Source: Novipirellula artificiosorum (lineage in GTDB: Bacteria > Planctomycetota > Planctomycetia > Pirellulales > Pirellulaceae). From it: a stretch of DNA of 64,000 nucleotides. Both the position numbers and the translations under genes were made by a program. Positions 1 through 64,000 of this stretch are shown one piece after another; the first letter of the stretch is position 1, and every line of letters begins with the position of its first letter. The notes beneath the pieces are model-generated. The model ran no database searches and was not told the origin of the DNA. It saw only the letters and a program-made list of their open reading frames with translations. The stretch spans positions 216,698 to 280,697 of the forward strand of contig NZ_SJPV01000003.1 of the NCBI RefSeq assembly GCF_007860135.1. Reading direction: 5' to 3'.

Positions 1-219
1 GGTGATGAACACGTTGCGATGAGCGATCGCGGGATCAAACGATCGCATCGCCTCGATCAAGTGGGTCAGAATCGTCTGCTCGATCGCGGGTGCGTCCTGG
101 TTGCTCAATCCCGGACGCAAGATGATCTGCTGCGTCTTGCGGCGGATAATGCCACGAGCGAACTTATCGTTGACGATGTCGTGCTCGGTGTTTGGATGCT
201 TGTCGGAAGAAGGGGGCAT
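1..219 (-). CDS. Partial sigma-factor-like protein (3' end outside window)
   Basis: Open frame of 73 codons starting with ATG at 219 and running off the left edge. The visible residues include a stretch reading ILRPGLSNQDAPAIEQTILT followed by a SFDPAIAHRNVFIT-like segment. This arrangement (acidic helix, then a 'SFDP.....N.F' segment) resembles region 2 of divergent sigma-70-like proteins found in planctomycete mobile elements. Assignment is by resemblance only, and the DNA-binding half is not visible. It has its own upstream region (220-399), since a terminator at 400-430 separates it from the gene at 490-1542. It could instead be another DNA-binding protein. Confidence 0.5.
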   Translation of the reverse strand, partial: MPPSSDKHPNTEHDIVNDKFARGIIRRKTQQIILRPGLSNQDAPAIEQTILTHLIEAMRSFDPAIAHRNVFIT

Positions 220-399
220 GGTTGCCAGTCCTTGGCCGGCAAACAGACGCCGCGTCCGAAGCAACAGACCGTCCCGTTGGGGGCTGGATACGGTGTGGTC
301 TGCTTCGGCAAAGTGAGTTGTCAGAAGCGTTCAAGGCCTGTCGAACGCCACTGGCGAAAAGTCCCAAGGGGGCGAAAATTTCCGAGACATTTCCCATGC

Positions 400-430
400 A
401 AAAAGCCGCAAACTCGACGATTTACGGCTT
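400..430 (-). terminator. Rho-independent terminator on the minus strand
   Basis: Read on the minus strand, the stem AAGCCGTAAA pairs with TTTGCGGCTT around a short loop (one mismatch) and is followed by a T run. It lies about 60 bases after the stop of the gene at 490-1542 and before the start of the sigma-like gene, so it probably ends the first transcript. Confidence 0.6.
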
Positions 431-489
431 CAAGTGAATTCATTCATTTTCGAGTTTGCAGATTTGGGATCTGCGAAAAGTGCCAAGTG

Positions 490-1542
490 TCAGCTTTCTG
501 GCTCGATGCGGAACACACATCGCCAACCCTTCTTGTCCTCGGTCAGTTCGATCGGATCACCGGAAATGCGAAAGAAGTCACGCAGGGTGGCGGATAGAAC
601 CTCGCGCCGCTTCTTGTTCTTGCGACAAGCCGCCGGTGAGTTCCAAGTCATCAGCCCATAGCCCTTGGCAAAGTCAGCCAACAGGTCCCACTGCTTCGTT
701 GGCTGTCGATTCCGAGCGTCCACCAACCCCATTTGAGAATAGAGATAGATTCCCGTCTCGTCGCGAACTGAGATGCGGACCGTGTGTTGATCAACAAACC
801 GAATCGATACGTCAGGCCAGGTACAACCGGCTGGTGTGGCGAACCCGATGTTGGGCTTCGCTGCATCGATGTTGGGCGAGTGGTAATTGCGAAATGCCTT
901 CAGACGGTTCCTTGCAGTTCCCGCAAGCGCAAGTTCACCACGCTCGTCGAGCGACGCGAATTGATCCAACGTCAACAGCAAGGCGTCATGACCCTCAAGT
1001 CGTCGCCGAGTCCGGTCGTCGATCGGCTCATCGCCCCACTGAATGAGAACGAAAGGTCCATCACTGTGATCGGTCGCAAACAACACCGCATCACTGATTC
1101 GGCGGCATTGCAAGAAGACTGGAAACGCAACGCCGGCCAGCGGTGAGTCGACCCCAATCAGCCAGGCTGGATCGTTGGGCCTACGTTCAAGACGAATATC
1201 GAAACCGAAGTGCGCGGAAAGGCATGCGACCAACCGACCAAAGTCGAACTGGTGGATCACCATCTCACAGCGCTGCACATCAACGCGACAACCCTGTTCC
1301 TCGTCGACCGCGATGTAAACGTATGGCGTATCCTCAATGACTCGGTACCAAACAAAGTCGGACCCGAGTTTCGGAATGTGACTCGCGTACTGGTCCGTCG
1401 GTTTCAACCACGGCTCGGCGATCGCGAACCGATCACGAAGTAGGTTCCGCCAATGAGTCAGAGACGTTGCTGACTGACGCACCGAGCGAACGGCTCTCCA
1501 AACCGGCTCCCGGTAATGCGAACGGCTTGATCCGGCGACCAT
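490..1542 (-). CDS. Hypothetical protein, 350 aa
   Basis: No family recognised. The sequence is soluble-looking, without signal peptide or membrane segment, rich in aromatic and acidic residues. The frame overlaps the end of the upstream gene (1433-2683) by 110 bases if the ATG at 1542 is used. A GTG at about 1482 would still overlap by 50 bases and is a plausible alternative start. The two genes are probably co-transcribed and translationally coupled. Ends at a hairpin terminator at 400-430. The context (HTH protein and sigma-like protein nearby, recombinase cassette adjacent) suggests an accessory-element gene. Function unknown; start uncertain. Confidence 0.6.
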   Translation of the reverse strand: MVAGSSRSHYREPVWRAVRSVRQSATSLTHWRNLLRDRFAIAEPWLKPTDQYASHIPKLGSDFVWYRVIEDTPYVYIAVDEEQGCRVDVQRCEMVIHQFDFGRLVACLSAHFGFDIRLERRPNDPAWLIGVDSPLAGVAFPVFLQCRRISDAVLFATDHSDGPFVLIQWGDEPIDDRTRRRLEGHDALLLTLDQFASLDERGELALAGTARNRLKAFRNYHSPNIDAAKPNIGFATPAGCTWPDVSIRFVDQHTVRISVRDETGIYLYSQMGLVDARNRQPTKQWDLLADFAKGYGLMTWNSPAACRKNKKRREVLSATLRDFFRISGDPIELTEDKKGWRCVFRIEPES

Positions 1543-2683
1543 TGATAAACCCTCGTTTTCGCAAGAAATCCTCGATTACATCGGCATCTCCGTCTCGACC
1601 AAACGCCGCAAAGTTGGGCGGCCTGATCGTGCACATGCGAATACGACGCGAATCCGCGAATGTCAATGCGATCCTAGCTTCGATGATGCGGACCTCTTCG
1701 TCATAGCTGCTGAACGTCGCGATTCGGTCCTCGAGCACGTCGATCAGCGCTTCGCGATCCGTTCGGACGTACTCAGGAACGCCACCGGTCAACGCGATTT
1801 TCACACTTACCAGCGACGCATTGAGCAGCTGCGGAACATCCGCGACTGACAGAGACTTTCTGCCGTCGATGACAAGCGGGTCAGCGGTCCAGATTTTGCC
1901 ATCGGGGAACATCTCCTCGTCGTCGAAGAAGCATTCTCCGAACGCCGAACGGTACATTTGCCGACGAGTGAGAGTCGCTGCGTTGATCTTCAATTCGCCA
2001 GCAAGTTTATTCAGTTCCAACATCGCTTCGCCACGTGGCCGGCTATGTCGATCGACTGGCTGGCCATTCTCAACCAGCTTGATCGCTTTCAACGGAGATC
2101 CATGACTGACCAAAAGCCGCAACATCGTCTCGGTCTCTTCAATCGTCACATCAACGAATGGACCGCATCGCTTTTCGATGTGGTACTGCGACACATGATC
2201 TTGGAATGCCAGACGCCGTGGCTCGAGCGGCAGCAAGATTTCCGGCGGTTCGCTCGTCTTGGCTTGAAAGTACTGAAACGACTTTCGCGTTTGTACGCGT
2301 TCCCACCGAAGGATCTCTTCTGCGTCGTCGTGATGATGCAAGAACGCCTCGACGGCAACATCCGCGATGGTTGAATTTTCCTCCTCACGAAACTTCGCCG
2401 CCAAACCGTCGATGCGATCGAGCAACTTCTCCATGCAGCTTTCGGTGCAAAGATCGTTGACAAAATGCGCCGACTGCAACAGCGTACGCGGCGTGCCGTC
2501 GTCGGGTTGTCGGAGTATTAATCGAACCTCTTCGCGCCACTTATCGTCGATCGCTAGGCGAGGCAGTTTGATGCCGCGGGTGGCAAGGTAGTCTGCGAAG
2601 GGGGCGAGAAATTCATGGAGTCGTTCGTGGGCCACGTTTTTGAAGATGTTGTGATGGGTCAGTCGTAGGTAGTGGTCAGACAT
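1433..2683 (-). CDS. Hypothetical protein, 416 aa
   Basis: Long uninterrupted frame starting MSDHYLRLTHHN. No family recognised. Composition is that of a soluble cytoplasmic protein with several charged helices and two central DDEE-type acidic clusters (for example FFDDEEMFPDG, near residues 243-253). No obvious nuclease, ATPase or membrane motif was seen. It overlaps the downstream 350-aa gene, suggesting they act together. Codon use is even and GC-rich at third positions like the neighbours, which supports real coding. Probably part of a minus-strand accessory operon beginning with the HTH-like gene at 2939-3346. Function unknown. Confidence 0.6.
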   Translation of the reverse strand: MSDHYLRLTHHNIFKNVAHERLHEFLAPFADYLATRGIKLPRLAIDDKWREEVRLILRQPDDGTPRTLLQSAHFVNDLCTESCMEKLLDRIDGLAAKFREEENSTIADVAVEAFLHHHDDAEEILRWERVQTRKSFQYFQAKTSEPPEILLPLEPRRLAFQDHVSQYHIEKRCGPFVDVTIEETETMLRLLVSHGSPLKAIKLVENGQPVDRHSRPRGEAMLELNKLAGELKINAATLTRRQMYRSAFGECFFDDEEMFPDGKIWTADPLVIDGRKSLSVADVPQLLNASLVSVKIALTGGVPEYVRTDREALIDVLEDRIATFSSYDEEVRIIEARIALTFADSRRIRMCTIRPPNFAAFGRDGDADVIEDFLRKRGFINGRRIKPFALPGAGLESRSLGASVSNVSDSLAEPTS

Positions 2684-2938
2684 AAGAGATATTGCAGTTC
2701 AAAGCTTGTCGGTTTCATTTGCATCCGTGGGAAAGTTGTTTGATCCAGCGATCCAAGCACTGAAAAAGCGTCGGGATCGGGCCGGCGATGGTTCCACCAC
2801 CGCTGCGTCCGTCGTGGGCGTCCTGCCGCTCCTCCGTGGCCGATTTCCTGAACGTCTCCTGACGTCCGACCCATTCCCGACTTACGATTGTGTCGCGATA
2901 AAGCGCGGCGGATTAAACTTCAGTAGCGAGCTGAGGCT

Positions 2939-3346
2939 TCAATTCAAAGATGGCTGTATATCGTTCCATCCGCCCGTCGACGGACCAAGCGAGGTCGGCC
3001 GGCGACGTTTCTTGGGGCGCTTTCCTGGACGTGCCGACGGTATCGGAAGAATCTTGTCACTGATGTCCGAATCAATGACGTAGACGTACTCTGGCACCTT
3101 AGTGAACTTGCCACGAATTTCCGTCATGATCGCTTTTGGATCACAGCGAAGCCCTTGCCAGAGAAAGATCACTGCGCCGACGTCCGTTTTGCGAACGAGT
3201 CCCGCTTCAAACAGTTCCCACATTTCTGGTGGCATCCCCGCTTCACGAGCGCATTGGGCGACGCTCCGCCCAGATTCTTTGCGAATCCTGCGAATCATTG
3301 CGATGTCGAGCTTCGGGTAATCATTGACTCTTTCGGTGGTTTTCAT
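2939..3346 (-). CDS. Small HTH-like protein, 135 aa
   Basis: Start chosen at the ATG at 3346 because it follows AAAGGAAA at good spacing; a longer in-frame extension to 3412 has no such site. Residues around 15-45 (IRRIRKESGRSVAQCAREAG, then MPPEMWELFEAG) have the pattern of an XRE/Cro-type helix-turn-helix: helix, turn, then a recognition helix ending in an acidic WE.FE motif. The C-terminal third is basic (KRPKKRRRP), which would suit nucleic-acid binding. Likely a small transcriptional regulator of the minus-strand genes that follow. The HTH call is by pattern and has not been confirmed by a profile. Confidence 0.55.
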   Translation of the reverse strand: MKTTERVNDYPKLDIAMIRRIRKESGRSVAQCAREAGMPPEMWELFEAGLVRKTDVGAVIFLWQGLRCDPKAIMTEIRGKFTKVPEYVYVIDSDISDKILPIPSARPGKRPKKRRRPTSLGPSTGGWNDIQPSLN

Positions 3347-3594
3347 GTCGTTTCCTTTCTTGGAATCGGGTGGACAGGTTATTTGTAAGCATTGTCCAGG
3401 TGGTCGTGACAAGTCTGGTCACAGGGGTCAGAAACTTTTTCAATTTTGGTGATGTTCGGCGGCCCAATTGGAAGCCAGGGGACCGATCCGAAGTGTCGTT
3501 CCACAGTGTTTTTGGCGTTTTGTTGTGAGGTTCCAACGCGTGACTCACCCGCTGAAGAATTTTCCTCCATTGACCCACCGCCAATTTGCCCTCC

Positions 3595-3635
3595 GCCGGA
3601 GTAGCTCAAGGGGTAGAGGCAGTGCGTTAACCGCC
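3595..3635 (+). other. tRNA-like 5' fragment, possible integration scar
   Basis: GCCGGAGTAGCTCAAGGGG is followed by TAGAGGCAG and then CGTTAACC. This matches the acceptor 5' strand, D-arm and a GTTAA anticodon-loop-like stretch of a bacterial tRNA, most like tRNA-Asn. No T-arm and no 3' acceptor strand able to pair with GCCGGAG follow, so it is not an intact tRNA. It lies in the 319-base gap (3347-3665) between the minus-strand group and the recombinase cassette. A tRNA fragment here is consistent with past integration at a tRNA gene, but chance resemblance is possible. Confidence 0.3.
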
Positions 3636-3665
3636 CGGCTCCTTTTCTCGTTTCGGAATCCGCAC

Positions 3666-3854
3666 GTGCGAACCCAACCCAGCAAAACCCCAGAGGACGA
3701 ATTGCGAAATCGTCGTCGTGAAATCGTCTGCATCCTTGCCAGAGCCATCGTCCGATCCCGCCAAAACCAACCGATCCTCGGCAAATTCGAAGAACTCTCG
3801 CAAGACTCGGAGGATGTTCGCTTGAACTCTCCCGAAGCTCAAGGCTCTCTATGA
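3666..3854 (+). CDS. Small conserved-looking ORF upstream of DUF2924 gene
   Basis: GTG-started frame of 62 codons ending 56 bases before the DUF2924 gene. The core R.REIV.ILARAI.R near residues 16-30 is shared with a separate ORF at 28471-28638 (EIVEILARAITR), which has diverged elsewhere. Recurrence of the same peptide at two loci with recombinase-cassette traces supports real coding. The upstream frame remains open to 3468, so the start is uncertain. Function unknown; the position suggests a regulator or accessory factor of the DUF2924-recombinase cassette. Confidence 0.5.
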   Translation: MRTQPSKTPEDELRNRRREIVCILARAIVRSRQNQPILGKFEELSQDSEDVRLNSPEAQGSL

Positions 3855-3910
3855 CACGGCCTCGGTGAACGCACCCGGCACCGACCTTTCCAACCTGTCA
3901 GGGAGAAACG

Positions 3911-4399
3911 ATGAGTAGCACGATCACCAGAGAGCTTGCCGATTTGAAACGAATGAGCGTCGGCGAGCTGCAAAACAAGTACGTCGAAGTCTTCGGCGAA
4001 GCGACCACGGGAAGGAACAAAATATGGTTGCAAAAACGAATCGCTTGGCGAATCCAGGCCAATCAATTCGGCGGCCTCACCAACCGAGCTATCGAGCGGG
4101 CATCGCAGCTCGCCAATGAAGCCGACTTGCGAGTAACCGCGCCAAAAGAATCGGCGACAAAGCCTAAACCAAAAGCGACCTCAATATCAGCCCCACACGA
4201 CGACCGCCTTCCGCCGGTCGGCGACTATATCGTTCGCGTTTACAAGGGCCAAGAGTACGTCGTCACTGTTCTTCAATTGGGCTTTGAATACGAGGGCCAA
4301 ACCTACAAAACGCTTTCCGCCATCGCGACGGAAATCACCGGCCAGCATTGGAACGGCTTTCGATTTTTCAACCTCACCAAACCAAAGGTCACCAGATGA
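3911..4399 (+). CDS. DUF2924 family protein
   Basis: 162 aa. Start ATG follows CAGGGAGAAACG. The N-terminal half (LKRMSVGELQNKYVEVFGE, then a KIWLQKRIAWRIQ helix) and the C-terminal half (RVYKGQEYVV, then GFEYEGQTYKTLSAIATEIT and a W.GF.FF ending) are the hallmarks of DUF2924. The family is known mainly as the gene directly upstream of large serine recombinases in prophage-like and integrative elements. Its last four bases overlap the recombinase start (ATGA), so the two are translationally coupled. Proposed role, by association only: DNA-binding accessory or directionality factor for the recombinase. Confidence 0.88.
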   Translation: MSSTITRELADLKRMSVGELQNKYVEVFGEATTGRNKIWLQKRIAWRIQANQFGGLTNRAIERASQLANEADLRVTAPKESATKPKPKATSISAPHDDRLPPVGDYIVRVYKGQEYVVTVLQLGFEYEGQTYKTLSAIATEITGQHWNGFRFFNLTKPKVTR

Positions 4400-5931
4400 G
4401 ACGCGAGCAACTCAAGATTGTCCGGTGCGCCATTTACACTCGGAAGTCAACCGATATAGGACTCGAACAAGAGTTCAACAGTCTGGACGCGCAACGCGAT
4501 GCCGGTGAAGCATTCATCGCCAGCCAACGGCATGAAGGCTGGGAGTGCATCGACACGCGATACGACGATGGCGGCTTTACCGGCGGAAACCTCGACCGGC
4601 CGGCGATGAGACGACTGATGGAAGACATTGAGGCCGGCAAGATCGACTGTGTCGTCGTCTACAAGGTAGATCGCCTCAGCCGTTCATTGATGGACTTCTC
4701 ACGCTTGATGGAGACGTTTGACAAACACGAGGTTGCCTTTGTCTCAGTGACTCAGCAGTTCAACACGGCCAGCAGCATGGGACGGCTGATCCTCAACGTT
4801 CTGCTCTCGTTCGCCCAGTTTGAGCGAGAAATGATCAGCGAGCGGACCCGCGACAAGATCGCCGCCACACGCCGCAAAGGCAAGTGGTGCGGTGGAATCC
4901 CAATCCTCGGCTACACCGTCGAAGACACCAAACTGATCGTCGTGCCGCACGAGGCCCAACGGGTTCGCCAGTTGTTTGACCTCTATTTGCAAACACGGTC
5001 GTTGATCGAGACCGCCAAAGAAGCGAACAAGAGAGCTTGGCGAACCAAACAATGGACAACGAAGAAAGGCACCATTCGCGGCGACTGCGAGTTCAATAAG
5101 AACCGTATCCACCAGCTTCTCACCAACGTCACTTATCTCGGCAAGCTGACCTACAAAGACGAAGTTCACGAAGGCCAACACGAGGCGATCGTCGACACGG
5201 AAACTTTCGACCGGGTCGCACGATCGCTTAAACGCAACGGCCGCACAGGCATGATGCAAGCCAGTACCAATTTTGACGGCATGCTCCGAGGCATCCTTCG
5301 CTGCGCAGGATGCAACCGTATCATGTTACACACATCCACCGGCCGCGGCCCCAAACGCTATCGCTATTACGTCTGCGGCAAAGCCGACAAGCAAGGATAC
5401 GAAGCCTGCGATTCACCGTCAATTCCTGCCGGCCAAATCGAGGACTTCGTCGTCAAGGAACTGCGGACTATCGCCGCTGACGATGAACTCATCCGCAATA
5501 TTTACGACCGGACCCACGAGCAAGAGAGGGAAAAGACAACGGACCAACGCAAGGAAATGAACTCGCTACGAGAATGCATCCGCAACGACTACGAAGAACT
5601 GAATCACTTCGCCACGAACAAGGCTTCGCTAGACCACATCGCCACTGTACAGGAGCGAATTACCGACAACGAACAGCGATACAACTTGCTGAAACGTTCG
5701 ATTGACCAGCATCGCGACGAAACGATCAGTCATGCGGAAATCCGCGACGCTCTCCATCAGTTCGACGATATGTGGGATGCAATGTCCCGGAAAGAACGGT
5801 GCCGATTGATCGAGCTTATCATCCAAACGGTGAACTTCGACGGAGTGGCGGGCACGATCGACATCATCTTTCAAACCACTGGAATCAAGACACTCGGCCA
5901 AGGCTTCGACCTTTTGGAGTCAGCCAAATGA
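4396..5931 (+). CDS. Large serine recombinase with zinc ribbon
   Basis: 511 aa from the ATG overlapping the DUF2924 stop. The N-terminal resolvase/invertase catalytic domain (about residues 8-160) shows AIYTRKSTD with the probable nucleophile S18, then D.GF.G, VVYKVDRLSRS and an FAQFEREMISERTRDK helix. A recombinase domain follows with NVTYLGKLTYKDEVHEGQHE. A zinc ribbon has C..C (LRCAGCNRIM) and a later C...C pair (YYVCGKAD...YEAC), then a coiled-coil-rich C-terminal part. This is the architecture of phage-type integrases/excisionases and appears intact. It sits in a three-gene unit with 4-base overlaps on both sides. It probably moved the surrounding cassette; attachment sites were not identified. 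Confidence 0.93.
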   Translation: MRREQLKIVRCAIYTRKSTDIGLEQEFNSLDAQRDAGEAFIASQRHEGWECIDTRYDDGGFTGGNLDRPAMRRLMEDIEAGKIDCVVVYKVDRLSRSLMDFSRLMETFDKHEVAFVSVTQQFNTASSMGRLILNVLLSFAQFEREMISERTRDKIAATRRKGKWCGGIPILGYTVEDTKLIVVPHEAQRVRQLFDLYLQTRSLIETAKEANKRAWRTKQWTTKKGTIRGDCEFNKNRIHQLLTNVTYLGKLTYKDEVHEGQHEAIVDTETFDRVARSLKRNGRTGMMQASTNFDGMLRGILRCAGCNRIMLHTSTGRGPKRYRYYVCGKADKQGYEACDSPSIPAGQIEDFVVKELRTIAADDELIRNIYDRTHEQEREKTTDQRKEMNSLRECIRNDYEELNHFATNKASLDHIATVQERITDNEQRYNLLKRSIDQHRDETISHAEIRDALHQFDDMWDAMSRKERCRLIELIIQTVNFDGVAGTIDIIFQTTGIKTLGQGFDLLESAK

Positions 5932-6344
5932 CAATAGCGCCTTCGGTCCTTCGAACCTTCCACGTTTCAAAAGCCCATCGTGGAGAACGACGCATCCATC
6001 CCGGTGTCCCCCGACCACGGCCCACCCCTGGCCGACTGCCGCGACTCACTCGCATGATGGCGCTGGCGATCCACTTCGACCGCGCGCTCGTCACCGGCCG
6101 ATTTGCGTCCCAAGCCGATCTGGCCCGCGTAGGCCAAGTCACTCGCGCCCGTCTCACCCAGATCCTCAACCTAACGTGCCTCGCTCCCGACATCCAAGAG
6201 CAACTCCTACATCTGGCGCCGTATTCCAAGGGCCGAGCCCCCCTCACCGAGCGCGAAGTCCGCCCCATCGCCGCCGAGCCCGACTGGGACAAGCAGAGGA
6301 ATCTATTCGCCAAACTTACCGGTAAAACCAGTGGACCCAATTAG
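5928..6344 (+). CDS. HTH protein downstream of recombinase
   Basis: 138 aa, starting in an ATGA overlap with the recombinase stop. The basic N-terminal 40 residues look disordered. Residues about 43-90 form a helix-turn-helix: MALAIHFDRAL, F.SQADLARVGQVTRARLTQI, LNLTCLAPDIQEQLL. The C-terminal segment contains LTEREVRPIAAEPDWDKQ. Two further copies of this domain occur in the window, at 12682-13023 (about 90% identical DNA over 200 bases by eye) and 41229-41633, always as the 3' member of a recombinase cassette or its relic. Likely DNA-binding regulator or recombination accessory factor; exact role unknown. A hairpin-forming CGAACG/CGTTCG lies just after the stop. Confidence 0.8.
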   Translation: MTIAPSVLRTFHVSKAHRGERRIHPGVPRPRPTPGRLPRLTRMMALAIHFDRALVTGRFASQADLARVGQVTRARLTQILNLTCLAPDIQEQLLHLAPYSKGRAPLTEREVRPIAAEPDWDKQRNLFAKLTGKTSGPN

Positions 6345-6421
6345 ATCGAACGCCAACGTTCGGCAAGCCCACTATGTTGAGGAATTGTGCAGGCTAAAAC
6401 GGACTAACCCAACTTGAAGCT

Positions 6422-6540
6422 CAGACCGTTTGGACCGACCGACACAACGACTTTTCGGCAATGCCAAGCGGGGAACCGGCTCACAACAGCTCACGAAACA
6501 GAGACATTCCTGCAATTGAGTTGTGTACGGAGAGGCGATT
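6422..6540 (+). repeat. Dispersed repeat, copy 1
   Basis: Best conserved part is 6492-6540: CACGAAACAGAG, then a TTGAGTTGTGTACGG core and AGAGGCGATT. A second conserved block, CAGACCGTTTGGACCGACCG, starts at 6422. Related copies occur near 21556, 28779 and 29819-29938. Here it lies just upstream of the ECF sigma factor gene. It encodes no protein. Promoter, RNA or recombination-site roles are all possible; nothing in the sequence decides. Confidence 0.65.
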
Positions 6541-6599
6541 CGCGGAATACAATGCTGCGATTGATGTCTGATCACTTCACATGATGCTGGGTAGTTGCA

Positions 6600-7280
6600 A
6601 TGGCAAATTCTGAAAGCACCTGCTGGACCATGATCGATGCCGCTGCTGGTGGAAGCGTGGCTGACCGCGAAACTTTTGCAAAGTTGTATTGGCCCGCCGT
6701 CGCTGCGTATTTGAAGGCTCGATGGTCTGGATCGCCAAACGCGCAGTACGTTAGTGATGCAGCTCAAGAGGTGTTCGTGGAGTGTTTTCGCACGTCTGGA
6801 CCGCTGGCTCGTGTTGATCAAAGCAGATCAGGAGGCTTCCGACCGTATCTCTACGGTATAGCCAGAAAAGTCGCTCTGCGTTATGAATCGCGACAGGCCG
6901 CCTCGTTTCACCGCAGGGCAGACGAGGCGGATTTGGAGAACATTGCGTCTGACGACACCTCGTTCTCGATTCAGTTCGATCGCGCGTGGGCACGAACGAT
7001 GATGCGGAGGGCGGCGGAGTTGCAGAAGGAACAAGCTGCATCTGCGGGCGAAGACGCGAAGCGACGTATTGAGCTGTTGCGTTTGCGTTTCGAAGAAGGA
7101 CGACCCATACGCGAAATTGCTGTCTTGTGGCAGGAGGAGCCCGCCAAACTGCATCACCAGTACGCGATGGCTCGAAAGGAGTTTAGCTCGGCCCTGCGTC
7201 AGGTTGTCGCTTTTCATTCGGGTGGTGATTCCGACGCCACGCAGCAGGAGGTTGATCTGCTGCTAGAGATTTTGGGCTAA
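6600..7280 (+). CDS. ECF-type RNA polymerase sigma factor
   Basis: 226 aa. Region 2 is visible as FAKLYWPAVAAYLKAR, then YVSDAAQEVFVECF and F.PYLYGIARKVA (the usual AED..Q.VF / FR.WL...ARN pattern in a planctomycete variant). Region 4 is around LRLRFEEGRPIREIA with a following KLHHQYAMARKEF helix. It lies 102 bases upstream of a transmembrane Ser/Thr kinase on the same strand. Planctomycete ECF groups are known for genomic linkage to such kinases, so the kinase is the likely partner controlling its activity. A dispersed repeat lies directly upstream and could carry its promoter. Confidence 0.85.
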   Translation: MANSESTCWTMIDAAAGGSVADRETFAKLYWPAVAAYLKARWSGSPNAQYVSDAAQEVFVECFRTSGPLARVDQSRSGGFRPYLYGIARKVALRYESRQAASFHRRADEADLENIASDDTSFSIQFDRAWARTMMRRAAELQKEQAASAGEDAKRRIELLRLRFEEGRPIREIAVLWQEEPAKLHHQYAMARKEFSSALRQVVAFHSGGDSDATQQEVDLLLEILG

Positions 7281-7382
7281 TTTCCTAAAAAACGGCCGCG
7301 AAAATCGTTTTCCAGTGGAACCTGATTTAGAGACGCACAAAAATCGCGTTGGTGATGGAAATCAAATCCGGGAAGTTAACCG

Positions 7383-10300
7383 ATGAGTGAAGACAGCAAC
7401 GGTCCGATCACAGCCACCGATCATTCCAGATCAGAAACGCCGACTCGTGCATTGGAAGCCGGAATGGCGGCTGCCTTTGGCGGGCAAGATTCGTTGACAA
7501 CGCCGCCAATTCATCAAAGCGTCCTGCGGACAATCTGTAGCGGATTGTCCAATGTTCCCCGCGTAATTCTGAAAAGCGGTTTGCATCCCGAAGGCGATCC
7601 GATCGTGCGGACGAAGTCGACCGAGATTCCCATCACGAGCCCGGATAGTCGTTACCGCGTCGATGGTGAAATTGCTCGCGGCGGTATGGGAGCCATTCTT
7701 AAAGGACATGATATCGATCTGGGACGCGACTTGGCCATCAAAGTCTTGCTGGATTCGCACAAAGACAAACCCGAAGTGATTCAGCGATTTATTGAAGAGG
7801 CTCAGATCGGCGGCCAGCTTCAGCATCCTGGCATTGCGCCCGTCTATGAATTGGGGCAATTCTCCGACAAACGCCCGTACTTCAGCATGAAGTTAGTCAA
7901 AGGAAAGACGCTGTCAGTGCTGCTTTCGGATCGTGAATCACCAACCGAGGATCGAGCCAGATTCCTCGCCATTTTCGAGCAGATCTGCCAAACGATGGCC
8001 TACGCCCACAGTCGCGGAGTAATCCACCGCGATTTGAAACCGTCGAACGTGATGGTCGGTGCTTTTGGTGAAGTTCAAGTCATGGATTGGGGGCTAGCCA
8101 AGGTTCTCAGCGAAGGTGGAGTTGCGGACGAGCGTAAGGCACTCAGTGCGCATCAAGGCACCAGCATTATTGAAACGATTCGCAGTCACGGCAGCGGCGA
8201 CACACCGGGACTGGTGGGGTCTCAAACTCAGCTCGGTAGCGTTTTGGGCACGCCGGCCTACATGTCGCCGGAGCAAGCGCTGGGCGAAGTCGATCGCTTA
8301 GACGAACATGCGGACGTGTTTGGTTTGGGCGCAATCCTCTGTGAAATTCTGACGGGTAAACCGCCTTACGTGGCCGATCATTCCACAGAAGTGTTTCGCA
8401 TGGCGACCCGGGGCAAACTTGCCGATTGCTTCGAGCGTTTAGCCAAGACCGGCGCGGATCAAGAACTGAGCAAACTGGTGCATGTTTGTTTGGAGATTGA
8501 ACCAGCAGATCGCTTGCGAGACGCCGGTGTGGTGTCCAACAGAATTTCCGAATACCTCGAAACGGTTGATCAGCGTCTTCGAAAGGCGGAACTAGACACC
8601 ATCACATCGGAGACCCGCGCAACCGAGGAACGTAAACGCCGCAAGGTGGTCATGGCACTCGCGGCGTCGCTCATCGCGCTGATCACCATAGCCGGGGGAA
8701 GTTGGAACTGGAAACAAAATCAGCAGAATCAAATCGCAATGGTTGCTATGAAGGAGCGAGAGGATCGTGAACGGATAATAGTCAAAGAATTATCGGCGGC
8801 TAATGCTTTGGCGGGCGATTTAGAATCGGATGCAAAAACCGATCCCGAGTTACTGTCCCGCGCTCTTGAATGCGTACGCCGAGCCAAGAAATTGCTTGAA
8901 GGCAACGAGGTCGATCCCGAACTGGATACGCAGGTGCAAAACCTTGCATCCGCATTAGAAACCCGCCTTCTTGACCAGACCCTTCTCGCCGAACTCGAGA
9001 ACATCTGGGAATGGGAGATGCAACAATATGTTGAACAAACGGAGCACCTCAGGCGACTGGCTGAATCGGGACGTGAGAGATTTCCTGACGATTTCTTCAA
9101 CTTGCCCCCTCCCGTACCGAGAAACTCGTTTTGTCTTCGGTCGCTTGGGATAGACGGGGCTGCCGAACGGTATGAGCGTGCTTTCTCTGATTGGGGATTA
9201 CACATAAATGAAGAAGAGAGTACTGAGTTTGAGAAGCGAATCTCCAGTTTGCCAGAGCAACTACGAGAATGCATCATCGTGTCTCTTGAACGTTGGCAAA
9301 GATCTCTTGATACGCCATTGCCAATTGAAAAATCAAAGAACAGAAACTGGTCGATTCTCATGCCAACGAAAGTATCATCGCCTGGTGGAGACAGCTTGGA
9401 AATTCTTGGTGACATGTCGATTCTAGCCAGTGGTGAACACCCGGAACATGGATATGAGCTTACATTTGAAACGAGTCAAAAGGTCATCACTGCTGTCCGC
9501 CTTGAGGCACTGACGCATGACTCGCTTCCAAATGGCGGTCCAGGTCGATCAGCAACAGGATATTTTGCCGTGCCCGGTATCTTAATGGCCGTAGCGTCAA
9601 AATCGGATCCTTCAAAACGGGAGTTGCTGAAACTACGCTCGGCTGTCGCAGACATGTCCTCAATTCGGTATCCGATGAGTACGATGAGATGGAATAGTGG
9701 CGGAAGCGGTGGTGAGTCGATGACCGCAGTATTTGAAACAGATGTAGCTGTCACCAGTGATTCAGGATTTCTTTTCTTTATGAATACTGGCTACAGAACA
9801 CACAGTAAAGTGGAGCGAGCGAATCTGGGTAGCTTTCGTCTGTCCGTTTGTTCAAACGACTCGAATTACAAAAAGTCTGATTGGCTGAGTCGTTTGGTTT
9901 CCCGAGCCGACAATGATCAGTGGAGACGAGCATATCGTGAAGTCATTGATAATGACGACATAGTTGAGTTTCTTGATTTATTGCGTGAAAAAGATGCATT
10001 CAATCGTCAGCCTGCAATCGTTCGTACCGACGTGGTTGAATTGATGAAGCGAGCAGAAATTGCGCCCAAGTTGATGGAGATTCTTAGCCAAAACGAGTGG
10101 AAGACCACTAGGCCGACAATGCTCGAAGCAACAAGTGGTGCATCATTGAAGTGGAGCGCAGAAAGCGGAATCGCCGTTGATGGCATTATGCCAGAGAGAG
10201 ATGAATATCAGATTTCGTTTCCAGTTGAACCTAGGCCCATTCGCGCGATCCTGGTCGAAACGATGCCTGATTCTACTCGCGAGAATAGCAGTGCTGGCCG

Positions 10301-11492
10301 AGCTGGAGAAGGGTTTTCCATATCAGACATTGATTTGTCGCGATGCAGCGGTTTTGATCAGGGGAAGGATACCAATGTTCCAATAGCTGATGCTTTCTGC
10401 AGCTACGATGCCGACCAAAACATGGAGATATATCGTGCGTTTGATAATGACAGTCAAACACGCTGGCAGGTTCATGATGGGAAGACTAAGCGAGTGGCTG
10501 TGTTCTTGCTGGACGATCGGACGCCATTTGATACAGATACATTAAGAGTGTGTTTGGCAACTGGAAAACCAGGTATGGAAAATGCCCTTCTAGGATCTTT
10601 TCGAATCCAGATTTGCTACGATGACATAGAAATTCCGGATCCAGCGGATTTGTCATTAGGGATTTTGGAAGACGCATGTCGTGCCAATCCAGGAGATTAT
10701 TGGGCCAGCCTTTCGTTAGCTCGTTCGCTATTGCACCAATCACAGATTCGTCCCGTTTTGTCTAATGACGCAATGGCTATTCGATGCGCTGCTGCAGCGT
10801 TAGCGTTAAGGCCAGATAAAGCAGTGACGCACATTGCGTTTGCCGACTCACTGGTCTCGCCGCTTTTGCGAAACGCAGGCGAAGTCAGCCAGGACAATAT
10901 TGAGTTGGCGGCATACCATTACCAGAAGGCTATTGGCCTAGGAATGTCAACCTCAACCATTACTGATCGATTTCAAGCTTTCCTAGGTGAGGTTTTGCCA
11001 GCATCTGAGGACGTTCGATTCGGTGACAGTGTCTCGTTGGTGCGACTCGCTGAGGCGATGGATCCAGAAGGAAGGCGAACCGCTATCTTCGGCTACAAGG
11101 CGTGGGCTCTCGCTTACGCTTGCGGAGAAGACCCATCGCTGGAGGAGGAAGCGTTTCGAGTTTCAAAACGATACCAGGAACTGTATCCAAAACACCCATG
11201 GCCATGGTCTACCCTTGGAATCGTCGAGTACTACCGAGGCAACATTGAGAAGGCACGTGAAGCTTTTGATAAATCCTATGAGATGACTGAACTCAATCCA
11301 AATATGGAGCTGAATGGATACGATTGGTTTTGGATGTCGATGGTAATGGCAAAGCAGGGAGAAACGGAGGAAGCAAAACAGCATTATGACAAAGCTGTAG
11401 AATGGATGGGCGAAAACCCTTCAGAGGAAAAGCTTCTTCAGTACGTCCGTAATCAAGCGTCGAGAGTATTGGCGATCGACGAAGCAAAGTAG
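7383..11492 (+). CDS. Transmembrane Ser/Thr protein kinase, 1369 aa
   Basis: Cytoplasmic kinase domain at about residues 91-395: glycine loop EIARGGMGAI, K120 in LAIKV, E139, HRDLKPSN with catalytic D217, DWG (235-237) in place of DFG, and GTPAYMSPEQ. One hydrophobic helix near 420-442 is followed by a charged coiled-coil-like segment. Most of the remaining C-terminal region would be extracytoplasmic. It contains two segments (LEALTHDSLPNGGPGRSATG and VETMPDSTRENSSAGRAGEG) that resemble the discoidin-like domains of planctomycete secreted proteins, plus a third with a YRAFDNDSQTRWQ signature. TPR-like helices (SLARSLLHQ, AREAFDKSYEM) end the protein. Follows the ECF sigma factor on the same strand, so a sensing kinase for that sigma factor is inferred. 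Confidence 0.9.
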   Translation: MSEDSNGPITATDHSRSETPTRALEAGMAAAFGGQDSLTTPPIHQSVLRTICSGLSNVPRVILKSGLHPEGDPIVRTKSTEIPITSPDSRYRVDGEIARGGMGAILKGHDIDLGRDLAIKVLLDSHKDKPEVIQRFIEEAQIGGQLQHPGIAPVYELGQFSDKRPYFSMKLVKGKTLSVLLSDRESPTEDRARFLAIFEQICQTMAYAHSRGVIHRDLKPSNVMVGAFGEVQVMDWGLAKVLSEGGVADERKALSAHQGTSIIETIRSHGSGDTPGLVGSQTQLGSVLGTPAYMSPEQALGEVDRLDEHADVFGLGAILCEILTGKPPYVADHSTEVFRMATRGKLADCFERLAKTGADQELSKLVHVCLEIEPADRLRDAGVVSNRISEYLETVDQRLRKAELDTITSETRATEERKRRKVVMALAASLIALITIAGGSWNWKQNQQNQIAMVAMKEREDRERIIVKELSAANALAGDLESDAKTDPELLSRALECVRRAKKLLEGNEVDPELDTQVQNLASALETRLLDQTLLAELENIWEWEMQQYVEQTEHLRRLAESGRERFPDDFFNLPPPVPRNSFCLRSLGIDGAAERYERAFSDWGLHINEEESTEFEKRISSLPEQLRECIIVSLERWQRSLDTPLPIEKSKNRNWSILMPTKVSSPGGDSLEILGDMSILASGEHPEHGYELTFETSQKVITAVRLEALTHDSLPNGGPGRSATGYFAVPGILMAVASKSDPSKRELLKLRSAVADMSSIRYPMSTMRWNSGGSGGESMTAVFETDVAVTSDSGFLFFMNTGYRTHSKVERANLGSFRLSVCSNDSNYKKSDWLSRLVSRADNDQWRRAYREVIDNDDIVEFLDLLREKDAFNRQPAIVRTDVVELMKRAEIAPKLMEILSQNEWKTTRPTMLEATSGASLKWSAESGIAVDGIMPERDEYQISFPVEPRPIRAILVETMPDSTRENSSAGRAGEGFSISDIDLSRCSGFDQGKDTNVPIADAFCSYDADQNMEIYRAFDNDSQTRWQVHDGKTKRVAVFLLDDRTPFDTDTLRVCLATGKPGMENALLGSFRIQICYDDIEIPDPADLSLGILEDACRANPGDYWASLSLARSLLHQSQIRPVLSNDAMAIRCAAAALALRPDKAVTHIAFADSLVSPLLRNAGEVSQDNIELAAYHYQKAIGLGMSTSTITDRFQAFLGEVLPASEDVRFGDSVSLVRLAEAMDPEGRRTAIFGYKAWALAYACGEDPSLEEEAFRVSKRYQELYPKHPWPWSTLGIVEYYRGNIEKAREAFDKSYEMTELNPNMELNGYDWFWMSMVMAKQGETEEAKQHYDKAVEWMGENPSEEKLLQYVRNQASRVLAIDEAK

Positions 11493-11820
11493 GCCGATAA
11501 CAAGTAGGTTTAACCGGCAAGTAGAATGTTCGAGCAGGGTTACAGATGCCCGCATCTCGATCGAGCGTGATATTCGAACGAGAGATGTCTTGCGTGTGCA
11601 AAAGTTCGAGCCAGTCACACACGATCGGCAGGAAACCGAAACGGCCTCGGAACTCGTAAACCCATGATATTTCTGCAGTATAGTGAGAGAGAGCTTTTTC
11701 GATTTGTTACAAAGAGTGGCCTGCATGGGGAGGCTTCACAGCGTTGCCCTTGGGGGGTGAGAACGCTTGTAATTACTCTGTTAGGTTTTGCGTTTTTCCT
11801 ATCAACCTTGAGGTTTAGCT
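11493..11820 (+). other. Intergenic region, 328 bases
   Basis: Between the kinase and a secreted protein. Short open frames on both strands here lack family resemblance and ribosome sites. No clear hairpin terminator was seen. The stretch just before 11821 ends in AACCTTGAGGTTTAGCT, containing a small AACCT/AGGTT inverted repeat. Confidence 0.4.
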
Positions 11821-12447
11821 ATGAGTTTCCTGGCAACTCGTGTCCTGTTTTTTGGTTTCGTTCTTTGTTCCGCAATGAGTTTATGCGATGGGGCTGATCC
11901 GAAGCTTGACCCACACTTAGAACCACTCGCATGGATGATTGGTGATTGGAATCCTGTTAACGCCTCAGATAGTCTCCTTCCGTCCGGGTATGTGATATGG
12001 AAAGTAAACCCAATGAAAATCGGCGTTGCTGAGTCGGGAAAGGCGATTGCTATCGACTATGAATACAAATACACGATGCAACAGCTTCCCCTTCCCTTCC
12101 ATACGTATACCCCAACCGTACACGTGCTTCTTTGTTGGGATGAAGAATCAGGGATGATTACTGCTACGGTTCGAGTAGGAGGCGTTACTCAATTTAAGTC
12201 CCGCAAATCTAAGTCTTATTCAGGAATCAGAGCGAACAATTTGACATTGTACCATCTTGAAGCGAAGGATCCCGGATCTTGGACCGCAATCATTCCAGAT
12301 ACTGACAATGAATTTCCTCACGCAATTCGGCGAATGGGAGAAGGGGATCTGCGAATTCGTTTCGAACAAGTCGACTATTTGGATGCTGAATTTTCCCGAA
12401 GTCCCAACGAAGGCGAACTCAAGGCATTGGATGTCGATATTTTTTAG
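11821..12447 (+). CDS. Secreted lipocalin-like protein, 208 aa
   Basis: Signal peptide MSFLATRVLFFGFVLCSAM with cleavage probably before GADP. The mature start (LEPLAWMIGDWNP) has the 'hydrophobic-x-x-G-x-W' opening seen in lipocalin-like proteins that assess losses or binding (DUF1579-type folds), and beta-strand-rich sequence follows. Two smaller proteins downstream (13473-13928 and 14143-14643) open the same way. Probably exported to the periplasm. Ligand and function unknown; the fold assignment is by pattern only. Confidence 0.6.
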   Translation: MSFLATRVLFFGFVLCSAMSLCDGADPKLDPHLEPLAWMIGDWNPVNASDSLLPSGYVIWKVNPMKIGVAESGKAIAIDYEYKYTMQQLPLPFHTYTPTVHVLLCWDEESGMITATVRVGGVTQFKSRKSKSYSGIRANNLTLYHLEAKDPGSWTAIIPDTDNEFPHAIRRMGEGDLRIRFEQVDYLDAEFSRSPNEGELKALDVDIF

Positions 12448-12602
12448 GCGGTCACGGTCATGTGTTGAGACCCTCGCTAAAAATGCCCAACGCTCCGGAT
12501 CTAACAAACACGATCTTCATGACAGTTGTCAGGCGAGTGGGACGCGGGAAATGGAACTTTGCCGACGAAATTGTATCCGTCATTGCGGTCGGGATACACC
12601 GA

Positions 12603-12690
12603 TGTCGATTGCTCGCAAATATCGGTTTTTGCTGTGTCTAATGCTCGCCAAAGTTTATGACCGGAATGCTCGCCAAAGTTTATGACCGGA
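12603..12690 (+). mobile_element. Tandem 25-base repeat, possible insertion-sequence end
   Basis: Two perfect, directly adjacent 25-base copies (12641-12665 and 12666-12690) begin ATGCTCGCCAAAGTTTATGA. A diverged third version, ATTGCTCGCAAATATCGG, lies upstream from 12608, after TGTCG at 12603. Multiple direct repeats at a terminus starting TG are typical of IS21-family ends, where the transposase binds them. No istA/istB genes are nearby, so this would be a solo end. The IS21 assignment is inference. Confidence 0.4.
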
Positions 12691-13023
12691 CGAGGCTGGT
12701 TTTCGAAGACTTTTGGCGTTATGGCTTGGTCAACAGCGAAAAGCAGTTCACTCGCTGCAAACCACGGTCGTGACGGATCTTTTTGTTCTGGGCGCGATTT
12801 AGCACGCGCCTGCCAAGTGTCTCATTACCGTCTCACCCAGATTCTCAACCTATCGTGCCTCGCTCCCGACATCCAAGAGCAACTCCTTCATCTGGCGCGG
12901 TATTCGAAGGGCCGAGCCCCCTTCACCGAGCGAGAAGTCCGCCCCATCGCAGGCGAGCCGGACTGGGACAAGCAGAGAACGCTATTCGCCAAATTGATCG
13001 ATCAAAACGATCGCACCCACTAG
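12682..13023 (+). pseudogene. Truncated copy of recombinase-associated HTH gene
   Basis: From about 12790 to the stop at 13023 the DNA matches 6120-6344 closely (about 90% by eye). The encoded peptide (RLTQILNLSCLAPDIQEQLL, then EREVRPIAGEPDWDKQR) is the C-terminal HTH part of the cassette protein at 5928-6344. The first 35 codons are unrelated and derive from the preceding repeat region. No recombinase or DUF2924 gene precedes it. It is therefore a 3' relic of a second cassette, probably truncated by the insertion-like sequence immediately upstream. An expressed short protein cannot be excluded because the frame is open. Confidence 0.75.
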
Positions 13024-13472
13024 GCCCAACGTCAACGTCCAGTTCGTTGAGTTCGTGGGCGTGAGAGTGTTCTCGTGCATCATCCTCTTGCAACTCAATC
13101 GAAGCGATCTTCCCGATACAGTGTGGCGGATCGTCGCAACCAAGCGAATGGTCCCGGTTTCATGGCTGTGGAAATTTGCACCAGGGACAGCAGTGGCAAT
13201 ACAATGCAACACTGAGCTGCGAAAACGGTGCAACCGGTTAGCCAGTTTTCAGCACAATCCGAACCAGTGAGAATACACAAAGAGGCGATCTGACCTCCCG
13301 TTGAGAACACTCAATTCAACCACTGAGCATCAGTGGGGGTCACCCTCGGTACCGAATGGGAAACCAATGTGAATGAGTCCCTTCATGGGTATGCTCGCTG
13401 GTACTTCCGGTGATACGCAAGTTGTTTGATTTGGTCAGAGAATTGACTTTCCATTCTTAATGAGGTGTTACG
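13024..13472 (+). other. Intergenic region, 449 bases
   Basis: Follows the HTH relic. No family-like protein in any frame. Short open frames on the minus strand (13.0-13.3 kb) have no recognisable content. An AATGAGGTG ribosome-site-like stretch precedes the next gene at 13473. Confidence 0.4.
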
Positions 13473-13928
13473 ATGAAACGTGCTGCGAAATTGATTGCCT
13501 TGACGCTGGCTCTATTTCCATTCTGTTACTCCACTGCGGGCGCCGAACCGGATGTTCCAGATCCGAGCCCGTGGTCGTTCCTTGAAGGGAGTTGGAGCTT
13601 GGAACAATCGGACGGAGCGAAAAATGTAATGTCAATCGAGCTTAACGAAGCCAAGAACTGCTACGTGGCTTCATCCGACAAATTCCAGGGCACATTCGGG
13701 ATCGACCAATCCAGTGACCACCAACTACTTGCTTTGGGCTACCACCCGGGCAAAGGATACTCAGTTGGACACTTCAAGCGACTGTCGGCCACCGTCGTCG
13801 CAGGGAAGTTTTTGTTTTTCGACAACGAGGGAAACAAGACCGAACACACTGGAAAATGGGAGAAAACGGATTACGGATACTCGTATCTGGTTGATGAGGC
13901 AGACCTGTGGAAGTGGCACCGACAATGA
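13473..13928 (+). CDS. Small secreted protein, lipocalin-like, 151 aa
   Basis: Signal peptide MKRAAKLIALTLALFPFCY with likely cleavage after AGA. The mature protein opens PWSFLEGSWSLEQ, an 'L-x-G-x-W' lipocalin-like start, and continues with beta-rich sequence (TFGIDQSS, KGYSVGHFKR, GKFLFFDNEGNKT, HTGKWEKTDYGY). GAGGTGTTACG precedes the ATG. The neighbour at 14143 is of the same type, suggesting local duplication of an exported beta-barrel family. Function unknown. Confidence 0.7.
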   Translation: MKRAAKLIALTLALFPFCYSTAGAEPDVPDPSPWSFLEGSWSLEQSDGAKNVMSIELNEAKNCYVASSDKFQGTFGIDQSSDHQLLALGYHPGKGYSVGHFKRLSATVVAGKFLFFDNEGNKTEHTGKWEKTDYGYSYLVDEADLWKWHRQ

Positions 13929-14142
13929 GAATCGATAGATTCCTGGCGATCAACGATCCATCGATTGGACCGGAGTGCCAGTGCCCATAGTCCTCTTTTC
14001 CAAGGGGTGGACGAGTAACGTTCCTTCAATGGACGATCGCGTGGCGAACACCGCGTGATCGTTGTCGTCATTTGCTGACATCACGCTTGGCTCACAATAT
14101 TCTAAAAAGCGACTATTACCCATTTTCTTGACAGGAGACTGA

Positions 14143-14643
14143 ATGATGAGGCACCTGCTTTTCTCGATGTTTACTTTCGCGACGATCCTAATGTTTTCTC
14201 CACAATGCTGGGCCGAAATCGACTCGCAAAATGCGTTGACTAGGATTGGTGACTTCATGGTTGGCACTTGGGTCCCCGCCGATCAACAGGACGAAAACGG
14301 GCCGCGCAAACATGTCTACGCATGGGCCCTAGACAGGAAGTTTGTTCGCACGAACGGCGAACTGGATCCGGCGCCCTGGCATGGCTACATGGGTGTGGAT
14401 CTTAAGTATAATCAAGTCGGTTGGTGGGGCTTTTTCGCCGATGGTACGTCTGGTGTGATCTATCTCACCAAGTTCACCGAGAAGGAATGGATTTTTGAGG
14501 GTGACGACTTTGGCCCCAATGGAAAGTTCCGGCGCAAAGTCACCGTGAAAATCCCCGCTGATGGCAAGATCAGTTCCACGATTGAAGACACCCTGGACGG
14601 AGAAACAACGGTCGTTCAACAAGACTGGGTACGCTACCGTTGA
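14143..14643 (+). CDS. Small secreted protein, lipocalin/DUF1579-like, 166 aa
   Basis: Signal peptide MMRHLLFSMFTFATILMFS with cleavage near CWA. Mature start RIGDFMVGTWVPAD, then KHVYAWALDRKFVRTNGEL and GYMGVDLKYNQVGWWGFFADG, ending in beta strands with WIFEGDDFGPNG. This order (G.W, then W.LD..FV, then G..G.D) resembles DUF1579-like proteins that fold as lipocalins. GACAGGAGACTGA precedes the ATG, a good ribosome site. Predicted periplasmic. Substrate unknown. Confidence 0.72.
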   Translation: MMRHLLFSMFTFATILMFSPQCWAEIDSQNALTRIGDFMVGTWVPADQQDENGPRKHVYAWALDRKFVRTNGELDPAPWHGYMGVDLKYNQVGWWGFFADGTSGVIYLTKFTEKEWIFEGDDFGPNGKFRRKVTVKIPADGKISSTIEDTLDGETTVVQQDWVRYR

Positions 14644-14960
14644 TTCGCATGGCAATTGACCCTCGTATTTGCACTGCGGGAAATGCCGAATTTCGTGAGC
14701 TCTAGCGGAGGAATCGGAAATCAACGCGTAACGTTGCAACCTACCTTCCGGCTAAGTTGAAAATTTGACAGCAGTGTGCCGCTCGGGGAAAATGCTCATA
14801 CTGTGGAACTTCTGTCCAAGCGCGAACACTCGAACGACCCCGCGAGAATAGGCACCTACCAGAGAATCTCGCTGGTCCTTCAGGTAATACACAAGGTTCG
14901 TCGACTCGATGTTGGAGCCACTCGCAAGGTTGTGGCCCAGCGGCAAGGATCATTTTCAGA
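14644..14960 (+). other. Intergenic region, 317 bases
   Basis: No convincing gene. The stretch just before 14961 contains CAAGGATC, which may serve as ribosome site for the DUF805 gene. Frames on either strand look like shadows. Confidence 0.35.
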
Positions 14961-15566
14961 ATGGACATCATCAAGTGCCCAAAGTGCTCAGTTCGCGTCG
15001 CAATTTTCGCTGACGGAACGTGCCCAAGTTGCCTCACGCAACTTGATGGTGGTAAGTCGTCGCACAGTGAGGTGGTTCCGCAAACAGAGTCCGGCACGAC
15101 GGCAACCGATGCGTCGTTTCGAGAAACAAGAGATCCTTCCAACGCAAAAACAGAAACGCAGGTAGACGATCGAGCAACACACTTCGATCTATTGTGGATA
15201 CTCTTTTCCCTCCGCGGACGCATACCGCGAAGCATCTTTTGGGCCGCATCGGTATTGGGTCCGCTCCTTTTTCTTGTGATTTGGGGTATCGCGATTTCCG
15301 CTCTGGGTGATTCAAGTATTGTCGGTCTGGTAAGCCTTGTCTTGTTGTTCGCGTTTATCTGGAGTGCGCTGGCAGTTGGCGTCAAACGTTTGCATGATCT
15401 TGGCATGTCCGGGTGGTGGATGATACTTGGATTCTTGCCTGGCATTGGGCAGGTGTTCATGTCCTTTTACGTCGGTCTTCAAAAAGGAACGCGGGGACCC
15501 AACCGCTTCGGAATCGATCCACTAACCTTATTCGATTTGAATGGTCGTACCCGCGCTTGCACCTGA
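14961..15566 (+). CDS. Zinc-ribbon DUF805 membrane protein, 201 aa
   Basis: The N-terminus carries a zinc-ribbon-like pair, IKCPKCSVRV (residues 4-13) and GTCPSCLTQL. A polar linker follows, then a DUF805 domain: FSLRGRIPRSIFW, a hydrophobic pair (ASVLGPLLFLVIWGIAIS and VGLVSLVLLFAFIWSALAVG), then VKRLHDLGMSGWW and a closing hydrophobic segment. The RLHD.G.SGWW motif is diagnostic of DUF805. Four transmembrane segments at most, in the inner membrane. Function of the family is unknown; no clear operon partner here. Confidence 0.88.
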   Translation: MDIIKCPKCSVRVAIFADGTCPSCLTQLDGGKSSHSEVVPQTESGTTATDASFRETRDPSNAKTETQVDDRATHFDLLWILFSLRGRIPRSIFWAASVLGPLLFLVIWGIAISALGDSSIVGLVSLVLLFAFIWSALAVGVKRLHDLGMSGWWMILGFLPGIGQVFMSFYVGLQKGTRGPNRFGIDPLTLFDLNGRTRACT

Positions 15567-15866
15567 GTGGCGGCCGTGCCGTTTCTGAATTGGCGGTAAC
15601 GTTCGCTACCTTCGCCGACGGACCAAACCGAACTCACTATACGTCAAATCTTCTGTGCGAGGTGCTCTCGCATGAACACCAACAGATTCTTTATCGGGTC
15701 GCGGCGTTGCTCACTTAGCGACTGACGCAGTGCATTGCGTAGCCGATTCGATGGCCGGCGAAGTCGGCTTCGTAGCCAGTGTGGACAGGCAATTCCCGCA
15801 CGGGGAGGGCGAGTGGGACAAAGTCTCGGAATTCTGGGCGACAGGTGTGACTTAGCCGCTTGAGGC
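15567..15866 (+). other. Intergenic region before recombinase operon, 300 bases
   Basis: Holds no recognised gene. Presumably carries the promoter of the recombinase-RepB-repeat-protein operon, but no clear -35/-10 pair was found. The true recombinase start may lie after 15867, extending this gap. Confidence 0.35.
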
Positions 15867-17444
15867 ATGTGGGGTGCTTCTCGTAACTGTCTTGTTGGTA
15901 CCACGAGCGTTGGGTTCGTGGTTACGACAGAGACTTTTACAGATGGAGCATTCATCTTGGATAACTGGTGGGAAATCGGTGTGCCCGATCCGGATGCGCC
16001 TGCGCTCGTTCGAGCGGTGGCGTATTACCGGCACTCGGCACAAGACCGACAAGAAAACTCGATACCGATTCAACAGGATCAGGTTCGGGCGTGGGCGATG
16101 GAACACGGCGTCGAGATCATTCGTGAGTTCTGTGACGCAGGACGATCGGGGCTGAATTCCGAAGGACGACCGGCCTTCACCGAAATGATGGAAGAGTGGA
16201 TCGCTAAACGCGATGACTTTGAATACGTTTTGTGTTTGGATGTCAGTCGTTGGGGGCGGTTTCAAGACATTGACTTGTCGGCGCAGTTCTCGGCGATCTG
16301 CAAGAAAAACGGTAAGCAGGTTATCTACACGACGATTGGCAAGCCGAAAGAGAACGATCCGCTCTATCCGGTTTACGTTCAGTTCGAGCGGTTCCGCGCT
16401 GCTCAGTACAGTCGCGAATTGAGTGACAAGGTTTGGCGCGGCTGCGTAAAAATAGCCGAGCAAGGCTACCTGGCCGGCGGTCCGCCGCCATACGGTTTGT
16501 CGCGGCTATTGCTCGATGAGAAGCGCGAACCGCTTCATGTGTTGGAGGCTGGCCAGCACAAGGGCATTCAAAATCAACGGGTGACGCTGGTCGAAGGGCC
16601 GCCAGAAGAAGTCGCCGTGATTCGCCGGATTTTCAACGAGTTCGTTGAGGAGGGGTTCTCGGAATATAGGATTGCCGAGGGACTCAACGATGACGGTATT
16701 CCTTCTCCGAGAGGCGGGCGGTGGGGCGCCGGCAGTGTGATCGCTCGACTGCGAAAAGAGAAGTACGCCGGCACGATGGTTTACAACCAAACCTCCGGAA
16801 AACTGAAAACGCCAAAGCATCCAAACCCGCCGGAGCAATGGGTTCGGACACCGGAAGCTTTTACGGGCGTCATCGACATCGAACTGTACTTGCGTGCTCA
16901 GGAAATCCTTGAGAAACGTAAACAGCGATACGACCCGGACTACATGCTGCGGCAGCTTGACTCACTGTACCGATCGCACGGCATGGTGCGGCCTGGATTG
17001 TTGCGTCTCAATGATGACTTGCCATCATCGGGATCGTACGGGCGACAATTTGGCTCGCTCGACCAGGCATTCCAAAAACTCTTCGATGGTGAACGGGACA
17101 AGGCTCGCGAGACGGTTCAGGACCAGATTCGAAGCCATGTACCTGAAACGCTGGCGTACTCCGACTTCTTGGTGCTCGACCAGAAGTTGACCGTTTCGAT
17201 TCAGCCCGCCGTTCCGATACCGCATGGCTACGAATCGTACTGGCCACTTCGCCGAGATACAAGGCCGGTCATCGACATGACGCTCGGCGTCCTTCTTTCC
17301 GAACCCGCAGACTTCAAGATTCTCGGGTTCATTGCCTTGCCTCGATTCGGATCGGACTCCAAGCCGCTGCGCTTCACCAGCTCATCGACCCGCACCGAAC
17401 TGTTCGGACGGACCGATTTGAACTTTCTTCAACAACTCCTTTAA
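15867..17444 (+). CDS. Large serine recombinase (second family)
   Basis: 525 aa if ATG 15867 is used; GTG starts at 15918 or 15981 are equally possible, since conserved sequence begins at ALVRAVAYYRHSAQD. Catalytic-domain features: YYRHSAQD with the probable nucleophile serine, SIPIQQDQV, FCDAGRSGL, RPAF, VLCLDVSRWGRFQD and the FERFRAAQYSRELSDKVWRG helix. A recombinase domain (FNEFVEEGFSEYRIAEGLNDDGIPSP, then KYAGTMVYNQ) follows. The zinc ribbon of the 4396-5931 protein was not seen, so the two belong to different subfamilies. First gene of an operon: 12 bases separate it from the RepB-like gene. Known in other bacteria as a recombinase next to paired ParB/RepB-like proteins; target site not identified. 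Confidence 0.9.
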   Translation: MWGASRNCLVGTTSVGFVVTTETFTDGAFILDNWWEIGVPDPDAPALVRAVAYYRHSAQDRQENSIPIQQDQVRAWAMEHGVEIIREFCDAGRSGLNSEGRPAFTEMMEEWIAKRDDFEYVLCLDVSRWGRFQDIDLSAQFSAICKKNGKQVIYTTIGKPKENDPLYPVYVQFERFRAAQYSRELSDKVWRGCVKIAEQGYLAGGPPPYGLSRLLLDEKREPLHVLEAGQHKGIQNQRVTLVEGPPEEVAVIRRIFNEFVEEGFSEYRIAEGLNDDGIPSPRGGRWGAGSVIARLRKEKYAGTMVYNQTSGKLKTPKHPNPPEQWVRTPEAFTGVIDIELYLRAQEILEKRKQRYDPDYMLRQLDSLYRSHGMVRPGLLRLNDDLPSSGSYGRQFGSLDQAFQKLFDGERDKARETVQDQIRSHVPETLAYSDFLVLDQKLTVSIQPAVPIPHGYESYWPLRRDTRPVIDMTLGVLLSEPADFKILGFIALPRFGSDSKPLRFTSSSTRTELFGRTDLNFLQQLL

Positions 17445-17456
17445 CGAAAGAACAAC

Positions 17457-18362
17457 ATGGAACCACTCACCAACATCTGCTCGATCGCCAACCGTAGGTA
17501 CGAAGAGGTACCGATCGAGAAAGTGAAAGTCATCAATTCGCGGAATCGCGACAAAGAACAGTTCGAGATGAATGTCGAAAGTATCGAGGGCGTCGGGCTG
17601 ATGAAGCCGATCCGGGTTAACGACAAGTTTCTCGACACGACCGGGTTTTACGAATTGATTTGCGGTGAGGGTCGGCTATTGGCCCACAAGCAGCTCGCCA
17701 AGACGCACGTTCCGGCCGAAGTCGTGACATGCACTCGGAAAGAGGCACTGCTGCAATCGCTGATCGAGAACATCGCCCGAACGAAACCGGGCAGTATGGA
17801 TTTCGCTCGGGAGCTGAAGCGTTTGCACGACGAGGGTTGGGAATACAAACGGATCGCCCAGATCGCTTGTAAATCGGAACACTACATTCGTGACTACATC
17901 CGGTTGGTCGAACAGGGGGAAGAGCGTTTGATCCAAGGGGTCGAGAATGGCATTTTTCCGATCAAGTTCGCGATTCAGGTTTCGTCGACGGAGGATTCTC
18001 AGATCCAAAACGTTTTGATGGATGCGTTCGATGCGGGCCTGGTCACGACGAACAACTTTGGCCAAGCCCGGCGAATCATCTCGGCAAGGGCGAAGCAATC
18101 AAAGAAATCGCCGGCTAGCCGAGACTACACCGTTGTCCAATTACGACAGGACATCGCCGAGACAACGCGTGTAAAAACATCGTACGTCCGTGAGGCGAAA
18201 ACGAAAGAGAACCGGTTTATGACGCTGTTGTCCGGCGTGAACATGCTGTTTAAGGACGGGGGACTGGTCGAGCTACTCAAACAGCAGCAGCTCGACAAGC
18301 GTCCGGAGCTTTCTGGCGACTTTCAATTTGATCCATCCGCCAATTCGGAGGTGTCATCATGA
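17457..18362 (+). CDS. ParB/RepB-like protein 1, 301 aa
   Basis: N-terminal ParB domain at about residues 15-110: VPIEKVKVINSRNRDKEQF, then GLMKPIRVND, YELICGEGRLLAHKQLAKTH (the GE.R..A motif) and LIENIARTKPGSMDFA (the E..R box, here ENIART). A helix-turn-helix segment follows (YKRIAQIACKSEHYIRDYIR). The C-terminal part resembles the plasmid RepB family. ParB-type proteins bind DNA and often CTP. There is no ParA homologue nearby, so classical partition is doubtful. It ends in an ATGA overlap with the next RepB-like gene. Probably works with the recombinase, for instance as an accessory DNA-bridging factor. Confidence 0.87.
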   Translation: MEPLTNICSIANRRYEEVPIEKVKVINSRNRDKEQFEMNVESIEGVGLMKPIRVNDKFLDTTGFYELICGEGRLLAHKQLAKTHVPAEVVTCTRKEALLQSLIENIARTKPGSMDFARELKRLHDEGWEYKRIAQIACKSEHYIRDYIRLVEQGEERLIQGVENGIFPIKFAIQVSSTEDSQIQNVLMDAFDAGLVTTNNFGQARRIISARAKQSKKSPASRDYTVVQLRQDIAETTRVKTSYVREAKTKENRFMTLLSGVNMLFKDGGLVELLKQQQLDKRPELSGDFQFDPSANSEVSS

Positions 18363-19216
18363 GTGCCAACGGACAGAACGGTAAACCGGTTCACGGCATC
18401 GACGTCTCGATCGTCAAACTGGTGCCACGAAACGAACGCAAGGTCGCCAAAAAGTATCGACAACGGATCGAGGCAAGTCTGCGAGCTGTAGGGTTGATCG
18501 ATCCGCTGATTGTCTATCCGCTCGAGGATGGATACGAGATTCTCGACGGAGCACTTCGCTATCGGATTCTGTTGGACCTGGGGATTGAGACGGTGCCGTG
18601 CTTGGTTCACAATACCCGCGACGGATTCACTGGCAACCGGATGGTCAACCAATTGAGCGCGTCGCAGGAAATGCGAATGCTTCGCAAGTCGCTTGAAGAG
18701 CTCGATGAGAAGACGATTGCGAATGCTCTTGGTATGCAAAGCATTGGTCACCGGCTCAACAAAGGCCTTCTCGCCAAACTTCATCCCGAGGTGGTGAAGG
18801 CGTTCAATGGTAATAAGATTAACTTGCAAACCGCTCGCGAGTTGGTCAACGTCAAACAGGACCGCCAGCACGAGATCCTCAAACTAATGCAGTCGTGCAA
18901 CGACTATAGCACGACGTTCGCACGGGGGCTGGTGCTGAAGACGCCGGCGGGGAAGCGGGCGAATACGAACGCGACGAGGACGCCGTGGACACAGGCCGAC
19001 GAAAAGAAGAGTCAACTACTCAAGAAGCTACGAGAAGCCGAACAGCAACAGAATTTCTATTCGGGGCTTTATCGCCAGTACACGACAAACTTGTTGAAAC
19101 TCATCATTTACGTCCGCACGTTACTCAATAATGTCGAGGTGAAAACGTATCTGCTGGCTCATCATGCTGAGCTGGCGCAGGTCTTTGAAGAAATCCTCGA
19201 GAGCACGGAGGGTTGA
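18359..19216 (+). CDS. ParB/RepB-like protein 2, 285 aa
   Basis: Diverged partner of the preceding gene, overlapping it by four bases. The ParB-like domain shows VPRNERKVAKKYRQRIEASL, then GLIDPLIVYPLEDGYEILDG and ALRYRILLDLGIETVPCLV (G...RY..L..LG). A central helical part (RMLRKSLEELDEKTIANALG) may be the HTH. The tail carries a coiled-coil-like segment LLKKLREAEQQQNF. Likely forms a complex with ParB/RepB-like protein 1. The last codons contain GGAGGG, which doubles as the ribosome site for the repeat protein that starts at 19218, so expression of the two is coupled. Confidence 0.85.
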   Translation: MSANGQNGKPVHGIDVSIVKLVPRNERKVAKKYRQRIEASLRAVGLIDPLIVYPLEDGYEILDGALRYRILLDLGIETVPCLVHNTRDGFTGNRMVNQLSASQEMRMLRKSLEELDEKTIANALGMQSIGHRLNKGLLAKLHPEVVKAFNGNKINLQTARELVNVKQDRQHEILKLMQSCNDYSTTFARGLVLKTPAGKRANTNATRTPWTQADEKKSQLLKKLREAEQQQNFYSGLYRQYTTNLLKLIIYVRTLLNNVEVKTYLLAHHAELAQVFEEILESTEG

Positions 19217-19217
19217 C

Positions 19218-20783
19218 ATGCCGCGAGAGATTTGGACAAAGGACAAAATCATTGCCCGACTGCAGAAATGGCATGACGAGGGTGTTCCCGTTGGCAAGTT
19301 GTGGGCGCAGGATTCTGGCGTAACTTCGAGATCATCGGCCGTGTTCGGGTCGTGGCGGCAAGCGTTGGAGGCTGCCGGCTTCGCGTCGGTACGTGAACGC
19401 TGGTCTCGCAAACGCATCCTATGCGAGCTAAAAGAGCGACACGAGGGCAAAATCGTGGACGATAGCAAGCTGGTTTGTGCTGCGATTCGACACTTCGGTT
19501 CGATACGCAAAGCACTGGCCGCCGCAGGCTTGCCATGCAAAACGAAACCGCCCGCTCACCCCGATTGGACAAGACAAACGGCGATCAACGCCATTCGCAA
19601 GTATGTCGAAGACGGTCATAACATACGATTGACGCGCCGTAAAGATCCGGAGCTCTATGCTGCGGCAAAGCGACTGTTCGGCAATTGGAGGGTCGCACGA
19701 TCGGCCGCCGGCTTTCCGTTTCAGGCAAAAGTCACGTATTCGGAGGCGGAGGTCAAACGCCGAATCATGCGTTTGCACCGAGAAGGTCAGTCACTATCGA
19801 ACATGCGAGATAGGGACTTCGATCTCCATCGTTCAGCGTATAGGTGGTTCGGTTCCTGGGGAGAGGCAGTGCGATCGGTCGGCTTGGAATGGACGATGCA
19901 TCGCCGTTGGTCCAAGAGGAAGGTGATTGAGGCGATTCGCAAACGCAATGCCCAGGGTCACGTGTTGTGTCGAACATGGCGTGAAGAAAAATCCTTGTTT
20001 CGAGCCGCCGTAAATTGGTTCGGAAACTGGGGAACCGCTTTAGAGGCGGCTGGGTTTGAGCCAATTCATCGAGAACGATGGACACAGCAACGAGTGATCG
20101 AGCGATTGAAGGCGTGGCGTGAACGATCGACGGATACAAGCCTCTGTGAATCGGAACCGAACCTAGCCGATGCAGCGATACGGTTTTTCGGCGGATTGGA
20201 CAAAGCCTTTGAGGAAGCGGACATCGAGCCGTCACCGCGATATTGGACGGATGTACGCGTGATTGCCGAAATACAAGAGCGATATGTGAATGGCAAGCCA
20301 AAGCATATTCAAGGGTTGGGTGATATACGCCTTGCCAATGCCGCAAAGCGACGGTTTGGATCTTGGGCTAAAGCCGTCAAGGCTGCGGGCCTTGCTGATC
20401 GAATTCCAATCTCCAAACCTCTCAAGCGCTGGACAAGGCAGAAGGTCATTGAAGCAATAATACTCGCGCGCAGTGAAGGTATTCGTCTTACCGGTATCAG
20501 CAAGAGCGATCAGAGTCTCTACAACGCGGCCAAAACCCACTTCGGAACTTGGCACGCGGCGATGATCGCTGCTGGCATTCCGCCTTCTCGGCGCCAATGG
20601 AGCAAGCGAGTCATCATCCAAGAGATCCAGCAGCGACAACGCGACGGCCAATCGCTCGTTTGCAGACACCCCGACAACACCAACATGGCCGCAGCGGCCC
20701 AGCGACATTTCGGATCCTGGACCGCCGCGTTATCCGCCGCGGGCATCCAAACCAAACAAACAACACGGAAGGTGGCCTCATGA
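19218..20783 (+). CDS. Nine-repeat protein of homing-endonuclease-associated (FGSW) repeats, 521 aa
   Basis: Start MPREIWTKDK at 19218, right after GGAGGGTTGAC. The whole protein is nine tandem modules of about 55-60 residues. Each has W(S/T)...VI..I......G, a variable middle, and a (A)A...FG(S/N)W..AL.AAG end, for example AAVNWFGNWGTALEAAG and AAAQRHFGSWTAALSAAG. This matches the homing endonuclease-associated repeat (HNH_repeat, conserved FGSW). No HNH, GIY-YIG or other catalytic motif was found, so it is a repeat-only protein, probably DNA-binding. Modules 4 and 6 are most diverged (for example FFGGLDKAFEEA). The stop overlaps the next repeat gene by four bases. Function not established. 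Confidence 0.85.
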   Translation: MPREIWTKDKIIARLQKWHDEGVPVGKLWAQDSGVTSRSSAVFGSWRQALEAAGFASVRERWSRKRILCELKERHEGKIVDDSKLVCAAIRHFGSIRKALAAAGLPCKTKPPAHPDWTRQTAINAIRKYVEDGHNIRLTRRKDPELYAAAKRLFGNWRVARSAAGFPFQAKVTYSEAEVKRRIMRLHREGQSLSNMRDRDFDLHRSAYRWFGSWGEAVRSVGLEWTMHRRWSKRKVIEAIRKRNAQGHVLCRTWREEKSLFRAAVNWFGNWGTALEAAGFEPIHRERWTQQRVIERLKAWRERSTDTSLCESEPNLADAAIRFFGGLDKAFEEADIEPSPRYWTDVRVIAEIQERYVNGKPKHIQGLGDIRLANAAKRRFGSWAKAVKAAGLADRIPISKPLKRWTRQKVIEAIILARSEGIRLTGISKSDQSLYNAAKTHFGTWHAAMIAAGIPPSRRQWSKRVIIQEIQQRQRDGQSLVCRHPDNTNMAAAAQRHFGSWTAALSAAGIQTKQTTRKVAS

Positions 20784-21319
20784 TTCGCGAAACCATCATC
20801 CGCAACATCGTCAAGCGTGACGTCGCCAGAGAGAGTTTGCTCGAAGATGACGTCCGCCGCGACGATGAACTCCTCCACGCCGCCGCGTGCGACGAGTTCG
20901 GTGCGTGGACAACGGCACTCACTTACGCAGGCGTCAACGTACACCACGTTGGCCCACGTCGCGACCTCACGCAAGCCCGTGTAGAACAACAACTCCGCCG
21001 ATTGTGTACGACAGGCTACGACCTTGGGGCCGTGGTGAACCGAAGTCGGGATCGCGCGCTCTATGAAGCGGCCCTCCGCTACCACGGCACCTGGCGAAAG
21101 GCACTCACGGCCGCCGGAATCAACCTAACGAACGTCTCCCGCCGCCGTCCGCCGCACATGGATCGCAACACAATTTTGCACTGGATCAGAGAGCGTCATG
21201 CGACTGGGCAGAGCATGACATTCTCGAGTGTTTGCTTAGAAAATCGGGACGTCGCGTTGGCGATCAAACGCACATTTGGAAGTTGGAAAGCAGCAATCGT
21301 AGCGGCCAACGTAGAGTGA
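20780..21319 (+). CDS. Three-repeat FGSW protein, 179 aa
   Basis: Starts in the ATGA overlap with the nine-repeat gene. Three modules of the same repeat: the first ends AACDEFGAWTTALTYAG, the second AALRYHGTWRKALTAAG, the third AIKRTFGSWKAAIVAA. The first lacks the leading tryptophan (it begins MIRETIIRNIVKRD), so the gene could be a separated continuation of the upstream array, although the frame difference and start context suggest two coupled products. No catalytic domain. Last gene of the recombinase operon. Confidence 0.8.
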   Translation: MIRETIIRNIVKRDVARESLLEDDVRRDDELLHAAACDEFGAWTTALTYAGVNVHHVGPRRDLTQARVEQQLRRLCTTGYDLGAVVNRSRDRALYEAALRYHGTWRKALTAAGINLTNVSRRRPPHMDRNTILHWIRERHATGQSMTFSSVCLENRDVALAIKRTFGSWKAAIVAANVE

Positions 21320-21760
21320 CCAGCGTATTTGAATCGGGAGGATGCTATCGATGGCAGCGTCTATGTCACGCCGTGCGTCCGATAATCACTGCTATGTGGC
21401 GAGTATTTGGCGATTAATGCGGTTCTACCAACGGAGGCAGTACTCAGGCGTTTCCGTGTGAACATGGAGCGTTCACTACTGAACATTGCACCGGACTAAG
21501 GTTGTTCACACGAAATCTCTCCCAAATCATTACCGTCGCTGGCTTTTCCCGATTGCACAAAACAGAGCCCCACCGCAATTGAGTTGTGCACGGGAGAGCG
21601 ATTTCAACTCGATAGACACGAATCCCCAAAATATGCAGTGACAATTGGTTGAGAATGCCATTTTCGCTTTTGATCATCAGATACTGAGATCTCACAAGCT
21701 GAAAAATCACATCGCCGGCAACTCGGATCAACATCGTCTTCTGTCGATCGGGTTACACAA
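21320..21760 (+). other. Intergenic region with dispersed repeat, 441 bases
   Basis: Between the repeat-protein operon and the convergent propeller gene. Contains the repeat copy at 21556-21604. No gene-like frame; the minus-strand frame at 21.4-21.7 kb has no recognisable content. No strong terminator hairpin was found. Confidence 0.4.
21556..21604 (+). repeat. Dispersed repeat, copy 2
   Basis: CACAAAACAGAG, then CAATTGAGTTGTGCACGGG and AGAGCGATT: the same order and spacing as at 6492-6540. A CCAAATCATTACCG stretch about 50 bases upstream is shared with the copy near 28779. Located just after the FGSW-repeat operon. Confidence 0.65.
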
Positions 21761-23038
21761 CTACTCGTTGGGCTGTGGACCAATGGCCAGCGATGCGTGG
21801 CCGTGGCCCGTTGGCAGGATGTACGGAGACCGGATCAATCGAAAGCCCTCAACATCGTATACCGCGACATGGTGGGCAAATGCGCAACCGACGAACAATT
21901 TGTCGCCCGTTGGCGAAAACTCAATCCCTTGTGGCCCAGCCTCGACAGGTATCTGAGCGAGCATTCGCATGGGCTTGCTCTTTAAATCGATAATGGCCAG
22001 ACGGGAAAAGGCTTGGGTTGCATTATAATTCGCAGTGTTTCCAAGACAGGTGACGACGGCCATGTCACCATCGGGATGGATCGCGAGGCTCTCAAGCCCA
22101 TCGGCAACTTGGGGTATGGCTTCCGTGACAGCGGGCTGTTCGAGTGTCATGTCAATACTCAGAACGGCGTCAAGCACTCCTTTGTTGGGGACGCCCGCCC
22201 CATTCATAAACAACACACGCTTGCCATCTGGGCTGAAGCGGGGAGCAAACGGCCCGTCGATACTTCCAAGTTTCGGAGACATCTTGACCTGATGCAAAAA
22301 CTCGATGCGATCACCGTCTACTGAGAAAAGGTAGACCTGTACGTCAACGTCTTTTCCGCAGTCATTTTCCGTGTAATCATGGCTCAGAGCCGTAGCGATG
22401 ATTCGGTCACCCTTTGGGCTAATATCGAAACCGACCTGTATGAATGGCGTCGGATTCGTTCTAGCCAACTCGAGTTCTTTTCCGACGATCTTGTAGACGC
22501 AAAATTCCCGCCAACAGGTGACGATGACGTGTTGACCGTCGGGATGCATCCGAACGTGCCAAGGATGTGGAGGCAATTCAATCGTTTGTGATACTGTCAA
22601 GTTGGGCGAATCAAGGTCGATGACGCTCAGTACATTCTGCCGGTCGGCAGGAAGCGTGCTGTAGTCGGTTGTGAGACACGTTGGATCGTCCGGTTGCCAG
22701 CTATGGTTGGTGACGAATCCCAGTCGTCCGTCTTTCGACATCGCCATATGCGGCGGTCCGGTAATCGTGACGGGGACAGTCTCGAAAACTGTTCGAACAC
22801 TCGGTGGTTCGTCCCGGTCAAGGTCGATGACCGTAATCGAGTCCGAAATGGTTTTGGTGCGGTCAAATAATCCGTTTTCATCTAGCTGAATGACTGTAGC
22901 GCCATCATTTGCGCTCAATAGTCGAATGGGTGTCCCTGTTGTTAAGTACGAAGGTTCCTCTGCTTGACCGGTTGCGTGCCATGTCAAAAGCCAGACGAAG
23001 GCACCCACCACAAAGCGTCCTGAGTTGAAGCTAGTCAT
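21761..23038 (-). CDS. Secreted beta-propeller (YVTN/lactonase-like) protein, 425 aa
   Basis: Signal peptide at residues 1-27 (hydrophobic VVGAFVWLLTWHATGQ, cleavage near AEE). Repeated blade motifs of the form (M/F)SPDGK.(V/L)(F/V)V follow: MSKDGRLGFVTNHSW, MHPDGQHVIVTCW, FSPDGKRVLFMNG, IHPDGDMAVVTCLG and FSPTGDKLFVGC, each with an intervening V..IDL strand. This is typical of YVTN-type propellers and 6-phosphogluconolactonase-like folds. No catalytic residues could be assigned. The first bases overlap an FGE relic on the same strand. Probably periplasmic; function unknown. Confidence 0.75.
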   Translation of the reverse strand: MTSFNSGRFVVGAFVWLLTWHATGQAEEPSYLTTGTPIRLLSANDGATVIQLDENGLFDRTKTISDSITVIDLDRDEPPSVRTVFETVPVTITGPPHMAMSKDGRLGFVTNHSWQPDDPTCLTTDYSTLPADRQNVLSVIDLDSPNLTVSQTIELPPHPWHVRMHPDGQHVIVTCWREFCVYKIVGKELELARTNPTPFIQVGFDISPKGDRIIATALSHDYTENDCGKDVDVQVYLFSVDGDRIEFLHQVKMSPKLGSIDGPFAPRFSPDGKRVLFMNGAGVPNKGVLDAVLSIDMTLEQPAVTEAIPQVADGLESLAIHPDGDMAVVTCLGNTANYNATQAFSRLAIIDLKSKPMRMLAQIPVEAGPQGIEFSPTGDKLFVGCAFAHHVAVYDVEGFRLIRSPYILPTGHGHASLAIGPQPNE

Positions 23039-23253
23039 GTCGATTCTCCATTAATAAAAGGCAAGCGTTCGAATGCTAATTGCATGCTTCGGACATTGGC
23101 GTGCTGAGGCCGTGAGCGAGCACTACGAGTTGCCTCGTAGACGCTCAAATAGAACGGTTTTGTAATTCGAACGGGATTTTGAATCTCACCGTCCTTCTGT
23201 CCTTCATTATCCTCGAGCGATGCCATCGAGAACACACCCGGTGGGATCAGCAT
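23035..23253 (-). pseudogene. Relic of formylglycine-generating-enzyme (sulfatase-modifying) domain
   Basis: The frame starts MLIPPGVFSMASLEDNEG and continues NPVRITKPFYLSVYEATR. This is the canonical start of the FGE-sulfatase domain (M.LIPPGEF.MGS..D.EG....E.P.HRV.ITKPFYLG.YEVT). After YEAT the similarity stops and the remaining 28 residues are unrelated, ending against the propeller gene. The conserved G of MGS is replaced by A. A full domain is over 200 residues, so this is a remnant of a gene of which only the first 45 codons remain. Confidence 0.75.
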
Positions 23254-23414
23254 CGCAAAACAGGAATAGAGTGAAAGTCGAAAACACGACCTTTAGAATT
23301 CTTAATTGCTGGGATTCTCCAACTTTCACTTGGAGGTCATTTCCGCTGCGACGAGACTCGCTTGTTGAGTCCCTATCTTAACGATATTCAATCTGGTCGT
23401 TGACAGGGGTGGAT

Positions 23415-26400
23415 TCAAGTCCCTGCAAGAAGTTGTTTAGCTTCCTCAACGATCTCGTGCACCGGGTATTTTCCAGACTCTTTGCCACCGAGTCGCTGGA
23501 TTGCGATTTCCAGGCATTCTTTAGCTTGATCTTGGTTACCCAGTTCTCGTTCCGCCATCGCAAGCACCGCAAACACGTGAGCATCTAACGGATAGTCGAT
23601 CCAACGATCAAAAGTTGTGGGCTTTCGAAGGTCCCAATCGATCTCCCTAAGTCTCCCGAGGACGGCTGCCGCTTCATCCAAATTACCATTACGGTAATGA
23701 GCAATTCCAATAGCCGCCAAAAACTCGGTGCAGTCGGGGATAGCCGCATCTGCAGCTAAAGCATACTTGAGAGCCGAAGGATATTGGTCAACCTCGCGGT
23801 TCAGCAGTATTTCGTGACTTTGATCGCTCAACCGAATTGGATCATCACCGCGTTTTCGGACCCAGCGAACTGCCTCGTCCCTCACATCATCTTGTAGGTT
23901 CTCAATTTCATCGAGCCGACGAATCGTTTCCTCTGCAAGCCCGCTGTCAACGGCAATCGAAATAGCCTGATGCACACTAGCGTAGAAATCCCTTTGTCCG
24001 GATTCGCTGGGATTCTGCTCAAAGAGCCAAACAATTCCCTCCAGTCCGCTAACCGCGACGGTCCCCTTACTCGAAACACTTGGATCGTAACATTTTGGAA
24101 TTTGCCAATCAAATAGCAATTCCCCGTCTAGATCGAGCACGCTGCATGTTCCAAATTGGGATGCAATTATTCGTTGACCACTTGGCGTAAACTTTGCTTT
24201 CCAAAAACGTGTTCCACGTGCATTCCGAAATCTATCTATTTTGGGGCGATCTAGATTGACGATTGAGATCCCTTTCGATGTTACAGCCAAAACCTTGGAT
24301 GAATCTGGGGACATTGAGAGGCATGAAATGTCCCATCCGACATCGAGCTTGCCATACACCTCTTCTGTCGTTAGATCCCAAAACTCAAGCAATCCTCCCT
24401 TTTTGTTTCCCGCACTGGCAACTAGTTTCTTTCCATCGGGCGAAAGAGCCAAATGACAGATTTCATCGGAGAGTTTTCCGTTCAGTTGCTTGCTGACGAT
24501 CCCTTTCAACGTATCGATGACCGCAACGGATCCTTTAGACGTACCGGCATAAAGAAGCGAACCATCTGGACTGCATTCCAGTGCTTTCCACGAGATGTAT
24601 CGGTGGGGTGTTCGCAGCGCAAGCATCCATAGTTGCTGGTGAGTGGCGAGATTCCATGCGATCAAAACGCCTGTCTCGTCAACAGAATAGACCCTGGTGT
24701 TATCTGGAGAAAGAGTCAGCCCCACAAGGTTTGAACGATGACCATAGAGCGTTGCCAGATCTCGCCCGCTGGTCGTTTCCCAAACTTTGACTGTCCAGTT
24801 GGCCCCACCGTTGGCGTAGAGTGTTCCATCGTTGCTGAATTTCCCAATATCCAAATACTTGTCGTTCATTCCGAGAAGTTGGTACTTAGAACGTTGGCTA
24901 ATTTCCTCCGAATCAACGGCGGAGGAGTCTTCCAAGCTAAATACAATTGTCTTTCGCTCACTACCGGTCCCAAAAACAGCCAACTTATCTTGGTCAGGAC
25001 TGAACGACATCCACCATGATTTTTGATGCTCTACGTTGAACTCGAATTCAATCTGTCCCGTTTGGATATCCCAAACGGATACCATTCCCTGCTCACCGGC
25101 TGCAACCAAATCGCTCTTGGGGCTGAAATTGACGGACTGATAGTCCCCCGTTGCGTTCGAGAGTATTGCTTCCTCCTCCCATGTGCCGACACGCAGGAGA
25201 TGAGCTCCAGTGCCTGAATGTCCTACAGCAAGCCACTGGCCATCATCGCTAAAATCAACAGCCCGAAAACTACCATTGACGAAGTCTTGCTCATGACACA
25301 CTTCCATCGTTTCGGCATCCCAAACCCTGAACACGCAATCGCCTCCATTGGGTGTTCGTCCGCATGTCACAAAGTTCCCTGTTGGGTCATAAGCGATATT
25401 GCGGGTTCCGCCACTAAAATTAAGTTTGTGGAGAAGTTTACCTGTGCTGACCTCCCATATATTGAACTCTCCCCCCCCTCCTGATGCTGCAAATGACTTT
25501 CCGTTGGGATTAAAGGCAATCCCATCAACGCGTTGGGAATTGACACCTGAGAGTTGGTGTAGAATTTTTTTGCTGTCGAAGTCCGCGAGAAACACATCTC
25601 CCGTATTGGTTCCGACTGCAATTGTGCGGTCGTCTGGATGCAGGGCAACCATCGTCAGCATGTCGGTTGTTGGTAACTCCATCGTTTCCACAACTTCCCC
25701 GGTTTCAGTGCTCCATGAATTGATCACGCACCCGGAATCTTGAACACCTATATTGAGAAAGCTCTTTCTATTGTTGAAGAATTGGGGATCTTGTTCCCCA
25801 GGGACCGTGAAGAGACGTCTGCTACGCTCCTTACAAAGCAATGAAAGGTGATCCCATTCCCAATCACGGTGGTTATCGGAGCACAAATCTAACACATTTT
25901 TCGCCGCCCTTAAGTCACCTGTTTCAATGAGCGTCTCTACTTGCTCAATCTGTGAGGCATACAGTTGATCTGCGAGTTGGCTAGCAAGCTTTTCCACCTT
26001 ATCAAACGCATCCTCTTTTGCGGCTCTTTCTTCCTCCGCTCTTACGCGATGGGCAGCTTCATTTTCCAAAGACTGCAAAGTAAGCAGCAACATGCTAGTG
26101 CTGAACACCACAGCCAAGGAAAGAACGCTGATGATCGAGGTCACAGCGGCAACAAGTCCGCGGTGACGGTGGATGTATTTTTTGGCTCGGTAGCCGATCG
26201 ATGGTGCGTGCGCTTCGACGGGATGGTTGTTGAGGTATCGGTCGATTTCCCGACTGAGTTCCAGGGGCGATGCGTAGCGCCGATCACGTTCCTTTTCCAA
26301 GGTCTTCATGACGACCCATTCAAGATCTCCGCGAATCCTGCTGGTTAGCTTCTCCGGCGATACGCCGCGGTGATCAGCAATGTCCAAAAGCTGTTGTTGC

Positions 26401-27374
26401 CCCGTCGTGCTCAAACGGTTCGTGGGAGGTGCAAGCTCTCCTTCGCAAATCAGTTTTTGCATCTCGACATAGCCAACTTCTCGGAAGGCTTCTTTTGTCA
26501 ACGGAGTCGTACCAACCAGCAATTCGTACAGCATGACGCCCAGCGAATAGATGTCGCTTCGTGTGTCAACATCCAAGCCGCTCATCTCCGCCTGCTCCGG
26601 GCTCATGTACTGAGGCGTTCCGACCATCTGCCCGTAGCGAGTGAAAAGCGTCTTTTCCGTAAGCTGCTGGTTGATCGCTTTGGCGACGCCAAAGTCAATG
26701 ACCTTTACGACGGGTTTGCCGTCATGCAGTGTGACCATGACGTTTGCAGGCTTGAGGTCACGATGGATGACGCCCTTCTGATGAGCATGCTGAATGGCGA
26801 CACAAACGTCCATGAACAATGCCAACCGCTCATTCAGTGAGAGCTTTTTCTTGTCACAAAAATCCGTCAGCGATACCCCACGCACCAGTTCCATGACGAA
26901 GTAGGGTCGACCGTCAGGAGTTCGACCGCCATCAAGCACATTTGCGATGTTGGGATGATTCATCATCGCCAGGGCTTGTCGCTCGGATTCGAATCTGGCG
27001 ATGACCTCCTTGGAATCCATGCCAGGCTTGATGATCTTTAGAGCCACTTTTCGCGGGATTGGTTTCGTTTGTTCTGCCATGTAGACAACGCCAAACCCGC
27101 CTTCGCCGATTTTCTGCAGCAAATGATAGTTGCCGATGCAATCGCCAGAATGGTCTTCCATCGGATCCAGTCCAACCGTGGCGCCCAGGCCACCAGGAGC
27201 CTTATCCAATAGGCTGTCATCCGCATCGTGGATTGCCAACAATTCCACCAATCGGCTTTCCAGTGCCTTGTCGTCGACACACACCTGTTTCAAATAGGAT
27301 GCACGCAACTCTGGCGAATCCATTTGGCGAGCAACGTCAAAGATTTCCTGTTCGTTCGGGCGAGTTTGGCTCAT
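23415..27374 (-). CDS. Transmembrane Ser/Thr kinase with WD40-type repeats, 1319 aa
   Basis: Kinase domain about 83-390: [12 protein letters not shown]113 in [17 protein letters not shown] with catalytic D206, DFG (227-229), [10 protein letters not shown] and the planctomycete [20 protein letters not shown] segment after the core. A hydrophobic helix at about 408-436 is followed by an acidic coiled coil, then WD40-like blades through most of the rest: for example [72 protein letters not shown] and [17 protein letters not shown]-like tail ([20 protein letters not shown]) ends it. All key kinase residues are present. The ECF sigma factor gene lies 159 bases upstream, so it is likely its partner. 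Confidence 0.93.
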
Positions 27375-27533
27375 CTTGCATTTCCTGATAGCGAAAGTGG
27401 TGGCACGAAAGGGCCTTCACTGATCAATGCGAGATGCTGGCACAAAAAACCTACGATCTCCTGGGATTTTGAGAAGATTTTTTTTAGACGACAGTTCACT
27501 GCGGCTAACTGTCGCAGCAGCGAGAGGGCAAAA

Positions 27534-28097
27534 CTAGCTTTGAATCTTGGAAATTTCAGCACGCAGCCAAGAGCGAGAGTAGGCCCAATACCTTTCCGCC
27601 GTTGACACACCAATGCCAAGCGCCGCTGCTGCCTGTTGGTTGGTTAACCCAGCGAAGTACTTTAGTTTGACCAACTGAGCTTGAATCGGATCGTTTACCT
27701 CAAGGCGTCTAATGGCTTCATCCAGTGCCAGCAAGTCCTCGGATCGGGACTCGTCGGGGATATCGACCTTGTTCAGCGAAATGCGTTGAAGGTCACCCCC
27801 GTGTTTCTCGGTCTGTCGTCGTCGTGCCCGATCGATCAATAGACGGCGCATCGCTTCGGCCGCAGCAGCAAAAAAGTGTCCACGAGAATCCCAGGAAAAG
27901 TCAGCTCCATTGCCGACAAGTTTCAGGTAGGCCTCATGCACGAGCGCCGTCGCCTGCAACGTCTGACCGGATCGCTCGTGCGCCAATTTGGCGGCTGCCA
28001 GTTTTCGCAGCTCGTCATAGACCAGTGGTAACAGATCCTCGGCGGCGGCGGGATCTCCCTGTTCAAGCTGTGAAAGTATTTGCGTGACGCTCAACAT
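27534..28097 (-). CDS. ECF-type RNA polymerase sigma factor, 187 aa
   Basis: Opens [20 protein letters not shown], then [34 protein letters not shown] and [18 protein letters not shown]-like region 2 (here [19 protein letters not shown]). Region 4 is [24 protein letters not shown]. This is the planctomycete/Verrucomicrobium ECF type almost always next to a WD40 Ser/Thr kinase, which is exactly the downstream gene here. Expected to direct transcription of a small regulon under control of that kinase. Confidence 0.92.
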
Positions 28098-28470
28098 TCC
28101 ACAATGATACCAGAGTGACGAAAGGATGGAATACTAAAGGCATTTTCCAACCATTGCGTCATGAGGGGAACCTACATTTGTTGATCGCGAAGCCGCAATC
28201 CACTACCACACGCCGCCTCTCGCCGACGTCCCCAGCACCTCGATCGCAAGATGATCCTCTGGCTCCATCAGCGCCAGTCCTCCGGCCAGAGCCTGGTCTA
28301 CACTGAAGTTTTCCTCGAACACCGAGTTCACTGGATGATCGTCCCGGAACGAACGGATTGTTTCCGAAATCTTGGCAAGCAACTGCGGTAATGGCTCCTG
28401 TGAGACGAGGCAGCGTCGAGGTAAGTCTGAACGGAAATCCGTTCTATCCATTCCCTTGACGCAAGCCGCT
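28098..28470 (+). other. Intergenic region, 373 bases
   Basis: Upstream of the ECF factor (minus strand) and of the small ORF (plus strand). A minus-strand frame at 28203-28451 is open but resembles nothing known. Presumably carries the ECF promoter near 28110-28170. Confidence 0.35.
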
Positions 28471-28638
28471 ATGAAACTATCCAGCGATGAGACGTCGCCA
28501 CAAGAACGCTGTCAAGAAATCGTCGAGATCCTAGCCAGAGCGATCACTCGTGAATGCCAACTTCGCCGATCCGCGAGCAGACTCTCCCAATCGGAGCAAG
28601 CCTCGAACACGCCCCCGAAATGTGTTGACCCAGGGTGA
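28471..28638 (+). pseudogene. Relic of the small ORF of the DUF2924-recombinase cassette
   Basis: 55-codon ATG frame containing PQERCQEIVEILARAITREC and a serine-rich tail with LSQSEQASN. Shares the EIV.ILARAI.R core with the ORF at 3666-3854, where a DUF2924 gene follows. Here no DUF2924 or recombinase gene follows, so it appears to be a 5' remnant of another cassette. A short expressed protein is possible because the frame is intact. Confidence 0.5.
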
Positions 28639-28778
28639 CGCCCATGAAAGCGAGCGTCCGTTTAACGCAGGCTGTTAACCGAAACAGTCCAGCAGCGTCG
28701 CCATGTTTGGTTCGAATTGAGCGATCGAAGAGTCGGCTTCGCTTCCAAATCATTGCCGGCGAAGGCTCTGCCGAATTT

Positions 28779-28827
28779 CACAAAACAGTGAATCCGCCAC
28801 AATTGAGTTGAGTACAAGGAGTTCCCG
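28779..28827 (+). repeat. Dispersed repeat, copy 3
   Basis: CACAAAACAGTG, then ACAATTGAGTTGAGTACAAGG. More diverged than the other copies (GTGTACGGG becomes GAGTACAAGG). A CCAAATCATTGCCG block lies about 35 bases upstream, as at copy 2. Lies at the end of the HNH gene. Confidence 0.55.
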
Positions 28828-28849
28828 AGCCGGATGACGACGATGATCG

Positions 28850-29268
28850 TCATTTAGGTGGATGACGTCCGGCATCGACCCAGAGTGATCGTACTTCAAC
28901 GACCTGCGGCCCATTTATGCGAAGCGTTCTGATGGTTGCTTCTGCAACTTCGGTCAAGCCGACGACAACGGTTCCATCCACAGACCAATCAAAATGTTCA
29001 AGCCAGTTCTCTCGTTGTGGGTGAAACAAGTCCGCTTCATGGCCGGCGTCCGTTATTCCGCGAGTACGGTTTGACTTAAATCGATTGCAAGCAGGACAAG
29101 CGAGACAAAGATTCTGATATTCCGTTGATCCGCCAATCGAAATTGGAACAATGTGCTCAATTTCAAACGTCGTGACTGTCAAGGATTCTGCAGTTTGGCA
29201 GTACGCACAACAAGAAAAAAAGTCTCTCGAACCCGCCGTCGCAGATCGGCAGGAACATATTCACTCAC
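28850..29268 (-). pseudogene. HNH endonuclease with frameshift
   Basis: The 3' part reads FEIEHIVPISIGGSTEYQNL, then CLACPACNRFKSNRT and the C-terminal HFDWSVDGTVVVGLTE segment, a classic HNH domain with EHI.P and N.....H-type residues plus C..C pairs. The 5' part begins GTG at 29268 in another frame (SEYVPADLRRRVRETFF). The two join at a T7 run near 29215-29222: adding one T would give RETFFSCCAYCQTAESL, completing the first C..C pair. So it is one gene broken by a one-base homopolymer change, either a real inactivation or a read error. GTG overlaps the upstream gene's stop by four bases. Confidence 0.8.
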
Positions 29269-29507
29269 GATTTTTGATCTTGGTGACTGAGTGTGAAGGC
29301 AGCCCGAGCTTTGAGCAGATTTAGTTCGTCGATTTGCTCGATCAGGCAATCAAGCTCTTTGGTCTCTTGCTCGCTCAGCTTTCCGTCGGAGTTTCGAGTT
29401 AGCAGATCGTCCAAAAGCGATTGCGACTGAGGTGCAAGCATACCGCTGGCGAGCGCCTTTAAACCCGAGACGCTGACGTTCGGCAATAGCTTCGCTTCAT
29501 TCGACAT
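29265..29507 (-). CDS. Small protein paired with HNH nuclease, 80 aa
   Basis: Starts MSNEAKLLPNVSVSGLKALA; the second half is a likely two-helix segment (KLSEQETKELDCLIEQIDEL, then NLLKARAAFTL). Small proteins with an L.EQE..ELD...E...LL.ARA ending are often found directly upstream of HNH genes of this type. The stop overlaps the HNH start (GTGA). A toxin-antitoxin-like or accessory role is possible but unproven. The ATG follows a GGGGAGAAACGC ribosome site. Confidence 0.7.
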   Translation of the reverse strand: MSNEAKLLPNVSVSGLKALASGMLAPQSQSLLDDLLTRNSDGKLSEQETKELDCLIEQIDELNLLKARAAFTLSHQDQKS

Positions 29508-29818
29508 GCGTTTCTCCCCGAAAAACTTTGGTTTCGATGATTATACCAAGAAAGATGCCCACGAATCCATACGAAATGGAATACATCGACCCGCAAGGGT
29601 GCACGCGCGGTACAAAACGATGAGACTCGTTTAACCACACTCTTTCGCGATAAAAGGCATTTCGTCGCGACTGAGATTTGCCACTTCTTTACCGTTCATC
29701 TGCTCCGTTGGAGATCCACGTTCTCTGTTTGCGTTAACCGGCATTTTTGTCACGAAACTGAACGCAACGGGTTTACAGAAAGCTGTTAACCGTGAGATGG
29801 ATTGATGACGGTTAAGTT

Positions 29819-29938
29819 CGGACCGCTTTGACCGACCGGAAACGCTGTTTCGTCCGCAATCTCTTGCAGCCCAACGACTTATAGCGATCCACGAAACAGA
29901 GAACTTGCTACAAATGAGTTGTGTACGGGGAGCTAAAT
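29819..29938 (+). repeat. Dispersed repeat, copy 4 (fullest)
   Basis: The first block, CGGACCGCTTTGACCGACCG at 29819, matches copy 1 at 6422. The second, CACGAAACAGAG followed by ATGAGTTGTGTACGGGGAG (29890-29927), matches all copies. It is followed by TTGTACAGT and about 40 bases later by a strong terminator, so this copy could precede a short transcript. Confidence 0.65.
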
Positions 29939-29980
29939 TGTACAGTAGCGAAATGCTGCTGCCCGCCAGTTAACGCAGAA

Positions 29981-30008
29981 GGCCGATGCAAACGCATCGG
30001 CCTTTTTT
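29981..30008 (+). terminator. Strong rho-independent terminator
   Basis: Perfect nine-base stem GGCCGATGC / GCATCGGCC with an AAAC loop, followed by six T. No upstream protein-coding gene on the plus strand, so it may end a small RNA beginning near 29940 or a longer transcript. Confidence 0.85.
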
Positions 30009-30314
30009 CGTTATCGCCCCCATTTTACGGCTCTTTCTGCCCACCGCTAGCCCACCGCGTTCGCTCTCGGCTGATTCGGTGAGACAACCGGAAAGCATCT
30101 TTCCGGCCCGCTGCCCCGACACCATCCGCCGAAATCTCTCGGACTCTCTCTGTTAACATGCTCGCTCTGGTTAACGCAAACCGGGCAACAGAGAGAGACA
30201 TCGAGACTCCCCCAGAACCAGCCGGCGGTGATCGTCAATCCATCACCGAACAAGTCCGCACCGCGACAATCAATCGGAGTTTGGATTTGGATAAAGCGGA
30301 GCAGCCAGAATCCG

Positions 30315-30527
30315 TCAAACGAGTTTAAACATTGGATCTAAATCCATGCCGTACGGACGCTGGCCGAGGCCATTGGCATTAAATCTGCGTTCGATTCCGA
30401 TTCGATTTCGTTCTCGCAGTCGGTTCCACCATGCGATGGGAATGAAATCCTGCTCGAAGTTATCGAAGCAGGCTTGAGCAAAGTAACCACGAGGCTCATC
30501 AACCGTCACCCGTTCAAATGAATCCAT
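30315..30527 (-). CDS. Possible small protein, 70 aa
   Basis: Frame starts MDSFERVTVDEPRGYFAQAC and reads with protein-like composition (aromatic residues, RLRERNRIGIERRF). Nothing recognised and no clear ribosome site. Lies between GTTTAAAC (30324) and GTTAACG (30551), as a cassette ORF might. Could be chance. Confidence 0.35.
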   Translation of the reverse strand: MDSFERVTVDEPRGYFAQACFDNFEQDFIPIAWWNRLRERNRIGIERRFNANGLGQRPYGMDLDPMFKLV

Positions 30528-30617
30528 GTACTGATTTCATTCCGATGCTTTAGTTAACGCGGCGAATACACCAGCGAGCTCGTCGAAAAGTATCGAACTG
30601 ATCGACACACCAATTAA

Positions 30618-30653
30618 CGCCCGGAAGCGAGAACTCTCGACCGGGCGCTTTTT
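30618..30653 (+). terminator. Strong rho-independent terminator
   Basis: Stem CGCCCGG / CCGGGCG around a loop containing a second small stem (GCGAG/CTCG), followed by CTTTTTC. As with 29981-30008, it sits a few bases after a TTAACGC motif and precedes CGTTTC/CGTTAT. No coding gene upstream. Confidence 0.8.
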
Positions 30654-30967
30654 CGTTTCTAACCCCGTTTTTTGCAGTGTTTTGCAAGTTCTCGCCGATC
30701 TTGAAAACCTCTCGGGGTCGAGGAATCTAATTCGGAGATCGAAACGGAACCGCCCGTTCTCATCCGTTCTACGAATATTTTCGCCCCAAACTCTCAGACT
30801 CTCTGATTAACAGCGACAAATAATTAACAGCCCGTTCCCGTTTGAGCGAGCAAAAGAGAACCGCTGAAAAACAAACGTCCTCTCTGAGTCAGCCCCATCC
30901 CGCTATTGCGGTTATCAATTGGTGTAATTGTGCAAACAAAGCCAGCGAACTGGAAGGATGAGCAGAC

Positions 30968-31936
30968 GTGGATATGGCGGAACTCAGCGGCAAGCGAATT
31001 GTGATTGCGGGTGGTAGCGGATTTCTGGGAATCTCGATGGCGGAGAGCTTCTCGGCCGCTGGGGCCGAGGTAGCGATTCTATCGAGGTCGGCTCCGCTGG
31101 TGACTGGTAGCTGGACTCACGAAGTTTGGGATGCTCGGTCGCTGGGCTCGTGGGTTGATCTGCTCGCTGGTGCCGATGCGGTGGTGAATTTGACGGGACG
31201 AACCGTCAATTGCATTAAAACTCCAGACCACCAGGACGAGATCCTGCGTTCGCGAGTCGAATCGACGCGGGTGCTTGGCGAAGCGATGCGGGCTGTCGAC
31301 TCGCCGCCTCCGACATGGGTCCAGATGAGTACGGCTCACATCTACGGCGATCCGCCGACGTTGGTCTGCAACGAGGACTCGGCCGAAGGAATCGGCTTCG
31401 CGCCGACAATCGCTCGGGCTTGGGAGTGTGCGTTTGAGGAGAGCAAATTGCCCAACGATCATAAACACGCTCAGCGTGGCGTGGTGATGCGGACCAGTTT
31501 TGTTGTCGGTCGTGATCGTGGTGGGGGAGGCGGGGCGCTCGCGACGCTAAGGCTAATCGCGAAGTTGGGTTTGGGCGGACGTGCTGGCAAAGGATTGCAG
31601 GGGATGTCTTGGATCCACGAAGACGATTTGAACGCGATCATTGCTCGGGCAATTGTCGATGATTTGATGACGGGGGCGTACATCGTTTCATCGCCCAACC
31701 CGATGTCCCAGGTGGACTTCATGCGGACGCTTCGCAAAGTCATCGGGATGCCGATCGGTTTGCCAGCGACCGAGTGGATGGTCCGCATCGGTGCTCCGTT
31801 GTTCTTGCGAACCGATCCAGAACTGGTGCTCTATGGTCGTTACGTATTGCCGAAGCGATTGATGGACGAAGGGTTCGAGTTTCAATTCGCAGAACTTGAG
31901 CCGGCACTGAGGGATTTGTGTGATCGCCGTGATTGA
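30968..31936 (+). CDS. TIGR01777-type NAD(P)-dependent epimerase-like oxidoreductase
   Basis: 322 aa; GTG start preceded by GGAAGGA, with an ATG two codons later. Rossmann start [17 protein letters not shown] gives the NAD(P)-binding glycine motif. Then [24 protein letters not shown] in the place of the SDR active-site region, and [33 protein letters not shown] and [12 protein letters not shown] are the typical later motifs of the TIGR01777/YfcH family. Predicted cytoplasmic or membrane-associated sugar-nucleotide-epimerase-like enzyme; substrate unknown. Stand-alone gene. Confidence 0.88.
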
Positions 31937-32104
31937 CATCAGGGCGAACCTGACTGATTCGACAGGTAACAATCTGGTACGCTCCTTGGGTATCACCGGA
32001 TCATCAGTTTGATTTGGATTGACCCAACTTTATTCGCGAAGTGAGACTTGAACGTGTCGAAATGCGAAGCAACCGTTTGCGACAAAACGACCCAGAGGAT
32101 GTCG

Positions 32105-32488
32105 ATGACGACTGACAATCGCGTCACGAAAGATCGCATTGTGATAAGACCCAACGTGCTGTTCGTGTGCAGCAAGAACCAATGGCGGAGTCCCACGGCG
32201 GAAGCGATCTATCGTAACGACGATCGCATTTCGGTTCGTTCACGCGGCACGTCGAGGTCCGCCGTGCAAACGATTCGAGCGAGTGACATCGTTTGGGCAG
32301 ACGCGGTTTTGGTGATGGAAGTCAAACACCAACAGCGAATCCTGGCGGACTTTCCCGGTGAGTCGAAGTTCAAGCCGCTGCATGTGCTGGACATACCCGA
32401 CGACTACCAGTTCATGGATAACGAATTGGTCGAGTTGATCAAGTCGGCGGCGGAGATGATTTTGGACGAGTTGGCGGAAGCGATTTAG
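32105..32488 (+). CDS. Low-molecular-weight phosphatase-like protein, 127 aa
   Basis: LFVCSKNQWRSPTAEAIYR is a LMW-phosphatase-type loop: C..(K)NQ.RS, in which the normal C(X)5R P-loop becomes CSKNQWR. WADAVLVMEVKHQQRI and VLDIPDDYQFMDNELVELI supply the later motif (I.D.Y.FMD..L). This matches the planctomycete/proteobacterial family annotated as protein-tyrosine phosphatase. Start placed at ATG 32105 because AGAGG lies six bases upstream; an upstream TTG frame extends to 32048. Biological substrate unknown. Confidence 0.8.
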   Translation: MTTDNRVTKDRIVIRPNVLFVCSKNQWRSPTAEAIYRNDDRISVRSRGTSRSAVQTIRASDIVWADAVLVMEVKHQQRILADFPGESKFKPLHVLDIPDDYQFMDNELVELIKSAAEMILDELAEAI

Positions 32489-32564
32489 GCGGCTTCGCAA
32501 ACCTTCACTGCCCCGGCTTGCTGGAGTGCAAGGAATCGGCCTTGCGTGAGAACCGATTACGGAC

Positions 32565-32577
32565 GTAAACTGTTTAC
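32565..32577 (+). promoter_or_regulatory. Palindromic operator-like site for BlaI-type regulator
   Basis: GTAAAC-T-GTTTAC is a perfect 13-base inverted repeat with TGTAAAC-like arms, 26 bases before the blaI-like ATG. BlaI/MecI proteins bind dyads of the TACA/TGTA type near their own promoters, so autoregulation is inferred. Confidence 0.5.
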
Positions 32578-32603
32578 ATCTGTCATCGAAAAAGGAAAAA
32601 CTC

Positions 32604-32993
32604 ATGCAGTTATCAGACGCGGAATGGATTGTGATGAATCTCGTCTGGGATTCGCAGCCGACCGAGGCCAGCGATGTGATCGCGGCGTTGGGTGCGGCAA
32701 ACGAGTGGTCCGACGCAACCGTCAAAACCATGCTTCATCGGCTGGTGAAAAAGGGTGCTTTGACCACTGAGCCAATTGGCAAGAAGTACCGCTACACCGC
32801 CGCCGTGAGACGGAGTGCCTGTGTCCGTAAAGCGAGTCGCTCGTTTTTGGATCGTGTGTTCGGTGGCGACGCGGCACCAGCACTCTTGCATCTGGTGAAA
32901 ACCTCCAAGCTGAGCGAAGACGAGCTGTATCAGCTTCGCGAACTTCTACATAGCAAATCGAAAAACTCTCAGAATAAAGGATCAAAGGAATGA
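32604..32993 (+). CDS. BlaI/MecI/CopY-family transcriptional repressor
   Basis: 129 aa. Winged-helix motif start MQLSDAEWIVMNLVWDSQPT, then ATVKTMLHRLVKKGALTTEP and GKKYRYTA are diagnostic of BlaI/MecI. C-terminal dimerisation segment LVKTSKLSEDELYQLRELL. AAAAGGAAAAACTC precedes the ATG. Overlaps the BlaR1-like gene by four bases (ATGA). Expected to repress this operon and be released when the membrane peptidase signals. Target genes outside the operon unknown. Confidence 0.92.
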   Translation: MQLSDAEWIVMNLVWDSQPTEASDVIAALGAANEWSDATVKTMLHRLVKKGALTTEPIGKKYRYTAAVRRSACVRKASRSFLDRVFGGDAAPALLHLVKTSKLSEDELYQLRELLHSKSKNSQNKGSKE

Positions 32994-35386
32994 TTGACCA
33001 AATTGCCGAACTGTGTTGTGAGGTTCTTGCCTTAGTGTTCCTGGCAAGCTGGCGTACGTTGCCCATTTTTTTATTGGTTGCAGTCTTGACGCTGGTGATC
33101 CGCAAACGAGTCCCCGCGCGTTACCTGTGCTGGCTTTGGCTCATCGTGATCGCAAGACTGTTGTTGCCTTGGTCTGTCGAGTCGACGGTTGCGATCAGTT
33201 CCGTCGCTGACAAACCTTCACAAACGCTGATATCAAGCGAGGAAGAAGTCGCGGTGGATTCGCGTGGCTTCGATACGTTCACCTACGAAGATAACCATGG
33301 GGAGTCCGTGACGGTTGCACTCCTGCCAGCCGACGCGACTGCGGAGGAACAGGCTGAGGCGGATGCCTATGTGGCGAAGATCACTGCCGAGGAATTGGCT
33401 TTGCTTGCGTCGTCCGCAGCGCAGCAACCATTCCATCAAGTGGACGCTGGGGAGTCTTGGTTTGAAATGATGGAACCCTTTCTGGTACTAGCTTCCTACT
33501 TGATCGTTCTTGGCCTGCCAGCCGTCGCGATTGTGCTGCTCTTCCGCAACGTCCTGTCCCATGTTTGTTTCGCTTGGAAATTGCGGTCGCTGCCGTTGGT
33601 AACCGATCGAGCGACCATTGATTGCCTACTGCGAGTCTGTGATGAGCTTGGTGCGGGACGACGCCCTAGGCTCAAAGAAGTCGCGTCGCTTCACGCCCCG
33701 GCGATGTTTGGTCTGTTTCGGCCGATCGTGTGCCTCCCGGCGGGCTGGCAAGAAGAGTTGACAATGCAGCAGCTTGAATGGGTGTTTCGTCACGAGGTCG
33801 CGCACGTCAAGGGTCGCGACGGCTTGTTGTTGTCGATGGCAACCTTGGTGAAATCAGTTCACTGGTTCAATCCCTTATCGTGGATCGCGGTTAATAAGCT
33901 ACAACACAGCATGGAGCGAGCCGCTGATGAACTAGCAACGCTTCATTTGAATGAGACGCAGATTCGCGAGTATGGCGAACTGCTGCTTCGATTCGCTGCC
34001 GGCCAACCATCTCTGCGCAAGCAGCCGACCGTAGGACTGCTCGCGATGGCCGCGCCAAAAAATCTCCAGCGACGCATCGAGTCACTGGGGTCACCGATTC
34101 GAAGCAGAACGTGGCTTCGAGGCTTGATGGCGGCGCCCGTGATTGGCTTGGTTGCCGTATCGGGCCTGACAGACGCGGGGCCGATCGACACGCCGGAGGT
34201 CGCACCGCAGCAGGTGCCGAATTTCGAGAATACGACAGCCCAGTGGCAGCGACAGTTGACAACAGACGCAATTGTCGCTCAACCCGGAGACCGGACGCCC
34301 TTAAAGGTTAAGCGTGAAGAGTCGAAGCGAAGCGTTGCGATCAATGTCGAAAAAGCACTTCAAAAAGCGAAGGAACTACAGCCCGGCATTGATGCCCAGA
34401 AGTTCGTCATGACTTACTTCACATCTCCTTTGGTGCCGGCAGAGCAACGTGCGGAGACAAAAATCATTGACGGTGTCGTGACCGTCGAGCTGACGAAACA
34501 AAAAGAAGCATTAGTGAGGCAACGACTTTCGGGATTCGAACAGTCAGGTCCGTGGCAGATCGTCACCGAGCTAAGACTCATCAACACAAATATTCGCCTG
34601 CTCGATCAATTTGATTGGTCGACGTCGGATTCGACTGCTCGCTTGCGCCGTCTCGATCGCTCGCCTGTCTTGGACGACCCTGAACAGTGGGCAGAAGCGA
34701 CGTTCTCGCTCAATGCGGTGGGTTGGCCTCCGACAACCTACGATGATAATATGGTCGAACAAGCGGTTTCCATCCCCATTCGCGTTACCAAGATCAGTCG
34801 CTTGCAAAGCGCGAGATTCATGCACCAAGTGCAAAAAGATAATCGGTCGAACCTTATGATTGCTCCGAAATTCACAATGTTTAATGGTCAGTGTGGAGTG
34901 ATCAGCGATATGGTGCAACGTCCATTTGTCACCGATGTGTTTGAAATTCCTGGCAACAAAGCGACTGCGTTACAACCGAAAATTTCCGTATTCGAAGATG
35001 GTTGGAAATTCTTGGTGAAACCAACAGTCACTGCGGAAGAAGAGGTGAATTTGAAAATGGTGTTCACTCATGCGAGCATCGACGGAGTGAAACTAGCGAA
35101 CTTACCTAATGGACGCGGCAACGATCCGGAAGATCGGGTGACCATCCAAGTGCCAACGGTCAAGTCAGATTCGATCGCTGTGGAGAGTATCTTGAATGAG
35201 TCGGAAACCTTGCTAGTATTTTCACCAAAACCCTATTCAAACGAATCGGACGCCGAGCAAGTCAGACGCGATGATGGCATGGGCCAGGTGTTCATGATCC
35301 GGACGCGTTTGATTTCGGATAGCGAATACTTAAAAAGCTTTGTTCCAGCGACCGCATCAACGCTGGAGTCGGAATCAGACGAGTAG
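32990..35386 (+). CDS. BlaR1-like M56 membrane peptidase with secretin-like C-terminal region, 798 aa
   Basis: Several membrane helices in the first 200 residues (for example VLALVFLASWRTLPIFLLVAV-like start and YLIVLGLPAVAIVLLF). The M56 zinc site is VFRHEVAHVKGRDGLL (HE..H) with a nearby glutamate (SMERAADELA). A further helix near 375-390 leads to a periplasmic region. The last 250 residues lack a beta-lactam-binding domain. They instead show SNLMIAPKFTMFNGQCGVIS and similar strands that resemble the secretin fold core (APK.T..NGQ.A). So the sensor ligand differs from that of beta-lactam BlaR1. Forms a two-gene unit with BlaI. Confidence 0.82.
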   Translation: MIDQIAELCCEVLALVFLASWRTLPIFLLVAVLTLVIRKRVPARYLCWLWLIVIARLLLPWSVESTVAISSVADKPSQTLISSEEEVAVDSRGFDTFTYEDNHGESVTVALLPADATAEEQAEADAYVAKITAEELALLASSAAQQPFHQVDAGESWFEMMEPFLVLASYLIVLGLPAVAIVLLFRNVLSHVCFAWKLRSLPLVTDRATIDCLLRVCDELGAGRRPRLKEVASLHAPAMFGLFRPIVCLPAGWQEELTMQQLEWVFRHEVAHVKGRDGLLLSMATLVKSVHWFNPLSWIAVNKLQHSMERAADELATLHLNETQIREYGELLLRFAAGQPSLRKQPTVGLLAMAAPKNLQRRIESLGSPIRSRTWLRGLMAAPVIGLVAVSGLTDAGPIDTPEVAPQQVPNFENTTAQWQRQLTTDAIVAQPGDRTPLKVKREESKRSVAINVEKALQKAKELQPGIDAQKFVMTYFTSPLVPAEQRAETKIIDGVVTVELTKQKEALVRQRLSGFEQSGPWQIVTELRLINTNIRLLDQFDWSTSDSTARLRRLDRSPVLDDPEQWAEATFSLNAVGWPPTTYDDNMVEQAVSIPIRVTKISRLQSARFMHQVQKDNRSNLMIAPKFTMFNGQCGVISDMVQRPFVTDVFEIPGNKATALQPKISVFEDGWKFLVKPTVTAEEEVNLKMVFTHASIDGVKLANLPNGRGNDPEDRVTIQVPTVKSDSIAVESILNESETLLVFSPKPYSNESDAEQVRRDDGMGQVFMIRTRLISDSEYLKSFVPATASTLESESDE

Positions 35387-35428
35387 ATCGTTTAGTGCAG
35401 GTCGATTAATGCGATCAAGAGTGTGTTC

Positions 35429-36001
35429 CTACTCTCTCGTGACTCCTTGCGGTGTTGACTGTTGGCGACCAGCGCGAGGATAGGCAATCGAAAAACCTAC
35501 GGCGTTGTAGCGAGTCAGATGCATGGGACCTTCGCCAATCGGTTCCGCAGTGTTCCGCACGACATAGGTGCCGACGTAACAGTCACGAAGCGATTGTTGT
35601 TCCGTGTCAGCACCCAGCCAAATCAAGTCGATTACGAGGTTAAACGGGCCAAACATCCACATCAGCATTCGAAACGTCATCTTAAATAACGACGGGCGTT
35701 CGCCTCGAGTCGTCACGATTTTCAGGCTCAGTAAGCGATAGGCGATCGTACGCAGCTGCGAGCGTTTCAGCGGAACCAAATAGATCCACACTGCAACGAT
35801 CCAGACCAGGTAGAAAATACCGCTCGGATCATAGGACGCGTTGTTGGCCATCGAAAATGTTGCGATCACCATCCACAATAGGATTCCGATCGCAAGCAAA
35901 ACGAGAGAATCGATCACGAGGACTGCCAATCGCCGCAGGAACCCGGGGTAATCATTGATGTCGTAGTAAACACCTTTGCCGAGCGAATGGTCAGTTGTCA
36001 T
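35429..36001 (-). CDS. RDD-family membrane protein, 190 aa
   Basis: Core: YPGFLRRLAVLVIDSLVLLA (the R..A...D of RDD), two hydrophobic segments, then LRTIAYRLLSLKIVTTRGERP and PSLFKMTFRMLMWMFGP. The start is set at ATG 36001 because the conserved sequence follows soon after; a longer frame to 36091 exists with a promoter-like TATACT inside it, arguing against it. RDD proteins are proposed ion or small-molecule transporters or membrane scaffolds. Function unknown. Confidence 0.78.
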   Translation of the reverse strand: MTTDHSLGKGVYYDINDYPGFLRRLAVLVIDSLVLLAIGILLWMVIATFSMANNASYDPSGIFYLVWIVAVWIYLVPLKRSQLRTIAYRLLSLKIVTTRGERPSLFKMTFRMLMWMFGPFNLVIDLIWLGADTEQQSLRDCYVGTYVVRNTAEPIGEGPMHLTRYNAVGFSIAYPRAGRQQSTPQGVTRE

Positions 36002-36190
36002 TGAAGTTGGCTGCTCTTCGTTGGCAGGGGATTGCGGCTGGTACAGATGAGTATACTGAATAACGAACGATCCGTTCCATGCGAGAGCCAATCCACCATG
36101 TCAAATCCCTTCGAAACTTATGCGACACTCGCCGCCGGCCGATCGTTGGCGTCGTTCCGCTTCGGTCTCGAACAAGGAAGGAGCTGAAGA

Positions 36191-36997
36191 ATGATTCGGT
36201 CGATTGCACTACTTGTTGCCTTCCTGGGCATACTTTCATCAGCTGCGAGTGGCGAAACATTCACCATCGCAACCTACAATTTGAATTGGGGTAACCGTCG
36301 CGGTGACCAAATTCTCGACGCGGTCTCCGAAGCAGATGCTGATCTGATTTGTTTTCAAGAGACAACGCCCGTATCAGAAACGTTTCTAAAGGAACGACTT
36401 GCAAAGACTTATCCCCACTTCCACTCGGTCGGCCACCAAGGCAAGTACTTGGGAGAGCGATTTGTGTTTGCGTCAAAAACCTCTCTTGCAAATACCAGAT
36501 ACGTCGGCCCTGCCACTGGTCTCTTCGGTTTCTTCTCAGCGAGTATCCCCATTGCCGGCGAGTCGGTTCATATTGTCAATGTTCATCTGACGCCATTCCA
36601 AGTACAGCGTGGAGGTGGAATCACCGATGCAATGACAGCCGTTTCGGCGACCGAACAAATACACTCTTCCGAAGTCACCGCGATCATCCAGTCATTGGAC
36701 ATCAAGAAGCCCACCATTGTCATTGGCGATTTCAACAGTCTATCGTCGTTCAACGCCCCTAACCGTCTCGTCGAACTCGGGTTTATCGACTCGTTCGCAT
36801 CTGTGATAACCGACGCCGATACGCACCCGACGTGGCATTGGCCAACACGTCCGTTACCGCTCGCTCTGAGGATCGATTACATTTTTCATACGCCGCACTT
36901 TGAAACAATCAAATCCGAAATCATTAAGCGTGACGGCAGTGATCATTCATTGGTGGTTTCGGAATTGAGAAGGACTGATGTTGGCGATGCACGGTAA
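36191..36997 (+). CDS. Secreted endonuclease/exonuclease/phosphatase-family protein
   Basis: 268 aa. Signal peptide MIRSIALLVAFLGILSSAA with cleavage near SGE. EEP motifs: FTIATYNLNWGN (N), ADADLICFQETTP (QE), IVNVHLTPFQVQ, TIVIGDFNSLSS (GD.N) and GSDHSLVVS (SDH). All catalytic residues of the fold are present. GAAGGAGCTGAAGA precedes the ATG, a strong ribosome site. Overlaps the following hydrolase by 20 bases. Extracellular or periplasmic hydrolase; substrate cannot be told from sequence. Confidence 0.9.
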   Translation: MIRSIALLVAFLGILSSAASGETFTIATYNLNWGNRRGDQILDAVSEADADLICFQETTPVSETFLKERLAKTYPHFHSVGHQGKYLGERFVFASKTSLANTRYVGPATGLFGFFSASIPIAGESVHIVNVHLTPFQVQRGGGITDAMTAVSATEQIHSSEVTAIIQSLDIKKPTIVIGDFNSLSSFNAPNRLVELGFIDSFASVITDADTHPTWHWPTRPLPLALRIDYIFHTPHFETIKSEIIKRDGSDHSLVVSELRRTDVGDAR

Positions 36998-37661
36998 TTC
37001 AACGCCACTGATTCTGTTTTCAGGACTTGCAGCGGATCGCGAAGTCTTTGCTCCACAGTCGCTCGCGTTCGAGAACCTGATCGTACCGAGTTGGCCGGTT
37101 CCTGAATCAGATGATACGCTTGACAGTTACAGCGAACGATTGGCCGGCGAGTTAGGGCAGTTCGGACCAGCGGTGATTGGTGGCGCGTCGTTCGGTGGGA
37201 TCGTGGCGTTGCATGTTGCCAAGCACCTTGATCCGTTGGCGGTTATTCTGATTGGCAGTGTTCGCTCATCAGACGAATTGCCCCGATCAGCAAAGTGGTC
37301 TCGTCGCTTGCAACCACTCGTTTCCCTGCTACCTGTCCGGCTGATGCAGATCGCCTGTGTGCCGATTGGATCGAAGATGGTTGGCCGTTGGTTTCCACAC
37401 CTCGGCGGACTGGCCCGCCAATTCCGTCACAGCGATCCGAGAGTATTTAAGTGGTCGCTATCGCGAATCCTAGATTGGGATTCTACGCCGCGAGTTGACT
37501 GCCCCATCTTTCACATTCACGGTGACCGCGACTTGGTGCTGCCAATTCGAAACACGCACCCAACACGGGCCGTCGCTGGTGGTGGTCACGTCATTTCACT
37601 GACTCACGCGAATGAAGTAAATGCGTTCATCGGTTCGGTATTGGAGCGGAATTTGAATTGA
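36978..37661 (+). CDS. Alpha/beta hydrolase, 227 aa
   Basis: Opens LILFSGLAADREVFAPQ (oxyanion region), GGASFGGIVALHVAK with nucleophile serine (G-A-S-F-G), HIHGDRDLVLP with the acid, and GGGHVISLTHA with the histidine. Nucleophile, acid and His are in canonical order; a signal peptide is absent. Overlaps the EEP gene by 20 bases, so the two are coupled. Function unknown. Confidence 0.85.
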   Translation: MLAMHGNSTPLILFSGLAADREVFAPQSLAFENLIVPSWPVPESDDTLDSYSERLAGELGQFGPAVIGGASFGGIVALHVAKHLDPLAVILIGSVRSSDELPRSAKWSRRLQPLVSLLPVRLMQIACVPIGSKMVGRWFPHLGGLARQFRHSDPRVFKWSLSRILDWDSTPRVDCPIFHIHGDRDLVLPIRNTHPTRAVAGGGHVISLTHANEVNAFIGSVLERNLN

Positions 37662-37813
37662 GCTAGTTTCGGTCGCGGCATTCAAGACACTCCGCTGGTA
37701 GAATAAACTCTGCCGGACATCCGCATTTCCTTGTCCACCGAAGGCGTTTGGCTCAACGACGCGGTACCGACGGAGTTTATTGAGTTGAATCCCAGAATCG
37801 AAGTCGAAATGGA

Positions 37814-38206
37814 ATGACCAATCCCTATTCCACTCCAACATCTGAACCTGCCGCAGAATCCGGCGAAGGTGCGATTCCCGCATCGAGATCACTGGGTGAT
37901 ACTGCTCGCAGTACGTTTATAGCTTGGGAAAAGCTGCGAGTTGTTTTCATCCTCCTGCTTGGCCTGCTAACGGTTCTGTTGGCGGGTCGAAGCCTAATGC
38001 GTCTGCGGATTTTTCTTTTGATTGTCGAAGGCGGGATTGCCGCGAACGTCTGCTATTTTGCCGGCCCGATCATCGAGACTTACGTTCGTTGGCTGGGATA
38101 CGATCGAAAATGGGTGCGTTCGTTTTTATTCATCGGCGGAACACTCCTCACGGCGATATTGGCAATCGGCGCACTCGCCGGCAAAATGATTCCGGATCAG
38201 GATTAG
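37814..38206 (+). CDS. Small membrane protein, 130 aa
   Basis: N-terminus MTNPYSTPTSEPAAE is the proline-rich NPY..P lead common in planctomycete membrane proteins. Three hydrophobic segments follow (VVFILLLGLLTVLLAG, IFLLIVEGGIAANVCYF, FIGGTLLTAILAIGALAG). No family recognised. Five bases separate it from the PhyH gene, so likely co-transcribed. Function unknown. Confidence 0.65.
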   Translation: MTNPYSTPTSEPAAESGEGAIPASRSLGDTARSTFIAWEKLRVVFILLLGLLTVLLAGRSLMRLRIFLLIVEGGIAANVCYFAGPIIETYVRWLGYDRKWVRSFLFIGGTLLTAILAIGALAGKMIPDQD

Positions 38207-38211
38207 ACGCA

Positions 38212-38982
38212 ATGAACGACGAAAACTTGCGAGAGATACACAACAACGGTTTCACATTGATCCGTGATGCCGTTGACTCGGCGAATGTGGATATATTGAT
38301 GCGAGCCTGCCAGCGAGCCCTTGAAATAGACGATCAGGTTGAACGTGCTCGATCGAGTCGTGGCCATGTTTACGCGGCTCGCAACTTGCTTGACGTTGTC
38401 CCAGAGATCCAGACGTTTTGGCAACAAGGCATTTTGCTTGACTCGTTGAAATTGGTTCTCGGTGACGCGATCGGTTTGGTCCGAGTTCTATTCTTCGACA
38501 AGCCACCTGATCGCACTTGGGCGTTGCCTTGGCACAAGGATACCGCAATCGCCGTGAAAGATAACTCAGGTGCTTCTGAGAGTTTTTCGCGTCCAACGGT
38601 CAAAGCTGGTGTGCCGCATGTGGTGGCGTGCGATGAAGTACTTAGGCAAATGCTGACCCTGCGGTTGCATTTGGATGAGGTCACGGATGAGAATGGGCCA
38701 CTGCGTGTCATTCCTGGATCACATGTGTCAGTTGAAAGCGACGGAGTCGGCGTGGAAAATGCTGTCGCGATCCACGCTGCTGTCGGCGACGTGTTGGCGA
38801 TGAGACCATTGATCACACATTCAAGCGGATCATCACACCCTGGCACCACTCGCCATCGCAGAATTCTGCATCTCGAGTTTGCCGCGTGCCGCGAATTACC
38901 AGATGGTTATCAATGGCACGATTTTGTCGAACCAGCGAAACAACGAGATGCTTCGCGAGATCTGATCGGAACAGGAGAATAG
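38212..38982 (+). CDS. Phytanoyl-CoA dioxygenase (PhyH) family protein
   Basis: 256 aa from the ATG at 38212. A PhyH fold: NNGFTLIRDAVD, the iron-binding LPWHKDTAIAV (H-x-D) and later distal H with R at HSSGSSHPGTTRHRRILHLEF. LRLHLDEVTDENGPLRVIPGSH is the diagnostic central motif. Fe(II)/2-oxoglutarate-dependent hydroxylase; substrate unknown. Follows the small membrane protein by five bases. Confidence 0.9.
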   Translation: MNDENLREIHNNGFTLIRDAVDSANVDILMRACQRALEIDDQVERARSSRGHVYAARNLLDVVPEIQTFWQQGILLDSLKLVLGDAIGLVRVLFFDKPPDRTWALPWHKDTAIAVKDNSGASESFSRPTVKAGVPHVVACDEVLRQMLTLRLHLDEVTDENGPLRVIPGSHVSVESDGVGVENAVAIHAAVGDVLAMRPLITHSSGSSHPGTTRHRRILHLEFAACRELPDGYQWHDFVEPAKQRDASRDLIGTGE

Positions 38983-39027
38983 CGGCAGGAACTTAAAGCT
39001 CAGATTTTTATTTGGATTGATTGATCA

Positions 39028-40803
39028 ATGACTTTGCTTCAAATGCGATCAGTAATTTTGTTCTTCCTTGTTCTTGTTTGTGTTCCGATGAGCATGAAAG
39101 CGGATTCTCCGCCCGCTTGCCCTGAAGATCAGATGATCGCTGAAGCACTCTGGTCGATCTTTATTGCAGAGCCTGTTGGTTCTGTTGATGCATCGAAAGC
39201 GTTTGAGAGGGTTTGCAAAGCCTATCCTCAATCGGCACGCGTAGCCTATTGGAAAGGCAGGCTGGGAGTCTATGAAAGCAACATTGAAAAGACTATTGAA
39301 CTCTTAGACAAAACGCTGCAGTCAGTTGCCACTATTTCAAATAGCGAATCCGCAGCCGATCAATCTTGGGCGAAAGGTAGGGCGGCTGCGATGCGTTCGT
39401 ATGCTCGGCATTTGCAGCAGGATCTCCAGGAACGTCGCCAAGCTATGGGTGGCGATTCGTCATCTTTTGAGCATTTGCTACTCACGGCTGTTCAACGTGA
39501 TCCAATGCTGATTTCTGCTTGGGCTGCACTACTAGATAGCTCAGACCAAACAATTGCTCTTGCCGCAGCCGATAGTTGGGCTCAGCTCGAACCACATAAC
39601 GCTTTGCCGCTATACGCGAAAGCGGTCATTTACACTCGGGGCCTAAAGGAACTCAGTGACCCCATTGATGAAAAAGCGATTGAGGCAATGGAGGCCGGCA
39701 ATTCACGCTCGGACTGCATTGCACCAGAGGCTCCGTGGCCGACGGGTTTTTTACTAACTTTCCCGGAATCCGTTGAGAAGGAAATGCCTGGGCTTAGCGG
39801 CAACAGTGTGCCAGAAGGCATCTTTCGAAGAGCGGTTGAAGGTAGACTTTTCGCCGCAGAAGCGATCGGCAACTGGGGCGCAGTTGCATCGTCATCGCTT
39901 CGTCAGTTGGGTAGTGACATTTTGAGCCGATCGCATCGGTTGCCGATCGAGCAAGACATTCGGCATCTGCGCGCGTTCGCAGGCGTCGGAGTACATCTCG
40001 CCAACTCCAATCGATTGATGTACGGTTTAACAATCGGTAGTGTCGAACGGGTCTTGCTGCGATTAGAGACGATCGCGATCGATCAGCCGGACTTTGAATC
40101 GGGGATAGTGTTTTTTGAAATCCGGCACTACCTGCAAGACACGGTCCGCGAAGTCGCAGCGACCTATCGGACGGAACTTGATCAGACGAAAAGAGCTGAG
40201 AAAGACGCATTGTCTGCGATTTTAGATGCCAAAATCTCCGACGAGGATCAGCGTGCGACGGAAGTGATGCGTTCTCGAGCAAAACGGATTGCGATTCCTG
40301 AAATTGAGATCGCAGAGACGAATCGCCCCAAGCGGATCATCGGTACGGACGCTGCGAACCATGCGGTCGATTTTATTCGGCTTGATGTCGTTGTTGGCAA
40401 GGAACGCGCCGTGCATGCACACAGGCTTGGTATAGAATTTGAAGCATGGTTTCAGGAACAGATCCGACAAAAGGGTGTTGCTTCGGAAAAAACCTCGCCT
40501 TCGGATCTGACCAGTGAGGAATTATGCGAACTCGGAATCCCCACGCTGCAGCAGCAGATCGCGGAGTTGCGGGCCTACAACCGAACTCACAAACGCAGCT
40601 TGGGGATCTTGTTGTGCGTGAGAGACGACGACGTGGGGCAGCAAATTGCCGATGACTGCTATCTTAGCGGGTATCTTGGCCAGCGTGATCCTTGCATCAT
40701 CGCGTTTGATGACGCTGAGAATTTGAGCGAATTTCAACAGTTCTACGAGCATTTGAATCTGCGAGTTATGCTGATTCCCACCGATGGACCGCAAACCGAT
40801 TAG
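39028..40803 (+). CDS. Secreted or surface protein with helical repeats, 591 aa
   Basis: Signal peptide with SVILFFLVLVCVPMSMKA. The first 200 residues contain TPR-like helices (FERVCKAYPQSARVAYWKGR, NIEKTIELLDKTL, LLTAVQRDPMLISAWAALL). No catalytic motif recognised. The C-terminal 150 residues have mixed alpha/beta character (RSLGILLCVRDDDVGQQIAD, then DPCIIAFDDAENL). Isolated on the plus strand. Function unknown. Confidence 0.7.
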   Translation: MTLLQMRSVILFFLVLVCVPMSMKADSPPACPEDQMIAEALWSIFIAEPVGSVDASKAFERVCKAYPQSARVAYWKGRLGVYESNIEKTIELLDKTLQSVATISNSESAADQSWAKGRAAAMRSYARHLQQDLQERRQAMGGDSSSFEHLLLTAVQRDPMLISAWAALLDSSDQTIALAAADSWAQLEPHNALPLYAKAVIYTRGLKELSDPIDEKAIEAMEAGNSRSDCIAPEAPWPTGFLLTFPESVEKEMPGLSGNSVPEGIFRRAVEGRLFAAEAIGNWGAVASSSLRQLGSDILSRSHRLPIEQDIRHLRAFAGVGVHLANSNRLMYGLTIGSVERVLLRLETIAIDQPDFESGIVFFEIRHYLQDTVREVAATYRTELDQTKRAEKDALSAILDAKISDEDQRATEVMRSRAKRIAIPEIEIAETNRPKRIIGTDAANHAVDFIRLDVVVGKERAVHAHRLGIEFEAWFQEQIRQKGVASEKTSPSDLTSEELCELGIPTLQQQIAELRAYNRTHKRSLGILLCVRDDDVGQQIADDCYLSGYLGQRDPCIIAFDDAENLSEFQQFYEHLNLRVMLIPTDGPQTD

Positions 40804-40875
40804 GATCTTCTGCAGACCTTGGATGCGGCAAACGTATGATTTACAGAATCTCTCAAACATCTTTCCACTGACCTG

Positions 40876-41232
40876 ATGCGCAACTTGATCGGCAAGAAGA
40901 AATCGGATAGAGATTATGTTGAATCCGTCGCCAGAAGGCTGGCGTTTTGGGATAGATGGCGAGTTCTCTTACTGATCGTGTTCGCGGTCGTTATTGCCTC
41001 AATGGTCGCATTTTTTGTGTTCTTGTTCAATTTTGTTCATGATCTCAATCCGAACAATGCTCTTGGCGTCAACGTCAACAAGATATTTCTGCTCGTTGCT
41101 TTTCTACTGGGAGCAGCATTCGGGATGCACCTTGCCGCGGCTATTGTCTACTTTGCAAACGCCTTGATTACCGGGTTCCGGTCCGAGCGTTTGCTTGTTA
41201 GGTATTTCGATGAACGAAAGTCTGCCTCCTAG
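40876..41232 (+). CDS. Small two-helix membrane protein, 118 aa
   Basis: A basic start (RNLIGKKKSDRDYVESVARR), then WRVLLLIVFAVVIASMVAFF and FLLVAFLLGAAFGMHLAAAI helices, ending RLLVRYFDERKSAS. No family recognised. Its stop codon shares a CTAG palindrome with the stop of the convergent HTH gene at 41229-41633. Confidence 0.6.
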   Translation: MRNLIGKKKSDRDYVESVARRLAFWDRWRVLLLIVFAVVIASMVAFFVFLFNFVHDLNPNNALGVNVNKIFLLVAFLLGAAFGMHLAAAIVYFANALITGFRSERLLVRYFDERKSAS

Positions 41233-41633
41233 CCTCTTCTTCGGTCATCAAGAGCCTTCCCGAGACGTTGACGCTGTACATTCCAATTCGATTGATTTGC
41301 TATGTTGCGCAGCTGTCGTTCCTTAAGCGAGTCTTGGCCACTTTTCGATGGGGCGTATCCAATAATTCGCTCTTGAATGTCTGGTGCAAGGTTGTTCAAG
41401 TTGAGAATCTGAGTCACTCGGGCGCGGGTGATGCCGGCGGTCCGGGCGATTTCGGCTTGGTCTTTGAATTGGCCGGTGGCGAGGAGGTGGTCGAGCCGGA
41501 TGGCGAGGGCCATCAGTTTAGTAACGTGGGGCACGCGCGGCGTGGGCGGGGGTTTGGTCGCAGTGACGGACGTAACGCGGTGTCGGCCGCGTGCGGCGGT
41601 GGTGGTTTGGAACTTGGCTTGGATGTGGGTCAT
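41229..41633 (-). CDS. HTH protein of a recombinase cassette (third copy)
   Basis: 134 aa, starting in an ATGA overlap with the recombinase pseudogene, as at 5928. HTH segment MALAIRLDHLLATGQF, then KDQAEIARTAGITRARVTQI, LNLNNLAPDIQERIIGYAP. Similar to but clearly diverged from the copies at 5928 and 12682. The frame is intact, but the rest of its cassette is truncated. May be expressed or silent; function as for the intact cassette. Confidence 0.75.
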   Translation of the reverse strand: MTHIQAKFQTTTAARGRHRVTSVTATKPPPTPRVPHVTKLMALAIRLDHLLATGQFKDQAEIARTAGITRARVTQILNLNNLAPDIQERIIGYAPSKSGQDSLKERQLRNIANQSNWNVQRQRLGKALDDRRRG

Positions 41634-42571
41634 TCGGCTGCGTTGGGGTTTGAGTTTGGGGTGCCGGTGCTGAGCGATTGCAGGCCGGCGGGACTGAGCG
41701 TGATCGAGAGGTTGCCTTCGACGGGATCGTGTTCGATGCGTTCGATCAGAAGCGACATCAGGCGGGAGCGTTCCCCGATCGTGAGGTGATCCCAGAGCGT
41801 TTCGATGTCTTTCACGGCGCGGAGGATGGCGACGCGGTCGGGTGATGCGGTATCGATGACTTGAAGTTGCTCGTTGACCGCATCGAGTCGTTGGCAGTCG
41901 CGGCGATGCTGGTCGGTCAGCGTGGCGAGCGATTGAAGCCTTGCCACGTCGCGATCGTGATCGTCGGCTGGCGTCGATAATGCGTCGATCGCCTTTTCGG
42001 TTTGATGCACAGCGGCGACGAGGGTCGACCGCTCTTTGCCGAGGTCCCGGTGACGGTCGTCGACGGATTGGAGAACTCGGTTGCAAGTTTCCGAAAGCAG
42101 GTCTTCGTCGATGGTCAGCGATTGCAGTTGAGCGACGATGAATCGCTCGACTTCTTCAGCTGGCAATGATGGACGCGGACAGGTCTTACGACCTCGTTTG
42201 GATGCCTTGCTGCAAACGTAGTAGCGATAGCGTTTGGCTTGGCGCCGCTGGCTGCTGACCGAATGAGTCATCGCCGAATTGCATGACGCACAATGAATCA
42301 ACCCGGCAAGTACGCCGGCGGATCGTCCGTGGACGCGGTCGCCAGCGTTGATTCGGTTTCGCCGCAAGCGTTGTTGGACACGCTCGAACGTTTCGGGATC
42401 GACGATCGCCTCGTGCTCGCCCTCGTAGACTTGATCGTGATAGGTGACCTTTCCGAGATAGATTCGATTCGTCAACAATGCGTGAAGAACGCTCTTAATA
42501 AATCGCACGCCGCCGACGGTCTTGCCGGCTTTGGTGGTCGTCGGGTCAAAAAAGTCGAACGAGCATTTAGG
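41630..42571 (-). pseudogene. Truncated large serine recombinase
   Basis: The open frame contains the recombinase domain (VRFIKSVLHALLTNRIYLGK, TYHDQVYEGEHEAIVDPETF), zinc ribbon (LIHCASCNSAMTH ... KRYRYYVCSKASKRGRKTC) and coiled-coil part, matching the last 300 residues of the protein at 4396-5931. The catalytic resolvase domain is absent: an in-frame stop occurs at 42572-42574 before any KS.D or Ser nucleophile segment. So about 200 N-terminal residues are missing, cut off near where transposase-derived sequence begins. No DUF2924 gene remains. Confidence 0.88.
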
Positions 42572-42741
42572 TCAGTGAAACCGAGATTGCGTTCTCAGAT
42601 GAGATCCAATTCTAGGTCGAGATCGAGCTCAAATTCAGCGGTGCCGTTGAAAAATCGCGTCAAAACGGTCGCATCGCGCAGCAGACATCAAACCGATTGT
42701 TTTGAAATCGGCGTGGTGCGAGCGAGTGAGAACGGGACGAG

Positions 42742-43030
42742 CTAAGCCGCACGTCGATACGATCGAAGCAAGCCACCAAGGCGCTCCGTCGTTTCTATCT
42801 CAGCGTTCAAATCCGGTGGACGATCCATGGGCACGATCAGCTCGTTGTCCAAACCCTGGTGGTTTCTTTCCGTGTGATAGTGATCGAGGAAACACCGAAC
42901 AGCTTTTCGCGTCGCGTTCTCGCCAAAGAGAATTAGTTTGTAAAGGCATTCGGATTTCAGCGATCCGAAATACCGCTCTAAGTGCGCGTTTGCATGAGTC
43001 GTCAACTGCACCTGATTTGGTCGGTGACGA
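42742..43030 (-). pseudogene. Transposase (integrase core) 3' end
   Basis: NAHLERYFGSLKSECLYKLI, then FLDHYHTERNHQGLDNELI: the final part of a DDE integrase core with the ERN.QG.. motif, ending ETTERLGGLLRSYRRAA. Only the last 90-95 residues remain; the catalytic DD part is missing. IS family not determined (IS3/IS481-like by motif). Lies between the truncated recombinase and the czcA relic. Confidence 0.8.
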
Positions 43031-43107
43031 AAGAACTTTCACGATCACGCATCCGTTTCATCCGCTTAGGGGATGTCGGTTTGCGTTGGTGAGGCATCGA
43101 AAGAACT

Positions 43108-43560
43108 GATGCCTTACCCACTGCATTCATTGGTGGCGTGATGGCGTTGGTGATTACACAACAAAATTTGACCGTGGCCAGTCTCGTTGGTTTCATTTCG
43201 CTCGGGGGCATCGCGGTCCGAAACGGCATCTTGTTGGTGACACATTACTTTCATTTGATGCAGGAAGAGGGCGAAGAGTTTTCGCAAGCGATGATCATGC
43301 GAGGTAGCCTCGAGCGACTCGCTCCCGTTTTGATGACAGCGATAACCGCAGGCATTGGCTTGATGCCGTTGGTGCTAGGTGGCCAAGAGCCTGGACGAGA
43401 AATTCTGTATCCCGTCGCTACCGTGATTCTCGGCGGACTAATCACGTCTACATTCTGCGAATTTCTGATCCATCCTGGACTGTTTTGGAAATTCAGTGGA
43501 AAAGACGCTGCCTACTTGGCAAAGCTCGAATCGGAGGAGGACGAATTTGGAATAAAGTAA
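43108..43560 (+). pseudogene. 3' fragment of a CzcA-type RND transporter gene
   Basis: Encodes DALPTAFIGGVMALVITQQ, then LTVASLVGFISLGGIAVRNG, RLAPVLMTAITAGIGLMPLV and EILYPVATVILGGLITSTF: the last transmembrane half of CzcA, matching about residues 925-1062 of the intact gene at 54280-57516. The upstream 900 residues are gone; similarity begins in mid-domain next to the transposase relic. A frame-internal ATG exists, but function as a transporter is impossible. Marks the left edge of the metal island. Confidence 0.88.
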
Positions 43561-43654
43561 TCAAATCAACAAGGAATCCGTAGGGGCGATCAACGTCTCA
43601 CCGTACAGTTCAAAACAATTTGCCAACACTCAAAATACTTACAGGAAACTAAAT

Positions 43655-44188
43655 ATGAAACTTTCAACCACGATGTTCACTCTGCTGGCAACTGCATGCG
43701 TCTTAAGCTTTGCCGGCTGCAAGGACGCAGGAACCCCAGCGACGTCCGCTCCCGGAGCGGCGGCGTCCAATGAGGATGGTACGCACGTCCACGACGATGG
43801 CACCGAGCACGCGCCGCACGGAGCGCACGGTGTGGGGCCACACGATGGCACCATCGCCGACTGGGGTGGTGGTAAATATCATGTCGAATTCACCGTCGAT
43901 CACGACAAGCAAGAAGGCACAGTTTATATCCTCGGTGCCGACGAGAAGTCGCCCGTTCCCATCGAAGCCGAGTCGATCGATCTGAGCATCAATGATCCCG
44001 TGATGCAAGTGAGTTTGAAAGCTGCACCGCAAAGCAGCGACCCAGCAGGCAAAGCGTCACGCTTCGTCGGTAACCACGAGAGTCTAGGCGTCGTTCAGGA
44101 ATACGCAGGAACGATTGGTGGAGTAGTCGACGGCACGCCCTATTCCGGTGACTTTACCGAAGAGGCTCACGGCGACCACGAACACTAA
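43655..44188 (+). CDS. His-rich lipoprotein, Czc-associated, 177 aa
   Basis: Lipoprotein signal with box SFAGCKD (Cys about residue 22). Then a His/Asp/Gly-rich stretch (GTHVHDDGTEHAPHGAHGVG, PHDGTIADWGGGKYHVEFTVD). A beta-rich domain follows with YILGADEKSPVPIEAESIDL and GKASRFVGNHESLG, ending HGDHEH. Two paralogues (47504-48051, 58318-58848) sit beside other metal-efflux genes. Probably outer-membrane or periplasmic metal-binding lipoprotein. GGAAACTAAAT precedes the ATG. Confidence 0.78.
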   Translation: MKLSTTMFTLLATACVLSFAGCKDAGTPATSAPGAAASNEDGTHVHDDGTEHAPHGAHGVGPHDGTIADWGGGKYHVEFTVDHDKQEGTVYILGADEKSPVPIEAESIDLSINDPVMQVSLKAAPQSSDPAGKASRFVGNHESLGVVQEYAGTIGGVVDGTPYSGDFTEEAHGDHEH

Positions 44189-44300
44189 TCGTAGGAGAAC
44201 ACGGTGGGCGGTGACCGGCGGTTTCGTCGGTCGGCGATTCTGTTTGTGAATGCCTTCTATAACAGGATCGTAGGAGAAATCCTCCGCCCACCTCTTTTTT
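44188..44300 (+). terminator. Inverted repeat with T run and flanking direct repeats
   Basis: GGTGGGCGG (44203-44211) pairs with CCGCCCACC (44284-44292), followed by TCTTTTTT. ATCGTAGGAGAA occurs at 44188-44199 and again at 44267-44278. The long arm distance and direct repeats suggest a small repeat element that now acts as terminator between the lipoprotein and MFS genes. Confidence 0.5.
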
Positions 44301-44312
44301 GTTACCGGACCC

Positions 44313-45557
44313 ATGGAAAAAAATCTAAAACTATATCCGTACTTTCAAGCGTGCGCGTCGTTGCATTTTTGGTTGCCAGTCTTTTTCCTTTACTTTCAGT
44401 CCGTCTTGACGGTTCGGGAAGTGTTGATTCTGGAAACGATTTATTACTGGAGCGTCGTTGCACTGGAGGTGCCGTCCGGGTATTTTTCAGATCGGATTGG
44501 TCGACGTCCCACTTTGCAGATTGCCGCAGTGGCATGGACCGCCGCGTATTTGTTGTTTGCGACGACAGCCTCATTCATGTGGTTCGCGTTTGCCCAAATC
44601 TTTTTAGCGGTTGGAATGTCGTTCCGGTCTGGAACGGATTCATCAATCCTATACGACTCGTTGCAAACACTCGATCGATCTGACGAGGTGGGCGAGTATG
44701 AGGGAGTCGGGCAGAGCTACGGCTTTTATGCGACCGCTGCTGCCTGTCTCGCCGGTGGGATTCTGGCTGGGTTTGACTTGCGAGTCGCCTATCTATTATC
44801 TGCAATTGGCAGCGTGTTGACACTTTGGATTGTCTGGCGGATGACGGAACCACCGCGTTATCGAGCCGAAACGGAGTTGACATTTACGAACCAGCTCGTC
44901 CGGTGTGTCGCTCAACTGAAACATCCAACCCTTCGCTGGGTTTCGGTATTCGTAGTTGCGATTACGGTTTTCAATCATGTCCCTTACGAGTTCTTTCAGT
45001 CCTATCTTGACATTTTGATCCAGCGGTATGGGTTCGCCGATCCGGGGACCTACGCGATGACGCCACTTGTTGCCAGTTTACACGTCGCAGTAACGATGTT
45101 GATCGCCGGTTGGGCAAGCAGGCGTTCGATGGCAGTATGTGAGAAGCTAGGTGCGAAATGGACCCTGATTGCATCCATGTTGCTGCAAGCCGGTCTGATT
45201 GCCTTAATGGCGATCTGGGTTCATCCAGTGATAGCGGTTTTACTGCTACTAAGAAGCACTCCTCGTGGGCTAATGACCCCCGTTATCAACGCAACCGTTC
45301 ATCCACATCTAAGCAGCGACATGAGAGCGACCTTTTTATCACTGCAGAGTTTTGCCGGTCGACTCTGTTTTGGCGGAGCCTTGCTGATGACGTCGTTCTT
45401 TACAGCGGGCATTGAAAAAATGACTGCGGAGAATCTCTTCAGCATTCTCGCAGTCTATGCAATTGGCAGTCTAGTCGTGCTGCTGATCTTGAGTGCCACA
45501 AACCCTGCAATCAAACAGTCGGTTATGAACGAGGATGATGAACAACCCCGGCTGTGA
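44313..45557 (+). CDS. MFS transporter, 414 aa
   Basis: Twelve predicted hydrophobic segments. The loop motif after helix 2 is FSDRIGRRPTLQI (the D-R-x-G-R-R of MFS). Then FAQIFLAVGMSFRSGTDSSI. No metal-specific residues seen, so its substrate is unknown despite the neighbourhood. GC content and codon use match the neighbours. Ribosome site weak (CCGGACCC). Confidence 0.85.
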   Translation: MEKNLKLYPYFQACASLHFWLPVFFLYFQSVLTVREVLILETIYYWSVVALEVPSGYFSDRIGRRPTLQIAAVAWTAAYLLFATTASFMWFAFAQIFLAVGMSFRSGTDSSILYDSLQTLDRSDEVGEYEGVGQSYGFYATAAACLAGGILAGFDLRVAYLLSAIGSVLTLWIVWRMTEPPRYRAETELTFTNQLVRCVAQLKHPTLRWVSVFVVAITVFNHVPYEFFQSYLDILIQRYGFADPGTYAMTPLVASLHVAVTMLIAGWASRRSMAVCEKLGAKWTLIASMLLQAGLIALMAIWVHPVIAVLLLLRSTPRGLMTPVINATVHPHLSSDMRATFLSLQSFAGRLCFGGALLMTSFFTAGIEKMTAENLFSILAVYAIGSLVVLLILSATNPAIKQSVMNEDDEQPRL

Positions 45558-45628
45558 ATTATTCATGCAACGCAACCGCATGTCCTCCCCCAACGAACGT
45601 TTTCTCAAAGCGAGAACAATCAATCAAA

Positions 45629-47158
45629 TCACTGTCCGCTAAACGCTTGGCCTCGGATGCCGTCACCGTCGGTGTAGTCCGTCGGTGCCTCAAGACCTCC
45701 CGTAAGCAACAGTCCGTCAACCTTCGCGGCGGCCTGGGCTAGTCTTCCTTTTGCTTGAACCAGTCGAATCGACGAGTCAAAGAAACTACGACGGATCACG
45801 AGGCTTTGAAGAAAGTTGAGTTCGCCCGCACGGTAGGCTTGTTCGGATAGATCGAGACTCTTTTGAACCTGTGGAAGGATCTCATTATCATATTTTCTCA
45901 CTGTGGCCATCGCTGCGTCGTAGTCTTGTGCCGTACGAGCGAGTCTCGAACGGATCGACTGTTCAACCCGCAGTACATTTTGTGTTGCTCGGACATAGTC
46001 AGAATAGGCAGCCGAAATGTTTCCCGTATTCTTATTCCAAACAGGAATCGGTGCTGATAATTGGACGTTCAACATCCCGTGGTTCGTGGCATCGTCGTAC
46101 CCCGCGCCCAATTGCGCAGTGACGTTCGGTATGTATTGTACTTGTTGACGTTTCAGCAACGCTTGTTTCTCACAGACCAGCGCCCGAGCGACCGCTAGCT
46201 CTGGGCTTTGCATGGCAATTTCGCTGAAAGCAACTTGCCAGTCAGGTGTCTCGCTGGGGACATTCAAGTCCGCTGACAAACGAACCGGGGTGTCGACCTG
46301 CAGGCCAGCGATCGCTGCAAGGTCTCGCCACGCGCCACGATACATGACTTCAGCCTGCTCCGCGGCCAGAGTGACTTCGCTCAGCAACGTTTGCGACTGC
46401 AATGTGTCGATCATCGTGCCTTCGTCTGCTTCTTGACGCTGCTCAGCAGCTTCAACCGCCCGTCGTGCCGTCTTCGCAAACTCGGTCGTAATTTCGAACT
46501 GCTGTTGAGCGGCTACGGCTTCAAAGAATCGGACACGAACATCCGTTAGCACACGATATCGCTGAGTTTCGATCTCCGCTTGCTGAGCCGATTGAGTGTG
46601 TCCGAGAACTTGCCGATTGATTTCCAGCTTGTCACCGCGAACGAACTCTTGTTCAATAAACAGTCCATGCTGATCGGTATTCCGGTCGGCAATTTGTTGA
46701 CCGAAGTAACCGAGCAACGGGTTTGGAAGTGCGCCGACTTGTTGACGCAGCCCTGCTGCTTTGCTCACCGTTGCACTGGCCGCAGCGATCGCGGGATTAT
46801 TGGCGAGTGCCAATTGCTCGACGTCGACGAGCGTATAAGCAGTGGGATTCACGATTTCCATCGTGTCAGACAACGTCACAGGTGCATCGAACGGAGGAAT
46901 CGCAACCGGCTCCAACGACAATCCCTGCTCAGTGGACTCAGCGTCTTCGATCTGTGTGAAGGCGACCGTCGTCACCTCAGAAGAAGGACTCTCGTCCACT
47001 TTGGCTTGCACCCCCGAATCAAGACGATCACTGGCTCTCACTTCCAGGGACACGGGCAGTGGTGACTGACTAATCGACTTGCCGAGCCGCGCACAGCCCA
47101 GAGGCAACAAACAAACACAGGCTGTCAAGCAAAGGGCTTGGCTTTTCATGGCATCCAT
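45629..47158 (-). CDS. czcC: CzcC-like outer-membrane efflux protein (TolC family), 509 aa
   Basis: Lipoprotein-type signal (LPLGCARL, Cys about 22). Two outer-membrane-efflux domains: the first from TLVDVEQLALANNPAIAAAS with LLGYFGQQIADRNTDQHGLF, the second from MQSPELAVARALVCEKQALL with YIPNVTAQLGAGYDDATNHG. Typical length for CzcC (about 400-500). Would form the outer-membrane tunnel of the cation efflux complex. Same family as the gene at 50193-51728, with conserved spacing of motifs. Divergent from the lipoprotein relic at 47504. Confidence 0.88.
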   Translation of the reverse strand: MDAMKSQALCLTACVCLLPLGCARLGKSISQSPLPVSLEVRASDRLDSGVQAKVDESPSSEVTTVAFTQIEDAESTEQGLSLEPVAIPPFDAPVTLSDTMEIVNPTAYTLVDVEQLALANNPAIAAASATVSKAAGLRQQVGALPNPLLGYFGQQIADRNTDQHGLFIEQEFVRGDKLEINRQVLGHTQSAQQAEIETQRYRVLTDVRVRFFEAVAAQQQFEITTEFAKTARRAVEAAEQRQEADEGTMIDTLQSQTLLSEVTLAAEQAEVMYRGAWRDLAAIAGLQVDTPVRLSADLNVPSETPDWQVAFSEIAMQSPELAVARALVCEKQALLKRQQVQYIPNVTAQLGAGYDDATNHGMLNVQLSAPIPVWNKNTGNISAAYSDYVRATQNVLRVEQSIRSRLARTAQDYDAAMATVRKYDNEILPQVQKSLDLSEQAYRAGELNFLQSLVIRRSFFDSSIRLVQAKGRLAQAAAKVDGLLLTGGLEAPTDYTDGDGIRGQAFSGQ

Positions 47159-47503
47159 TCAACAAACGGGAAACGAATTCCGTACCGACCCCGCTGACGT
47201 CCGTGCCAACGCGATAATCGCTACGTCAATTGTGAATGCCTTAATGCAGAGTATCGGAAGGTTGGTCGTAAAACTCCATTGCAAAGCGTCCCGAGCCAAC
47301 CAGCCAGATGGATGCCGCAGGATTATCCCGACAAGCAGCATAGTTTGACGTGTCGTTGTGGTCACTTCCAACAAATAGATCCATCAGCGTCCAGGCAAAG
47401 TGGTTGCTGATAGTGGTATCATTTTACCCAGGGTTGCGATCTTTGCTTCTGGTTTTCCAATCGCAATATTTTGGTAAAGATCTTCAGTTTCATAAACCTA
47501 GAT
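47159..47503 (+). other. Divergent intergenic region, 345 bases
   Basis: Between the minus-strand czcC-like gene and the plus-strand lipoprotein relic; should hold both promoters. No operator-like palindrome was recognised. A minus-strand frame near 47.2-47.4 kb has no family resemblance. Confidence 0.4.
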
Positions 47504-48051
47504 ATGGAAAACTTCCATGACCGCATCCACAATCTTCAACCGCCAATCAAAAATGCTTTCTCCCTTCTTGCTTTGATTTCCTTTATTGGTTGCAAACAAG
47601 AGTCGGTGGCACCAACCGCACCAGAGACTTCTGCCGCTGGTGACCATGGGCATGAACATGATGCTGGCGATGAAGGGCATGCTCATGGCGCACACGGAGT
47701 TGGCCCTCATGACGGAACTCTGGCCGATTGGGGCGGCGGAAAATATCACGTCGAATTCACCGTCGATCACGAAAAACCGCGACCATTTATGTCCTTGGGG
47801 CTGACGAAAAATCCGCAGTGCCAATCGACGCGGAGGAGATTGAACTCAGTATCACCGCTCCGGAAATGCAGGTTGTCTTAAGGGCCGTTCCACACGAGGG
47901 CGAGTCGGATGGTAAAGCATCGCGGTTCGTCGGTACGCATGAGAAGCTGGGCATTGCTCAGGAGTACGCTGGAACATTAACCGACGTTGTCGCAGGCACA
48001 CCGTACGCAGGCGAATTCGCTGAAGAGGCTCACGTCGGACACGGTCACTGA
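47504..48051 (+). pseudogene. His-rich lipoprotein paralogue with frameshift
   Basis: Start MENFHDRIHNLQPP, lipobox SFIGCKQE, then His-rich GHEHDAGDEGHAHGAHGVGP and DGTLADWGGGKYHVEFTVDH. After EKP the frame breaks at an A5 run (47772-47776); in the next frame TATIYVLGADEKSAVPI continues exactly like the paralogue at 43655 and runs to GHGH* at 48051. One missing A would restore the gene. Real pseudogene or sequencing error not decided. Confidence 0.85.
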
Positions 48052-48181
48052 TGGCAGACGCTTTGACATCAATGTTGGCGACAGTCGAAGTTAACCTGGA
48101 ACGCATATCCTGGCGTTTGGTTCAATTGATCGTGAATCTGCTTAAGCACGGCGTCATCGTCGGATTCATGTTTTTCGCGAG

Positions 48182-48847
48182 TCAAAATGTCGGTGGCGGT
48201 CCGTCCATTTGGATCGGTGCTTCGGTGCGGTGCGGCTCGCTTGACTGAGAGTCTGGCAAGTACTGGCGAGTGCCGGCATCGCCAGTGGGCTGTCGCGGCG
48301 GGGAAGCCTGGATCCGTGGGGCTTGATTCAGCGAAGGTGCGGGAACGTAGCTGCGGTCCTGCGGTTGTGACGGAGATGCGTGGGCGTCGCTACGATTGGA
48401 ATGATCGTGACCAGAGTGATCATGTCCAGCGTGGAATGGACCGTTCGGCGATTGCGATTGTCCGTAAGCGTGGTCGCGCGGTTGGCCATGCGATTGCAGC
48501 GGTGCGTATTGTTCGCCGATTCCGTATGCGGCTTGCGGGCAGTAGCCAGAATCAGGGCAATAATACTCGCTTGATGGTTCATGCATATACGCTGGACCGG
48601 TGTATGCGGGAGCAGAGTACATGTAGGCGGGCGGATGTACAGGGTATGTCAAGTAGTCAGCCACGGGATATCCACCGTGATTGTAATGGCTGTGGCCGCC
48701 ATGATGATTGCTGTGGCCGTAGTAGCCACCGTGTCCGTAATAATCATAGCTTGAATGGTCATGCCCAAAATGCTGAGCTGAAACCGTCGCCGACAACCAG
48801 CCGAAGGCAACCGTAAAGAATCCAGTGGTCATGATGATTCTGTTCAT
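48182..48847 (-). CDS. Exported His/Tyr/Gly-rich protein, 221 aa
   Basis: Signal peptide with IIMTTGFFTVAFGWLSATVS, cleavage near AQH. Then low-complexity H/Y/G (SSYDYYGHGGYYGHSNHHGG) and proline-rich segments with repeated GHDHS. No family. Composition suggests metal binding; the gene sits in the metal island between the frameshifted lipoprotein and another His-rich gene. Convergent with the upstream plus-strand gene. Confidence 0.7.
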   Translation of the reverse strand: MNRIIMTTGFFTVAFGWLSATVSAQHFGHDHSSYDYYGHGGYYGHSNHHGGHSHYNHGGYPVADYLTYPVHPPAYMYSAPAYTGPAYMHEPSSEYYCPDSGYCPQAAYGIGEQYAPLQSHGQPRDHAYGQSQSPNGPFHAGHDHSGHDHSNRSDAHASPSQPQDRSYVPAPSLNQAPRIQASPPRQPTGDAGTRQYLPDSQSSEPHRTEAPIQMDGPPPTF

Positions 48848-48980
48848 TTGAATTGCCTCTATGAGAAATTGTCGGGAACTGACCGTTCAACTATTGCAAT
48901 GAACAGCATGAGGTCAAGCCGTTTTCTCAAACGGCGGTTAATCTTACTGTCAACGGCGCCCGAGCCCGTGCGGATCAGAA

Positions 48981-49916
48981 TCAAGGTAGCGTCGGTGGTG
49001 GAGCGGAGTGCCCAAGAGACGCATTTCCTTGTGTAGAGTATCCGGGTGGAGGTGGAGCTTGTTCCGGTCCAGAGGCTGGTGGCGGTGCTTGCTGAGGACC
49101 ACCTTCTGCACCGGAGACTCCAACGTCGTTCATCAAGTGATGAAGTGTTGCTTCGATCAATTCCATTTTCGTGATAATGCCAAGTTGACCAATCTGGCGT
49201 TGGTGATGGCGTGACCATCCTCGCACATCTTCTTGGACATGATGAAACAACTGATCCGTTCCACCTAGCTTTGAACGCATCGCCTGACGGTCGTTGTTGT
49301 GCTCTGCAGCGTGGATGTACTTGGCAACATCAAGCAATTGGTATGCCTCGCCGTAGGTTTCGGCGAACCCGCGATTGTGTCGATAGTTGTAATGCAAGTC
49401 GAGAAGCAAGTCGTTAAGCAGTGTTTCAAGTCGCCCTGAAAGGTCTTCCGTCTGATTGAATCCACCGAAGGGGACGACCGCTGGCTTGGCACTCGTATAA
49501 CGTCCTCCGTTTACGGCCGCAGGTGACGGCGAGTAGAAGTACTGGTTGCCTTGAACGTAGTACTGGCCCGGCGAATGACCGTGAATGTTGCTTGGCACGA
49601 CGTGTGACCAACCCTGGTGAACAACATCGTGATGTTGGACTCCAATGTTGTGCCCGTGCGAATCTTGTATCACATGATCGTGATGGTCAATGTGTCCGCC
49701 ACTGATAATGGGCGAGCCGATACCGTGTGATCCGCCATGCAGAACATCGTGATGTTGGACGCCGATGTTGTGACCGTGTGAATCCTGAATCACATGGTCA
49801 TGGTGGTCGATGTGTGGCTGAACATGCCCGCCGTGCAGATGAACTTGAGCTACGGCTTGACCGGAAATCGCGGACATGCTGGCGACGATACAGCAGGTGA
49901 ACATGCGAACTAGCAT
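48981..49916 (-). CDS. Exported His-rich protein, 311 aa
   Basis: Signal peptide FTCCIVASMSAISGQAVAQ. Residues 29-100 contain a duplicated block: HIDHHDHVIQDSHGHNIGVQ (and HHDVL or HHDVV) occurs twice with 30 residues between. The following part has helical, non-His sequence (LSGRLETLLNDLLLDLHYNY, then AAEHNNDRQAMRSKLGGTDQ) and a Pro/Gly-rich tail. No family recognised. Metal-binding role suggested by composition and context only. Confidence 0.7.
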   Translation of the reverse strand: MLVRMFTCCIVASMSAISGQAVAQVHLHGGHVQPHIDHHDHVIQDSHGHNIGVQHHDVLHGGSHGIGSPIISGGHIDHHDHVIQDSHGHNIGVQHHDVVHQGWSHVVPSNIHGHSPGQYYVQGNQYFYSPSPAAVNGGRYTSAKPAVVPFGGFNQTEDLSGRLETLLNDLLLDLHYNYRHNRGFAETYGEAYQLLDVAKYIHAAEHNNDRQAMRSKLGGTDQLFHHVQEDVRGWSRHHQRQIGQLGIITKMELIEATLHHLMNDVGVSGAEGGPQQAPPPASGPEQAPPPPGYSTQGNASLGHSAPPPTLP

Positions 49917-50192
49917 GGACTGGTTCCTTGTATGAGGTGAGAAGCGAAGCGATCGAAGAGTGTTTGAATTATATCAAATCACCCATCTTATGCCATCCGA
50001 ATTGGGGGTTTCTGTGTAGATTGAAGGAGGGGTCTTGTTGGACTCTCAGGGTTATATCGATCTGACGCGGTTTTGATCGACAATTATCTGTCACAACCGT
50101 TTTTATGGGCATTACAGGCACATTCGATCGCCGAAAATGAAAGGGCCCGAGGAAACGCTTTAGGTCTTTACTGTCTTCATATTGGTGTTCTT

Positions 50193-51728
50193 ATGATTCC
50201 TATCCGCCGCAAACACTTTGCCCGATTGCTTTTGCTTGCAACGACCGTCGGAGTAACCGGCTGCTCAACGACGCGGCATTTCTCGGCTCTGTACGATTAC
50301 AATCCGACCAACGGTGTGGACTCGCTCGCGCAGACTCCACCTGCGCCGAGTTCACCAGCGATTCAGCAAGTCGTCTTCGATGAGATGTCGTTAGTCGATT
50401 CAAAGCTGGAGGACATGACAGGCGGGGAAGTGAAGGATGCTGCTGTTCGGTTTGCAGCTCCTACGGAGAGTGACTTCGGTGGGATACCGTCGTCGGAGTA
50501 TCAATCGGGTGTTGCAGCGATGACGTTGGCCGATTTTGAGGCACTTGCTTTGGGCAACAATCCGACGATCCAGGAGTTGGTCGCGACAACACAAAAGGCC
50601 GCTGGATTCCGCACCCAAGTTGGTTTGCGAGCGAACCCAAGTATCGGTTACCAAGCAAACCAATTAGCTGACCAAGGGACGGATCAGCACACAGTCTTCA
50701 TTTCTCAAACGATCATTACCGGTGACAAGCTCGCTCTGAATCGGTGTGTGCTAAATGAAGCGTTGCGAGCCCAACTGCTGCAACTCGAAGCTCAGAAGTA
50801 CCGAGTTACAACCGATATCCACGTTAAGTTCTTCGATGCACTGGCGGCCCAGGAACGTATTGAACAGATTCGTGATTTCTTGTCGGTCGTCGACAAAGGA
50901 CTCGAGTTGGCCGAGCTTCGCAAGAAAGCACTCGAAGGGTCGCAACTTGATGTGCTTCAAGCCAAGGTTCAGAAGAACGAGATTGAGTTGGCACTACAGC
51001 AAGCCGAGGTGAGTTACGCGGCTGCTTGGCGAGAGCTTGGGGCATTGGCAGGTAGTCCACAAATGACGCCAGTACGATTATTGGGCGAGCTACCTGAATC
51101 AGCAACGACGTTGGATTGGTCAACGCTAGCATCCACGATTATCGCTTCAAGTCCTGAATATCAGGCGGCCCAAACGCGAGTCAGCCAAGCACGAGCGAAC
51201 CTTGAACGTCAATGCGTCCAACCGATTCCGAACCTAGATGTCCAGTTGGCTGCTGGCGTCGATAATGCGACAAATTCTGGATTGATTAACTTGCAAATCG
51301 GAGCACCCATCCCGGTATTCAATAAGAACCAAGGGAATATTGCCGCTGCCAGGGCCGAACTATTGCGTTCAGCACAAGAGGTACAGCGGATCGAGAATTC
51401 GATCAAAGCCCGACTCGGTGCCGTCTCACGTGACTACGATTCTTCGCTGGCAGCGGTCGAGAAATATGCGAAAGATATTTTGCCAAACGCAGCGGAAAGC
51501 CTGCAATTAGCAGAGACAGCCTACAAGACAGGTGAGACCAATTTTGTGCAAGTCCTGGTCGCACGCCGCACCTACTTCGACACGAATTTGCAGTACATCT
51601 CCTCACAATCGCTGCTCGGTCAAGCCCGTGCCCGTGTCGATGGATACGTGCTCACCGGGGCACTCGACGCCGTCATCGACAACAGTGGCGACGATAGCCT
51701 CCGTGGTCTGACGTTCAGTCAACAATAA
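50193..51728 (+). CDS. czcC: CzcC-like outer-membrane efflux protein (second copy), 511 aa
   Basis: Start set at ATG 50193 (MIPIRRKHFARLLLLATTVG with lipobox VTGCST); the frame extends 40 codons upstream without a ribosome site. Two OEP domains: MTLADFEALALGNNPTIQEL, QANQLADQGTDQHTVF and, later, QPIPNLDVQLAAGVDNATNS with GAPIPVFNKNQGNIAAARAE. About 50% alike by eye in motif order to the copy at 45629. First gene of a plus-strand series leading to CzcB and CzcA, so it is the likely outer-membrane partner of that pump. Confidence 0.9.
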   Translation: MIPIRRKHFARLLLLATTVGVTGCSTTRHFSALYDYNPTNGVDSLAQTPPAPSSPAIQQVVFDEMSLVDSKLEDMTGGEVKDAAVRFAAPTESDFGGIPSSEYQSGVAAMTLADFEALALGNNPTIQELVATTQKAAGFRTQVGLRANPSIGYQANQLADQGTDQHTVFISQTIITGDKLALNRCVLNEALRAQLLQLEAQKYRVTTDIHVKFFDALAAQERIEQIRDFLSVVDKGLELAELRKKALEGSQLDVLQAKVQKNEIELALQQAEVSYAAAWRELGALAGSPQMTPVRLLGELPESATTLDWSTLASTIIASSPEYQAAQTRVSQARANLERQCVQPIPNLDVQLAAGVDNATNSGLINLQIGAPIPVFNKNQGNIAAARAELLRSAQEVQRIENSIKARLGAVSRDYDSSLAAVEKYAKDILPNAAESLQLAETAYKTGETNFVQVLVARRTYFDTNLQYISSQSLLGQARARVDGYVLTGALDAVIDNSGDDSLRGLTFSQQ

Positions 51729-51900
51729 TGTGCCGTTATTGTAAACTTGATAATACATTCAAGAAATGGTTGCCCTTGACCCGATTACGTAGTCTGGGTA
51801 AATATAAATACGCGGCGTAGGCATCTAACGCTTACAATTCACTCACGTTACTCGGTCAATACCGTTCCTGTTTTCTCACGCTTTTCCTGCAACTTCTCGC

Positions 51901-52416
51901 ATGTTTGCCAAAATCACCCACATTTTAACGCTGATTGCGTTTGCCGTTCATGCGGTGCTGGGTTGTTGCGCTCATCATTCGCACGCTGCCGGGATCGATT
52001 GTTGTTCGAGCAAGACGAAGCAGGTGGCTGTCGATCAAGATCCGCATGCTCATGTTCATTGTGGGCATACTCATCTGCTCACGGACGCTCATGACGCCGA
52101 TGACCTTGATGGTGTAGATGTGGCGACGGATGTTGAAGGTACTGTCGAAGCGGTTTGTGCTTCGGAGTCGCCTTGCAATCACGACGATCATTGCAACGGT
52201 TCACGTTGTAGTTACGTTGCCGAAAGCTCTCGTGTCCTCAATGTTGATGCGTCAACGTTATTAGGCGAATTGTCGTTTTGTGGTGCATACTGCGTGGCGA
52301 ACGACTACACATTGATGTTGTCGCGAGTGATAGACGAACGTGTTGAATCGTCGTTCCAAACGCCATGCCTTTCTTCGTCACAGTACTGCGTTCATCTGCA
52401 ATCTTGGCAGATTTGA
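51901..52416 (+). CDS. Exported Cys/His-rich protein, 171 aa
   Basis: Signal peptide region THILTLIAFAVHAVLGCC. Then HHSHAAGIDCCSSK and PHAHVHCGHTHLLTDAHDAD: dense His and Cys ligands for metal. C-terminal part has C-S-D-S pattern with paired cysteines (ASESPCNHDDHCNGSRCSY, SFCGAYCVANDY). No known family; small Cys/His-rich exported proteins often flank Czc operons. Probably periplasmic metal buffer or sensor. Confidence 0.7.
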   Translation: MFAKITHILTLIAFAVHAVLGCCAHHSHAAGIDCCSSKTKQVAVDQDPHAHVHCGHTHLLTDAHDADDLDGVDVATDVEGTVEAVCASESPCNHDDHCNGSRCSYVAESSRVLNVDASTLLGELSFCGAYCVANDYTLMLSRVIDERVESSFQTPCLSSSQYCVHLQSWQI

Positions 52417-52697
52417 GCGACTCTCTTCTTGCTACCGCTGTAGCTTCGCAGAACGGAATTCATTCCGTTACTGCCTAGATTTACCGTCACGGAAAGTTGG
52501 AATGCATTCGTAGCGTTGGCTTTGAGCCACCGCAACCATTGCGCGGTCTTTTCTGTGGGTTCGAGCTACGGTTACAAGCTTTCATATCGGTTTGGTTTCC
52601 GCCATTCGTACTGGCGAAACCCACAAATCCTTTTAGCTGCGGCTCATTGAGCGGCGGCAACTGTCTCGCTGCACCCCCGTTTCATTGAGTAAATGTG

Positions 52698-54212
52698 ATG
52701 CGTTGGAAATTTCCAAAACTGCCTTGGCCCGCAATTCGGCTCTTCATCGGTGTGATCGCCGTCGTCGTCGCGGGTGTGACTTACAACACATGGTGGCCGC
52801 CACTGTCGAATTGGGTCGATTCGACACTGATGTCGCATCGCAGTGCACCAACCGAAGAAGAGGGGCACGGTGATGATGCGGACCATGCCGAGCCGGCACC
52901 TGTCGCTAGGGAGTCGCTTAACCTAACGGCTCAGGCAATCAAGAATCTCGGCCTAACGTCGGACTACTTGCGACCGATCGAGCTTTCGACCTACCGTCGA
53001 TCGATTACGGTGCCATCGGTCATCGTTGCAAAACCAGGCCGGTCCCAGGTTGTCGTTGCATCGCCGCTGAACGGAGTAGTGACTCACGTGCATGCGGTCA
53101 CTGGGCAAGCGGTGATGCCGGGCGAATTGCTGATGGAAGTGCGTTTGACCTACGAAGAATTGGTTGACAAGCAAACGGAGTATCTCAAGACGCTGAGCGA
53201 ATTGGAGGTTGAGAATCGCGAGATCGTTCGCTTGGAAGAGGCGACCCGTAGCGGTGCGGTTTCCGGCAAGGCGCTGTTGGAGCGTCGTTACGCCAAAGAG
53301 AAGTTGGACGCATTTTTGCGGGCACAACGTGAAGCACTTCGGATGCACGGTTTATCGGATCGCCAGATTGAGCAGATCGGCAACAACGCCAGGTTGCTGC
53401 AAGAGTTGAAAGTAGTGGTGCCTGACATCGATCGCCATGATCATGACGTCGAAGAAGACCGAGAGTTACGATTGAGCCAAGTTCCTGTGCGTCCGGTCGC
53501 GTTTGCGATGCCCGCGAGCCAAAACGCAGCACCGCCAGCAACTGTGCCGTCCGGCAGTCACGAACATCGTCCTTTGGTGGTTGAGGATCTGCGAGTACAC
53601 AAGGGCCAAGCGGTGGTTGCGGGCGACAAGCTCTGCTCGCTTTCTGACTACAGCGAATTATTTATCGAGGGCAAGGCGTTTGAGAACGATATCGCAGCGA
53701 TCAATGAAGCTGTCAAACGCGGCTGGCCGATTGATGCGGTGTTCAACAACGCCACGGGAACGGAAGTGGTTGGCGGGTTGAAACTAGCGTTTGTTGCTAA
53801 CGCGATTGATCCAAGTTCTCGCACGCTATCGGTGTTCGTTGAGTTGCCGAATGAAATTATCCGTGATGAGACGACGGCCCAGGGGCAACGCTATCTCGAT
53901 TGGAAATATCGATTAGGTCAACGGCTTGAATTGCAAATACCAGTTGAACAGTGGGAGAACGAGATTGTGGTTCCAGTTGATGCCGTTGTGAAAGACGGAG
54001 CGGACTGGTTTGTGTTCCAGCAAAACGGCAATCGGTTCGATCGCATTGCTGTCCATGTCAAGCATCGCGACCAGAACTCCGCAGTGATCGCCAATGATGG
54101 ATCGGTCTATCCTGGCGACGTGATCGCACTGAAATCCGCACATCAGATGCAGATGGCCGTGAAGAACAAGTCCGGAGGCGGTGCTGATCCCCACGCGGGG
54201 CACAACCATTGA
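52698..54212 (+). CDS. czcB: CzcB-like RND periplasmic adaptor (membrane fusion protein)
   Basis: 504 aa from ATG 52698. One N-terminal membrane helix (LFIGVIAVVVAGVTYNTWWP). Then HlyD-type barrel segments: RSITVPSVIVAKPGRSQVVV, ASPLNGVVTHVHAVTGQAVM and, later, GQAVVAGDKLCSLSDYSELF. A central coiled coil includes ELVDKQTEYLKTLSELE. A His-rich tail (GGGADPHAGHNH) and an HD-rich insert (ESGADDADHAEP-like region 50-60) are typical of metal-efflux adaptors. Sits 67 bases before the czcA gene. Links CzcA to the outer-membrane CzcC. Confidence 0.9.
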   Translation: MRWKFPKLPWPAIRLFIGVIAVVVAGVTYNTWWPPLSNWVDSTLMSHRSAPTEEEGHGDDADHAEPAPVARESLNLTAQAIKNLGLTSDYLRPIELSTYRRSITVPSVIVAKPGRSQVVVASPLNGVVTHVHAVTGQAVMPGELLMEVRLTYEELVDKQTEYLKTLSELEVENREIVRLEEATRSGAVSGKALLERRYAKEKLDAFLRAQREALRMHGLSDRQIEQIGNNARLLQELKVVVPDIDRHDHDVEEDRELRLSQVPVRPVAFAMPASQNAAPPATVPSGSHEHRPLVVEDLRVHKGQAVVAGDKLCSLSDYSELFIEGKAFENDIAAINEAVKRGWPIDAVFNNATGTEVVGGLKLAFVANAIDPSSRTLSVFVELPNEIIRDETTAQGQRYLDWKYRLGQRLELQIPVEQWENEIVVPVDAVVKDGADWFVFQQNGNRFDRIAVHVKHRDQNSAVIANDGSVYPGDVIALKSAHQMQMAVKNKSGGGADPHAGHNH

Positions 54213-54279
54213 TGATCGCATCCCGCAAGACTGCCAGCCATAAAGATACCCAATAACAATCTCCAATCAATTATCTCCA

Positions 54280-57200
54280 ATGCTAAACGCTGTTATTCGC
54301 TTCGCACTTCGCCAACGTCTGCTTGTCATCGCAATCGCTCTATTCCTTATTGGGTATGGAACTTGGCAAACGATGGTTATGCCAATCGATGTCTTTCCAG
54401 ACTTGAATCGCCCACGAGTGGTCATCATGACCGAAGCACCAGGGCTTGCACCGGAGGAAGTGGAGTCGCTGATTACGTTTCCGATCGAAACGACGATGAA
54501 CGGGGCGAATGGCGTCGAAGCGGTTCGCAGTTCATCCGGCGTGGGAATCTCAGTTATCTATGTCGAGTTTGCTTATGGAACCGATGTCTACACCGACCGG
54601 CAAATTGTTGCCGAACGAATGCAGATGATCCAAGATCGGCTGCCCGCCGGAATCGCTCCACAACTGGCCCCCGTCTCGTCAATCATGGGCCAGATCTTGA
54701 TGCTTGGGATGTGGAGTGACGATCCGAATGTAGACACGATGGAACTAAGAACCACCGCCGATTGGGTCGTTCGGCAACGCTTGCTCACGATTCCCGGTGT
54801 CTCGCAAGTCTTCACGATGGGTGGCCAGCGTAAACAGTTCCAAGTGCTTGTTGATCCTGACGCGATGTTGCGGCTCGGGGTAACTCTGCAAGAAATCGAA
54901 GCGGCGGTCGCGAGTAGTAACGAAAACGGCACCGGCGGCTACCTAGACCAACAAGGCCCAAGTGAACTACTAGTCCGATCGCTCGGACGGATCAAAACGA
55001 TCGAGGACTTGAAGAAAGTCCCCGTCAAAATTCGAGACCGTCGCCCAGTTTTACTATCCCAAGTCGCAGCCGTCGTCGAAGGAGCACAAGTCAAACGAGG
55101 CGACAGCTCCGCCTTCGTTAGGATTGAAGATTTGAGATTGCAGAATGCAGATTTGGAAAGCTCCGATTCACAATCTCCAATCGGCGATCAGCAATCCCCA
55201 GCCGCCAATTGGTCCGGTGGTCCTGCGGTCGTGCTTACGATCAACAAGCAACCCGGTGCGGATACACGAGAGGTCACGAACGAGGTGATGAAGGCGATCG
55301 AGGAACTCAAGCCGACGCTTCCCCATGGAACACAATTGTCGACGGTCTATTCGCAAAAAGCGTTTATTGATCGTGCGATCGAGAACGTTATCGAAGCACT
55401 CCGTGACGGCGGAATTCTGGTCGTCATTGTTCTGTTCCTCTTCCTGCTCAACCTGCGCACCACGTTCATCACACTCACTGCCATCCCGCTGTCACTGATG
55501 ATGACATCGATCGTTTTCGCGATCTTCGGCTTGTCGATCAACACCATGACACTGGGCGGCATCGCAGTCGCAATGGGCGAACTGGTGGACGATGCGATTG
55601 TCGATGTGGAGAATATCTTCAGAAGACTGAAAGAAAACCGCGCCGCCGGGTCTCCGCTTAATCCCCTGCTGGTCGTGTTCCGGGCCAGTACCGAGGTTCG
55701 TCGGTCGATCGTATTTGGCACGATGATCGTGATCCTAGTGTTCATTCCGCTGTTCGCCCTTGGCGGCATGGAAGGAAAACTGTTCGCACCACTAGGTGTT
55801 GCCTATATCGTCTCGATTTTGTCGTCTCTTATCGTGTCGTTAACCGTCACACCGGTGTTGTCTTATTGGCTATTGGGGCTCAGCAAAGGCACCGAACATG
55901 ACAAAGATGGATTTGTTCTGCGAGGTCTCAAATGGGTGGCCGACAAAGTCATTCGATTCAGCTTAGCGTTTCCGCGTTTCAATTTGCTGGTCACACTGTT
56001 GATGGTTGCGATTGCAGGCATATTCGCATCGCGATTGGAGAAAGACTTTCTGCCACCCTTCAATGAAGGAACGATCCAGTTGAACGTGGTCCTGCCTCCT
56101 GGAACGTCACTCGCAGCATCAAACGCGATCGGCAAGACGGTCGAGGATGCACTGATGCAGATCGACGATGTGCAGCGGTTTGCTCGGAGGACGGGGCGAG
56201 CGGAGTTGGACGAACATGCCGAAGGCGTGAACATGTCAGAAATGCTGATTGAAATGGACCCGAACTCGCCAAGGTCGCGTGAAGAGCAATTGACAGAGAT
56301 TCGCGAGTCAATGGAGGACATTCCCGGTATCGTGACTGCGGTCGAACAACCAATCGCTCACCTGATCTCGCACATGATTTCCGGCGTCAAAGCACAAGTC
56401 GGTATCAAAATCTATGGTGACGACTTGGACCTGCTGCGCCAGAAAGCAGAAATCATTAAGGCGGAAATGGAATTGGTCCCCGGCGTGACCGATGCGTTAG
56501 TAGAACCGCAAGTGATCATCCCACAATTGCGCATCGAGCTCGACCGCGATCGGCTACTGGAGTACGGACTGACGACGGCTCAAGTGAACGAGTACATTCA
56601 AACCGCCATGAACGGAAAGGTCGTTTCCGAAGTGCTTGATGGAATGCGCACCTTCGATTTATTGGTTCGCATGAAAGAGAATTATCGCGAAGACCTTGAT
56701 GAACTAAAGCGGTTGTCGGTCCAGGTTCCCGAAGGCGGAATGGTGCCGCTGACGAGTCTGGCGAAGATCTATGAATCGGGTGGTCCCAACGTCGTCAATC
56801 GTGAGAACGTGCGACGGCGTGTAGTGATCCAGTGCAATGTGTCAGAGCGAGGTGTTGTCGATGTGGTCACTGACATCCAGAAGATGATTAAGCCGATCGT
56901 CGCGACTTTGCCAACCGGATATTTTGTCGAGTATGGAGGCCAATTTCAAAGCCAAAAAACAGCCAGTCGGATTATCTCGATACTGTTCGCCATGTCGATG
57001 ATTGGCGTGTTCATGGTCCTCTACACTCTGTTTCGTTCAATCAACTTAGCATTCCAAGTGATGGCGGCGTTACCGATGGCGTTCATTGGCTCGGTAGCCG
57101 CATTGGTATTGACCGGCCAGACATTGACGATTGCAGCGATGGTTGGCTTCATTTCATTGGCCGGCATCGCGTCTCGAAACGGCATTCTGTTGTTACAACA

Positions 57201-57516
57201 CTATTTGCATTTGGTTGAGCACGAAGGTGAACAATTCACGACTTCGATGATCATTCGTGCTGGGCTAGAGCGACTTGCGCCTGTGTTAATGACAGCGTTG
57301 ACGTCCGGCATCGGTCTAGTTCCGTTAGTCATGTCCGCTGGCGAAGCGGGCAAGGAAATCCTGTACCCAGTGGCGACAGTGATTTTGGGTGGCCTGATTA
57401 GTTCAACGATGTTGGACTTCTTTGTTCATCCTGCGCTGTTCTGGCTATTTGGAATGAAGTCGGCGGCGAGCGTTGTGAGCGAGTCGTCCAGTGAAATCGA
57501 GTTAGAAGAAGTTTAG
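54280..57516 (+). CDS. czcA: CzcA-like heavy-metal RND efflux pump, 1078 aa
   Basis: Complete length for HME-RND. N-terminal hydrophobic helix with RQRLLVIAIALFLIGYGTWQ. Typical HME motifs: MPIDVFPDLNRPRVVIMTEA, GLAPEEVESLITFPIETTMN, DDAIVDVENIFRRL in helix 4 (the proton-relay acid), and SLAGIASRNGILLLQHY. Residues about 285-310 hold an insert (LRLQNADLESSDSQSPIGDQ) that looks like repeat-derived DNA read in frame. With CzcB and CzcC it would export divalent cations. The fragment at 43108-43560 is a relic of a close copy. Confidence 0.94.
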   Translation: MLNAVIRFALRQRLLVIAIALFLIGYGTWQTMVMPIDVFPDLNRPRVVIMTEAPGLAPEEVESLITFPIETTMNGANGVEAVRSSSGVGISVIYVEFAYGTDVYTDRQIVAERMQMIQDRLPAGIAPQLAPVSSIMGQILMLGMWSDDPNVDTMELRTTADWVVRQRLLTIPGVSQVFTMGGQRKQFQVLVDPDAMLRLGVTLQEIEAAVASSNENGTGGYLDQQGPSELLVRSLGRIKTIEDLKKVPVKIRDRRPVLLSQVAAVVEGAQVKRGDSSAFVRIEDLRLQNADLESSDSQSPIGDQQSPAANWSGGPAVVLTINKQPGADTREVTNEVMKAIEELKPTLPHGTQLSTVYSQKAFIDRAIENVIEALRDGGILVVIVLFLFLLNLRTTFITLTAIPLSLMMTSIVFAIFGLSINTMTLGGIAVAMGELVDDAIVDVENIFRRLKENRAAGSPLNPLLVVFRASTEVRRSIVFGTMIVILVFIPLFALGGMEGKLFAPLGVAYIVSILSSLIVSLTVTPVLSYWLLGLSKGTEHDKDGFVLRGLKWVADKVIRFSLAFPRFNLLVTLLMVAIAGIFASRLEKDFLPPFNEGTIQLNVVLPPGTSLAASNAIGKTVEDALMQIDDVQRFARRTGRAELDEHAEGVNMSEMLIEMDPNSPRSREEQLTEIRESMEDIPGIVTAVEQPIAHLISHMISGVKAQVGIKIYGDDLDLLRQKAEIIKAEMELVPGVTDALVEPQVIIPQLRIELDRDRLLEYGLTTAQVNEYIQTAMNGKVVSEVLDGMRTFDLLVRMKENYREDLDELKRLSVQVPEGGMVPLTSLAKIYESGGPNVVNRENVRRRVVIQCNVSERGVVDVVTDIQKMIKPIVATLPTGYFVEYGGQFQSQKTASRIISILFAMSMIGVFMVLYTLFRSINLAFQVMAALPMAFIGSVAALVLTGQTLTIAAMVGFISLAGIASRNGILLLQHYLHLVEHEGEQFTTSMIIRAGLERLAPVLMTALTSGIGLVPLVMSAGEAGKEILYPVATVILGGLISSTMLDFFVHPALFWLFGMKSAASVVSESSSEIELEEV

Positions 57517-57542
57517 TTTTCCTTTCCCTTTGGAGAAGAAGT

Positions 57543-58238
57543 ATGAAGAAGATAGTAAAACGTTTTGCGGCTATTTTGGTGTGTGGTGCAATGGCGACCG
57601 TTGGTGGTCAAGCCTTTGGCCAAGCACATGACCACGATCATGCGGATGGTGATCATGCGGGCCACGATCATGCAGGCCACGATCATGATGAACATGGTGA
57701 CCACGACCACGGTGGCGAGTCACTCGCCTATTACTTGCCCGAGTGGAAGGCGATGCACTTTGATGATGCAAACAAAGCAGCTCAACATGCAGCGACGGTT
57801 AAGAAAATGGGCTGCGAGGTCAAGCAAGGCTCTCACGCGGGACATAGTGATGTGAGTTATCGCTGTGCCCAGTGGAAAACACTTGCGGTGAAAGATCACA
57901 AGATGGCGGAGCAGTGGTCAGGTTGGTTAAAGGCATCCGGCTTTGACGTTTCTCATTCGCACGCGGACCCCACTTTCGCGGAAGGCCCCGAAGCGGTCGA
58001 GTTCCGTATGGTGAAGTGGAAGCAGTTGCACGGTAACGGATCGGCTGAAGAGGCTCAGATGTTGGACCAGCTTAAGAAGATTGGTGTTGAGGTTGTCGTC
58101 GAGAATCACGGTAACCACAGCGACATTCGCTTTCGCGCACCAACATGGCGAGACATCCACGTCGCCGATCACAATACCGCCGATCAGTGGATGGGTTGGC
58201 TGAAGCAGAATGGCTTTGAAACCCAACACGAGCACTAA
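57543..58238 (+). CDS. His-rich exported protein with internal duplication, 231 aa
   Basis: Signal peptide RFAAILVCGAMATVGGQAFG, then an exceptionally His-rich stretch (HADGDHAGHDHAGHDHDEHG). Two homologous 70-residue units follow: residues about 66-140 (EWKAMHFDDANKAAQHAATV ... YRCAQWKTLAVKDHKMAEQW) and about 155-230 (KWKQLHGNGSAEEAQMLDQL ... FRAPTWRDIHVADHNTADQW), ending QHEH. The fold is unknown. Probably periplasmic metal-binding. TTTGGAGAAGAAGT precedes the ATG. Confidence 0.8.
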   Translation: MKKIVKRFAAILVCGAMATVGGQAFGQAHDHDHADGDHAGHDHAGHDHDEHGDHDHGGESLAYYLPEWKAMHFDDANKAAQHAATVKKMGCEVKQGSHAGHSDVSYRCAQWKTLAVKDHKMAEQWSGWLKASGFDVSHSHADPTFAEGPEAVEFRMVKWKQLHGNGSAEEAQMLDQLKKIGVEVVVENHGNHSDIRFRAPTWRDIHVADHNTADQWMGWLKQNGFETQHEH

Positions 58239-58317
58239 GGAATTGATGACTGTAGATTGCAAATTGGAGATTGCCCAACTCCCAGACTCCCAACTTTTTT
58301 TACAAAGAGAAAAACAA

Positions 58318-58848
58318 ATGCGTTCCTATCACTACACTCTCTTCGCTGCTGTAATCACGGTCTTCGTGTCAGGTTGCGGTGACAAGACATCCGAAACGAC
58401 GTCTGCTGGCACGGACGATTCATCAATCACGATGGACGCTCCTCCGCCAACAACGGTCGACGTTCACGTTCACCCAACCGAAGGCCCACATCATGGCTCT
58501 TTGATCGAACTTGGTAACGAGGAATACCACGCAGAACTCGTTCACGATGATAAATCCGTAACGATTTATATTTTGAACGGCCCCGCAACCGAAGCAGTGC
58601 CAATCGATGCGAAGGAAGTCACAATCAACCTGTTGGACGATGGAACCCCCGAGCAATTCAAGCTCGCGGCGTCTGCTGACGCCGGTGACCCCAGTGGCAA
58701 ATCGTCTCGCTTCACGATTTTGGACGCTGAGTTGGTCGGACATATCGACGATGAATCGGCGGCACCGAAACTGATGGTGACAATCAACGGCACGCCCTAT
58801 CGTGGCGAATTGGCGCACGATCATGATCACGCCGGTCACGATCACTAG
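58318..58848 (+). CDS. His-rich lipoprotein, Czc-associated (third paralogue), 176 aa
   Basis: Lipobox FVSGCGDK (Cys about 19). Then VDVHVHPTEGPHHGSLIELG, YILNGPATEAVPIDAKEVTI, DAGDPSGKSSRFTI and a HDHDHAGHDH tail. Same order of motifs as 43655-44188. The intergenic run just upstream (58247-58310) contains GATTGCAAATTGGAGATTG and CAACTCCCAGACTCCC repeat-like DNA. Likely a periplasmic or outer-membrane metal-binding lipoprotein acting with the Czc complex. Confidence 0.78.
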   Translation: MRSYHYTLFAAVITVFVSGCGDKTSETTSAGTDDSSITMDAPPPTTVDVHVHPTEGPHHGSLIELGNEEYHAELVHDDKSVTIYILNGPATEAVPIDAKEVTINLLDDGTPEQFKLAASADAGDPSGKSSRFTILDAELVGHIDDESAAPKLMVTINGTPYRGELAHDHDHAGHDH

Positions 58849-59076
58849 CATAGGCTCATCTTGTAGCGGAAAAACGCCAAGCGTTTCGGCCTGGTAACAA
58901 TAGTCATGGCGGCTTTTGCCATGATTACCTTACGGTGGATCGAAATTCGATCCGCGATAGTCTCCCTTCGCTTGTTGCGCATCGTAGCGAGCGGCGAGGT
59001 CTCCGGGTGCGTCGCCCACCGCGCAATTGCCGGAGGTTGCTTTTCATATTTCTTGCAAGTTTCAGGAAATTCTGTC

Positions 59077-59838
59077 ATGCCTTTGATTGAAGAATTTGAA
59101 CGCTCCGGTGCTTCGCTGTTTCGATGGCGAAGTTATCTGCCATTCGTGTTCCTACCATTAGTCGTGGTCGCAGCAATCCGTTATCCGGCGATTGAAACGA
59201 ATCCGAGTTTACATTTCGCCTGGGGAATGATCAGCCTCTGCTTTTCCTTACTAGGTTTGTTCGTCCGATGCCATACCGTGGGACATGCGGGGCAGGGAAC
59301 GTCGGGACGGAATACCAAAGAGCAAATTGCTGAGACACTCAATACATCAGGCTTCTACTCGGTGCTGCGTCATCCTTTGTACCTAGGCAACTTTTTGATC
59401 GCTTTCGGGATCGTCTTGCATTCGTGTTCCCCTTGGCTCGTTGCATTGTTCATCGCATTATTTGCGTTGTACTACGAGCGAATCATGTTTGCGGAAGAAG
59501 CGTTCCTGAGGAGGAAGTTCGGGCCGGATTTTGTTCGCTGGGCAGCGAAGACGCCCGCCGTCCTGCCTCGGCTTAGACGATGGCGGAAAGCCGAACTACT
59601 GATGAATTGGCCCAAGGTCATTCGTGCTGAATCGACCGCATTCGCTGTCATCGCGATTGCGTTTCCTGGTTTGGAATTCTTGATGCACCGGATGCAAGAG
59701 GGCACGATTGCTGTTGAAATGGCGTGGTATTACATCTTGGCAACGGGTGTTGCTCTCTACTTCGTTGCGAGGATCATGAAACGAAACTTCCGACGTTGGG
59801 CAAGGTATGAAGCAATCTTGTTAAAGGCAGCGAAATGA
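59077..59838 (+). CDS. Isoprenylcysteine-methyltransferase/PEMT-like membrane protein
   Basis: 253 aa from ATG 59077, preceded by CAGGAAATTCTGTC (good ribosome site). Several hydrophobic segments. Diagnostic motif LRHPLYLGNFLIAFGIVLHS (H-P-x-Y-x-G) and, further on, FAEEAFLRRKFG...YERIMF in the SAM-binding end. This matches the methyltransferase family of isoprenylcysteine carboxyl methyltransferases and phospholipid methyltransferases. Substrate unknown. Its place in the metal island may be incidental. Confidence 0.78.
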   Translation: MPLIEEFERSGASLFRWRSYLPFVFLPLVVVAAIRYPAIETNPSLHFAWGMISLCFSLLGLFVRCHTVGHAGQGTSGRNTKEQIAETLNTSGFYSVLRHPLYLGNFLIAFGIVLHSCSPWLVALFIALFALYYERIMFAEEAFLRRKFGPDFVRWAAKTPAVLPRLRRWRKAELLMNWPKVIRAESTAFAVIAIAFPGLEFLMHRMQEGTIAVEMAWYYILATGVALYFVARIMKRNFRRWARYEAILLKAAK

Positions 59839-59860
59839 TGCTTTCACGGCTGGAACAGTT

Positions 59861-60070
59861 GTGAACGAAAACACGATCGAACAGCGACTGATAAAGACCC
59901 TCGTACGGTTTGGCTTTCCACACCTGCAGGTCGCCGTCGATTCGCAGGGTGTCGCCGAACTAATTGGTTCTGTCGCAACGTCCGACGATCGTGCGTTCGT
60001 CGCGTCGATAGCCTCGACGACGCCAGGCGTCACCAGCGTCAAGAACCAACTCAGGGTTGCCAAACCCTAA
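59861..60070 (+). CDS. BON-domain protein, 69 aa
   Basis: GTG start. One BON-like domain: TIEQRLIKTLVRFGFPHLQV, VDSQGVAELIGSVATSDDRA, TTPGVTSVKNQLRV. BON domains usually associate with membranes or lipids in the periplasm. No signal peptide is visible, so cytoplasmic or membrane-peripheral. Follows the methyltransferase gene by 22 bases. Confidence 0.7.
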   Translation: MNENTIEQRLIKTLVRFGFPHLQVAVDSQGVAELIGSVATSDDRAFVASIASTTPGVTSVKNQLRVAKP

Positions 60071-60077
60071 AGAATAA

Positions 60078-60107
60078 ATGGCTCCGCGAGCGAACTCGCG
60101 GAGCCAT
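60078..60107 (-). terminator. Perfect hairpin terminator
   Basis: Thirteen-base stem ATGGCTCCGCGAG / CTCGCGGAGCCAT around CGAA. On the minus strand it is followed by TTTATTCTTT, so it terminates the 60142-60504 gene. On the plus strand the stem lies just after the BON gene and may stop that transcript too. Confidence 0.75.
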
Positions 60108-60141
60108 TGTGAACCGATTTACGCCATCGTTTTTACAAGAA

Positions 60142-60504
60142 CTAGTGGTGGCCACCAATACCGAGGTGCAAGCGTCCGACATCAAGGTGCAGTCCACCGC
60201 CGTGTCCGTAATTTCCGCCGTGACCATACGAACCACGATTCTGAATATACCCACCGCGATAACTCGGTTGGTAACCGTACCCCGAACCATAGACCGCGCC
60301 GCCATAATGCGATCCGTGTCCGTAGTTCGGTCTGTAGGCATGAGCATTGCCGTGCCCGTAGCCTCCATGCCCGAAATTGTTGTAAGCACTGCCATGGTTT
60401 CCACCGTGATGCCCACCGTAGTGGTCATAAGCGGAAGCTTGAGTGTTGAAGCTGAAGAGGGTTATTCCGGCAGCAATCGCAGCAATAGCGAAAAGACGTT
60501 TCAT
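60142..60504 (-). CDS. Exported His/Gly/Tyr-rich protein, 120 aa
   Basis: Start set at ATG 60504 (MKRLFAIAAIAAGITLFSFN with cleavage near ASA); an in-frame extension upstream has no signal. The rest is low-complexity: DHYGGHHGGNHGSAYNNFGH, then repeats of Y-G-H-G and H-G-G. No family. Probably a periplasmic or surface metal-binding peptide, and its terminator is shared with the BON gene. Confidence 0.7.
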   Translation of the reverse strand: MKRLFAIAAIAAGITLFSFNTQASAYDHYGGHHGGNHGSAYNNFGHGGYGHGNAHAYRPNYGHGSHYGGAVYGSGYGYQPSYRGGYIQNRGSYGHGGNYGHGGGLHLDVGRLHLGIGGHH

Positions 60505-60891
60505 GTTCAGTATCCATTGGGAGGTGAAAGTATCAGCAGTAAGGTCTGCCAATACCTGCTTGAGATGCATCCACCGTGCCAGAACGCCAATCCCCCAAAA
60601 ATACGGGGTTTCAGAACGAATCAGTGTCGTCACACTGACTCAGCTGTTTCACGATTGAGACAACGCGGCGACCCTTGAAACCCGTCAATCAAGTCATTGC
60701 AAAACAAGTGCAACAATCGGTTAAGCGAGGGGGAGATCTGTTACATCAAAGCAATGAGCACGCGATTTGCGGACTTGATGACTATGAACGAGTTCGCGAG
60801 CGATCCGACTCCAAAAACAAATTGTTGATGCTGGTGCAATCGAATCAAAGAAAGTAGTTAGTCATGATCGGAAATAACGAGAAGGAAAGCA
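60505..60891 (+). other. Intergenic region, 387 bases
   Basis: Divergent between the His-rich gene and the P-type ATPase. A 60-codon plus-strand frame (60675-60857) is unsupported. No clear metal-regulator operator recognised. AAGGAAAGCA before 60892 is the ATPase ribosome site. Confidence 0.4.
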
Positions 60892-63456
60892 ATGAATAGG
60901 GAAAAAATCGAACTGGGCCTGTTGCTGCCGTCCGTCGAATCGACCGACGATGCCTGCGTCGAAAGACTGGCGGAATTGCTGCAAACAAAATTAGGTATTG
61001 ATTCGGTTCACGCGATCAACAGGGATACCGAAACGCCCGATCTAATTTGCGTTCACTATGATCCGAGCGTCGTCTCGACGGGCGAAGTACGAGAACTAGC
61101 AAAACGTGCGGGCGTCGAATTGGATCAGCGTTATGGTCATTGGCTCAGCAAGTCGCGATCGACACACGCCCGCCGTGCTTCCGCGATTGAGTCGCGATTA
61201 GGACGCATGGACGGAGTCCTCGAAGCGGTGGTGTCAACCGACGGTGCTGTTCGCGTCGAGTACGACAAGCAGACCACCAACGAATCCGCAATCGCATACG
61301 CTCTGAACGAATGGACTGGCAAAGCAGCAGAGGTCGCCGACCACCACGCCGGTCATGAGCATGACGATGAAGGTCACGAGGCCGACCGCGATCACTCGGG
61401 ACACGACCACGCTCACGGCGGCATCTTCGGTCCAAAGTCAGAACTGATCTTCGCAATTCTCTGTGGCGCGTTCTTGCTGGTCGGATGGCTGATTGAGACC
61501 TTTGCAATAGTCAACGAATGGGTTCCACTGGGTTGTTACATTGCGGCCTATGTCTTCGGCGGTTACTACACCGTCACCGAAGCGATCGAAAAAATTCGAG
61601 CTGGCAAGTTTGAGATCGACTTCTTAATGATCGTCGCCGCCGCCGGCGCAGCGTTACTCGGTGCTTGGGCCGAAGGAGCGTTGCTGCTGTTCCTTTTCAG
61701 CATCGGTCACGCTCTGGAAGGCTACGCGATGGGCAAAGCCAAACGTGCCATCGAAGCCTTGTCCGAACTCGCACCACGAACAGCTCGCGTGCGTCGCGAT
61801 GGAACTGAAACGGAAGTCCCGGTTGAAGTGTTGGTCGTTGGAGATATCGTCATCATCAAACCCGATGAACGAGTTCCCGCCGACGGTTTCGTGATCGCTG
61901 GCGAATCCAGCATCAACCAAGCACCGATTACGGGCGAGAGTGTTCCCGTTGATAAACGCCCGGTCGACGATCACGATGCCGCAGCGGCTGATCCTGAATC
62001 ACTTTCCGCTGAATATCGTGCCTTCGCTGGAACGATCAATCAGTCCGGTTCCATCGAGATCCAAGTCACCAAGACGGCGGCGGAGAACACGCTCGCCCGC
62101 GTTGTCACGATGGTCAGCGAAGCAGAAACGCGGGTTTCGCCGACGCAAAAGTTCACCAAAAAGTTTGAACGCTACTTTGTTCCGTCTGTTATCACTGGCG
62201 TTGTGCTTCTGATGTTCGCACCATTGGTCATCGACGAGGGCTTCAGCGATTCATTCTACCGGGCGATGGCAGTCCTAGTCGCGGCAAGCCCATGCGCCTT
62301 GGCGATCGCAACGCCCAGCGCAGTTCTAAGCGGTGTCGCCCGAGCAGCTCGCGGCGGAATCCTGGTCAAAGGCGGCGGGCCACTGGAAAGCCTCGGCAGT
62401 CTCGATGCAATCGCATTCGACAAAACAGGAACACTGACAGAAGGCGAACCCAAAGTCACCGACGTTCGGACCGCCGAAGGCGTTGACGAATCGGAACTCT
62501 TGCGGATTGCCATTGCCGTCGAAGACCTTAGTAAACACCCACTCGCAAAAGCTGTCGTTCGCGATGGGAAGAAGAAATTGGCAGAGGGGGAGAAAGAGAG
62601 CCAGGGAGAGGGAAATGTGGGACTGGCCGAGCTGAGTCAGGATGCGAAGACGGACTCTCAACTCTCAACACTAAACTTTCAACTACCTGAAGCGACCGAT
62701 ATGAAGAGTATTACTGGGCGTGGGATTCAGGCGATGGTAGAAGGGGAGTTGGTTCATGTTGGGAAGGATTATTTGTTTTCAGAGGTCGATGGCCCACCAC
62801 TTCCCGAAAGCGTCCGTACCATTGTCGAGTCGCTCGAACAGAACGGACGTACCACCATGATCGTTCGTCGCGGCGACCGATACCTCGGCGTCATCGGGCT
62901 GATGGACACTCCGCGTGAAGCGTCCAAGCGAACGATTAAAAAGCTGCGTGAACTCGGCATCCAGCGGATGATCATGATCTCGGGTGACAATCAACAAGTT
63001 GCCGACGCGGTTGCCAAAGAAGTTGGCCTCGACGAAGCCCGCGGCGACCTGATGCCTGAAGATAAGGTCACCGAAATCAAGAAGCTGCAAAGTGAAGGCG
63101 GAGTGGCGATGGTTGGTGACGGAGTCAACGACGCCCCCGCGATGGCATCTGCTTCGGTCGGCATCGCCATGGGAGCCGCCGGAAGCGACGTCGCTCTCGA
63201 AACCGCCGACGTTGCCCTGATGGCCGATAACCTCGACCACCTCCCGCTCGCCATCGGCCTCAGCCGAGCCACCCGCCGCATCATCCGCCAAAACTTATGG
63301 ATGAGTCTCGGCATGGTCGCATTCCTCGTACCGGCAACCATCTTCGGTCTTAATATAGGCCCCGCCGTCGCGTTGCACGAAGGCAGCACCCTCGTCGTTG
63401 TTTTCAACGCCCTGCGACTTCTCGCCTATCAATCACCAACATCGGACAAGGAATAA
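60892..63456 (+). CDS. P1B-4-type heavy-metal-transporting P-type ATPase, 854 aa
   Basis: A weak HMA-like region without CXXC, then a His/Asp-rich linker (HEHDDEGHEADRDHSGHDHA) and membrane helices. P-type signature DKTGTLTEG with the aspartate at residue 510, TGES, GDGVNDAPAM in the hinge. The metal site motif in the sixth core helix is SPC (466-468), not CPC, and the last helix has HEGST (829-833). SPC plus HEGST is the signature of P1B-4 ATPases (Co/Zn/Fe-type exporters). Near residues 562-605 the N-domain holds an insert (EGEKESQGEGNVGLAELSQD) resembling repeat-derived low-complexity sequence. Exports a divalent cation from the cytoplasm. Confidence 0.92.
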   Translation: MNREKIELGLLLPSVESTDDACVERLAELLQTKLGIDSVHAINRDTETPDLICVHYDPSVVSTGEVRELAKRAGVELDQRYGHWLSKSRSTHARRASAIESRLGRMDGVLEAVVSTDGAVRVEYDKQTTNESAIAYALNEWTGKAAEVADHHAGHEHDDEGHEADRDHSGHDHAHGGIFGPKSELIFAILCGAFLLVGWLIETFAIVNEWVPLGCYIAAYVFGGYYTVTEAIEKIRAGKFEIDFLMIVAAAGAALLGAWAEGALLLFLFSIGHALEGYAMGKAKRAIEALSELAPRTARVRRDGTETEVPVEVLVVGDIVIIKPDERVPADGFVIAGESSINQAPITGESVPVDKRPVDDHDAAAADPESLSAEYRAFAGTINQSGSIEIQVTKTAAENTLARVVTMVSEAETRVSPTQKFTKKFERYFVPSVITGVVLLMFAPLVIDEGFSDSFYRAMAVLVAASPCALAIATPSAVLSGVARAARGGILVKGGGPLESLGSLDAIAFDKTGTLTEGEPKVTDVRTAEGVDESELLRIAIAVEDLSKHPLAKAVVRDGKKKLAEGEKESQGEGNVGLAELSQDAKTDSQLSTLNFQLPEATDMKSITGRGIQAMVEGELVHVGKDYLFSEVDGPPLPESVRTIVESLEQNGRTTMIVRRGDRYLGVIGLMDTPREASKRTIKKLRELGIQRMIMISGDNQQVADAVAKEVGLDEARGDLMPEDKVTEIKKLQSEGGVAMVGDGVNDAPAMASASVGIAMGAAGSDVALETADVALMADNLDHLPLAIGLSRATRRIIRQNLWMSLGMVAFLVPATIFGLNIGPAVALHEGSTLVVVFNALRLLAYQSPTSDKE

Positions 63457-63695
63457 TCCAATGGAATTCAAACATATTATCCTCGGTTTCGTTGTGCCCC
63501 TGGGTGAGACACACACCACCATGGCAAGGATTTTGAAAGATCTTGCTGTTTCCCCTCATCTTTGCCCGATCCTTCGGCATTCGCTCGCAGGCAAACCACA
63601 ATTACGAATTCTGATAGATTAGCGGGCATCCCCGAAGCAATCCTAACAAATAGTGTCCAATCATTGCATTGCAATTCGTGAATCAGAGAAACAGC
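63457..63695 (+). other. Intergenic region, 239 bases
   Basis: Between the ATPase and the methyltransferase. Contains a 53-codon frame beginning MEFKHIILGFVVPLG at 63461 with no family resemblance; it is close after the ATPase stop and could be a degraded reading frame. No terminator hairpin seen. Confidence 0.35.
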
Positions 63696-64000
63696 ATGTC
63701 CTCATCAAGTGAACACTGGAACAATATTTTCTGCACCAAAGCCGATCCCCAACTTGGTTGGTATGAAGGCGACGTCACACAGACATTGAAATTTCTCGCT
63801 CAAATTCCGCCAGGCGAGTCCAGACGGGTTTTTCTACCCGGCGCAGGAACTTCTTCACTTGTCGAGGAACTGCTGAACCGAGGGCATGAGCTTATTCTGA
63901 ATGATATCAGCGACGAAGCCCTGAACAAGCTTCGACACAGAGTCGGCACGAACGACAAATTAACGTACCTTCATCACGACATTTCAAAAACGCTGCCGGA
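63696..64000 (+). CDS. SAM-dependent methyltransferase (partial, 3' end outside)
   Basis: 101 codons visible from ATG 63696, which follows a CAGAGAAACAGC region. HWNNIFCTKADPQLGWYEGD opens the protein, then VFLPGAGTSSLVEELLNRGH (motif I G.G.s) and ILNDISDEALNKLR (motif II ND.S). This is the class I methyltransferase family annotated in many bacteria as SAM-dependent methyltransferase of the thiopurine type. No more of the gene is visible. Substrate unknown. Confidence 0.85.
   Translation, partial: MSSSSEHWNNIFCTKADPQLGWYEGDVTQTLKFLAQIPPGESRRVFLPGAGTSSLVEELLNRGHELILNDISDEALNKLRHRVGTNDKLTYLHHDISKTLP

Follow-up and report, generated by a model that had tools for sequence, protein, structure and literature searches.

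A five-gene unit of Novipirellula artificiosorum with the signs of a compact mobile element combines a large serine recombinase, a ParB-like pair and FGSW-repeat proteins

Why are a large serine recombinase, two ParB-like proteins and two proteins built of FGSW repeats encoded side by side in Novipirellula artificiosorum? The window, which is the whole 64-kb stretch of DNA analyzed here, carries these five genes, all on the forward strand, in a mobile element of ~5.7 kb extending from 15813 to about 21505. The gene calls agreed with the positions given in an earlier note made from the sequence alone, and with its spacings of 12 bases, an ATGA overlap, one base and another ATGA overlap. These spacings are nearly identical in five related elements, and the single operon proposed in that note was supported. 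A Pfam profile search was also in accordance, for all five proteins, with the identities that had been assigned by motif. Furthermore, the gene order of the window recurs in other genera, indicating more than a chance arrangement.

Judging from sequence comparison, the five-gene unit is a compact mobile element, being found as one unit at different places, in several copies and with a patchy distribution; a recombinase match was present in 33 of the 326 genomes of the window's order, distant recombinases included. A second copy in the same genome (L008) showed 93% and 95% identity at its two ends, and broken copies, including relics of repeat protein 2, were found elsewhere in the genome. Nine elements have one left end in common and differ in the DNA beyond it, with two exceptions: L140, L142 and L145 have in common the remnant of an older element, and the window and L141 have 8 bp in common. 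Such older pieces lie directly upstream of the element in L140, L142 and L145, and also in L141, with an identity of 71–72% over ~100 bp.

The left end, a block of ~90 bp (15813..15905) conserved in the nine elements (common to L008, L140–L145 and L154), is sharp across the elements compared. In most of the nine, a GTGTGAC repeat occurs in it twice, 32 bp apart, with the first copy being GTGGGAC in the window, and the two copies are followed by TTGAGG-18-TAACT, a motif of promoter-like spacing at which a promoter scan gave no hit under the rule of the tool. The right end had been set at 21334 by pairwise comparison with L008 (15813–21334), but this was superseded by ~21505, because the following 170 bp proved, by comparison with L141 and the relics L361 and L363, to be part of the element. 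The right-end block thus common to L141 and the two relics (21335..21505, with an uncertainty of ~10 bp at its end) includes a dyad, GTGAAC-7-GTTCAC at 21458–21476, as a candidate parS site. Right-end sequence was found only within the window's genus and, thus, the ends given here, and with them any att core, are provisional. When copies of the left-end sequence were sought at the right end, no consistent terminal repeat was found, with 1 of the 64 comparisons (inverted piece 24–48 of the window) exceeding all 40 shuffles. The search for an empty site yielded none; Sinorhizobium plasmids, considered as a candidate, have a RepB-like gene beside which a recombinase was not seen, and were of no use. 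No tRNA gene was found within the window.

According to the earlier note, neighbors that differ in every related genome would speak against the grouping. The order of the five genes was kept, and it was the genes outside them that differed in most pairwise comparisons of loci, although several were in common; a mobile element that prefers certain surroundings would be expected to give this pattern. Some of these neighbors bear on the alternative that the module serves in defense or interference, with invading DNA being recognized by the arrays and the ParB clamp. Seven of 10 upstream neighbors picked by eye matched PADLOC models, including DrmD at L038 (6.6e-268), HmaA at L149 (9.2e-183), PDC-S14 at L142 (9.3e-113), PDC-S11 at L151 (4.3e-108), DrmB at L145 (6e-80) and, more weakly, a restriction enzyme at L140 (6.8e-11). 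However, the matching genes vary by locus and sit outside the element, and a DrmD-type match (2.1e-193) was also obtained in the control set from random regions. After short, partial and spurious ORFs were dropped, 44 of 63 upstream ORFs were compared with 44 of 75 control ORFs, to which the control region L183 contributed none: DrmD-type matches were found for three upstream proteins versus one control protein, and the matching PADLOC models numbered 134 versus 84. As this fairer comparison does not establish an enrichment of defense cargo upstream, none is claimed. For the five proteins themselves, PADLOC gave a single match with an E of 1 or less, a weak one of a methyltransferase model to ParB-like protein 2 (3.3e-4), and no known anti-phage defense system was recognized by this means. 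The interference function suggested earlier was left without direct support, and we regard a defense role as highly improbable.

The recombinase (15957..17444) was assigned Resolvase (8.5e-16) and Recombinase (6.6e-21) domains by Pfam, and its residues Y53, R55, S57, D125, R128 and R131 (525-amino acid numbering) were invariant in 32 aligned rows, so that the catalytic serine domain and the Recombinase domain with active-site residues of a large serine recombinase/integrase are both present. Although the gene was called from ATG 15867 (525 amino acids), relatives such as L142 and L144 begin at the codon equivalent to TTG 15957 (495 amino acids), the likely start by comparison, and residues 1–32 of the model have a pLDDT under 50. 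Thus, 15867–15956 is probably non-coding. The recombinase has the domains and catalytic residues of large serine integrases (SPbeta YokA, Bxb1 and PhiC31) and an integrase-like fold over about residues 44–357, the model matching the SPbeta and Bxb1 integrases with Z of 15.6–17.3. Large serine recombinases/integrases typically have a C-terminal domain with a zinc ribbon and a coiled coil, whereas the window recombinase has no Cys after residue 193 and, therefore, no zinc ribbon, its C-terminus consisting of an FGSW repeat unit and a beta-rich domain. It also differs from these integrases and their recombination directionality factors in its operon partners, which are ParB-like and repeat proteins. 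The model of the beta-rich domain matched the homing endonuclease I-Ssp6803I (Z 8.8, 3.2 Å, 111 residues); no catalytic motif was seen in the domain, and its best match by sequence among solved structures was unrelated (E 0.076).

The FGSW unit of the recombinase, of which it is judged from alignment to carry one copy near its own C-terminus (about residues 351–405; 16917..17081), was recognized by hhalign, PF18780 and predicted helices. The hhalign probability of this block against the FGSW repeat was 94.6 and 95.3, with single-comparison E of 7e-8 and 2e-8, whereas the best non-overlapping block of 56 control comparisons reached only 27%. Of the 32 recombinases, 13 gave a PF18780 match with an E of 1 or less.

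The two ParB-like proteins (17457..18362 and 18359..19216, respectively) both have a ParB_N domain (9e-9 and 8.4e-9, respectively). RepB (PF07506) was above the cut-off on the second, which is of the RepB C-terminal family (7.5e-9), and below it on the first (4.9e-5). ParB-like protein 1 has the CTPase motifs (R29, R31, CGEGR at 69–73 and EN at 104–105), which are kept in 44 of 44 rows, whereas the catalytic glutamate of the EN motif is missing in all 34 rows of ParB-like protein 2, at the position set by our alignment. Both could be aligned with the structures of Spo0J and Noc, and the first keeps the CTP-binding and hydrolysis motifs of chromosomal and plasmid ParB and of Noc, which are CTP-dependent clamps. 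The window differs from those systems, however, in having two paralogues, one of them Glu-less, and a recombinase as the partner. The pair could also belong to a cassette for partition or maintenance left from a former plasmid, keeping multimers resolved together with the recombinase, and it is consistent with this that both proteins match plasmid RepB/ParB families and that relatives of ParB-like protein 2 were found in 74 plasmid records, some of them without the recombinase. However, no ParA ATPase, as in ParABS systems, was found among the five genes, in line with the earlier note, which had held partition to be unlikely on this ground. Moreover, the trio is found on chromosomes, plasmids and viral contigs alike, and the four plasmid regions read have mixed neighbors (Tn7-like, conjugation, toxin–antitoxin and DnaB-like helicase genes), and neither ParA nor a replication initiator is annotated there. 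Such a cassette seems extremely unlikely.

The core of recombinase, ParB-like protein 1 and ParB-like protein 2 was found in fixed order in Planctomycetes, Proteobacteria, plasmids and viral contigs, confirming the association that the earlier note had described as seen elsewhere; our literature search found no description of the trio. The recombinase lies within 600 bp upstream of ParB-like protein 1 in 77 of 80 genome loci (two at a contig edge and one absent), and ParB-like protein 2 within 600 bp downstream in 76 of them (two at an edge and two absent). In viral contigs, ParB-like protein 1 lies within 5 kb of the contig end in 49 of 60, compared with 21.7 expected. The trio of rhizobial and other plasmids, annotated as "recombinase family protein" and "plasmid partitioning protein RepB C-terminal domain-containing protein," has the same three-gene order and a recombinase C-terminal region alignable with that of the window, but no repeat protein was present in the four plasmid trios read. 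All 25 readable loci of the nearest clade have between one and four repeat proteins directly after ParB-like protein 2 (15/15 in the window's order and 10/10 further ones). The association weakens with distance, and no repeat protein was found in L039, L040 and L042 (recombinase identity of 54%, 49% and 45%, respectively), indicating that the repeats are not tied to recombinase similarity alone; the rule that they are present at all loci above 50% identity was dropped because of L039. On the tree, the repeat-bearing rows need one change, a number as low being reached in none of 500 shuffles, and the support of their clade is modest (79/77). Thus, the addition of repeat proteins, unfamiliar to the earlier note, is a conserved feature of the nearest clade. 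The repeats are not foreign to the module, as the recombinase has the same unit. The test proposed there, whether such arrays are mostly found apart from the recombinase and RepB genes, had a divided outcome: they are at every readable locus of the nearest clade, whereas arrays at large mostly stand without these genes, the trio being matched in only 2 of the 12 array-bearing genomes among 392.

Repeat protein 1 (19218..20783) has nine FGSW repeats and repeat protein 2 (20780..21319), which is more conserved, has three. HNH_repeat (PF18780) was the only Pfam family above the cut-off in both (1e-36 and 1.8e-10, respectively), and neither was matched by any HNH nuclease model at an E of up to 1, so that they are not recognizable as HNH homing endonucleases and are, as had been claimed, without a nuclease. 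Each repeat is predicted to be a four-helix, HTH-like unit. Its fold matches were weak, being TetR-type domains with a best Z of 4.3, and Foldseek gave no match at 0.001; by sequence, repeat protein 1 has no solved relative (best E 1.1). The mean identity over 15 pairs was 0.855 for the recombinase, 0.797 and 0.823 for ParB-like proteins 1 and 2, 0.454 for repeat protein 1 and 0.668 for repeat protein 2. Between the window and L008, the silent sites of repeat protein 1 are saturated (pS 0.76), whereas its flanks are 93–95% identical (dS 0.267 and 0.118 on its two sides). Because of this difference, repeat protein 1 looks to have been exchanged as a block. As a counterexample, repeat protein 1 is no more diverged at silent sites than ParB-like protein 2 between L143 and L144, and the ParB genes likewise have high values in three further pairs.

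Taken together, it is somewhat probable that the recombinase and the ParB pair mobilize the element and that the repeat arrays serve as DNA readers in the same reaction, and the integration module proposed in the earlier note is plausible. The large serine recombinase would cut and join, and the ParB pair, with one CTPase-competent and one Glu-less subunit, would probably be loaded as a clamp onto the ends of the element and organize the synapse, with the tandem HTH-like arrays acting as extra DNA readers. If the two repeat proteins divide the labor, which taken by itself is less likely than not, the ends of the element would most likely be read by the constant three-repeat protein, and the target would most likely be picked by the variable protein with its many repeats. 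Alternatively, the element may move by the recombinase and ParB pair alone, with the repeat proteins being regulators or silencers of the operon or its neighbors that are unused in recombination. The trio does stand without repeat proteins in most lineages, with an array lying 0.8 kb beyond ParB-like protein 2 at L221, and an N-terminal zinc-finger-like segment found in some arrays elsewhere resembles, by eye, the MucR/ROS type, which is typical of regulators. However, a part in the same reaction is suggested by the strict gene order, the coupled translation and the homology to the recombinase C-terminus, and a regulator acting on a conserved promoter would hardly be expected to be exchanged as fast as repeat protein 1; regulation alone is, in our opinion, rather doubtful.

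Serine integrases are valued for inserting DNA cleanly and in one direction, although they are confined to fixed sites. It is conceivable, though on balance unlikely, that a separate, swappable array of the recombinase's C-terminal HTH-like unit reads long DNA and recruits the recombinase and the ParB clamp, so that array exchange retargets the element. This would represent a natural, protein-programmed retargetable serine integrase, and the recurrence of the recombinase's putative DNA-reading unit in fast-exchanged arrays means that retargeting through a change of array can be tested directly. The widespread trio would, moreover, place a ParB CTPase pair outside partition.

Compared with other PF18780 proteins, in which the repeat is known as a homing endonuclease associated repeat, the window proteins have the same FGSW unit but no HNH domain, and the arrays of the elements are further distinguished by having up to 11 units per protein and by their placement after the recombinase operon. 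Proteins in which such repeats are followed by a C-terminus that appears HNH-like by eye were observed elsewhere in the window's order (L093–L095).

The five genes at window positions 15867-21319 were recovered with the coordinates and overlaps that the earlier note had reported when the gene calls were re-checked. By profile search, the recombinase matched the Pfam families Resolvase (8.5e-16) and Recombinase (6.6e-21), two ParB-like proteins (ParB1 and ParB2) were identified, and both repeat proteins consisted of PF18780 (HNH_repeat, FGSW) units, nine in repeat protein 1 and three in repeat protein 2. The recombinase start called at 15867 is probably too far 5', because relatives start at the counterpart of TTG 15957. 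Its relatives place the genome among the planctomycetes, the named records that carry these genes being from Stieleria, Rubripirellula, Rhodopirellula and Pirellula. Upstream of the element (11821-14643), several small proteins appear secreted by eye, one of which resembles a gene near a relic in locus L009.

The phylum scan yielded 25 places beyond the window's own, of which nine with E 1.7e-10 or weaker were excluded; the order recombinase-ParB1-ParB2 was present in 14 of the 16 loci examined (exceptions, L052 and L053) and also in four plasmid or phage records. Named genomes were scanned independently, and of the best 80 of at least 586 relatives, 77 had the recombinase no more than 600 bp upstream of ParB1 (two others at a contig edge, one without a recombinase) and 76 had ParB2 no more than 600 bp downstream (two at a contig edge, two without ParB2); the record titles of these 80 included Alphaproteobacteria, Burkholderiales, Desulfobacterales, Verrucomicrobia, Kiritimatiellaeota and Holophagaceae. 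Both partners were likewise present in 70 of 80 viral-contig loci, the others ending (six) or beginning (three) at a contig edge or being without a recombinase (one). In 60 viral contigs with a length of 15 kb or more, selected by excluding 15 similar and five shorter ones, ParB1 was within 5 kb of a contig end in 49, compared with 21.7 expected at a random place, which fits an integration module; trimming by virus finders could contribute. An AAA-type ATPase gene, named by eye, follows ParB2 in L045 and L049 and a repeat protein in L153.

It is very probable that the element is mobile. The genome that holds the window (G000, 9.2 Mb) contains a second copy (L008), whose two ends show DNA identity of 93% and 95%; this copy has neither ParB gene, and its recombinase match extends only to residue 336. 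More repeat protein 2 pieces are present on contigs C3 (376, 390 and 704 kb) and C33. The left end is common to nine elements, with (G)TGTGACAAAGTCTC in most of them, and the DNA outside it differs, with two exceptions: an older element's remnant, a decayed recombinase start, common to L140, L142 and L145, and 8 bp common to the window and L141, both of one genus. A right block of ~170 bp 3' of the last repeat gene, common to the window, L141 and the relics L361 and L363, contains a perfect dyad (GTGAAC-7-GTTCAC) and stops near 21505 in the window; it was not found in the genomes G564, G638 and G695. Because the old recombinase start lies upstream of L140, L142 and L145, and a sequence resembling an old right end (71-72% over ~100 bp) upstream of L141, the elements seem to accumulate head to tail. 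Most locus pairs had different flanking genes; among the genes in common was one for a rhodanese, located upstream of L008, L154 and L177. By eye, a rhodanese-like gene was directly upstream of an element or remnant at three loci of two genera (L008:3513-3983, L154:12825-13295 and L196:5739-6209), possibly as a preferred site or a travelling companion. CAT or CATC, also noted by eye, immediately precedes the left end in most loci and may be either a target preference or a few extra element bases, and the left end's first 35-50 bp occur alone in L171, L172 and L175, either as decayed ends or as target-like sites.

The repeat proteins are characteristic of the nearest clade. When the order was scanned, they immediately followed ParB2 in all 15 loci, including the window, that had both ParB genes and a recombinase match of at least 53% identity (L038, L140-L144 and L146-L153; L151 has a stop inside the recombinase, and L152 is cut by the contig). 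Seven more loci were without one or both ParB genes, with repeats in L008, L145, L156 and L158 and none in L154, L155 and L157. Among the best 80 of at least 586 named-genome relatives, 19 loci had ParB1 identity of at least 56%, and repeats were present in all 18 that were uncut (L215 being cut inside ParB2), eight on contigs already counted and ten new. The association with the recombinase and RepB-like genes that the earlier note had proposed was therefore upheld in the nearest clade (25 of 25 loci; 15 plus 10) but not at large, where only two (G000 and G369) of the 12 array-bearing genomes among 392 also had the trio; arrays elsewhere have an HNH-like C-terminus or a zinc-finger-like N-terminus, or stand alone (labels by eye). 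Repeat proteins were also present in the four closest viral contigs. A simple identity rule fails, because they are absent from L039 (recombinase 54% and ParB1 48% identity), L040 and L042, all outside the order, and from L218-L220 (ParB1 identity 46-48%); in the same range, L222 is truncated and L221 has its array 0.8 kb past ParB2. In a tree of 46 recombinases, a single branch (support 79/77) separated the 15 repeat-bearing rows (L145 included, L151 excluded for length) from all others; the rows thus needed one change on the tree, and none of 500 shuffles was as low. Units per protein were 9+3, 8+3, 5+3, 6+6+4, 3, 4 and up to 2+4+6+11.

In ParB1, R29, R31, C69, G70, G72, R73, E104 and N105 were kept in 44 of 44 rows. 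In ParB2, R67 and G64 were present in all 34 rows, whereas the expected Glu was G, Y, S, F, P, C or W in all 34, by our reading of alignments gapped there, and the following Asn was kept in 31. We take these to be the CTP-binding and hydrolysis positions of the ParB/Noc literature, and the pairing of a competent subunit with one that is probably deficient in hydrolysis thus seems conserved.

The recombinase carries one block of the same unit as the repeat proteins. Its residues ~351-405 aligned in register with the repeat profile, with hhalign probabilities of 94.6 and 95.3 (E 7e-8 and 2e-8, single comparison); in 56 control block comparisons, only overlapping blocks came close, the best non-overlapping one reaching 27%. 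Of 32 recombinases, 13 were matched by PF18780 (best 1.9e-4) and 15 by Recombinase-like HTH_62 (best 3.6e-5) at E up to 1, match positions not being given and the window's own recombinase not being among them. The predicted structures agree: in the repeat protein 2 model (mean pLDDT 88), each unit consists of four helices and the FGSW turn connects the third to the fourth, and the recombinase model (mean pLDDT 77.5; 81-92 across the unit) has helices at 357-371, 376-381, 388-395 and 398-404, with F395-G396-S397 at the equivalent turn. The best structural matches of the repeat unit were weak (Z no higher than 4.3) and mostly to TetR-type DNA-binding domains. Recombinase residues 44-357 matched serine integrases (Z 15.6-17.3), and residues 404-525 gave a borderline match to the homing endonuclease I-Ssp6803I (Z 8.8), with no nuclease motif seen there by eye.

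Repeat protein 1 was the fastest-changing product. Over the 15 pairs of six elements, mean identity was 0.855 for the recombinase, 0.797 for ParB1, 0.823 for ParB2, 0.454 for repeat protein 1 and 0.668 for repeat protein 2. Silent sites point to its exchange as a block: between the window and L008, dS was 0.267 for the recombinase part and 0.118 for repeat protein 2, whereas pS was 0.76 for repeat protein 1, and between L141 and L142, dS around it was 0.86, 0.80, 0.81 and 0.57, with a pS of again 0.76. Three other pairs also had the highest pS there (0.72-0.77), yet their ParB genes reached 0.56-0.72, and between L143 and L144, ParB2 (0.88) exceeded repeat protein 1 (0.67). In specificity subunits, one subunit is block-exchanged while its partners stay constant, a behaviour that repeat protein 1 may, by analogy, resemble.

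Beyond what was observed, namely the trio, the signs of mobility, the shared unit, the ParB motif state and the fast change of repeat protein 1, the recombinase would bind the element ends via its own repeat unit, repeat protein 2 would read element DNA, repeat protein 1 would read target DNA, and ParB1 and ParB2 would form a CTP-gated clamp ordering the synapse. We lean slightly towards this explanation overall, with confidence lowered because of the L039 exception, and regard its targeting step as rather doubtful. The full-text literature searched (including PMC10853773, PMC8078820 and PMC6563490) gave no recognisable description of the trio or the element, although one may exist elsewhere; a table in PMC8078820 (2021) lists HNH_repeat with other repeat families whose models were made in the absence of a known structure.

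Several elements (L038, L140, L142, L145, L147, L149 and L151) had defence-type genes in the 8 kb upstream, with enrichment over random control regions not established; the types were DrmD/HmaA/DrmB, PDC-S11 and PDC-S14, and those at L140 and L147 resembled McrBC by eye. In other planctomycetes, a zinc-finger-like segment was seen by eye at the N-terminus of FGSW arrays (L098, L099, L100, L102, L104, L107 and L108), and these arrays are perhaps sequence-specific regulators.
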